A stretch of DNA of 35,964 bases, from positions 1-35,964 of the forward strand of contig VGPU01000022.1 of NCBI GenBank assembly GCA_016882525.1. Reading direction: 5' to 3'. The notes beneath the pieces were generated by a model. The model was not told the DNA's origin, made no database searches, and was given only the letters and a program-made list of their open reading frames with translations. The stretch is from Cyanobacteria bacterium M_surface_10_m2_119. GTDB taxonomy: Bacteria > Cyanobacteriota > Cyanobacteriia > PCC-6307 > Cyanobiaceae. Every line of letters begins with the position of its first letter. The stretch's first letter is position 1. The translations under genes were made by a program, and so were the position numbers. Of this stretch, positions 1-35,964 are shown in pieces.

Positions 1-1019
1 AGGTGGCACGCCTGGTGATGGACAAGTTCCTGCGGCGCCAGCTGATCCGCTCCGGCAATGAGGTGATCCAGCTGGGCTTCGATCAGAGCAAGCCGATGGA
101 GCAGGTGCTCGATGAGGCCGAGCAGAAGATCTTCGCCATCAGCCAGGAGAAACCCAGCACCGGCCTCACCCCCACCGCCGAGATCCTCACCGCCACCTTC
201 AACGAGATCGAAAGCCGCTCGCTGGGCACCGCGGTGGCCGGCATCCCGGTGAACTTCTACGACCTGGACGCCATGACCCAGGGGCTGCAGCGCAGCGATC
301 TGATCATCATTGCCGGCCGCCCCGCCATGGGCAAAACGGCGATCACGCTCAACCTGGCCAAGAACGTGGCCCAGCTCCACAAGCTGCCGGTGTGCGTGTT
401 TTCGCTGGAGATGAGCAAGGAGCAGCTCACCTATCGCCTGCTGGCGATGGAGGTGGGCATCGAAAGCGGTCGCCTGCGCACCGGCCGGCTGCAACCGGAG
501 GAATGGCCCCTGCTCGGCCAGGGCATTAGCACCCTCGGCCAGATGCCGATCTACATCGACGACAAACCCAATGCGGGCGTGCTGGAGATGCGCTCGCTCT
601 GCCGGCGGCTGATGGCCGAATCCGGCAAGGAGCTTGGGGTGGTGGTGATCGACTACCTGCAGCTGATGGAGGGCGGCGGCTCCGACAACCGCGTGCAGGA
701 GCTCTCACGCATCACCCGGGGCCTCAAGCAGATGGCCCGCGAACTCAACGTGCCCGTGATCGCCCTCTCCCAGCTCAGCCGGGGCGTGGAGGCGCGCACC
801 AACAAGCGCCCGATGCTCTCCGATCTACGCGAATCGGGCTCAATCGAGCAGGACGCCGACCTGGTGCTGATGATCTACCGCGATGAGTACTACAACCCCG
901 ACACGCCCGATCGCGGCATCACCGAAATCATCGTGACCAAGCACCGCAACGGCCCGGTGGGCACGGTGAAACTGCTGTTTGAGCCCCAATTCACCCGTTT
1001 CCGCAACCTGGCGGCCTAA
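1..1019 (+). CDS. dnaB: Replicative DNA helicase DnaB, C-terminal part (5' end outside window)
   Basis: Hexameric replicative helicase that unwinds DNA at the fork using ATP. The visible 338 residues (codons in frame from base 3) contain the end of the linker region and the RecA-like C-terminal domain. Walker A reads GRPAMGKT (about residue 104 of the visible part) and Walker B reads VVVIDYLQLM (about residue 215), followed by the QLSRGVEAR and DLRESGSIEQDADLV motifs typical of DnaB. The gene is cut by the window edge: the frame is open to base 1, and the GTG at base 3 is only an internal valine. No intein is seen in the visible part, although cyanobacterial dnaB genes often carry one. The stop TAA lies 47 bases before mnmG on the same strand. 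Confidence 0.97.
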   Translation, partial: VARLVMDKFLRRQLIRSGNEVIQLGFDQSKPMEQVLDEAEQKIFAISQEKPSTGLTPTAEILTATFNEIESRSLGTAVAGIPVNFYDLDAMTQGLQRSDLIIIAGRPAMGKTAITLNLAKNVAQLHKLPVCVFSLEMSKEQLTYRLLAMEVGIESGRLRTGRLQPEEWPLLGQGISTLGQMPIYIDDKPNAGVLEMRSLCRRLMAESGKELGVVVIDYLQLMEGGGSDNRVQELSRITRGLKQMARELNVPVIALSQLSRGVEARTNKRPMLSDLRESGSIEQDADLVLMIYRDEYYNPDTPDRGITEIIVTKHRNGPVGTVKLLFEPQFTRFRNLAA

Positions 1020-1066
1020 GCCCACTGGCCGCCATGGCCGATCGCATCGCCATCCAGAATTGAACG

Positions 1067-3013
1067 ATGGCTGTCAGCACCCCACCCACCGAGCACTTCG
1101 ACGTGATCGTCGTGGGGGGTGGCCATGCGGGCTGTGAAGCGGCGATCACGGCGGCCCGGCTGGGCTGCTCCACCGCGCTGTTTTCGCTCAACCTCGATCG
1201 CATCGCCTGGCAGCCCTGCAACCCGGCCGTGGGCGGCCCGGCCAAAAGCCAGCTGGTGCATGAGGTGGATGCCCTGGGCGGCGTGATCGGTCGCCTGGCC
1301 GATGCCACAGCCCTGCAGAAGCGGGTGCTCAACGCCAGCCGCGGCCCAGCCGTGTGGGCCCTGCGTGCCCAAACCGATAAACGCCAATACGCCCGCCAGA
1401 TGCTGCAGCTGCTGCAGCACACCCCCAACCTGGCCTTGCGCGAGGCGATGGTGACTGGCCTTGAGGTGGAGGGTGATCCCGGTGGCGATCCCCCGCACAC
1501 CGGCGCCCGCATCACCGGGGTGCGCACTTACTTCGGCAGCACCTACAGCGCCGACGCCGTGATCCTCACCGCCGGCACCTTCCTGGGCGGCCAGATCTGG
1601 GTTGGCAATCAATCGATGAGCGCCGGGCGGGCCGGCGAGCAGGCCGCCGAAGGGCTCACCGAAGCGCTGGAGGAGCTCGGCTTCCAGATGGGTCGCCTCA
1701 AAACGGGTACCCCCGCCCGGGTGGACCGGCGCAGCATCGCCCTCGATCAGCTGGAGGAGCAACCCAGCGACGCCCACGGGCGCTTCTTCTCCTTTGATCC
1801 AGCCAGCTGGGTGAGCGGCGAGCCGATGAGCTGCCACATCACCCGCACCACGGCGGCCACCCATCAACTGATCCGCGACAACCTGCACCTCACGCCGATC
1901 TACGGCGGCTTCATCGACAGCAAGGGCCCGCGCTATTGCCCCTCGATCGAAGACAAGATCGTGCGCTTCGCCGACAAGGACTCGCACCAGATCTTCCTGG
2001 AACCGGAAGGGCGCGACACGCCGGAGATCTACGTGCAGGGCTTCTCCACCGGCCTGCCGGAGCGACTGCAACTGGAGCTGCTGCGCACCCTGCCCGGCCT
2101 GGAGCAGTGCGTGATGCTGCGCCCCGCCTACGCCGTGGACTACGACTACCTACCCGCCACCCAGCTCAAGCCGTCCCTGGAAACCAAACGGGTGCAGGGG
2201 CTGTATTCCGCCGGGCAGCTCAACGGCACCACAGGCTACGAGGAGGCGGCCGCCCAGGGCCTGGTGGCGGGCCTCAACGCCGTGCGCCAGCTGCGCAACC
2301 AGCCGCCGGTGCACTTCCCGCGGGAGGGCAGCTACATCGGCACGATGATCGACGACCTGATCACCAAGGATCTGCGCGAGCCCTACCGGGTGCTCACCAG
2401 CCGCAGCGAATACCGGCTGGTGCTGCGGGGCGACAACGCCGACCGGCGCCTCACGCCCCTGGGCCGCGAGCTCGGCCTGATCGACGATCGCCGCTGGGAG
2501 ATCTACACCCGCAAACAGGAGGCGATCGCCGCCGAAACCCAGCGCCTCGAAACGGTGCGGCTCAAGGTGAGCGATCCAGCCGCCGATGCCGTGGCCAGCG
2601 AAACCGGTGCCGCCATCAAGGGCTCGATCACCCTGGCGGATCTGCTGCGCCGTCCCGGCTTCCACAGCGCCGATCTGGTGCGCCATGGCCTGGCCGACGC
2701 CAACCTGCCGCTCGACGTGCGCGAGAGCGCCGAGATCGACATCAAATACAGCGGCTACCTGGCCCGCCAGCAGCAGCAGATCGATCAGGTGAAAAAGCAG
2801 GAGCACAAACCGATTCCCAGCGGGATCAACTACGCCGCCATCGGCACCCTGTCGCGGGAAGCGCGGGAGAAGCTGGCGGCGGTGCAACCGATCAACCTGG
2901 GCCAGGCCTCACGGGTGCCGGGCGTCAGCCCCGCGGATGTCACCGCCCTGATGCTCTGGCTGGAGCTGGAGCAGCGGCGGCAGCGGCTCGTCAACAGCGG
3001 CCAGGATCGATAA
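1067..3013 (+). CDS. mnmG: tRNA uridine-5-carboxymethylaminomethyl(34) synthesis enzyme MnmG
   Basis: With MnmE this FAD protein builds the 5-carboxymethylaminomethyl group on wobble uridine 34 of certain tRNAs, supporting accurate decoding. The 648-residue length is normal. The N-terminus has the FAD dinucleotide-binding motif [12 protein letters not shown] (residues 15-26), followed by the family signatures [11 protein letters not shown] and [14 protein letters not shown]. The C-terminal half contains [18 protein letters not shown] and [20 protein letters not shown], both diagnostic of GidA/MnmG. The ATG at 1067 gives the expected N-terminus; I see no clear Shine-Dalgarno in front. It follows dnaB on the same strand and may share its transcript. 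No MnmE gene is in the window. Confidence 0.97.
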
Positions 3014-3065
3014 GGTGCGGCTCATTGCTGCAGGGATGCCGCAGCGCCTCCGGTTCTGAAAGCGC

Positions 3066-3839
3066 TTGAGCACCTCTCGCCCCACCAACACCTCCCGGGC
3101 CTACTGGGAGCTCAAGGCCGAGCAGGTGATGGACCGTGTGTTCGACAACGCCGGCCGCCCAGCGCCCACACCGCTGCCCACGACCCGGCCGCCAGCGGAG
3201 CCCGCGATCGAGGTGGAGGTGCGTGACGCCTCCCGGCATGCCTGGCCGATCGCCGGGGTGCAACGGCCACCGCGGCTGGCCGTGGGGCTCGCAGCCGGCC
3301 TGGGCTGCCTCACCCTGGTGGGCGGGATCAGCCTCTGGCATGGCTGGAACGAAGCCCGCAACGACCTGCGCCAGGAGCGCAACCTGCGGCTGCTGGAGGG
3401 CATCCGCAGCCTGGAAACGAGCGCCGAGCCGGCTGCCGCCAACCAGCCGGCGCCGGGTGCGGAAGGGCTGCCGCCAGCACCCCCCAACGAACCGTGGATC
3501 CAGGAGTTGGGGCAGTTGGAATCGAGCGGTGGTGGCGGCGGGGTGGCACCGCTACAGGTGCCACTCAACGGCACGCTGCAAACGCCCGCACCACCGGCCC
3601 CCGCCGCCACGGGCGGCAGCAGCGCTCCCGCCAGCGCCACTCCGGAACTGCTCGGGGTTGTGCAGATCCCAGGCAAACCCGGATCGGCCATCTTCCAGGT
3701 GGGGGGCAGCTCCACCAATGCCCTGGTGGGCGAGAGCATCGGCAGCAGCGGCTGGCGGCTGGTGTCCACCACCGGCGATAGCGCCGTGATCGAACGCGGT
3801 GGCAGTAGCCGGCGCGTCAACATCAGCAGTGGTTTCTGA
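3066..3839 (+). CDS. Single-pass membrane protein with GspC/PilP-like C-terminal region
   Basis: The 257-residue protein has a cytoplasmic N-terminal stretch, one predicted transmembrane helix (about residues 71-92), a charged segment that may form a coiled coil (94-117), a long Pro/Ala/Gly linker, and a compact C-terminal domain (about 195-257). This domain starts LLGVVQIPGKPGSAIFQVGG and continues with a LVGESIGSSGW segment. That pattern (a GV strand, an AIF strand, a VGE turn and a W strand) resembles the homology region of type II secretion GspC and pilus PilP proteins, which links inner and outer membrane parts. The match is by eye, so the function is inferred. The only start near the upstream in-frame stop is TTG at 3066; the next methionine is residue 22. 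Confidence 0.75.
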   Translation: MSTSRPTNTSRAYWELKAEQVMDRVFDNAGRPAPTPLPTTRPPAEPAIEVEVRDASRHAWPIAGVQRPPRLAVGLAAGLGCLTLVGGISLWHGWNEARNDLRQERNLRLLEGIRSLETSAEPAAANQPAPGAEGLPPAPPNEPWIQELGQLESSGGGGGVAPLQVPLNGTLQTPAPPAPAATGGSSAPASATPELLGVVQIPGKPGSAIFQVGGSSTNALVGESIGSSGWRLVSTTGDSAVIERGGSSRRVNISSGF

Positions 3840-3868
3840 GGCCCTCGGGCCCGCTCCCCTGCACCCCG

Positions 3869-4474
3869 ATGCCCAACAGGCCCGACCTCTGGCCCTCACC
3901 CCGGCCGCTCTGGCAGGCCGCTCCTGAGGCGGTGGCGGCGGGGCTGAGCGGTCAGGCCGACGACGACACCACAGCGCTGAGCGGGCCCTGGCGCTTGTTG
4001 CTGCTTGGGGATGGCAGCCCCACGCGGCACCTGCAATCGCTCACCGGTCGAGAGGTAACGGTGGAGGTGATCTCGATGGCGGCAGACCCAGATCCCGGCT
4101 CGGAGGCGCCGCTGGAAGTGGCCGAACTGGATGCACCCCTGCTGCGGCGTCAGGTGTGGCTGCACTGCGGCGAACAGACGCTGGCCTGGGCGGAGAGCTG
4201 GTGGAATCAAGCGGAAGCGGACCAACATCTGCGGGAGCGCAACCAGCCGATCTGGCGCAGCCTCACCGCCAACCGGGCCGAGCTCTACCGGGAAGTGGAC
4301 GGCCTGGCGCTGGTGGAGGCTCCCCTGCTGGAAGAAGGGTTTGGGCAACCAGGGCCCTACTGGAGCCGCCACTACCGCTTCTTTCGCGGTGGGCGCGAAC
4401 TCACGGTAGTGCGGGAGGTGTTCTCACCGGCACTGGAGCGCTGGCTGGGCCCAGCCCAACACATTGCTTCATAA
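3869..4474 (+). CDS. Chorismate lyase, cyanobacterial (Ycf21/DUF98-type)
   Basis: Likely removes pyruvate from chorismate to give 4-hydroxybenzoate, the ring precursor of plastoquinone in cyanobacteria. The 201-residue length fits. The conserved core is visible: GPWRLLLLGDGSPTRHLQSL near residue 40, the LLRRQVWLHCG strand, AWAESWWN, PIWRSLTANRAELYRE, and the C-terminal stretch with GPYWSRHYRF followed by LTVVREVFSP and LERWLGP. These match the Ycf21-type lyases more closely than E. coli UbiC. The ATG at 3869 lies 29 bases after the preceding stop, so co-transcription is plausible. The family is confident; activity is inferred from the family. Confidence 0.85.
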   Translation: MPNRPDLWPSPRPLWQAAPEAVAAGLSGQADDDTTALSGPWRLLLLGDGSPTRHLQSLTGREVTVEVISMAADPDPGSEAPLEVAELDAPLLRRQVWLHCGEQTLAWAESWWNQAEADQHLRERNQPIWRSLTANRAELYREVDGLALVEAPLLEEGFGQPGPYWSRHYRFFRGGRELTVVREVFSPALERWLGPAQHIAS

Positions 4475-4570
4475 CGAGTTGCAACAAAGGTTGCGAGTGG
4501 CTACAGGTTTGGCTTGACAGCTTGCGCCCCCTTGTGCTGGGAGCAGCATGAGGTCACTCACCGGTTGTTC

Positions 4571-5098
4571 ATGTTGCATTCGATTCCCAGCGGTAAAGGA
4601 CCTCCTGCCGCGCTATCTGGTGAGCCTCAGTGGCTCTCGCTCACCGACCTCGGCCGCATCTATGGCATCTCCGCCGTGCACTGCGGCCGCCTGCTGAGCG
4701 AAGCCGGGTTGCGCGAAGCCAATGGCCAGCCATCACGCCACGCCCTGCGCTCCGGTTGCGCCATCCGCGGCCTCCAGCCCCACGCCCATGGCCCCACCCA
4801 ATGGCACCGCGAGCACTGCCAGTCGGTGTTTGAGCGGGCGGGCTTCGAACCGATTCGCCGCACCACCCTGGTGCAGCAGTGGGCGCAGCTGCTGAGTGCC
4901 CTCACCGAGGGATCACCCTCGATCACCACCAGCGCCGATCAGATGGCGGAGGAGCTGCCCAACGATCTGGTGGAGTCGGTGAATGCCGAGCTGCGGGAGA
5001 TCGGCTGCGGCTTCCAGGTGAGCAGCCGCGCCCACACCCCCCATCACCCCCCTTCCAAGCGGCGGCGCGTGGAACGCGGCATCATCCGGCCGGCCTGA
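4571..5098 (+). CDS. Conserved hypothetical protein with helix-turn-helix-like N-terminus
   Basis: About 175 residues. The N-terminal stretch LSLTDLGRIYGISAVHCGRL reads like a helix-turn-helix (a residue-spaced 'T-x-L-G-x-x-x-G-I-S' turn followed by a recognition helix) and is followed by ANGQPSRHALRSG, a common wing-like extension in small DNA-binding proteins. The remainder has no motif I recognise, and the tail is Arg/Lys-rich. ATG 4571 is preferred over an upstream in-frame TTG at 4514, because the extra residues look non-conserved and 4514 falls inside a TTGACA that may be a -35 element. The last 55 bases overlap the convergent gene at 5044-5601. A DNA-binding role is inference. Confidence 0.7.
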   Translation: MLHSIPSGKGPPAALSGEPQWLSLTDLGRIYGISAVHCGRLLSEAGLREANGQPSRHALRSGCAIRGLQPHAHGPTQWHREHCQSVFERAGFEPIRRTTLVQQWAQLLSALTEGSPSITTSADQMAEELPNDLVESVNAELREIGCGFQVSSRAHTPHHPPSKRRRVERGIIRPA

Positions 5099-5601
5099 GC
5101 AGGCGCGGATGCCTGCGGCTCCAGTGGCTGGCGCTGGGCTTCAGCGTCACGCTGCCAGCGATTCAGCGTGAAGCTCTCCTCATCCGGCCACTCCTCTGCG
5201 GTGGCGGCTGCGACGCTGGCGGCACGCCCTCGCCGTGAGATCGCCGTCAGGGGCTGACGGCGGCTGCGGCGCGGCTGCGGCTCACGCACCGCACCGGCAC
5301 CGGCAGCGGCCTGCTGTTCCCAGGATTCACGCCAGCCGTCGTCGTCCTCCAGCAGCCAATCGAGCTTGTCCTCCACCCAACGGCCGAGGTGATCCAGCTT
5401 CAGGCCATTGGCGCGAGCGCCGGGCCGCGAACCGGGCCGAGCGCCCGACACGCCATCCACCAGTTGACGCCCGGCAGACACCCACTGATCAAGGCGCTGA
5501 TCGAGGCGTTGCTCAAAGCGCGGTTCACCGCGGCGGGAACCGCGCCGCTCGAAACGGTCATCCGGGCGCTCGTCGCGCTCCCTGCTGTAGGCATCCACCA
5601 T
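5044..5601 (-). CDS. Arg/Glu-rich hypothetical protein
   Basis: A 185-residue, very charged and probably mostly disordered protein. The N-terminus is rich in Arg, Glu and Asp (RERDERPDDRFERRGSRRGE), followed by repeated LDQRLDQ segments. The central part, LDHLGRWVEDKLDWLLEDDD, is the only region that looks ordered. The C-terminus again carries many Arg residues and a PRRSRR stretch. I do not recognise a family. The overlap of 55 bases with the 3' end of the convergent gene means the two tails are antisense to one another. The start is ATG 5601. Coding status is supported by codon-position GC and a plausible ordered segment, but there is no domain evidence. Confidence 0.6.
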   Translation of the reverse strand: MVDAYSRERDERPDDRFERRGSRRGEPRFEQRLDQRLDQWVSAGRQLVDGVSGARPGSRPGARANGLKLDHLGRWVEDKLDWLLEDDDGWRESWEQQAAAGAGAVREPQPRRSRRQPLTAISRRGRAASVAAATAEEWPDEESFTLNRWQRDAEAQRQPLEPQASAPAQAGRMMPRSTRRRLEGG

Positions 5602-5620
5602 CTGAGCAGGCTAGGGGGGT

Positions 5621-5722
5621 TCAACGCCCCAGGCGCTTAGCCCGCAGCCACTGTTCGCGGCTCAGCCCCACCAGGGCGATGGCCAGCCCGCTCCACTGCA
5701 GTGCCCACAACGCCGTGCCCAT
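5621..5722 (-). CDS. 33-residue single-helix membrane microprotein
   Basis: A short ORF beginning ATG at 5722, nine bases after the stop of the SprT-like gene, and ending TGA at 5621. The product begins MGTALWALQWSGLAIALVGL and ends with a basic tail containing EQWLRAKRLGR. It therefore has one hydrophobic helix (about residues 3-20), then a positively charged end that by the positive-inside rule would sit in the cytoplasm. Size and layout resemble small photosystem or cytochrome subunits, but I do not recognise it as any of PsbX/PsbY/PetN/PetM/PsaM. Tight spacing suggests translational coupling to the protease gene. Coding is inferred from amphipathic layout and position. Confidence 0.55.
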   Translation of the reverse strand: MGTALWALQWSGLAIALVGLSREQWLRAKRLGR

Positions 5723-5731
5723 GGCGGCAAC

Positions 5732-6352
5732 TTAGGCCGCCGCCCGCTCGAACACCAGCTGGCAGCTGGCATGCCAATGCCCGCCATGCAGCCGCTCACA
5801 GCAGCTGCGGCAGGCCACCCCGGGACGGCGGCGGCGGTAAGGCGACTGCAGGCCGCAGCTGGGGCAGCGGGCCAGCCAGCGGGCCGGCTCCGTGGGCACC
5901 GGGAAACGGTGACGCACGCTCACCACAAACTGCTGCTGGGCCCCATTGATCGCCTCCATGCGGGCCCGGAAGTGGGGGCCATGCACCTCATCAGCCCGCA
6001 CCACGCGATGCACCCAGGCGTGGATCATTTCGTGGCAGAGGGTGCTGGTGGTGGCCTCCTGGGGCAGGGGCTCCAGCAGCGGCCGCGAGAGCACGATCTC
6101 GCTGATCGATCGGCCGTCTCGACCGCGGCCATAGCGATACAAACCAGCACTGCGCCGCATGCGGCCATCGCTCCAGCGCACGGCCACCAACGCCGTGCCC
6201 TCGCCATCGGCCAGCTCACCCGCGAAATGCTCGCGGTTGAGCCGGTGAAACAGCGGCAACAGCGGAACGAGCGGCACGCTGCAGGCAACCAGCTGGGGCT
6301 GGAGCAGTCTGGCGGATGCTGCCTGGCCCGGCGCTGGTGCTGTAACCCGCAC
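5732..6352 (-). CDS. SprT-like zinc metalloprotease-domain protein
   Basis: The protein is up to 206 residues. The zinc-binding motif HEMIH is at residues 107-111 within LCHEMIHAWVHRV, with a likely third ligand in DEVHGPHF (His 124 or 127), the SprT arrangement. The C-terminus has paired cysteines (CPSC and CRSC, about residues 163-187) forming a probable zinc ribbon. Proteins of this fold include SprT and the DNA-protein crosslink protease Spartan; the bacterial role is not settled. The true start may lie downstream of ATG 6352, since the first 25 residues look poorly conserved. A 33-residue ORF follows nine bases after its stop. The gene is divergent from the gene at 6408, with 55 bases between starts. 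Confidence 0.85.
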   Translation of the reverse strand: MRVTAPAPGQAASARLLQPQLVACSVPLVPLLPLFHRLNREHFAGELADGEGTALVAVRWSDGRMRRSAGLYRYGRGRDGRSISEIVLSRPLLEPLPQEATTSTLCHEMIHAWVHRVVRADEVHGPHFRARMEAINGAQQQFVVSVRHRFPVPTEPARWLARCPSCGLQSPYRRRRPGVACRSCCERLHGGHWHASCQLVFERAAA

Positions 6353-6407
6353 TGCGGCGCAAGGGGGCTAGTCCTGCAGAATCAGCCCCACCTTCCCCCG
6401 CGCATCC

Positions 6408-8919
<2,512 letters not shown>

Positions 8920-8940
8920 CGCAGCCCCGATTCACACCCT

Positions 8941-9231
8941 TCAGCGATAGCCGGCGCGGTTCACCGGTCCGCCAGCATTGGGCCCCACACCAGGACCGGC
9001 GCCGGGACGCAAGCCTGCACCGGGCGCGCCGTAGCCCACGCCCGGCGTGGGGTTCACCACCGGGCCACCCGGCGCCGCCACCGGCCTGCCATACCCCCGA
9101 ACCGGGGCAGCCTCCACCGCCACACAACCGGGGGGATAGCCCGGGCCTGTGCAAACCACGGCCGCCTGCAGGGGGCCTGCGGTGAGCAGGCCCAAACCCG
9201 CCAGACCTTGCAGCAACCAACGCCTGTTCAT
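8941..9231 (-). CDS. Small secreted Gly/Pro-rich protein
   Basis: A 96-residue protein. It begins MNRRWLLQGLAGLGLLTAGP, a clear Sec signal peptide with an AxA cleavage site (LQAA). The mature part has two cysteines (VVCTGPGYPPGC) and then low-complexity Gly/Pro/Ala sequence with repeated PGxG units. I do not recognise a family; the signal peptide and short cysteine-bridged head suggest an exported or envelope protein. ATG 9231 is chosen because it starts the signal peptide, although the frame remains open far upstream. It converges on ligA (21 bases between stops) and is divergent from the small ORF at 9268. Confidence 0.65.
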   Translation of the reverse strand: MNRRWLLQGLAGLGLLTAGPLQAAVVCTGPGYPPGCVAVEAAPVRGYGRPVAAPGGPVVNPTPGVGYGAPGAGLRPGAGPGVGPNAGGPVNRAGYR

Positions 9232-9267
9232 GGTGGTTCTTGGGCAGAGATCCTTACCCTGGGACGT

Positions 9268-9441
9268 ATGCCCCAACCCGCCATCCATCGCTGGATCAAA
9301 ACCGAGTGCGGGCGGGCGAAATACGCCGAACTGGCGGCGCGGCCCGGGGCTGTGGCGCGGCTGCGCCTGGCCTGGTTCGTGCTGATCGCCGCCATCCGCG
9401 ATTGGCGACTGCCAGCTCAGGCGGACGGCTCCGACGCCTGA
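9268..9441 (+). CDS. Small basic hypothetical protein, 57 residues
   Basis: Begins MPQPAIHRWIKTECGRAKYA and has one hydrophobic segment near the end (RLRLAWFVLIAAIRDWRL). The mix of a basic amphipathic head and a short hydrophobic stretch is consistent with a small membrane-associated protein. ATG 9268 is preferred over an upstream in-frame start at 9208, which would overlap the divergent secreted-protein gene. Its 3' end overlaps the convergent VTT gene by 25 bases. I do not recognise it. The main support is a plausible composition and a position that otherwise would be an unexplained gap. Confidence 0.5.
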   Translation: MPQPAIHRWIKTECGRAKYAELAARPGAVARLRLAWFVLIAAIRDWRLPAQADGSDA

Positions 9442-10034
9442 AGCGCCTGGCGGGCTGCCCGGCTCACCAGCCACACCACCGCCACCGTGGCCAGGATGCC
9501 CACGAGGCGCAGAACCCAGGTGGTGGCATCGGCCTCGCCGCTGAGCACCTCGCCGAAGCGCGCCGCATCCCCGGCCAGGGCGCCCAGGCCACAGAACAGG
9601 ATCGTTCCCGGCAGGATCCCGATCAAGCCCAGGGTGTAATCGCGCAGGCTCACATCGCTGAGGCCGTAGGCCAGGTTGAGCAGGGAAAACGGAAAGGCCG
9701 GCGACAGGCGCGTGAGCAGCACCAGCTTCAGTCCCTCGCGACTCACGGCCCGCTCCACCGCCTGCAGCTTCGGCAGGGCCACCAACCGCCGCTGCGCCCA
9801 GTCGCGCAACCAGTGGCGTCCCAACAGAAAAGCCGCTTCGGCGCCCAGGCAGGCACCAACAAACACGATCAGGCTTCCCCACCAGGTGCCATAGAGGGCA
9901 CCGGCCAACATCGAGGCCCACACCCCCGGCAACAGCAGGGTGACCCACAACGCATAGAGCGGCACAAAGGCCAGAGCACCGGCCGGCGATTGCAGCACCG
10001 GCCAGAGGGCCTGCAGGGTGGAGAGATCAGCCAT
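9417..10034 (-). CDS. TVP38/TMEM64 (VTT-domain) membrane protein
   Basis: A DedA-superfamily membrane protein. Starting at ATG 10034 it is about 205 residues with five or six hydrophobic segments. The VTT core is visible: LLLPGVWASMLAGALYGTWW followed by GACLGAEAAFLLGRHWLR, then LLTRLSPAFPFSLLNLAYG, YTLGLIGILPGTILFCGLG and a final helix near the C-terminus. Members are thought to act in lipid or osmolyte handling in the inner membrane, but the bacterial substrate is not established. A GTG at 10052 directly abuts the stop of the SDR gene and is an alternative start. It is the last gene of the valS-mliC-like-SDR run on the minus strand. Confidence 0.88.
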   Translation of the reverse strand: MADLSTLQALWPVLQSPAGALAFVPLYALWVTLLLPGVWASMLAGALYGTWWGSLIVFVGACLGAEAAFLLGRHWLRDWAQRRLVALPKLQAVERAVSREGLKLVLLTRLSPAFPFSLLNLAYGLSDVSLRDYTLGLIGILPGTILFCGLGALAGDAARFGEVLSGEADATTWVLRLVGILATVAVVWLVSRAARQALQASEPSA

Positions 10035-10052
10035 GGCAAGGATCCGGATCAC

Positions 10053-10805
10053 TCACACCTCGGAGGCGTAGCCGCCATCCACGGGAATCGCCGCGCCGGT
10101 GATGAAGGCCGAGGCCTCGCTGGCCAGAAACACCGCAATCCCCTCAAAATCAGCCGGCACACCCCAGCGGCCGGAGGGAGAGCGGGCCAGCACGCGCTCG
10201 TTCAAGCCCGGCAGCTGCTCGCGGGCCGTGCGGGTGAGGGCCGTATCAATCCAGCCCGGCAGGATCGCGTTCACCTGAATGCCATCGGCCGCCCAGCCCA
10301 CCGCCAGCGACTTGGTGAGCTGCACCACCCCGCCCTTGCTGGCGCCGTAGGCGGCCGCCACAGCGGATCCAAACAACGACAACATCGAGCCCACATTGAT
10401 CACCTTGCCTCCGCCCCTCAAATGCGGGTAAGCAGCCTTGGCGCACAGAAAGGCTCCCGTGAGGTTGGTATCGAGCACCTGCTGCCACTGCTCGAGCGTT
10501 AACTCTTGAGCGGGCAGCCGCACATTCGTACCGGCGTTGTTCACGAGCACATCCAGACGGCCGAAATAGGCCACGGTCTGCTCCATTAACGCCGTGATCG
10601 AGCTCTCACGGGAGACGTCGGTTTCGATGGCGATCGCCTGGGCGCCGAGAACCTGCAGCTCAGCCACGGCATCGGCCGACTTCTCGGGGTTGCGGGCCGC
10701 CACCACGATCGAAGCCCCGGCCCGTGCCAAGCCCCGCGCCATGCCAAGGCCAATGCCTCCATCGCCACCGGTGACGATCGCCACCTTGCCGCTGAGATCA
10801 AACAC
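10053..10805 (-). CDS. Short-chain dehydrogenase/reductase (FabG-like)
   Basis: Classical SDR oxidoreductase of 250 residues. The cofactor motif TGGDGGIG is at residues 12-19, NNAG at 89-92, and the catalytic set is Ser140, Tyr153 and Lys157 (YGASK). The C-terminal IPVDGGYASEV is typical of the 3-oxoacyl-ACP reductase-like and gluconate/glucose-dehydrogenase-like groups. The Arg38 in VVAARNP suggests NADP(H) preference, which is inference. The substrate cannot be assigned. Its start overlaps the end of the MliC-like gene by eight bases and its stop is flush with the VTT gene's possible GTG, so the three are almost surely one transcript. Confidence 0.9.
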   Translation of the reverse strand: MFDLSGKVAIVTGGDGGIGLGMARGLARAGASIVVAARNPEKSADAVAELQVLGAQAIAIETDVSRESSITALMEQTVAYFGRLDVLVNNAGTNVRLPAQELTLEQWQQVLDTNLTGAFLCAKAAYPHLRGGGKVINVGSMLSLFGSAVAAAYGASKGGVVQLTKSLAVGWAADGIQVNAILPGWIDTALTRTAREQLPGLNERVLARSPSGRWGVPADFEGIAVFLASEASAFITGAAIPVDGGYASEV

Positions 10806-11112
10806 GCGATGGTGGCTGACACTGCATCACCACGCCCTTAGCGCGGCTCCAGCGGGCCCGATCACCCTTGATCCAAAACTCCTGATCAGCCGCGCCATAA
10901 CGACCTCCATCCCCGGAGGGCAGGCGAGGCAGGCGCGTCGCGCTCTGGCCCTCCAGCAGCACCACCTCGGAGGGGTCCTGGTTGAAGAAGAAGGCGGTGA
11001 CATCCACCGCGTCAAAGCGACCAAGACAGTGATACTCCGCCCGGATGCCAGGTTCAGCTTGAACGGCGACAGGCCAGACAGCCAGCAGAGAGAAACAGCT
11101 CAACCAGCGCAT
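10798..11112 (-). CDS. Secreted MliC-like protein (C-type lysozyme inhibitor family)
   Basis: Starting at ATG 11112 the product is 104 residues, beginning MRWLSCFSLLAVWPVAVQAE, a Sec signal peptide ending near AQA/E. The mature part follows the MliC/PliC pattern: a first cysteine in AEYHCLGRF, a VVLLEGQSATRLPRL strand pair, an SGDGGRYGAADQEFWIKG segment (family form S-G-x-x-Y...F-W-x-K-G), and a last cysteine in VVMQC. Family members bind lysozyme in the periplasm. Lipoprotein forms have a lipobox; this one has none, so it would be the periplasmic type. It begins 29 bases after valS and overlaps the SDR gene by eight. Confidence 0.75.
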   Translation of the reverse strand: MRWLSCFSLLAVWPVAVQAEPGIRAEYHCLGRFDAVDVTAFFFNQDPSEVVLLEGQSATRLPRLPSGDGGRYGAADQEFWIKGDRARWSRAKGVVMQCQPPSRV

Positions 11113-11141
11113 CGGAATCAACCCAAGGCCTCACCCCATCA

Positions 11142-14006
11142 TCAGCCCAGATCCGCCAAACGCTTGCGCGCCAATGCGGCCTGCGCCTCGGCTTCGGCCA
11201 GGTTGGCCTTACATTCGACCACCACCTCCGGCGGCGCTTTATCCGCGAAGTTGGGATTGGCGAGGCGGCCAGCGAGGCCCTTGATCTCCTTGTCGGCCTT
11301 GGCGATGTCTTTCTCGAGGCGACCGCGCAGGGCCTCGAGATCCACCAGCCCTTCGATCGGCAGCAACACCTGCAACTCACCGCTCACCCCAGCCAGGGCC
11401 TTGGTGGCGGGCTGGGCTTCAGCAGCAGCGGGATCGAGCACCTCCACGGTTTCAGCGCGGGTGAGGGCGGTGATGTCGGCTGTGGCGGCGGAGAGCACCG
11501 CAGCCAGGGCGCCGCGGCCGGTGACGAAGCGCACCGGCACGCTCTGGCTCGGCTTGAGGCCAGCCACGGCGCGCAGGTTGCGCACCACCCGAATCGCCTC
11601 GATCAGATCGCTGAACGACGCCTCCAGGTCGTCATCGAGGGAGGCAACGTCAACCAGAGGCCAGGGCTGCAGCGCCAAAAACGTCTCTTCTGACGCGCCG
11701 GTGAGGCCATGCCAGAGCTCTTCGCTCAGGTGGGGCATCAGCGGATGGAGCATCACAAACAGCTCATTCAGCACCTTGGCCAGCACCTGCCGCGCGGTGC
11801 GCTGATCAGCGAGCGCCTCTGGGCTTGGGTTCTCGCCAGGATTGAGGCGCCGCTTGATCAGCTCCACATACCAATCGCATACCTCGTTCCAGGCGAACTC
11901 GTAGAGCCCCTTGGACGCTTCACCGAGGCCATAGCTGCCATAGCGCTCGGCGGTTTCACGGTTCACCCGCGCCAGGCGGGAGAGGATCCAGCGATCGGCC
12001 AGCTGCAGCGCGGTTGAATCCGGTTCCCCCAGTGAGGCGGGGGTTTCGCCACCCAGGTTCATCAACGCGAAACGGGTGACGTTCCAGAGCTTGTTGGCAA
12101 AGTTGCGCGAGGCCTCCACCGTGGCGGAGGTGTCGGATTTGCGGTCGTAGTCGAGGCGGATGTCCTGCCCCGCACCAGCCACCTCGCGCACCAGAGCAAA
12201 GCGCAGGGCATCGGCGCCGTAGCGATCGATCAGAAGCAGCGGGTCGATGCCGTTGCCCGCCGATTTGCTCATCTTGCGGTTGTTCTCATCCCGCACCAGG
12301 CCGTGGATATACACGTCTTGGAAGGGCATCCAGTTCGCTGAAGTCGCGCCAGGGCCATGCATCAGCGCGCCGGCCATCATCGTCATCCGGGCCACCCAGA
12401 AAAAGATGATGTCGAAGCCCGTCACCAGCACGCTGGTGGGATACCAACGGGCCAGATCGGCGGCATCCGCATCGGGCCAGCCGAGGGTGGAGAAGGGCCA
12501 GAGGCCGCTGGAGAACCAGGTGTCGAGGGCGTCGGGATCCTGCTCGAGCACCAGGGGCTGAGCGTGGGTGCCGCCGCTGAACTGGGCCTCGGCCTTGGCG
12601 CGGGCTTCCGCGGCATCGCGGGCCACCACATAAGGCGTGGTGTCGGTGATCACGCCGCCAGTTTCGCTCACCACAAACCAGGCGGGGATGCGATGGCCCC
12701 ACCACAGCTGGCGGGAAATGCACCAGTCGCGGATGTCGGTGAGCCAGTCGCGGTACACCTTGCTCCAGCGCTCCGGCACAAAGCGGGGATCGGCGTGCTC
12801 CAGGGCCTCGCGGCAGCGGGCCGCCAGGGGCTCGGTTTTCACGAACCACTGGGTGGAGAGCAGCGGCTCCACCGGCACCTTGCCGCGGTCGGAGAAGGGC
12901 ACGCTGTGGCGGTAGTCCTCCACCTTCACCAGGAAGCCTTCGGCCTCCATGGCCGCCACCACGGCCTGGCGCGCCTCGAAGCGATCCAGCCCCTGGAAGC
13001 GGCCGGCGGCCTCGTTCATCGAGCCGTCCTTGGCCATCACCGTGATCAGCGGCAGGTTGTGGCGCTGACCGATGGCGAAATCGTTGGGGTCGTGGGCGGG
13101 GGTCACCTTGACGCAGCCGGTGCCGAAGTCGGCATCCACGTGGTCGTCGGCGACGATCGGGATCGGGCGGCCCACCAGCGGCAGCGTGAGGGTCTGACCC
13201 ACCAGGGCGGCGTAACGGGGGTCCTTCGGGTTCACGGCCACGGCCGTGTCGCCCAGCAGGGTTTCCGGGCGGGTGGTGGCCACCTCCAGGTGGGTGCGGC
13301 CATCGGCGGCGGCGCCACCGCTGAGCGGGTAGCGGAAGTGCCAGAGGTGGCCGTCCACCTCCTTCATCTCCACCTCCAGATCGCTCACCGCCGAGCCCGA
13401 GGCGGGGCACCAGTTCACCAGGTATTCACCGCGGTAGATCAGCCCCTGCTCGTGCAGGCGGTTGAAGGCCTCCACCACGGCGGCGCTGCAGCCGGCATCG
13501 AGGGTGAAGCGCTCGCGCTGCCAGTCAACCGAGTAACCCAGCCGGCGCAGCTGGCCGACGATCGTGCCGCCGCTCTGGGCCTTCCAGGCCCAGGCCTTCT
13601 CCAGGAAGGCCGCGCGGCCCAGGTCTTCCTTGCGCTGGCCCTCGGCCTTGAGCTGCTTCTCGAGGATCGTCTGCACGGCGATCGAGGCGTGATCGGTGCC
13701 GGGCAGGCACAGCACGTTTTTGCCCCGCAGGCGCTGGAAGCGCACGATCGTGTCGATCAGGGCCGTGTTGAAGGCGTGGCCCATGTGCAGGCTGCCGGTC
13801 ACGTTCGGCGGCGGAATCACCACCGAGAACGGCTCGCCGGGGGCCGCCGGATCCGGATGGAAGGCGCCGCTCGATTCCCAGGCCTGCTGCCAGCGGCTCT
13901 CGGTGCCGGCGGGGTCGTAGGTCTTGGGCAGGGCGTCGGCCGCTTCGGCAGCTGCGGGGGCGGTGGCGGCCTCGGTCACGGGGGCAGGCGCAGGCAATCG
14001 GGCCAT
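11142..14006 (-). CDS. valS: Valine--tRNA ligase ValS
   Basis: Class I aminoacyl-tRNA synthetase charging tRNA-Val, with editing of threonine. From ATG 14006 the length is 954 residues. The HIGH-type motif is HMGH (residues 74-77) in [19 protein letters not shown], the KMSKS motif is near residue 577 in [14 protein letters not shown], and [21 protein letters not shown] and the CP1 editing region are present. The C-terminus has the valyl coiled-coil arm ([20 protein letters not shown]). The frame is open for 72 more codons upstream, but that sequence is Pro/Arg/Ser-rich and antisense to the DUF2157 gene, so ATG 14006 is preferred. An Ala/Pro-rich N-terminal tail of about 27 residues precedes the core. 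Confidence 0.97.
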
Positions 14007-14047
14007 GCTCGCAAAGTGGGCGGGCCGGCAGCTGGACCGGGCCCACG

Positions 14048-14080
14048 GCAGCCAGCCGGGCGCACCGCAGCCAGCCGGGC
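14048..14080. repeat. Direct repeat of a 14-mer in the divergent valS/DUF2157 promoter region
   Basis: The sequence GCAGCCAGCCGGGC occurs at 14048-14061 and again at 14067-14080, a period of 19 bases. It sits in the 95-base gap between the divergent starts of valS (14006) and the DUF2157 operon (14102). Nearly two helical turns between copies would place both on the same DNA face, as for a tandem operator. It could also be chance in GC-rich DNA. Confidence 0.5.
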
Positions 14081-14101
14081 CCACCCGCCCTAGACAGGGC
14101 C

Positions 14102-15301
14102 ATGGCTGATGACTGGCAGAGGGCCCTGGCGCGCTGGGTGGCCGCGGAGCTGATCGATCCGGCCAGCGCCGCTGCGATCGAGCGCTGGGAGCAGGCGCGG
14201 GTGCGGCCGGGGCTGCGGGCACCGATCCTGGTGTGCCTGGGGCTGGGGGTCGTTCTGCTGGCCGCCGGCCTGCTGCTGCTGGTGGCGGCCCACTGGGATG
14301 AGATGGCGCCCGGGGGGCGCTTCGGCCTGGCGGTGGCCGTGCTGATTGCGCTGCATGGGGCGGCGGCCTGGAGCAGCCGGGGCTTTCCAGCGCTGGCGGT
14401 GGCCCTGCACGGCGCCGGCAGCGTCGCCCTGGGGGGCGGCATCTTTCTGGTGGGCCAGCTCTTCCACCTGCAGGCCCACTGGCCCGCCGGCCTGCTGCTC
14501 TGGGCCGCCGGCGCCGGCCTGGGCTGGGGACTGCTGCGCCAGTGGCCGCAGCTGGCGCTGGGGGCCCTGCTCATGCCCCTCTGGCTGGTGAGCGAGTGGC
14601 TGTGGCGCTGCCAGTCGCCACTGGGAGGCCCCCCGGGTGGCGGCTGGGTGGTGGGGGCCGTGCCGAGCGCGGCGATCCTGCTGCTGAGCCTCACCTACCT
14701 GGCGGCGCCGCGCGGCCGCGGCCCCGAACCCGGGCGCCGGGTGCTGCTCTGGCTGGGGGGGCTGGCGCTGCTGCCGGCCGACCTGATCTGGTTGCTGGCG
14801 GCGGCCAACCGGCCTGCCGATGGGCTCCATCAGCTCCTGCTGCTGCGCGGCACGTTGCCGATCGGCCTGGCCGCCCTGGGCTGGGCCATCGCCATCGGCG
14901 CACCGCTGCTGCTGGGCTGGCGGCTGCGGGGGCGGAGCTTCTGGCCCCTGGCGGTGGCGGCGGGCTGGATCCTGGCCGGGATGGCCATCCTCAGCCCGAT
15001 CACCCCCTGGAGCTACGCCTGGCATGGCCTGGGCGGCATCCTGCTGATCGCCTGGGGGGTGGGCGACAGCCGGGCCGAGCGGATCAACCTCGGCACCGCC
15101 CTGGTGGCCGGCACGGTGCTGAGCTTCTACCTGGCCGAAGTGGCGGGGCGGCTCGAGCGCTCCCTGGGCATGATCGGCCTGGGCCTGCTGTGCCTGCTGG
15201 GCGGCTGGGCCCTCGAGCAGCTGCGGCGGCGGATGCTCGCCCGCCTGACGGGCGGCGCCGGCCAGGGCCAGGCCACCCCCACGGCGGCAGAACCGGAATG
15301 A
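14102..15301 (+). CDS. DUF2157 multi-spanning membrane protein
   Basis: The 399-residue protein opens with the DUF2157 head ([20 protein letters not shown]), then has about ten hydrophobic segments, including [20 protein letters not shown] and [20 protein letters not shown], a signature stretch of the family. Its function is not known. DUF2157 genes are commonly followed by a GDYXXLXY-domain gene, and this is the case here with an ATGA overlap, so the two probably act together. It is the first gene of a four-gene overlapping set ending with an MscS channel. The start ATG 14102 follows a divergent gap that contains a 14-base direct repeat. Confidence 0.88.
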
Positions 15302-15867
15302 AGCGCCCGCTGCCACCCCTCTCCCCGCGCAGGGCGGGGCTGCTGCTGGGCCTGCTCCAGGGCAGCCTGCTGCTCAGCCTCGGCGCCGTGATGCTGGCGG
15401 ATCGGGCGCGGCTGCCACGGGCCTGGGTCCGCAGCGCCCCCCACGACCCCGACCTGCCGATCCGCGGCCGCTACGTGAGCCTGCAGCTGGTGGTGCCGCT
15501 CAGACCGGTGGGGACCGCCGCCGCGCTGCCGGCCGCGGGAACCCTCACGCCTGTGGAGCTGGTGGTGCGCAAGAACCGGCTGGAAGCCCTGGCCGCCGCA
15601 GCCGTGCCGGCCGAAGGCGTTGGCCAGGGCCGGAGGCAGGCCTGGATCGAACCGGTCGACGGCACCCCGATGGCCCGCCTGGATGCACCCGTGGCGTTCT
15701 TCATTCCGCCGGATGTGGAGGATCCCTCCCGGCGCCCCGCGGGCGAGCAGCTCTGGGTGGAGGTGACGCTGCCGCCGGACGGACCGCCCCGGCCGATCCG
15801 CCTGGGCCTGCTGCGGCCGGGGCGGGCGGAGATCGTGCCGCTGCGCTGGCGGCGGCCCCATGGCTGA
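15298..15867 (+). CDS. GDYXXLXY-domain protein
   Basis: A 189-residue protein with a single N-terminal hydrophobic segment (GLLLGLLQGSLLLSLGAVML), followed by a domain in which the family motif appears as IRGRYVSLQ (family form GDYxxLxY). The later VELVVRKNRLEAL and FFIPPDVEDPSRRP stretches fit the family as well; that last segment ends a domain seen next to DUF2157 proteins. The first motif residues are changed from GD to RG. Its ATG (15298) overlaps the DUF2157 stop by four bases, giving translational coupling. Its own stop (15865-15867) is just upstream of the solute-binding gene. Function unknown. Confidence 0.82.
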   Translation: MKRPLPPLSPRRAGLLLGLLQGSLLLSLGAVMLADRARLPRAWVRSAPHDPDLPIRGRYVSLQLVVPLRPVGTAAALPAAGTLTPVELVVRKNRLEALAAAAVPAEGVGQGRRQAWIEPVDGTPMARLDAPVAFFIPPDVEDPSRRPAGEQLWVEVTLPPDGPPRPIRLGLLRPGRAEIVPLRWRRPHG

Positions 15868-15895
15868 ACCCTGGAAGCGAACGGAGAACGGAGGG

Positions 15896-17134
15896 ATGAT
15901 GCCGGCCATGCGCCGCCCGCTCCTGACGCTGCTGGCCACCGCCCTGCTGCTGGCGGGCTGCGGCGGACGCGTGCAGGTGCCCACCCCCCTGCACCTGGCG
16001 CTGGTCACGAACAGCGATCAGCGGCTCGACAACGATCTGCGCGAGGACTTTCAGAACCGCCTGAAGCTGGTGGAACGGGGCCTGCTCCGGATCCACCCGG
16101 AGGCCACCGTCCAGGTGGCGATCTATCCCGTCGATCAGCTCCTCGCCGCGATCCAACGCCGCAGCCGCGCCGGCCTGGAACCGGATCTGCTGTTCGTGAA
16201 TGGGGACACAGCCCTGACGCTGCTGCGCGATGGCCTGGTGGTTCCCTATCCCGCCAGCCCCGAGCTTCTGCAGAGTTTCGAGCCCTCGATGCTGGAGCGG
16301 GTGCGGGATCCGCAGGGCCGACTGGCGGGCCTCCCCCTGATGGTGCAGACCCAGGTGGGTTGCTTCAACCGCCGCCAGGTGCCCGAACCGCCACGCAACC
16401 TCGACGACCTGCTGCGCCTGAGCGCCAGCGGCAGGCCCGTTGGGCTCTCTGTGGAGGCGGTGGAACTGGTGTGGAGCGCCGGCAGCCTGGGGGCCGTTCC
16501 TGCCTTGATCCAGACGCTGAAAGGACAGCCGCTCAGCCAGGCCAATCAGCAGGCCCTGGTGGGCTGGCTGGCCTGGCTGCAACAGGCCGGCGGCCAGCAA
16601 CGGGTGATGTTCTTCGCCAACCAGCAGGAGGCCATCGCGGCCTTTCTGGCTGGGCAGGTGGCATGGATTCCCTGCAGCAGCGTCAACCTGGGGATGATCC
16701 GCCGCCATCTGGGGAGCAACCTCGGCGTGGCACCGTTGCCCGATGGGCCCGGCGAGCAACGCGCCGCTCCCTTCAATCGGCTGCGGGTGATCGCCCTTGG
16801 CCGCCACTCCAGCGGCAACGCGCGCCGGCTGGCTCTGGCATTCGCGCGCTTCAGCGCCAACCCGCTCAGCCAGCGAACGATGACCATGGGGTCCCTGACC
16901 GTGCTGCCGGCCAACCGGTTCGTGAACCTGCCGCTGCAGAGCTCCCAGCAACTGCAGGCGATGCACACCGCCCTTGACCAGGGGCGGCAGACCAATGCCC
17001 TCGCCGCCCTGATCCACGGCAACGACGGTCGTCTGCCACAGGTGCAGACCCTGTTCACCCGACTGGTGTTCGGGGAAGCCACCCCGCCGGCGACGGCTGA
17101 GGCGCTGGTGCAGCTGCTGCAACCCAAGCGATGA
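15896..17134 (+). CDS. Solute-binding lipoprotein, type 2 periplasmic-binding fold (copy 1)
   Basis: From ATG 15896 the product is 412 residues. It starts with a lipoprotein signal peptide ending LLLAGC (Cys22), so it would be anchored to the outer face of the membrane. The mature part follows the family 1 extracellular solute-binding pattern: PDLLFVNGDTALTLLRDGLV, a GLPLMVQTQVGCFNRR segment, LGVAPLPDGPGE, and a late LAFARFSANPLSQR helix followed by LPANRFVN. The frame opens at ATG 15860, overlapping the previous gene by eight bases, but ACGGAGGG just before 15896-15899 and the lipobox favour the inner start. The ligand is unknown. No ABC permease or ATPase is nearby; an MscS gene overlaps its stop by four bases instead. 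Confidence 0.85.
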   Translation: MMPAMRRPLLTLLATALLLAGCGGRVQVPTPLHLALVTNSDQRLDNDLREDFQNRLKLVERGLLRIHPEATVQVAIYPVDQLLAAIQRRSRAGLEPDLLFVNGDTALTLLRDGLVVPYPASPELLQSFEPSMLERVRDPQGRLAGLPLMVQTQVGCFNRRQVPEPPRNLDDLLRLSASGRPVGLSVEAVELVWSAGSLGAVPALIQTLKGQPLSQANQQALVGWLAWLQQAGGQQRVMFFANQQEAIAAFLAGQVAWIPCSSVNLGMIRRHLGSNLGVAPLPDGPGEQRAAPFNRLRVIALGRHSSGNARRLALAFARFSANPLSQRTMTMGSLTVLPANRFVNLPLQSSQQLQAMHTALDQGRQTNALAALIHGNDGRLPQVQTLFTRLVFGEATPPATAEALVQLLQPKR

Positions 17135-18399
17135 GCGACCTCCTCCTGCAGGTTCTCAGTTGGCTGAGCTACATCGAGCGGCCCACGGTGCTGCTGCAAC
17201 TGCTGATCGTGCTGGCGGTGGTGGCGGTGGTGGCGGTGTGCCGCCTGAGCCGACGACGGCGCTGGATCCAGGGGCCCCTGGCCCTGGCCATGCCCCACCT
17301 GGGGCAACTGCTGATCGGCCTGGCCTGCCTGGTGCTCGCCGTGGGCGGGCAACCCTTCGGCCTGGCCCTGCTGCTGGCCCTGCTCTGGCTGGGCTGGAGC
17401 GCCCTGGGTCTGTTGCAGCGGCTGATGCTGCGTTGGCTGCCAGAGCGCGAGGTGCATCGCCTGGACACGCGCCTGATCCGGCCGCTCTACCTCCTGGCGG
17501 CGGCGCTGCTGCTGATCAGCGAAGTCGACAGCCTGAGCAGCCTGGCCGTGATTCCGCTGGGCCAGCTGATGGGGGTCCGTCTGAGCACCGAAAAGGTCTT
17601 TCATGCCCTGCTGGTGATCTACCTCGTGCTGGTGGGCTGCGGACCGCCAGCCGCGGGAATCGCCTGGCTGCTGCAGCGGGCGCTGGGCATGAGCGACGGC
17701 AGCCGCAAGGCCACCGAGCTGATGCTGCGCTACACGGTGGTGGGGCTTGGACTGGTGGCCGTGGCCGTGAACCTCGGCCTGAACACGACCGCCCTGATCG
17801 CCGTGGCCGGCGGGCTGTCGGTGGGGCTGGGCTTCGGCATCAAGGAGGTGTTCTCCAACTTCGTGAGCGGCCTGTGGCTGCTGTTCGAGGGTTCGGTGCG
17901 GCCCGGCGAGGTGCTGATGATCGACGGCGACCCCTGCGAGGTGCGCCGCCTCGGCCTGCGGGCCACCCTGCTCTGGCGCGACCGCGACAACGCCGAGCTG
18001 CTGATCCCCAACCAGACCTTCTTCACCGAGGCCACCACCACCTACACCGCCTCCGACCGCATGCGGCGCAGCCAGGTGAGTGTGGGGGCCGCCTATCACC
18101 ACGACCCGGCCACGGTGATCGCCCTGCTGGAGGCCACGGCGCTGGCGGTGCCGCGCGTCCTGCCGATGCCGGCCCCCAAGGCGCTGCTGCAGAGCTACGG
18201 CGACTTCGCCATCAACTACACGCTGCGCTTCTGGATCACCAACCCGATGGACAACGGCGGCATCTGCAGCGAGGTGAACCAGGCGATCTGGGCGGCCTTC
18301 CAGGCGCACGGCATCGTGATCCCCTTCCCCCAGCAGGTGCAGTACGAACTGCCCTGGCCGCCGCAGGATCCGCACACGCCGCCCGGCAGCGGTGCCTGA
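17131..18399 (+). CDS. MscS-family mechanosensitive channel (copy 1)
   Basis: A 422-residue inner-membrane channel with several N-terminal helices before the MscS core, for example at residues 19-38, 52-71, 78-95, 113-130 and 157-176. The pore helix and following segment, VAGGLSVGLGFGIKEVFSNF (from about residue 225), has the small-residue Gly/Ala/Ser packing of MscS TM3. The beta domain follows (GSVRPGEVLMIDGDPCEV, NAELLIPNQTFF) and then the alpha/beta C-terminal domain. The extra N-terminal helices resemble MscK/YnaI-type paralogues more than small MscS. Its ATG overlaps the solute-binding gene stop by four bases. Its stop abuts, base to base, the stop of the convergent 2OG oxygenase gene. 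Confidence 0.93.
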   Translation: MSDLLLQVLSWLSYIERPTVLLQLLIVLAVVAVVAVCRLSRRRRWIQGPLALAMPHLGQLLIGLACLVLAVGGQPFGLALLLALLWLGWSALGLLQRLMLRWLPEREVHRLDTRLIRPLYLLAAALLLISEVDSLSSLAVIPLGQLMGVRLSTEKVFHALLVIYLVLVGCGPPAAGIAWLLQRALGMSDGSRKATELMLRYTVVGLGLVAVAVNLGLNTTALIAVAGGLSVGLGFGIKEVFSNFVSGLWLLFEGSVRPGEVLMIDGDPCEVRRLGLRATLLWRDRDNAELLIPNQTFFTEATTTYTASDRMRRSQVSVGAAYHHDPATVIALLEATALAVPRVLPMPAPKALLQSYGDFAINYTLRFWITNPMDNGGICSEVNQAIWAAFQAHGIVIPFPQQVQYELPWPPQDPHTPPGSGA

Positions 18400-19047
18400 C
18401 TACCCCCTGGCCAGCCGCTGCAGATAGCCCTCGCGGCTGCCGGCGTTGATCCAGCCGGTGGCGATCGTTTTGCTGTGGCTGTGGTTCACCCGGCCGCGGT
18501 GAATGTGGGAGGGGCCTGCTGGAAAGATCGCGAGCTTGCCGCGCTCGGCTGCTTCGTGGTGCTGCTGCCAGAGGAACTCGGTGCCGGCCTCCTCCACGGA
18601 GTTGCAATAAAGGATCCAGGCCAGCACGCGGTGCACCGGTTCGGTGGCTTCGTCGCTGATCGTCCAGTCGCAGTGCCAGCGCTTGAAGCCCTCCCCCGGG
18701 GCGTAGCGCTGCAGGTTGAAGATCGGGTTCACGAACAGCTCCTGTTCCGGGCAACAGTCACGGAACAGCGGCCGCTCCTGCAGGTAGCGGTCCAGAGCAG
18801 CACTCACGCCCCGCAGGATCACCTTCGCCAGGGCGAAGGCCTCGGGATCGGAGCGGTCGATCGCCACCAGGCTGATGTCGGTCGACACCTTGGCGGGCTC
18901 GGCGGCGCCGCCGGCACCGGCCGCAGCCTCCGGGCCGAAGGCCACACCGGGGCGCTGCAGGTCGGGACGGCGCTCGAAGAAGGCCATCACGCCATCGGCC
19001 AGGGCCTCGAAGCCGGCATTGCGATAGGCGGCGATCAGATCGGGCAT
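18400..19047 (-). CDS. 2-oxoglutarate/Fe(II)-dependent oxygenase family protein
   Basis: A 215-residue protein with the double-stranded beta-helix iron-binding triad: His125 and Asp127 in KRWHCDWTI, and His183 in SHIHRGRV, with a likely 2-oxoglutarate-binding Lys193 in HSHSKTIATGW. The order and spacing fit the prolyl-hydroxylase-like 2OG-Fe(II) oxygenases. The target could be a protein residue or a small molecule. It lies tail-to-tail with the MscS gene and is followed upstream (rightward) by another minus-strand gene at 19092. A connection to the solute-binding/MscS operons on either side is not evident. Confidence 0.85.
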   Translation of the reverse strand: MPDLIAAYRNAGFEALADGVMAFFERRPDLQRPGVAFGPEAAAGAGGAAEPAKVSTDISLVAIDRSDPEAFALAKVILRGVSAALDRYLQERPLFRDCCPEQELFVNPIFNLQRYAPGEGFKRWHCDWTISDEATEPVHRVLAWILYCNSVEEAGTEFLWQQHHEAAERGKLAIFPAGPSHIHRGRVNHSHSKTIATGWINAGSREGYLQRLARG

Positions 19048-19091
19048 GGCAGGGTGCGGGCAGGGGCAGAGGCCAGGGCGGACTGCGGCCG

Positions 19092-19601
19092 CTAGGCCGG
19101 CTGGGCTGCAGACGGGGCTGTCTGCGGCCCTCGCCAGGGAATGGCCACGGCCCGCTCCAGGCAGCGCCAGTGGTCCTGATCCTCCACCAGCTGGGTCCCC
19201 AGACCCAGCCGCTCCAGGGCCTCCGCCACCTGGGCCAGGGGCAGCTGGTCTTGCCCGGCACCCAGGGGCAGCACCAGCACCTGGGGCTCGGCCGGATCGG
19301 CCATCACCTGCAGGTCGAGGTCGGCCAGCTCCCGCTCGAAGAACAGCCGCCGCAGCCGCAGGGCCAGGGCAGGGCCGAGGGCCTCGGCAAAGCGGCGCAG
19401 GCCCGCCTCATCGCCACTGCAGCCGCAGTTGAGCGCCAGCCAGATCAGCAGTTTGGCCCAGCTGTCGGCCGACCACAGGGGCTGAAAGCTCTCCCGGTGC
19501 TGGCGCACCAGCTCCGCCAGGGCGAAGTCGACCAGGGTGGCCTGCAGGCGCGCGGCATCCGGTGCGGCATCCGGTGCGGCGTCTGGCAGAAAAGTGGCCA
19601 T
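19092..19601 (-). CDS. Conserved hypothetical protein
   Basis: From the inner ATG 19601 the product is 169 residues. Near the N-terminus is a short tandem repeat (PDAAPDAAPDAA), encoded by a 12-base DNA repeat around 19556-19585. The ordered part contains WSADSWAKLLIWLALNCGC and LALRLRRLFFERELADLDLQ, consistent with a helical bundle followed by a beta-alpha domain (VMADPAEPQVLVLPLGAG). I do not recognise a family. The start could instead be ATG 19607, two codons earlier. It sits upstream of the 2OG oxygenase gene on the same strand (44 bases between), so they may be co-transcribed. Confidence 0.65.
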   Translation of the reverse strand: MATFLPDAAPDAAPDAARLQATLVDFALAELVRQHRESFQPLWSADSWAKLLIWLALNCGCSGDEAGLRRFAEALGPALALRLRRLFFERELADLDLQVMADPAEPQVLVLPLGAGQDQLPLAQVAEALERLGLGTQLVEDQDHWRCLERAVAIPWRGPQTAPSAAQPA

Positions 19602-19771
19602 CGGCAACGGGCCGCGGGGCGGTGAACGTCAGCCCATCCTCACGAATCGCCCATCCCACCCCGCACGATTCAGCCCCGGCGGGGGAACCAGGTTCAGGGC
19701 CGGGCCCCAACCGGTGGGCAGGGCGCCGTTCGTGGGCAAACTGCAGAGGCAACGTCCCCGGAGACGCCTCC

Positions 19772-20026
19772 ATGGCCCTGGATCTGAACGACCCGGAGCT
19801 CGAATTTTCCGATCTGGTCACGGCTTACCAGAGCTGGGTGATGGCCGTGATCAACGACGAGAAGCTGGGGGGCGAACCATTGCTCAACGACGAGATCGTC
19901 GATGATGCGATCAACGCCATGCGCTTCCTGCCCGACGTGGTGACCAGCGCCGTCGAGACCACCCTGGCCCGGGTTTACGACGTGGACCCCGACGAGCTCG
20001 CCAGCCTGCTCTATCCCGAGGAGTGA
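19772..20026 (+). CDS. Small acidic conserved hypothetical protein
   Basis: An 84-residue acidic protein that looks fully helical. It starts MALDLNDPELEFSDLVTAYQ and contains LLNDEIVDDAINAMRFLPDV and ARVYDVDPDELASLLYPE. There is no signal peptide or membrane segment. I do not recognise a domain. ATG 19772 begins the conserved-looking part; the upstream frame is open but lies in promoter-like DNA. Its stop overlaps the GTG start of the second solute-binding gene (GTGA at 20023), so translation is coupled to that gene and to the second MscS gene behind it. Confidence 0.7.
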   Translation: MALDLNDPELEFSDLVTAYQSWVMAVINDEKLGGEPLLNDEIVDDAINAMRFLPDVVTSAVETTLARVYDVDPDELASLLYPEE

Positions 20027-21311
20027 AGCGGCTGCCCGTCAGGCCGCTGGCGGCGGCCCTCGCCGCCGGCGCCCTGGCTGGGCTGAGTGGTCTGCTCACC
20101 TGGTTGGCCGCCGGAAACCTCGACCCCCCGGGTCCGAGCAAGGCCGAAGGCCTGCGGGGCACGGTGTACCTGGCCCTGGGCATTCCCTCGGAAGAGAGCT
20201 CGATCGGGAACTGCGCGAGCGCAGCACCGAGCAGGTGGAGCGCTTCAGCAAGGCGTTCCGCGCGCTCCATCCCGGCGTTTCCATTCAGCTGGTGGCCTTC
20301 CCCGAAGCCGAGCTGGTTGCCCAGCTTCCGCGGCGGCAGCAGGCAGGCCTGGGACCTGACCTCCTGCTGATCAATGCCGCCACCGCCATGCGCCTGCAGC
20401 GCCAGGGCCAGGTGCACCCCCTCTCCATGCCGGCGGAGACCCTCAACCAGCTCGAGCCGGAGACCCTGGCCCGCCTCCGCCTGCCGGATGGGCGCCTGGC
20501 CGCCCTGCCGGTGGCGCAACAACCCGAGCTGGCCTGCTTCAACCACCAGCGACTGCCCGAGGGCAGCCCCACGGATCTCGCAGGCATTCTGCGGCGCAGC
20601 AGCGAAGGGGTGCGCTTTGACCTGAGCATCGACCCCCATCAACTCTTCTGGACCCTGGGCGGCCTTGGGGCCGGCGATGCCCTGCTCAAGGCCAGCCGGG
20701 GCACTCCCCTGAGCGACGCCGAGCGACGCCAGCTGGTGCTCTGGCTGGGCTGGCTCCAGAACGCCTCGTTCCAGCAGCACATCACCTTCTTCGCCACCCA
20801 GGATGAGCTGCTGCATGGCTTGCGGCGGGGCCAACTCGACTGGATCAGTTGCCGGAGTTCCTCCATCTCCCGGCTGGAGAAGCAGCTGGGCGCCGATCTG
20901 GGGGTGGCGGCCCTGCCCGGGGGAGCGCAGGGAGCCGCCACCCCGGTGAACCGGCTGCGGGTGCTGGCCTTCGGGGCCAACTCCAGCCCTGGCCAGCGGC
21001 GCATCGCCATGGAAATGGCCCGTTTCTCGGTGAATCCGCTGGTGCAGCGCAACCTCACCCTCGAGTCGCAGGACCTGCTGCCCGTGAACCGCTTCGTGCC
21101 GGCACCAATAGCCAGCTCCACCGTGCTCAAGAGCATGGTGCTGTCGGCCGAGCAGGCCCTGGCGGCCCACCCCCTGGTGCTGGCCCTGGTGGCCAATCCC
21201 GCCGTCGACCAAGCCCTGTCGGCGGTGCTGGCGAAGGTGATCTTCGGAGACCAGGATCCGCGCGGCGCCGTCGACACCCTGATCCACGACCTCCAGCCCC
21301 CGCCGCGCTGA
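20023..21311 (+). pseudogene. Solute-binding protein, type 2 periplasmic fold (copy 2), frameshifted
   Basis: Paralogue of the solute-binding gene at 15896. The first part starts GTG 20023 and encodes an N-terminal signal anchor (AALAAGALAGLSGLLTWLAA) with no lipobox cysteine, then VYLALGIPSEE. The rest is in the -1 frame from about 20196 (ELDRELRERSTEQVERF) and runs without interruption to TGA at 21309-21311. Aligning by eye with copy 1 (LALVTNSDQRLDNDLRED), one missing base near 20191-20198 (GAAGAGAG) restores the frame exactly. The downstream part keeps all family segments (AGLGPDLLLINAATAMRL, LGVAALPGGA, VNRLRVLAFG). A restart at GTG 20235 would lack the export signal. It is a broken gene, a sequencing error, or a frameshifting gene. 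Confidence 0.8.
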
Positions 21312-22579
21312 TGGATCAGCTTCTGCACGAGATCTTCGGCTGGCTGGGTTACCTGCAGCGCGGGGCGGTGGTGGCCCAGCTGCTGCTGGTGGCCCTGCCG
21401 GTCACGGCCGCCGTGGTGCTGGGGCGCAACCGGCGCACCCCCCTGGCACTGCGGCGCTGGCTGCGGCCAGCGGCGGTGGCCGTGATTGCCCTGGTCAGTG
21501 GGCTGTTGGCCGGCAGCGGCCATCCCTGGCGCTTCAGCCTGACGCTGGGAATGCTCTATCTGGGCTGGCAGGGGCTCAACCTGCTCCACCTGGTGCTCCG
21601 GCCACTGGTGCGGGGCGAGCTGCTGCATCTGCTGGAGAGCCGCCTGCTGCGTCCCGGCTTCCTGGTGCTGGCGGCCCTGGGGGTGATCCGCCAGCTCGAC
21701 AGCGTGCAGGACCTGGCGATCATTCCCGTTGGCCAGTGGTTCGGCATCCCCCTCGACCTGGGCAAGCTGGCCCGCTCGGTGCTGATCATCTATCTGGTGG
21801 CGGTGGGATCAGCGGTGCCGGCCCAGGGCCTGGCCTGGTTTCTGCAGCGGGCCCTGGCCCTCAGCGACGGCAGCCGCCGGGCCCTCGGCCTGATGCTCCG
21901 TTACCTCACGGTGGCCATCGGCCTGCTCTGGGTGGCCAACCACCTGGGGTTCAACGCCACGGCGATCGTGGCCATCGCCGGCGGCCTTTCCGTGGGCCTG
22001 GGCTTCGGCATCAAGGAGGTGTTCTCCAACTTCATCAGCGGCCTGTGGCTGCTGCTGGAGGGGTCGGTGCGTCCCGGGGAGGTGCTGTTCGTCGACGGCG
22101 ATCCCTGTGAGGTGCGGAGCCTGGGCCTGCGGGCCGCCGTGCTCTGGCGTGACCGCGACAACGCCGAACTGGTGATCCCCAACCAGACCTTCTTCACCAC
22201 CACCACCACCACCTACACCGGCAGCGACCGGCTGCGGCGCAGCCAGGTGCTGGTGGGGGCGGCCTATCGCCACGACCCGGCCGAGGTGGTGGCCCTGCTG
22301 GGGCACACCGCCCGGGAAGTGGAGGGGGTGCTGGCCAGCCCCCCGCCCCGCGGCCTGGTACTGAGCTACGGCGACTCCTCGATCCAGTACGCCCTCCGCT
22401 TCTGGATCGCCAATCCCATGGACAACGTGAGCATCTGCAGTGCGGTGAACACGGCGGTGTGGCAGGCCTTCCGCCAGCAGGGCATTGAGATCCCCTTCCC
22501 ACAGCGGGTGCAGTACTCGATCAGTGGCCCGCCCGACGAGCTGGGCCAAGCAGAGCTGGGCGATGCGGGCCCAGGCTGA
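21311..22579 (+). CDS. MscS-family mechanosensitive channel (copy 2)
   Basis: 422 residues, the same length as the channel at 17131, with matching layout of N-terminal helices, pore helix and beta domain. The pore segment (IAGGLSVGLGFGIKEVFSNF, from about residue 222), SVRPGEVLFVDGDPCEV and NAELVIPNQTFF are almost identical to copy 1, whereas the N-terminal third has diverged more. The ATG at 21311 shares one base with the preceding stop (TGATG), so it is translationally coupled to the frameshifted binding-protein gene. If that frameshift is real, coupling may still be served by ribosomes entering at the internal start. A P-type ATPase gene follows 28 bases later. Confidence 0.92.
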   Translation: MDQLLHEIFGWLGYLQRGAVVAQLLLVALPVTAAVVLGRNRRTPLALRRWLRPAAVAVIALVSGLLAGSGHPWRFSLTLGMLYLGWQGLNLLHLVLRPLVRGELLHLLESRLLRPGFLVLAALGVIRQLDSVQDLAIIPVGQWFGIPLDLGKLARSVLIIYLVAVGSAVPAQGLAWFLQRALALSDGSRRALGLMLRYLTVAIGLLWVANHLGFNATAIVAIAGGLSVGLGFGIKEVFSNFISGLWLLLEGSVRPGEVLFVDGDPCEVRSLGLRAAVLWRDRDNAELVIPNQTFFTTTTTTYTGSDRLRRSQVLVGAAYRHDPAEVVALLGHTAREVEGVLASPPPRGLVLSYGDSSIQYALRFWIANPMDNVSICSAVNTAVWQAFRQQGIEIPFPQRVQYSISGPPDELGQAELGDAGPG

Positions 22580-22607
22580 ATAGGGTCGGTGCAGCCCAAG
22601 GATCCCC

Positions 22608-25316
22608 ATGGCCTCGCCCCCGGCAGCTGTGGCCCCGCCCTGGAGTCCTAGCCCCCATGCCATCGCCGCCGACGAGCTGGTGCAGGCGCTGGGCAGCGAC
22701 GCCGAGCAGGGCCTGAGCAGCGCCGAAGCCGAACAGCGCCAGCGGCGCTGGGGCAGCAACAGCCTGGAGCAGAGCCACGGCAAACCGACCTGGCGGCGCT
22801 TCCTGGGCCAGTTCCACGATCCCCTGCTCTACACGCTGCTGAGCGTGGGCCTGGTGAAGGTGCTGATCGGCAAGGCCAGCGATGCCTGGGTGATCTGGAG
22901 CGTGACCGTGATCAACGCCGTGATCGGCTTCTTCCAGGAGAGCCGGGCAGAAACGGCGATCGCCGCCCTGGCCCGCAGCGTGCGCACCGAGGTGGAGGTG
23001 GTGCGGGACGGCCGGCGCCAGCGCCTGAGCTCCGACGACCTGGTGCCCGGCGACGTGGTGCTGCTCGAGGCGGGCAACAAGGTGCCCGCCGACCTGCGCC
23101 TGCTGGCCTGCCGCCAGCTGCAGGTGGATGAATCGGCCCTCACCGGGGAATCGCTGCCCGTAAGCAAGGGCAGCACGGCGGTGGCGGTCGAGGCGCCGCT
23201 GGCGGAGCGCTTCGGCATGGCCTACGCCGGCAGCCTGGTGACGGCGGGCCAAGGCCGGGGCCTGGTGGTGGCCACGGGAAACGCCACCGAAGTGGGCTCG
23301 ATCTCCCGCTCGATGGCCGAGCAGGTGAACCTGAGCACGCCGCTGACGCGCAAGTTCCGCGGCTTCAGCCACACGCTGCTGCGCCTGGTGCTGGTGCTGG
23401 CCGGGCTCACCTTCCTGGTGGGTCTCGCCCGGGGCCGGCAGCCGGCGGAGATGTTCGACGGGGCCGTGGCCCTGGCGGTGGGCGCGATTCCGGAGGAACT
23501 GCCGGCGATCGTCACCATCACCCTGGCCATCGGCGTGAACCGCATGGCCCGCCGCAACGCGATCATCCGCAAGCTGCCGGCGGTGGAGGCCCTGGGCAGC
23601 ACCACGGTGATCTGCTCCGACAAGACCGGCACCCTCACCCAGAACCGGATGTCGGTGCGGCACATTCACGCCGGCGGCGAGCTGGTGAGCCTGGATCGGC
23701 TCTGGCCGGCGGGCCGGCCGAGCGGCGGCCACGACGATCCGCTCAGCCGCAATCTGGCCCTGCGGGAAACCCTGCTGGCGGGCCTGCTCTGCAACGATGC
23801 CCGCCCCAGCCAGACGGAGGGACTGGTGGGGGATCCCACCGAGACCGCCCTGCTCCAGGCCGCGGCGGCCGTGGGCCTCGACCGGCAGGCAGCCCTCGAC
23901 CAGCACCCCCGCCGCGATGCCATCCCCTTCGCCCCGGAACAGCAGTTCATGGCCACCCTGCACGGCAGCCGCCGCATCCTGATGAAGGGGTCGGTGGAGG
24001 CGGTGCTGGCCCGCTGCAGCCGCCAGCTGCAGGCCGATGGCAGCCGGGCACCGCTGGACCGGGCGGCCATCGAGGCCGCCGTGGCGACGATGGCCCGCCA
24101 GGGGGAGCGGGTGCTGGCGTTTGCCATCGGCAGCGCCGAGGCCAGCCAGGCCGAGCTGCAGCCCAGCCACCTCGAGGCCGGCCTCGACTTCCTCGGCCTG
24201 CAGGGGATGCTCGATCCGCCGCGGCCCGAGGCCCTGGCGGCGGTGGCGGCCTGTCAGCAGGCCGGCATCACGGTGAAGATGATCACCGGCGATCACCTGG
24301 AAACGGCGCGCTCGATCGCCAGCCAGCTGGGCCTGGGCAGGAACGGCACGGTGCGGGCGCTGGAGGGGCGGCGGCTCGAGCACTGCTCCCCGGAGGAGCT
24401 GGCGGCGATCGCCCACGACACCGATGTGTTCGCCCGGGTGGCGCCGGCCCAGAAGCTGGCCCTGGTGCGAGCCCTGCAGGCCCGGGGCGAGGTGGTGGCC
24501 ATGACCGGCGATGGCGTCAACGATGCCCCGGCCCTCAAGCAGGCCGACATCGGCATCGCCATGGGACGGGGAGGCACGGAGGTGGCCCGCGAAGCGGCCG
24601 ACATGCTGCTCACCGACGACAACTTCGCCACGATCGAGGCGGCCGTGGAGGAGGGGCGGGCGGTGTACCTCAACCTGCGCAAGGCCCTTGCCTTCGTGCT
24701 GCCGGTGAACGGCGGCGCCTCGATGACGATCCTGCTGGGGGCCGTGCTGGGGCTGGAGCTGCCAGTCACCGCCCTGCAGGTGCTGTGGCTGAACATGGTG
24801 TGCTCGCTCTCCCTGTCGGTGCCGCTGGCCTTCGAGCCGCGGCCGCCCGGGCTGATGCAGCAACCCCCGCGGCCGCCGGCCCAGCCCCTGCTCAGCGGCG
24901 GGCTCGTGCGCAAGGTGCTGCTGGTGTCGGCCTTCTACTGGTGCTTCATCTTCGGGGTGTTCCTCTGGGCCCGCTCCCATGGCACCAGCCTGCCTCTCGC
25001 CCGCACGATGGCGATCCAGTCGCTGGTGCTGGCTCAGATCGTGTACCTAGTGAGCATCAGCCAGGCCAGCAAGCTCGGCTGGCGCCACTGGCGACGCACG
25101 CCGGTGCTGTTGGCGGGCATTGCCCTGGCGGCGGCGCTTCAGCTGGGGTTCAGCCAGCTGGGCTGGATGAATCGCTTCTTCGACACCGCCCCTCTCGGCA
25201 CCCAGCAGTGGCTGATCTGCAGCATCTCCATCCTGGTGATGGTGCCGGTGGCCGGCCTGGCCGAGCGCTGCGAGCCCACCACCGGGCGGGCCAGCGGCAC
25301 GCTCAATGGGGCTTGA
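22608..25316 (+). CDS. P-type ATPase of the P2 cation-pump group, ion unknown
   Basis: A 902-residue pump with the N-terminal cation-ATPase domain, actuator motif TGES (179-182), M4 motif PEELPA (295-300), phosphorylation motif DKTGT with Asp338, the nucleotide-binding domain, and MTGDGVNDAP (about residue 631). It resembles PacL/SERCA-type pumps. The ion-site residues differ: M6 reads LWLNMVCSLSLSVPLAFEP where Ca2+ pumps have an Asp in VTDG, and M5 reads VLPVNGGASM without the usual Glu. So it should not be called a calcium pump from homology alone. ATG 22608 follows MscS copy 2 by 28 bases, suggesting one transcript. The last 14 bases overlap a convergent small gene. Confidence 0.93.
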   Translation: MASPPAAVAPPWSPSPHAIAADELVQALGSDAEQGLSSAEAEQRQRRWGSNSLEQSHGKPTWRRFLGQFHDPLLYTLLSVGLVKVLIGKASDAWVIWSVTVINAVIGFFQESRAETAIAALARSVRTEVEVVRDGRRQRLSSDDLVPGDVVLLEAGNKVPADLRLLACRQLQVDESALTGESLPVSKGSTAVAVEAPLAERFGMAYAGSLVTAGQGRGLVVATGNATEVGSISRSMAEQVNLSTPLTRKFRGFSHTLLRLVLVLAGLTFLVGLARGRQPAEMFDGAVALAVGAIPEELPAIVTITLAIGVNRMARRNAIIRKLPAVEALGSTTVICSDKTGTLTQNRMSVRHIHAGGELVSLDRLWPAGRPSGGHDDPLSRNLALRETLLAGLLCNDARPSQTEGLVGDPTETALLQAAAAVGLDRQAALDQHPRRDAIPFAPEQQFMATLHGSRRILMKGSVEAVLARCSRQLQADGSRAPLDRAAIEAAVATMARQGERVLAFAIGSAEASQAELQPSHLEAGLDFLGLQGMLDPPRPEALAAVAACQQAGITVKMITGDHLETARSIASQLGLGRNGTVRALEGRRLEHCSPEELAAIAHDTDVFARVAPAQKLALVRALQARGEVVAMTGDGVNDAPALKQADIGIAMGRGGTEVAREAADMLLTDDNFATIEAAVEEGRAVYLNLRKALAFVLPVNGGASMTILLGAVLGLELPVTALQVLWLNMVCSLSLSVPLAFEPRPPGLMQQPPRPPAQPLLSGGLVRKVLLVSAFYWCFIFGVFLWARSHGTSLPLARTMAIQSLVLAQIVYLVSISQASKLGWRHWRRTPVLLAGIALAAALQLGFSQLGWMNRFFDTAPLGTQQWLICSISILVMVPVAGLAERCEPTTGRASGTLNGA

Positions 25317-25536
25317 GCCAGGTGATCGGAATGAGCAGCAGCAGGAACACCGCCAGGGCCGTCGGCAGGTTCGCCGCCAGCGCGCTCAGGCTGGCCCAGC
25401 CGGGATCGGGCCACTGAGTCTCCCCCCAGCTGAGGGCCGCCCGCAACGGCCCCAGCAGCCAGGGGGCCTGCGACGGATCGAGCAGCAGGGCCGCCGACCC
25501 GGCAAACAGGGCCGACTGAATCAATTTTCCCTGCAT
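25303..25536 (-). CDS. Small two-helix membrane protein, 77 residues
   Basis: Begins MQGKLIQSALFAGSAALLLD and ends with a second hydrophobic helix (LPTALAVFLLLLIPITWLKP). Two helices are separated by a short loop with WGETQWPDPGW. I do not recognise a family. ATG 25536 starts the plausible part; the open frame extends to 25773 but the extra sequence is not protein-like. The 3' end overlaps the P-type ATPase stop by 14 bases. Its 5' side faces the plus-strand glycine-rich gene across a 240-base gap. Confidence 0.55.
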   Translation of the reverse strand: MQGKLIQSALFAGSAALLLDPSQAPWLLGPLRAALSWGETQWPDPGWASLSALAANLPTALAVFLLLLIPITWLKPH

Positions 25537-25776
25537 CGCGGCTGCTCCACTCCGGCGACGCCGCAGCCATGCTCGCCCAGAAGCGCGGAGTGGGCAAGCG
25601 TCCGCTGAACCCATTCGGTGGGCCGTGGTGCAGATCAGCGGCCCATCGGCAGCGGTTCTGCAGCACTGCGTTCCAAGCCTTGGCGAGCTCTTCAGCCTGG
25701 AATCAGGAACCCCCCATGGTCTGAGTTCAGCAGGGTGATTCCCCCTTGTTCTTGATGCAAAGCGGAGATCCAAGCC
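25537..25776. other. Divergent 240-base gap between a small membrane gene and the glycine-rich gene
   Basis: Short of 300 bases but worth a note: it separates a minus-strand gene (25536) from a plus-strand gene (25777), so it should hold two promoters. I find no convincing paired -35/-10 boxes, operator or hairpin. ORFs across it are not protein-like. Confidence 0.4.
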
Positions 25777-27018
25777 ATGAAACGATCCAGCACGATTGAT
25801 GAACTCCTGGCTGCTGCCGGAGGTGGCGGCATGGGAGGTGGAATTGGCGGCGGTGGCGGCTCCCCTTGAGGGGGCGGATCCGGGGGAGGCGGTGGCTCAG
25901 GAGGTGGCTCGGGAGGAGGAGGTGGTGGTGGCCGACCGGGTGAAACCACGGCGGGCAACAACCTCTCGGTTCCGGCCATTTTTCCCGGCGTCGCCCCCAG
26001 CCTGCGCGGCAGCGAAGGGGCCTACACATTCACCACACCCGCCACGCCAACCGTTCCTGTCGACGACGCCTATCTCTATTTTGCCCAAGGTGTGTCGGGC
26101 AACACGTGGCAGGCCGGCAACATTTCGGTGCAGGCAACCGGCGAGAACCCGATCGTTCTCGACTACGTGAACATCGGCGACGCACTGGAATCCGCACCCA
26201 TTCAACGGGGGCGCAATGTGCGCCTGGAGCTCACGCTCTTTGAGGAGATCGCCGATGTCACCGGCGTTCCGGGCGATGTGCTCACGGGCTTCGCCATGAC
26301 CCTGCTGGGGGGCGCAAAGGGGGGCGGCAGCCCCACCACCACCGGCCCCACGGAAAGCCAGGGGGCCCGCTACCCGGCCGCCGACTGGAGCGGCGGACCG
26401 GTCTCGGGAATCGCTTCCACAGAGAGCACGGCCAAGGGCATCACCTACGACACGCCCTATGCCTCGGTGTATGCCGCCGATGCCAGCAGCGCCGAGGGGG
26501 AGACCGTGGAGTCGTACATGAAGCTGTCGATCCAGAAAGTGGAGGGATTGCTGCCGCAGTATGTGAATGGCACCAACAACGACAGCGCCGATTTCATCAC
26601 CGACCTGCTCTGGAATGGCAGCCAGTGGGTGGACAGCAGCAGCAGCGACAACATCACGGTTGGTGCCAACATCAGCACGGCCAAATTCGGGCCGGAACTC
26701 ACGGTCTCGGGCACCTACAACGTGGGCGCTTCCGGCAAACCCTGGAAGTTCACCGCCGACGGCGTCTATCTGATCACCTTTGCCCTCAAGGATGGCAGCC
26801 CAATCGCCCTTGACGCCAACACCCTGGTGCGCAACGACGATCCCGACCAACCCGGCTTCCAACCCCTCGATCTCCTGGAGGGCCGCCTCACCCAGGTGGT
26901 GGGCGATGGGGCCCTGAGCAACACCGGCGACACCCACAACGGCCTGCTGGCGATGTTGGTGGGCGTGCCCTCCTCCGTGGGCGGCGGTGGCGAGGCAGCC
27001 CTGGCGGGCTTGCTCTAG
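25777..27018 (+). pseudogene. Glycine-rich, probably exported hypothetical protein interrupted by in-frame TGA
   Basis: One open frame runs from ATG 25777 to TAG 27016-27018 (413 codons) except for a TGA at 25867-25869 (codon 31). Before it: MKRSSTIDELLAAAGGGGMG, then a glycine tract. After it: more glycine repeats (GGGSGGGG units), then about 365 residues of Asn/Thr/Gly/Asp-rich sequence with beta-strand features (GNISVQATGENPIVLDYVNI, PELTVSGTYNVGASGKPWKF, VYLITFALKDGSPIALDANT). A one-base change from GGA to TGA inside the glycine codons explains the stop. There is no Sec signal; the DELLAAAGGG head recalls a double-glycine leader, which is speculative. A gene for an RTX-type protein follows 17 bases later. 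The family is not recognised. Confidence 0.7.
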
Positions 27019-27035
27019 CGCTGGAGGGCAGAGCC

Positions 27036-27600
27036 ATGGCCACACCCAACCTTCTGGATTCCAGCCAGGAGAGTGGAGAGTCCGATGCGGAGACTCCCTG
27101 CCTGCTGCCGCCCATCGAGGGCACCAATGGAGCCGACACCCTGCTCGGCTCCGGGGGCAGCCAGCATCTGAGCGGGCTGAATGGCAACGACAGCCTCTGG
27201 GGTGAGGCTGGCTCCGATTGCCTGGAGGGCGGCAACGGCGACGACCTCCTCGACGGCGGCATGGGGCCGGATCTGCTCATCGGCGGCCACGGCAACGATC
27301 GCCTGATCGGCGGCGGTGCTGCCGATCGGCTCACCGGCGGCCTGGGGGCCGACGTGTTCGTGCTCGGCGCCGGTGACCACGGCGAGGCGGATGTGATCAC
27401 CGATTTCCAACCCGGCGTCCGACCGGCTGGAGCTCCCCAGCGGTGTTGGTGTCGAAGACCTGGTCTTCGCCGGATCCGGGATCTATGGCGCAGGCGGCAC
27501 TGCCGCCGCCCTGCTGGTCACCCTTGCGGGCGTGGACACCACCCGGCTGCTCCCCGGTGACGTGGGGACAGCCCTGGCCCCGGGGAGCGACGCGGAGTAG
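27036..27600 (+). pseudogene. RTX-repeat calcium-binding protein, frameshifted near the 3' end
   Basis: The N-terminal part (ATG 27036) carries seven or so glycine-rich nonapeptide repeats of the GGxGxDxLx type (GNDSLWGEAGSDCLEGGNGD, DLLDGGMGPDLLIGGHGND), which bind calcium and form a beta-roll after type I secretion. It then has the usual closing segment GADVFVLGAGDHGEADVITD. Family proteins continue FxPGxDRLELP, and this continuation occurs from 27421 in another frame (DRLELPSGVGVEDLVFAG), ending at TAG 27598-27600. One extra C in GTCC at 27418-27420 accounts for it. In the uncorrected frame the end is a Arg/Pro-rich run stopping at 27560. No type I secretion genes are in the window. Confidence 0.8.
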
Positions 27601-27661
27601 GTCGCGTGGCCTGCTGGCGCCGGCTGGATCGGTTCTCACGGCCAGCCGGTACGGCCTGCCG

Positions 27662-27712
27662 CCCAGGGGTGGGGAGGGCCGAAACGATCGGTTCGGCTCG
27701 CCCCTCCCTGGG
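27662..27712 (+). promoter_or_regulatory. Long hairpin in the 5' leader of hsp20
   Basis: The arms 27662-27683 and 27692-27712 pair over about 20 positions around an eight-base loop (ACGATCGG). CCCAGGG pairs with CCCTGGG, GGGG with CCCC, and GGGCCGAA with TTCGGCTC, leaving one bulged T (27670), one A/G mismatch and two G-T pairs. It ends 81 bases before the hsp20 ATG at 27794 and follows the RTX frame's stop at 27600. It lacks a T tract, so it is not a standard terminator. It may be a leader structure, a processing site or a repeat-type element. Confidence 0.6.
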
Positions 27713-27793
27713 GCCTGGTGGCGGCGGCGACAGTGCACTCACCGGGGGCGAACGACGACCCCGCCACTCCACCGCATCTTCGCCATCCGAACC

Positions 27794-28246
27794 ATGCTGT
27801 CTCTCCGTTCCTCTTCCCCCTTCGAGCTGTTCGATCGTCTGGAGCAGCAGCTCAGCCAGCAGCTGCAGAGCGCCGAGCGGGTCCCCGCCGCCGAGGTGCA
27901 CGAAACCCCCGAGGCCTATGCCGTGGTGCTCGAACTGCCCGGCGTCGACAAAGCCGCCATCGAGGTGAAGGCCACCGAGCGCACCCTGCTGATCAGCGCC
28001 GAGCGCCGCCAGCAGCGCCAGCAGCCCGAGCCCGGCGCCGACGCCGGCGAGGGGCAGCCCCAGGCCGAGAAGGCCCGGGGTCCGCTCCTGAGCGAGTTCC
28101 GCTACGGCACCTGGAGCCGCAGCTTCCGCTTCCCGCACACAATCAACCGCGAGCAGCTGCAGGCGGTGTACCGCGACGGGCTGCTCACCGTGACCGCCCC
28201 GAAGCTCAACACCGTGAGCACCGTGACCGTGCAGGTGGAGGGCTGA
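27794..28246 (+). CDS. Hsp20 small heat-shock protein
   Basis: ATP-independent chaperone that binds unfolding proteins. From ATG 27794 it is 150 residues. The alpha-crystallin domain is visible from VHETPEAYAVVLELPGVDKA through IEVKATERTLLISAERR to FRYGTWSRSFRFPHTINRE and VYRDGLLTVTAPK. A Gln/Glu/Gly-rich insert (about residues 75-95) lies in the middle of the domain, as in many bacterial Hsp20 proteins. The short C-terminal tail ends VTVQVEG, close to an I-x-I-type anchor. There is no strong Shine-Dalgarno. A long hairpin in the leader (27662-27712) may be regulatory. It is followed by a terminator-like hairpin at 28293. Confidence 0.9.
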   Translation: MLSLRSSSPFELFDRLEQQLSQQLQSAERVPAAEVHETPEAYAVVLELPGVDKAAIEVKATERTLLISAERRQQRQQPEPGADAGEGQPQAEKARGPLLSEFRYGTWSRSFRFPHTINREQLQAVYRDGLLTVTAPKLNTVSTVTVQVEG

Positions 28247-28292
28247 AGGAAGCAGCCACGGGGCTGAGCCCCTCGCCATGAGAACCCCACGA

Positions 28293-28325
28293 GACCCCCG
28301 CCCCTGGCTCCGGCCGGGGGCTTTC
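28293..28325 (+). terminator. Terminator-like hairpin after hsp20
   Basis: CCCCCG (28295-28300) pairs with CGGGGG (28315-28320), with a partly paired GC-rich loop between, followed by CTTTCT. It lies 47 bases after the hsp20 stop and just before the 3' end of the convergent minus-strand gene at 28338. The T tract is short, so strength is uncertain. Confidence 0.5.
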
Positions 28326-28337
28326 TGCTGGCGCCGC

Positions 28338-28868
28338 TCAGGCAGAGCGCCGGAACCAGCGCCCCACCAGGGAAGGCCAGTGGGCGGGATGGTCGTTGCT
28401 GCGCACCTGCAGCTGGAACATCGAGAGGGCCAGGGCTGGGCCACCACGGCGCAGGATCGCCTGGAGATGCCAGAGCACGGCACCGCCGATCAACAGCCAG
28501 GCCGTGAAATGGAGGCTGTAGAGGGTGTGATCCAGAGCCCCCTCCCGCAGCCACTCCTCATTCATCCCCTTGCCGCTCCCTACGGCCAGCACCAGACCGA
28601 TGAGCGCTGCGGCATTGGCGGGCTGACGCAGACGGTGGCGTCCCAGGGTGAGCGCATAGAGCACGAACAGCAGCGCCAGGGGCCAGAGCAACACGCCGAG
28701 GGTGCCGTGCAGATCAATCCAATCGCCTGGCATCCACCAGGGCAGTCGGCCCCAGCGGCCATCGTGATTGGCATACACGATCAGACCGCTCAACCAGGCG
28801 AGTGGCACGAGCGCCACCATGGCGGCATGCAGAACCCGCAGCAGCGACGGTTGATAAGGACGAGCCAC
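28338..28868 (-). CDS. Cytochrome b/b6-domain (b561-like) membrane protein
   Basis: From GTG 28868 it is 176 residues with four transmembrane helices. Histidines placed as heme ligands for a di-heme four-helix bundle are His14 (LLRVLHAAM), His54 (DLHGTLG), His120 (YSLHFTAW) and His134 (VLWHLQA). The N-terminal PYQPSLLRVLHAAM is typical of cytochrome b561-like electron-transfer proteins. The GTG is preceded by AGGAGG only two bases away, so the start is not settled; the frame extends to ATG 29018, but this part is not conserved-looking and overlaps the upstream gene. It is downstream of the methyltransferase-like gene in the same direction. Confidence 0.8.
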   Translation of the reverse strand: MARPYQPSLLRVLHAAMVALVPLAWLSGLIVYANHDGRWGRLPWWMPGDWIDLHGTLGVLLWPLALLFVLYALTLGRHRLRQPANAAALIGLVLAVGSGKGMNEEWLREGALDHTLYSLHFTAWLLIGGAVLWHLQAILRRGGPALALSMFQLQVRSNDHPAHWPSLVGRWFRRSA

Positions 28869-28980
28869 GACCTCCTGGGAACCTTCCGGCCCCAGGCCGG
28901 CATCGGCCGATGATGCCGCAGGAGAGGGGGTTGATGACTTAACCCTCTCTTTACCGCGGCCCCGGGCACACGGCCCTCCT

Positions 28981-29649
28981 TCACCAGGCGTGAAACAGGT
29001 GCGGGATCCATCCGGCACTCCTGAGCCCTTCGATGGCCTCCAGCAGGGCCGCGAGGAAGATGAACAGGGTGTCGTTGATGATGTGGCGCCGGAACAGCAC
29101 CGGGTTGGCCGACCACTGGGCGGGCTCGGAAAAACCCTTCAGCGCGGGAAAGAAGCGCGGCGTTGTGCGTTGATACTGCGCATAGGCCTCGCCGAAGAGC
29201 TGGAGCAAACGCCCTTCTTCGCGCCTGATGATGCCGGGGTAGTAGAGCGCAAAGACGAGCGCAAACAGCAAGGGGTAGACAAGGGTTTCCGTGCAGAAGC
29301 CGATGCCGATCGCGCCAAGGGCACTGCAGAAGTAGAGGGGGTTCCGGCAGAGCGAGTAAGGGCCTTCGGTGGTCAGCACGGAATCCTTGCGGCCCGAGAG
29401 ATAGAACGAGCACCAGATCCGGCCCGACGAGGCGACGGCGACACACACCAGGCCCAGGGCAAACAGGAAGGTTGCGACCGCCTCGTGGTGCAGCTCCCAG
29501 TTGCTCTGGGTCATGCCCGCTACCACCAGCAGCAGCACCCCCACGGCCTTGGAGAGACGCGTGCGTGCACGCTCCCAAGGACCCTTGCGGGCACGACTGC
29601 GGCCCATCTCCTCGCCGGAGGCCGCAGCGCGATCAGACCCATCACCCAT
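28981..29649 (-). CDS. Isoprenylcysteine carboxyl methyltransferase-like membrane protein
   Basis: A 222-residue protein of the ICMT/phospholipid methyltransferase group with about five hydrophobic helices. The S-adenosylmethionine-site signature is TTEGPYSLCRNPLYFCSALG (about residues 92-111; family form GPYxxxRNPxY), followed by YYPGIIRREEGRLLQLFG, a typical E-rich helix, and YAQYQRTTPRFFP. The family includes enzymes of lipid or prenyl-group methylation; the substrate here is unknown. The start ATG 29649 has a good Shine-Dalgarno, GGGAGG, seven bases away, which lies inside a hairpin. The gene continues into the cytochrome-type gene. Confidence 0.85.
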   Translation of the reverse strand: MGDGSDRAAASGEEMGRSRARKGPWERARTRLSKAVGVLLLVVAGMTQSNWELHHEAVATFLFALGLVCVAVASSGRIWCSFYLSGRKDSVLTTEGPYSLCRNPLYFCSALGAIGIGFCTETLVYPLLFALVFALYYPGIIRREEGRLLQLFGEAYAQYQRTTPRFFPALKGFSEPAQWSANPVLFRRHIINDTLFIFLAALLEAIEGLRSAGWIPHLFHAW

Positions 29650-29656
29650 ACAGACA

Positions 29657-29686
29657 CCTCCCGTCGGCTTACGCCGGATCGGGAGG
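29657..29686 (-). promoter_or_regulatory. Hairpin enclosing the Shine-Dalgarno of the ICMT-like gene
   Basis: In the transcript (minus strand), CCTCCCG and CGGGAGG pair (29680-29686 with 29657-29663), plus an inner CGGC/GCCG stem (29665-29668 with 29673-29676) around GTAA, total 11 base pairs. The 3' arm is the GGGAGG ribosome site whose ATG at 29649 is seven bases on. Folding would hide the site from the ribosome. Whether anything opens it (temperature, ligand, coupled translation) is unknown. Confidence 0.55.
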
Positions 29687-29710
29687 CATCATCGCCGCTG
29701 GCGCAGCGAC

Positions 29711-30091
29711 TCACTCCTCCTCGTCAGCTCCACCCACGGGAATCAGCTTGATCTGCTTGCGGCCGAGCTTGATCTCAAACTCATCGCCGGGCTTGAGGTC
29801 AAGCATGGCGGTATAGGCCTTGCCCACCAGCAGGTTGCCGTTGAACTGCACCTTGGCGATGTAGCTCAGCTTGCGCCCCCCTTTACCCCGACCCTTGCCA
29901 CCGCCATCGCCGAGGCTGAGGCCCTTGGCTTCCAGCAGAGCCTCGTAGAACGCGGTGAAGTTGAGCCGTTCACTGCCATCCTTCTTGGTGCTCACGTAGC
30001 CGCACTCGCGCACCAGTTCCGATTTGGATGCGTCGCCGAGCTCCTTGACCTTGGCCAGGAGTTCCGATCCGGTCAGCATGGTTGTACCCAT
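29711..30091 (-). CDS. AbrB-family transcriptional regulator (cyAbrB)
   Basis: A 126-residue cyanobacterial AbrB-like regulator. The N-terminal half is characteristic: MLTGSELLAKVKELGDASKS, LVRECGYVSTKKDGSERLNF, and AFYEALLEAKG. A Gly/Lys linker (DGGGKGRGKGGRKLS) leads to the AbrB-like C-terminal DNA-binding part with KVQFNGNLLVGKAY and DLKPGDEFEIKLGRKQIKLI. In Synechocystis such proteins control carbon/nitrogen balance and other genes. ATG 30091 gives the head MGTTMLTG; a second ATG at 30079 would start at MLTG. The gene is the first of its run, with a 230-base gap upstream containing a small hairpin. Confidence 0.92.
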   Translation of the reverse strand: MGTTMLTGSELLAKVKELGDASKSELVRECGYVSTKKDGSERLNFTAFYEALLEAKGLSLGDGGGKGRGKGGRKLSYIAKVQFNGNLLVGKAYTAMLDLKPGDEFEIKLGRKQIKLIPVGGADEEE

Positions 30092-30188
30092 CAACATCCA
30101 CAGCCTAGCAATGCAATCCAGTGGCGATCCTGCAGGCCACATGCAGCTACAAACCAATCGCTCCTGAGGGCCTCCAAGCACGCGAAGC

Positions 30189-30205
30189 CCCCTGCATTTC
30201 AGGGG
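30189..30205. repeat. Small GC hairpin upstream of cyAbrB
   Basis: CCCCTG (30189-30194) pairs with CAGGGG (30200-30205) around CATTT. It lies in the 230-base gap between cyAbrB (start 30091) and the end of the small membrane gene (30322). It could end the transcript of the small membrane genes or belong to the abrB leader. It lacks a T tract on either strand. Confidence 0.4.
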
Positions 30206-30321
30206 TCCGCTTTCCCATCGTTCGCACGAAAAGCGATGCTTCCCGGTCGCTGCCGGCAGATGGCTGCATGACGCATCGATCCACCATCAGAGGACGCCAT
30301 CGCAACATCAACTGCCGCCAC

Positions 30322-30543
30322 TCAGGTGGCCAGCGGCGAGGGCGGCAACTGCGGTGGCGGGGATGGCGGCTGTGAGGGCTGCAGCAAAGGGGCGATGCTG
30401 CTGAGCCCCAGCATCAGAAACGAGAACGCCCCCAGCAGCGCCAGCAGCCGCAGGCCGAGCCCACGGCCCCGATCCTCCAGGGGGTCGTCGTCCGGTGGCT
30501 CAGGGCGCAGCGCGTGAGGGGGCGGCAGGGGGCGGCCAGCCAT
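30322..30543 (-). CDS. Small one-helix proline-rich membrane protein
   Basis: A 73-residue protein. It has a charged/proline N-terminus (MAGRPLPPPHALRPEPPDDD), one hydrophobic helix (about 33-53: LLALLGAFSFLMLGLSSIAP), and a proline-rich tail with repeated PPSP/PPQLPPSP motifs. ATG 30543 overlaps the stop of the upstream membrane gene by one base pair set (ATGA at 30540-30543), so the two are translated together. I do not recognise a family. Confidence 0.6.
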   Translation of the reverse strand: MAGRPLPPPHALRPEPPDDDPLEDRGRGLGLRLLALLGAFSFLMLGLSSIAPLLQPSQPPSPPPQLPPSPLAT

Positions 30544-30839
30544 CAGTGGCCCAGGCGCACCTTGCGGACCGCCAGGCCGGCTTCGGTGGCCGTGACGGCC
30601 GCCAGCAGCAGCAATCCGATCAATCCCACCCACTGGTTCTGCGCCTCTGTGGCGGCATCGGCATTCCGGGCCAGAACGGCCCCGGCCACGAACCAGCTGG
30701 TGGCCAGTGCCGAGGTGAGCCAGTAGGCCTTCCAGCGACGTTGATAGAGATAGCCGGCCCCCAGGCCCGGCACCACATTCAGCACCACGGCCACCCAACC
30801 GGCGGATGCGGCGAGGATCTGGTCACGGGTGGGCGTCAT
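30543..30839 (-). CDS. Small membrane protein, TM2-like
   Basis: A 98-residue protein with three or four hydrophobic segments. After MTPTRDQILAASAGWVAVVL comes NVVPGLGAGYLYQRRWKAYW, a pattern like TM2-type small membrane proteins (a helix, a G-x-G-x-x-Y-x-x-x turn, then another helix). Helix three contains ATSWFVAGAVLA and helix four GLIGLLLLAAVTATEAGLAV. ATG 30839 begins the plausible head; the frame is open eight more codons upstream. Its stop overlaps the next gene's start. The function is unknown. Confidence 0.7.
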   Translation of the reverse strand: MTPTRDQILAASAGWVAVVLNVVPGLGAGYLYQRRWKAYWLTSALATSWFVAGAVLARNADAATEAQNQWVGLIGLLLLAAVTATEAGLAVRKVRLGH

Positions 30840-30921
30840 GGCAGTACGGGAACGCGGCCGCACTCTGGCGAGCCGCAGGCGTCGGCGTTGCCTCTCAGGG
30901 GTGGAGGCGGGATCCGCGGGG

Positions 30922-31356
30922 TCAGCAGGGCGGCTGCGAGGGTGCGCCCAGCAACGCCCGCATCACCTCCGCCAGCCCGTCCGCCAGGGGGCGATCACAG
31001 CCCAGGTGGCGGCTCCAGATCGATCCGACCAGGAGCTCGTGCGCGCTCACCAGGGCCATGTCCTGGCCCTCCTGCAACTGCAACTCCTGCAGGGGTACCG
31101 CCAGCTCGGCCCAGAAGACGTGGGCCGTGCGCCGGTGGAGGTGATGCACCATCGCCAGCTGCAGCGTGGCGGGCTGCCAGCCGATCTCCTCCTGCAGCTC
31201 CCGCCTGAGGGCCTGCTCCGGCGTCTCCCCCGAATCGAGGTGCCCGCCGAACAGGCCCCAGCACCCCGGGGCCACGATGGTGGGTATGTCGTCGCGCAAC
31301 TGCATCAGCCAGCGGTCATCCCGCTGCAGCATCGCCAGGGCAACCTCAACGGCCAT
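30922..31356 (-). CDS. Nudix hydrolase
   Basis: A 144-residue hydrolase of nucleoside-diphosphate-linked compounds. The Nudix box is complete (residues 38-60): G, five residues, E44, seven residues, R52-E53, then E56-E57 and G59, seen in HLDSGETPEQALRRELQEEI. The head MAVEVALAMLQRDDRWLMQL and the FGGHLDSGE turn are typical of MutT-like and general Nudix proteins. Which nucleotide it cleaves cannot be told. It sits 7 bases downstream of a small membrane ORF on the same strand. Confidence 0.92.
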   Translation of the reverse strand: MAVEVALAMLQRDDRWLMQLRDDIPTIVAPGCWGLFGGHLDSGETPEQALRRELQEEIGWQPATLQLAMVHHLHRRTAHVFWAELAVPLQELQLQEGQDMALVSAHELLVGSIWSRHLGCDRPLADGLAEVMRALLGAPSQPPC

Positions 31357-31363
31357 GGCAGGG

Positions 31364-31579
31364 TCAGGCGGCCGGCCGCCGCCGGCCGGCGACCACCACC
31401 AGCCCGGCGCTGATGGCCAGGAAGGCCAGGGTCTGCAACAGCAGCAGGGCCGTTCCCAGGGCCGAAAAGGCCGTGATGCGAATCCTGGCCTTGATCAGCA
31501 GCGTGAGCAGCAACGCCACCGTAGCCTTGAGGGCCAGCACCCGGGCGGCACCGAAGGGGCAGAAGGGGGGAGGCAACAC
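31364..31579 (-). CDS. Possible small two-helix membrane protein
   Basis: GTG 31579 starts a 71-residue frame: VLALKATVALLLTLLIKARI, then a second long hydrophobic stretch (SALGTALLLLQTLAFLAISA), ending with a basic tail (GRRRPAA). The two-helix pattern and the stop only seven bases before the Nudix start support a small membrane gene transcribed with it. Against it: a GTG start, no clear Shine-Dalgarno, and no family I recognise. Confidence 0.45.
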   Translation of the reverse strand: MLPPPFCPFGAARVLALKATVALLLTLLIKARIRITAFSALGTALLLLQTLAFLAISAGLVVVAGRRRPAA

Positions 31580-31648
31580 GGCAGGACGTCAGACGGGGCC
31601 CATGCTGGCGCGGCCCGGGCGGGGCAGGGGGCGGGTGCAGGCATGCGG

Positions 31649-31673
31649 AAGGCGCCCCGTGGGGGGCGCCTTT
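31649..31673 (+). terminator. Strong hairpin terminator
   Basis: AAGGCGCCCC (31649-31658) pairs perfectly with GGGGCGCCTT (31663-31672) around GTGG, a ten-base-pair stem with TTT after it on the plus strand. The minus strand has the same form (A-run/T-run symmetry), so it could act both ways. On the minus strand no gene for it is close to the right; on the plus strand no gene lies just left, so it may bound the structured segment at 31745-31851. Confidence 0.6.
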
Positions 31674-31675
31674 GC

Positions 31676-31855
31676 ACCGGTTGCGGATCTTCGCTGCGGC
31701 CGCAGGGGCTCGATCCGGTCGGGTGTCTGGAGGTTCAGGAATCACCTGTCTGGAGCCTGACAGGCAAGGACTGGATCACGTTGGGGAGACGAGATGCTCG
31801 GGGCTTGGCCGTCTCGGCTGTGATCCCGGCCCGGGCAGAGCTGCCCGGGATTTCA
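31676..31855 (+). ncRNA. Candidate structured small RNA (three consecutive hairpins)
   Basis: Hairpin 1: CCTGTC (31745-31750) with GACAGG (31759-31764). Hairpin 2: GAGACG (31786-31791) with CGTCTC (31810-31815). Hairpin 3: CCCGGGC (31830-31836) with GCCCGGG (31843-31849), then ATTTC. The succession ending in a strong GC hairpin plus a short T-run suggests an RNA with its own terminator on the plus strand. Boundaries and strand are inferred. I do not recognise a known cyanobacterial RNA family. Confidence 0.35.
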
Positions 31856-31926
31856 ACATGGATAACGCAGGTGTGGCATCTGGCTCACGGCGGCATCCGG
31901 ACGGCGTTCGCGCCGCGCCACCGGGT

Positions 31927-32106
31927 TCACTCGGGCTTCACGCATCTGGGGCGCACCTCCGCTGCTGGCACCGGCACGGTTGATCCCTGGCCGGACTCTG
32001 CTGGAGGGTGAGGTTCGGGCTGGCTACCGGGCCTCCCCTCAACCACAACGTAGGCCTCCGGGGCGGTGGTGGGGGGCGTGCGGGAGTAACGGTTCCCGAA
32101 CCCCAT
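31927..32106 (-). CDS. Possible small proline-rich protein, 59 residues
   Basis: From ATG 32106 the frame encodes MGFGNRYSRTPPTTAPEAYV, then VVEGRPGSQPEPHPPAESGQ and a C-terminal AEVRPRCVKPE. The composition (aromatic head, proline-rich body, one cysteine) reads more like a real small protein than the usual antisense shadows, but there is no family match. The frame remains open upstream. It is not annotated with confidence. Confidence 0.35.
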   Translation of the reverse strand: MGFGNRYSRTPPTTAPEAYVVVEGRPGSQPEPHPPAESGQGSTVPVPAAEVRPRCVKPE

Positions 32107-32209
32107 GGGGCTCGCACCGCAAGGGAGGGCGGCGGCGATGGCGGAATGCACCTCCCCCCACGCGCAGCTCCCTAGCCTCGGACCACCGCATCTCTGGGCG
32201 AGGCGCACC

Positions 32210-32638
32210 GTGCAGAACTGGCAGCTATGGGCCGTGGCATCAGCCCTGTCTGCAGCCGTCACCGCCCTGCTGATCAAAGTGGGCGTGCAGGGGGTGGATG
32301 CGGGCCTGGCGACCCTGTTCCGCACACTGGTGGTGGCGGCGGTATTGACGCTGGTGCTGCTGAGCAGCGGCCGGCTGGAGTGGGATGCCCTGCGCCAGCT
32401 CCCCGCAGCCAGCCTGGGGGCCCTCGCCCTCTCCGGCCTGGCGACCGGGGTGTCGTGGTTCTGCACCAACCGGGCGCTGCAGCTGGGGCCGGTGGCAGGG
32501 GTAGCGGCCCTCGACAAGCTCAGCGTGGTGCTGATCGCCCTGCTGGGGCTGGCGGTGCTCGGAGAGCAGCTCGATCCGCGGGCCTGGCTCGGGGTGGTGC
32601 TGATGGCGGTGGGCGCGGCACTGGTGGCCTGGGGGTGA
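32210..32638 (+). CDS. Single-domain EamA-family transporter
   Basis: From GTG 32210 the protein is 142 residues, beginning MQNWQLWAVASALSAAVTAL. It has five hydrophobic helices forming one EamA (DMT) unit: ALLIKVGVQGVDAGLATLFR, LGALALSGLATGVSWFCTNR, GPVAGVAALDKLSVVLIALL, and a final ARAWLGVVLMAVGAALVAWG-like helix. Full-length EamA exporters have two units; single-unit versions may work as dimers, as small multidrug-resistance proteins do. The substrate is unknown. The frame is open upstream to 32105, but that part overlaps DNA that reads as minus-strand and is not membrane-like. Confidence 0.85.
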   Translation: MQNWQLWAVASALSAAVTALLIKVGVQGVDAGLATLFRTLVVAAVLTLVLLSSGRLEWDALRQLPAASLGALALSGLATGVSWFCTNRALQLGPVAGVAALDKLSVVLIALLGLAVLGEQLDPRAWLGVVLMAVGAALVAWG

Positions 32639-33156
32639 CGCCGCGCCGCCTGGACGAACAGGTGAAGCCCCCTTCATGAACACCCATGACCGCTGGTGAA
32701 GAGCGATGTCGAATGGGCGTCCGCCCTTGCCGCCACCCGGTGGCCGATCCATGGTGGCTGCAACGGGATTCGGAGGCTCCACCGATGGATGACACCCCCC
32801 CGCACCAGCCAACAGGAGCGCGCTGACGATCCGGCCCCTGCTCCAACACTTCTCGACGGATCTCTGACGTTCCTGGCGCCGCTGCTGTCCTCGAGCAGCC
32901 CTGCCGCCGTCCACTGCATCGTTAACGGCCCAGCCTCAGGTGCCCCGGACCCCACGGAACGTCCCAATCGACACCTGGCCCCAGGTGCCAGCGCCGGCAG
33001 CTCCGCCTACAACCAAAGACTCCTGATCCGTTCACGATCAGACCCCTTTCCACGCCCAAAACCTCGCGCAGACGTGCCCGCCCCCTGCGGCGGCAACGCG
33101 GCTGAGCAGACAGATGCCCGGGGCCCACGCTCCGGGCTTTGTTGTGGCCGGGAGCG
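32639..33156. other. 518-base stretch without a convincing gene
   Basis: No frame in this stretch has a recognisable domain; all longer ones are Pro/Arg/Ser-rich. I see two small inverted repeats: ACCTGG/CCAGGT near 32970-32984, and TGATC/GATCA around CGTTCAC near 33026-33042, and a hairpin near the right end (GCCCGG at 33116-33121 with CCGGGC at 33132-33137, then TTTGTTG). The last could be a plus-strand terminator. Confidence 0.45.
33116..33144 (+). terminator. Possible terminator hairpin
   Basis: GCCCGG (33116-33121) pairs with CCGGGC (33132-33137) around GGCCCACGCT, followed by TTTGTTG on the plus strand. It also lies just past the 3' end of the minus-strand lipoprotein gene (33157), where it could act as the end of that transcript in the other direction, though without a T tract there. 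Confidence 0.4.
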
Positions 33157-33468
33157 TCAGGGTTCGCCCTGCTCCTCGCCATTGCCCTGCTCCTCGCCGT
33201 TCCCCTGGCCCTCCCGCTTGCCGGCCTCGACGTCCTGGGGCGTGGGCTGCATCGTCACCCCGAGATCACGGCAGGTCTGGAGGGGATCCACCCCCGGGGC
33301 GACACCCAGGGCTTTGCGCAGCGCATCGAGCTGGGCCACCGACTGCAGGTCGATCGAGTTGGCAACCTGCTCGCAGGCCAGCCGTTGCAGAGCCTGGCCA
33401 TCGGGCCGCCCGCAGCCGGCCAGCATGAGCACACCGGCCCCGGCGGCAACAGCAACACCCTTGACCAT
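33157..33468 (-). CDS. Small lipoprotein with C-terminal Glu/Gln/Gly repeats
   Basis: A 103-residue protein starting ATG 33468: MVKGVAVAAGAGVLMLAGCG, a lipoprotein signal with Cys19. The mature part has ACEQVANSIDLQSVAQLDAL and LQTCRDLGV with two cysteines that may pair. It ends with a tandem repeat NGEEQGNGEEQG, encoded by an 18-base DNA repeat around 33171-33206. The repeat copy number may vary between strains. The function is unknown. The frame extends 32 codons upstream, but the lipobox sets the start. Confidence 0.7.
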   Translation of the reverse strand: MVKGVAVAAGAGVLMLAGCGRPDGQALQRLACEQVANSIDLQSVAQLDALRKALGVAPGVDPLQTCRDLGVTMQPTPQDVEAGKREGQGNGEEQGNGEEQGEP

Positions 33469-33664
33469 CGGAGGCAACTCACATGCATCGTCAAGGCAGG
33501 GAGCGTCGTCGCGGGCTGGGCCAAATGCTGAGACCCGCCTGCGGAGCCACCTGCATTCGATCAACCGCTGGCGATGAAGATGCCACGCGGCCTAGCGATC
33601 CCTGCCTGAACTTCCAGGCATTGACTGTCTACCTACGCTGATCAGACATCCAGGAGGGCTCTGC

Positions 33665-34534
33665 ATGGATGATCCCGAAAACAACTGGGGAAACTGGTTC
33701 AACAACATCTACTCAGGGCTGGCTGCCCTGGCAGGCATCGCAGCAATCGTTGTATCGTCAATTACCTCACTTCAGATCAAGGACCTCTCCCAGCAACAGG
33801 ACTCGGCAAGACTGATCGGCGACCTCACGGACAGCCTGATCTCCAAAAAGATCGGCAGAGACGTCTCTCTTCTTGCCCTGGAACACACGTTGAATCCTGA
33901 GAGCGGCATCGACCAGACAGTCCGCAGCCGCATCCTTCTGGCCAGGATTGCAACTGTTCTGATCGAAGGATCCCTGAATGAGGACTCGGCAGACTTCAAC
34001 AACAGCGTGGACCATGCCGCCCTCGTGCTGAGGCGACTGATCACATCATCCGGCGACGATTGCGAGACTTTTTACTCCAGTTACAACAGCCTCGACCGGC
34101 TGAAGGGCATCCGGCAGACCAGTCAGCAGACCCAGGGCGCGGCCACCGAGGCAACACCCGAAGCGGGCGCACTACTGGAGACCTGCGGACCGGCAGGGCA
34201 GCTGGCGATGACCACCCTGAACAAGGCGATCCAGGGAACCACCACAACAGGCGAGCAGGCCATCAGCCCATCCCAACTGGCCCATGCCGACAAGTGGGAT
34301 GCGGACGCCGCGCGCTCTGCGCTGGTCCAATCGCGGATCAACACCAAGCTCAGCACATTGACGATTGAGCAGGCCCGGCAAAAGAACCCCAATGCACTGC
34401 CAAGCCTGGGTGTCGTGACCATCCACGTGGATCACGCGCCGGAATCACCATCCCTGCAGCGCCTGATCGGGCAACTCTCCAAGGACAGGTGGTTCATTGT
34501 TGCCGGCATCCGCACCGTGGCCGCCACCGAATGA
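33665..34534 (+). CDS. Membrane-anchored hypothetical protein; frame continues past the stop
   Basis: A 289-residue protein with an excellent ribosome site (AGGAGG at 33652-33657, seven bases before ATG). One membrane helix lies at about residues 16-34 (YSGLAALAGIAAIVVSSITS). A soluble helical region follows, then a C-terminal GVVTIHVDHAPESPSLQRLI and DRWFIVAGIRTV. This resembles the first half of the C-terminal domain of proteins whose second half has a VRYF motif and ends ElWL. That second half is present in the same frame after the TGA at 34532-34534 (see the next entry). GC and codon use are lower than in neighbours, hinting at different origin. I do not recognise the N-terminal part. Confidence 0.75.
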   Translation: MDDPENNWGNWFNNIYSGLAALAGIAAIVVSSITSLQIKDLSQQQDSARLIGDLTDSLISKKIGRDVSLLALEHTLNPESGIDQTVRSRILLARIATVLIEGSLNEDSADFNNSVDHAALVLRRLITSSGDDCETFYSSYNSLDRLKGIRQTSQQTQGAATEATPEAGALLETCGPAGQLAMTTLNKAIQGTTTTGEQAISPSQLAHADKWDADAARSALVQSRINTKLSTLTIEQARQKNPNALPSLGVVTIHVDHAPESPSLQRLIGQLSKDRWFIVAGIRTVAATE

Positions 34535-34795
34535 TCCTGCGGATCCCACAGCTCCGTGCGCTTCTTCCGAGACAGCGATCTACCACTGGCCAAGGAGCTC
34601 GTGCAGTCCATCGCCAGGCATCAGAACGAACAGCGCCGCGATCACTCCCTTTAGAAGCTGCTGGAGGGTGAGGGGAATGAGAGACCGGGCATCCTGCTCA
34701 GCAACCTGTCGACATGGCGGCATGCCAATCACGTTCCCCCCGCGACCATGGAGCTGTGGTTGATGCAGAAGGGCAAGGCCTGCCGGCCAGGCTGA
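34535..34795 (+). pseudogene. In-frame C-terminal continuation of the preceding gene, with a further TAG
   Basis: Directly after TGA 34532-34534 the same frame continues with coding-type codon bias: SSVRFFRDSDLPLAKELVQS, then IARHQNEQRRDHSL, a TAG at 34652-34654, then KLLEGEGNERPGILLSNLST and ANHVPPATMELWLMQK, to a TGA at 34793-34795. VRFF/RYF and ElWL are the known second half of the domain whose first half ends the gene before. So this is likely a gene with two acquired stops rather than two genes; sequencing error or stop readthrough remain possible. Confidence 0.65.
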
Positions 34796-34843
34796 CGCAC
34801 ACCATCTCCTGTTCATGAGCAGGCTCCACCGCACCCACCATCC

Positions 34844-35302
34844 ATGACCGCATCCCTGCGCCACGGACTGCGCCTGATCAGCCTCTGGGTCGTGTGGCTG
34901 CTGGCGATGCTCTTTCACGTGGACCTGGGTCTGATGCCCCTCTTCCACGGCCAGTCACCAGAGATCCACAGCCACGTGCCCGGCGAAGCCCTGCCCTGGT
35001 TGTTTGCCGCCATGCTCGGCTATTTCCTGCTGCCCCTGATCGCCATCGTGCTGATTACCTATGCCTGCACCTCCCAGGCGCCGGCACAGCGCTGGCGACC
35101 CTGGCGTCGGCTGCATTTCTGGTTCAGCGTCGTCTACACGATCACCAACCTGCCGCACCTCCTCGCCGACATCCTGGTGCCAGACCGGAGACTGGATCAG
35201 ATTGTGCTGATGGTGGCGCTGGTGCTCTTCGGCGTGTTGATCAATCTGGAGGGATGGCGCTGGTGGCGGGACACCGCATCGACCAGCACCATTGGGCCAT
35301 GA
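34844..35302 (+). CDS. Four-helix membrane protein, hypothetical
   Basis: A 152-residue protein with four hydrophobic segments: RLISLWVVWLLAMLFHVDLG, LPWLFAAMLGYFLLPLIAIV, LHFWFSVVYTITNLPHLLAD, and IVLMVALVLFGVLINLEGW. Histidines in FHVDLGLMPLFHG, RLHFW and LPHLLAD are placed near helix ends, as heme- or metal-binding residues could be; this is only a suggestion. It is translationally coupled (ATGA) to the lipoprotein gene that follows. I do not recognise a family. Confidence 0.7.
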   Translation: MTASLRHGLRLISLWVVWLLAMLFHVDLGLMPLFHGQSPEIHSHVPGEALPWLFAAMLGYFLLPLIAIVLITYACTSQAPAQRWRPWRRLHFWFSVVYTITNLPHLLADILVPDRRLDQIVLMVALVLFGVLINLEGWRWWRDTASTSTIGP

Positions 35303-35796
35303 CGGCAGCAACGCAGCGAGCCCTGGCAACCCGAGCGCTGGTGCCCCTCGGCGTGCTGGCCCTGATCGGCTGTGCCGGAGCCCGGTCGGAACCCACACGC
35401 CTGCCGTTCACCCTGACCTGCCGCCTCGAGGGGGACGCGCCGATTGTGCTGCGCGTCTCGCCGGCGCTGCAGCAGGTGGAAACCCTCGATCCACGCAGCG
35501 GCGATGTGGTGAACACGATCACCACCCGGGAACCGCCTCCCGAGCTGGGCGGCGGCATCATCGACGACACAAGCGTGACCATCTCAGCGGAGGAGGTGAC
35601 CTGGGAAGAACGGATGTACCGCCCCCAGTTCGCGCGCGAAAGCCATCGCATCGACCGCCGCACCCTGGCCTACCGCAGGGAAGAGGCCTTCCAGATCGAC
35701 ATGGGCCCGGAGATGGCGAGGGAGATCCGCACCGGCCAGTGCACCAGCCTGGATGGCGTGCAAGAAGGATCCGCCGTTACCCCCTCTCCCCGCTGA
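35299..35796 (+). CDS. Lipoprotein, hypothetical
   Basis: A 165-residue protein with a lipoprotein signal peptide (LVPLGVLALIGC, Cys25). The mature part is beta-rich, with PFTLTCRLEGDAPIVLRVSP, GGGIIDDTSVTISAEEVTWE and RESHRIDRRTLAYRREEAF. A second cysteine lies near the C-terminus (TGQCTSLDG). The pattern of short beta strands with an early and a late cysteine is like small periplasmic domains, but there is no family I can name. ATG 35299 overlaps the upstream stop by four bases, so it is in an operon with the membrane protein. Confidence 0.7.
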   Translation: MTAATQRALATRALVPLGVLALIGCAGARSEPTRLPFTLTCRLEGDAPIVLRVSPALQQVETLDPRSGDVVNTITTREPPPELGGGIIDDTSVTISAEEVTWEERMYRPQFARESHRIDRRTLAYRREEAFQIDMGPEMAREIRTGQCTSLDGVQEGSAVTPSPR

Positions 35797-35837
35797 GCGG
35801 CTGGAGCTGCCCAGGAGGCAGCCCTGGCCCACCCACA

Positions 35838-35868
35838 AACAAAAAGCCCCCACCTTGCGGAGGGGGCT
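35838..35868 (-). terminator. Terminator for a minus-strand gene entering from the right
   Basis: AGCCCCC (35845-35851) and GGGGGCT (35862-35868) form a seven-base-pair stem. On the minus strand the stem is followed by TTTTTGTTTG, a classic T tract, so it ends transcription from the right. It lies about 60 bases after the possible stop at 35929. Confidence 0.75.
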
Positions 35869-35928
35869 CTCGGGATTCCGTCAGGGCTCCGCTCTGGAGC
35901 CCTTGTCAACACTCGCGTGCTGCTTGGC

Positions 35929-35964
35929 TCAGCCGGGGCTGTTGGCCTCAGCCGGACTATTGGC
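35929..35964 (-). CDS. Possible C-terminal end of a gene continuing beyond the window
   Basis: The minus-strand frame at the right edge encodes ANSPAEANSPG and a TGA at 35929-35931. The tail is Ala/Pro/Ser-rich with a short repeat (ANSPAE/ANSPG). A good minus-strand terminator lies just beyond. Only 11 residues are visible, so product and even coding status are uncertain. Confidence 0.35.
   Translation of the reverse strand, partial: ANSPAEANSPG

What the first reader, a model, noticed from the sequence alone, without database searches (positions are those of the whole stretch)
14102..22579. Duplicated solute-binding-protein / MscS-channel pairs without any ABC transporter
Two modules occur about 3 kb apart: a binding protein translationally coupled (four-base and one-base overlaps) to an MscS channel. 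The channel copies are both 422 residues and nearly identical from the pore helix through the beta domain, with divergent N-terminal thirds. No ABC permease or ATPase is near either pair, so the binding proteins do not look like import components. Coupled expression and envelope location (a lipoprotein in copy 1, a signal anchor in copy 2) suggest the binding protein senses a ligand and gates or tunes the channel, or selects an osmolyte for release. Copy 1 is also coupled to DUF2157 and GDYXXLXY proteins. That is inference; the gene order is seen directly.
Basis: partly seen in the sequence, partly recalled or inferred. Interest (0 to 1): 0.72.

Follow-up and report, generated by a model that had tools for sequence, protein, structure and literature searches.

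The report
Binding proteins paired with mechanosensitive channels
In two phyla of bacteria (Cyanobacteria and Chloroflexota), a sugar-binding-type sensor protein anchored in the cell envelope is almost always encoded directly in front of its own pressure-sensitive membrane channel, which suggests an unrecognised kind of channel tuned by a dissolved substance as well as by membrane tension.

Summary
The two pairs are real: an MBP-like solute-binding protein (SBP) overlaps the start of a 7-helix MscS/MscK-like channel gene by 4 bp (copy 1) and 1 bp (copy 2), and no ABC permease or ATPase lies on the contig. Corrections: SBP2 is frameshifted in this assembly; the channels are not recent duplicates (pore 72%, beta domain 84% identical; each pair has closer relatives in other strains); the 'GDYXXLXY' label has no profile support; the DUF2157 cassette was found with the pair only in this genome. 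The pairing is not a local accident. Of 150 listed family SBPs in Cyanobiaceae, 148 have this channel directly downstream and the other two lie at contig ends; the reverse holds for channels. It recurs in other cyanobacterial families and in Anaerolineae (Chloroflexota). In 103 non-redundant pairs 62 overlap, 45 by exactly 4 bp. SBP and channel trees match (r=0.88), and true partners beat swapped paralogues in 17 of 17 comparisons. Best reading: a dedicated, membrane-tethered SBP works as the detachable periplasmic sensor of an MscK-like channel. Complex formation, ligand and gating are untested. I found no paper describing it. New variant of a known kind; interest 0.72.

The parts
15860..17134 (+). 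SBP1: MBP-like solute-binding lipoprotein, 424 aa from the first ATG (an ATG at 15908 is the likelier start; lipobox LAGC, Cys34)
   Evidence: Pfam SBP_bac_8 E 9e-12; AF2 model pLDDT 89.7, maltose-binding-protein fold
17131..18399 (+). MscS1: MscS/MscK-like channel, 422 aa, predicted 7 TM helices with N-terminus outside
   Evidence: Pfam MS_channel 1st/2nd/3rd; best PDB profile match MscK E 7e-49; AF2 pLDDT 78; charge pattern
17131..17134 (+). 4-bp ATGA overlap of SBP1 stop and MscS1 start
   Evidence: sequence
20023..20190 (+). SBP2 N-terminal signal-anchor segment (GTG start), in a different frame from the mature domain
   Evidence: three-frame translation; relatives read through in one frame
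20196..21311 (+). SBP2 mature solute-binding domain; frame is broken between about 20187 and 20200 in this assembly
   Evidence: Pfam SBP_bac_8 E 5e-15; 39% identical to SBP1
21311..22579 (+). MscS2: second MscS/MscK-like channel, 422 aa
   Evidence: Pfam MS_channel domains; NCBIfam best match MscK
21309..21313 (+). TGATG: 1-bp overlap of SBP2 stop and MscS2 start
   Evidence: sequence
14102..15301 (+). DUF2157 membrane protein upstream of module 1; not part of the conserved module
   Evidence: Pfam E 1e-24; absent from the other loci
15298..15867 (+).

Best explanation
A two-gene module encodes a dedicated periplasmic sensor and its channel. The SBP is held on the periplasmic face of the plasma membrane by a lipid anchor or a signal anchor. 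It docks on the periplasmic side of the 7-TM MscS/MscK-like heptamer, probably on the helices and short hairpin N-terminal to the pore. Opening or closing of its MBP-like cleft with a small solute, plausibly a sugar-type osmolyte, shifts the tension needed to open the channel. It would play the role that MscK's built-in periplasmic domain plays for external K+. Shown here: dedicated 1:1 pairing, translational coupling, co-diversification, membrane tethering, the MBP fold and the MscK-like channel with an outside N-terminus (predicted). Inferred: physical complex, ligand binding and the effect on gating.
For: 148/150 family SBPs and 148/150 channels are directly paired; the four exceptions lie at contig ends. 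Pairs occur in other cyanobacterial families (L107, L108, L110-L113, L168) and in Anaerolineae: 4 pairs in G513 and 13 of 18 further channel loci. 103 non-redundant pairs: 62 overlap, 45 by exactly 4 bp and 10 by 1 bp. Mantel r 0.88 against at most 0.13 permuted; true partners beat swapped paralogues in 17/17. SBP segments correlate with the channel's TM half (0.83-0.89) as strongly as segments within one protein do (0.85-0.88). Lipobox in at least 73 of 103 SBPs, signal anchor in 11 more. In G508 the helix resembling channel TM1 is encoded at the C-terminus of the SBP and is missing from the channel ORF, which fits an outside N-terminus and a physical complex. Channel-paired SBPs separate from eight other SBPs, most of them ABC-linked, in the tree (support 93). 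MscK precedent: external K+ requirement, lost on removal of the periplasmic domain (PMC9653487). Cyanobacterial precedent for an SBP-type sensor joined to a channel in volume control: GluR0 (PMC13099474).
Against: No experiment. No complex prediction could be run. No ligand is identified. Foldseek's best hits are sugar-binding proteins at 14-19% identity, too distant to infer a ligand. Co-diversification also follows from tight linkage and vertical descent of the pair. The region-wise signal is not specific, because the channel's C-terminal part correlates poorly even with its own N-terminal part. SBP2 in this strain is frameshifted, so either the second pair can decay or the assembly is wrong.
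Confidence: 0.5

Rival explanations
1. Mechanical tether or constitutive auxiliary subunit: the SBP fold binds a polymer (peptidoglycan or periplasmic glycan), or no small ligand at all, and passes wall strain to the channel or stabilises it.
For: Membrane anchoring and dedicated pairing fit equally well; MBP-like folds often bind oligosaccharides.
Against: The two-lobed SBP fold is kept, with conserved tryptophans and an invariant cysteine pair in cyanobacteria. Which residues line the cleft was not mapped, so this does not discriminate strongly.
Confidence: 0.17
2. SBP-assisted passage: the SBP captures an external or leaked solute and hands it to the channel as a passive import or recapture route, a channel analogue of ABC or TRAP systems.
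For: The SBP fold is that of importer binding proteins, and a channel is its only constant neighbour.
Against: A passive, wide MscS-type pore cannot concentrate a solute and would dissipate gradients if open at rest (established knowledge of MscS). The channel keeps the MscS-type pore helix and beta domain.
Confidence: 0.1
3. Co-regulation only: both genes serve the osmotic response, and the SBP works with an ABC permease encoded elsewhere.
For: The genome has 14 BPD_transp_1 matches on other contigs, at least one (C52) without a PF13416-type SBP found on its contig; orphan SBPs that use distant permeases have been proposed in picocyanobacteria (PMC8786288).
Against: Across 148 pairs and two phyla the neighbour is always the channel. 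The nearest plasmid homologues with annotated context mostly sit beside sugar ABC permeases. Paired SBPs form their own group in the tree.
Confidence: 0.13
4. Channel effect outside osmoregulation: the pair is a signalling device in which the channel reports ligand (ion flux or depolarisation) and tension plays little part.
For: One family member (G508) carries a C-terminal globin domain on the channel, which suggests additional sensory inputs.
Against: Single case; the pore helix and beta domain are ordinary MscS.
Confidence: 0.1

Closest known systems
MscK (KefA) and MscM (YjeP), MscS superfamily
   Same: Best profile and fold matches of the channel: MscK E 7e-49 over residues 140-408, Foldseek E 6.5e-20. 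MscK is gated by tension plus an external ion sensed on the periplasmic side.
   Different: MscK has a ~500-aa periplasmic domain in the same chain and 11 TM helices. Here the periplasmic protein is a separate MBP-fold SBP and the channel has about 7 TM helices.
Maltose/sugar ABC-importer binding proteins (SBP_bac_8/SBP_bac_1; MalE, GacH)
   Same: Pfam SBP_bac_8 match and MBP-like fold.
   Different: Partner is a channel, not a permease. Paired SBPs separate from ABC-linked ones in the tree; the MalE equivalog score is far below its cut-off (23 against 291 bits).
GluR0, the cyanobacterial ionotropic glutamate receptor
   Same: Works alike in the proposed sense: an SBP-type domain outside the plasma membrane joined to a channel, with a role in cell volume control.
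   Different: GluR0 is one chain with a K+-channel pore, homologous to animal glutamate receptors; here there are two chains and an MscS pore.
The 24 MscS clusters of picocyanobacteria listed in PMC9361551
   Same: Probably includes these channels; their distribution is habitat-biased.
   Different: The paper's text does not mention any solute-binding protein ('solute-binding' occurs 0 times).

Membership tests
MscS superfamily channel | Pore helix followed by MscS beta domain and C-terminal alpha/beta domain | tested here: met
   MS_channel_1st, 2nd and 3rd all above Pfam cut-off in both copies
MscS superfamily channel | Tension-gated conductance | not testable with these tools
   needs patch clamp
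MscK | Full-length match to the MscK equivalog | tested here: not met
   152 and 138 bits against a cut-off of 991; only residues ~181-401 align
MscK | Large periplasmic domain in the same chain, 11 TM helices | tested here: not met
   422 aa, about 7 predicted TM helices, no N-terminal domain
MscK | Gating depends on an external ligand sensed in the periplasm | not testable with these tools
   proposed by analogy
ABC-importer binding protein | SBP fold and envelope location | tested here: met
ABC-importer binding protein | Genetic association with ABC permease and ATPase | tested here: not met
   none on the contig; a channel is the constant neighbour in 148/150
Prokaryotic glutamate receptor (GluR0 type) | SBP domain and K+-channel pore in one polypeptide | tested here: not met
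   separate chains, MscS pore; functional analogy only

The most novel reading that the evidence does not exclude
A widespread class of two-component channels, present in Cyanobacteria and Chloroflexota, in which a dedicated periplasmic binding protein makes an MscS-type channel ligand-dependent. This would add mechanosensitive channels to the partners of solute-binding proteins (ABC and TRAP transporters, chemoreceptors, kinases, glutamate receptors). Different paralogous pairs in one genome would read different solutes.
Probability: 0.45. Interest if true: 0.86.

Novelty: new variant of a known kind. Interest (0 to 1): 0.72.

Why it matters
Only MscK among studied bacterial MscS channels is known to need a ligand as well as tension. 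Many MscS paralogues in aquatic bacteria have no assigned role. A conserved, separable sensor would make 'why so many MscS channels?' testable: delete or swap one small gene, add candidate solutes, and record the channel. It may also explain how freshwater and brackish picocyanobacteria tune osmolyte release. In the 300 Cyanobiaceae genomes searched the pair occurs in about half and is missing from the listed genomes under about 1.9 Mb, apart from fragmented or incomplete ones.

Tried and rejected
Recent tandem duplication or gene conversion: rejected, since each copy has closer relatives in other strains and single-copy strains carry the pair at one or the other of the same two sites. DUF2157/GDYXXLXY as module parts: rejected. 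A region-specific coevolution claim for the channel's periplasmic side: withdrawn after the within-protein control. A complete SBP-MscS gene fusion: searched in 65 genomes of the G508 family, none found; only G508's SBP with a TM1-like tail. Spread to other phyla by way of plasmids: only distant SBPs of about 20-27% identity, mostly annotated as ABC or extracellular binding proteins. The wider Chloroflexota draw gave no new genome. Two alignment-based scans of genome contigs failed for lack of a conserved stretch; a narrower alignment worked. Literature: nine searches, no description of the pair.

Full report
WHAT IS IN THE WINDOW. The window is the complete contig C22 of a 2.62-Mb draft genome of a cyanobacterium related to Cyanobium. 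Module 1: SBP1 15860-17134 and MscS1 17131-18399, joined by ATGA. Module 2: SBP2 and MscS2 21311-22579, joined by TGATG. SBP2 is not intact in this assembly: a signal-anchor segment begins at GTG 20023 and the mature domain follows in another frame from about 20190. Orthologues in L003, L005 and L006 are intact. There is no ABC permease or ATPase on the contig. DUF2157 upstream of module 1 is real. Neither was found beside the pair elsewhere.

THE TWO COPIES ARE OLD PARALOGUES. MscS1 and MscS2 are 37% identical over residues 1-140, 72% in the pore helix and 84% in the beta domain. Orthologues in other strains are 93-97% identical over the pore and beta region. Strains with one pair carry it either between valS and the 2OG-oxygenase gene (L042, L043) or after the 85-aa gene (L040, L044); this strain has both. 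In the SBP tree the two copies sit in different well-supported groups with partners from other strains.

THE PAIRING IS THE FINDING. An SBP profile found matches in 138 of 300 Cyanobiaceae genomes and a channel profile in 141 of the same 300. Of 150 listed SBP matches, 132 had a listed channel directly downstream on the same strand, median gap 12 bp between the aligned domains. I fetched the other 18: 16 are paired and two lie at contig ends. Of 150 listed channels, 132 were paired; 16 of the other 18 proved to be paired and two start at a contig edge (in L084 the SBP is broken). Pairs also occur in other cyanobacterial families. They occur in Anaerolineae too: four pairs in one genome and an SBP upstream of 13 of 18 further channel loci. 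There some SBPs are tandem two-domain proteins, e.g. the 799-aa L063:7815-10214. A draw of 301 genomes across the phylum at a stricter threshold gave no new genome.

COUPLING AND CO-DIVERSIFICATION. In 103 non-redundant pairs, 62 overlap, 45 by exactly 4 bp and 10 by 1 bp; 82 lie within 20 bp. Distance matrices of SBP and channel correlate at r=0.88 (largest of 500 permutations 0.13). In genomes with several pairs the true partner assignment beat the swapped one in 17 of 17 comparisons, which are not all independent. SBP segments correlate with the channel's membrane half as strongly as segments within one protein do. The channel's last quarter correlates poorly even with its own N-terminus, so I make no contact-site claim.

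ANATOMY. SBP1 is predicted with high confidence (pLDDT 89.7) as a maltose-binding-protein fold; its best PDB matches are GacH and MalE proteins at 16-19% identity. At least 73 of 103 SBPs have a lipobox after a hydrophobic segment and 11 a signal anchor without one; most of the rest are truncated by locus edges or frame breaks. Two cysteines (C168, C272) are invariant in all 81 cyanobacterial sequences and mostly replaced in Chloroflexota. The channel is predicted with about seven TM helices, a short beta hairpin at 142-152, and positive charges that place the N-terminus outside (pLDDT 78, pTM 0.45, so details are uncertain). Its closest solved relatives are MscK and MscM. In G508 the SBP ends in a helix resembling the channel's TM1 while the channel ORF starts after it. 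If this is not a sequencing frame error, the two proteins must meet.

MECHANISM. I propose that the SBP is the detachable periplasmic sensor of an MscK-like channel and that ligand occupancy shifts the tension threshold. The precedents are MscK, which needs external K+ sensed in the periplasm and loses that need when the periplasmic domain is removed (PMC9653487), and GluR0, an SBP-type receptor channel with a role in cyanobacterial volume control (PMC13099474). The ligand is unknown; the fold suggests a sugar-type solute, but this is inference only. Rivals are a mechanical tether or plain subunit, SBP-assisted passage, co-regulation with a distant ABC permease, and a signalling channel.

COMPARISON AND NOVELTY. 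The channel is a MscS-superfamily member but fails as MscK (no built-in periplasmic domain, 152 and 138 bits against a cut-off of 991). The SBP has the ABC-type fold but not the ABC context. The nearest plasmid homologues whose neighbourhood is annotated sit beside sugar ABC permeases in three of four cases. Nine literature searches in the open-access library found no description. A survey of picocyanobacterial MscS clusters reports their habitat bias and does not mention solute-binding proteins. Subscription papers were not searchable, so an earlier report cannot be excluded.

Noticed in passing
L125:1471-3204: The G508 channel carries a C-terminal globin domain (PF00042, E 5e-17), and its partner SBP ends in a helix resembling the channel's first TM helix.
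   Followed up: partly
L063:7815-10214: Anaerolineae SBP partner is a 799-aa lipoprotein with two tandem SBP domains; partial second SBP domains are also seen in L150, L154 and L156.
   Followed up: partly
window 15860-17134 (C168, C272): Two cysteines are invariant in 81 cyanobacterial channel-paired SBPs and mostly replaced in Chloroflexota: possible disulphide or redox feature.
   Followed up: no
window 18400-20026: A conserved block (2OG-Fe(II) oxygenase, a 171-aa ORF and an 85-aa ORF without family match) lies next to the SBP-MscS site in most related strains examined; SBP2 overlaps the 85-aa gene by 4 bp (GTGA).
   Followed up: partly
L084 (G191): The SBP partner appears broken over two frames while its channel is intact, a second case like SBP2.
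   Followed up: no
L057: Record titled Bifidobacterium breve MAG carries this cyanobacterial-type pair and groups with cyanobacteria in both trees: probably a mislabelled or contaminated bin.
   Followed up: no
window 17131-18399, residues 311-400: The last quarter of the channel evolves discordantly from the rest of the same protein (r about 0.6), suggesting recombination or conversion among paralogues.
   Followed up: partly
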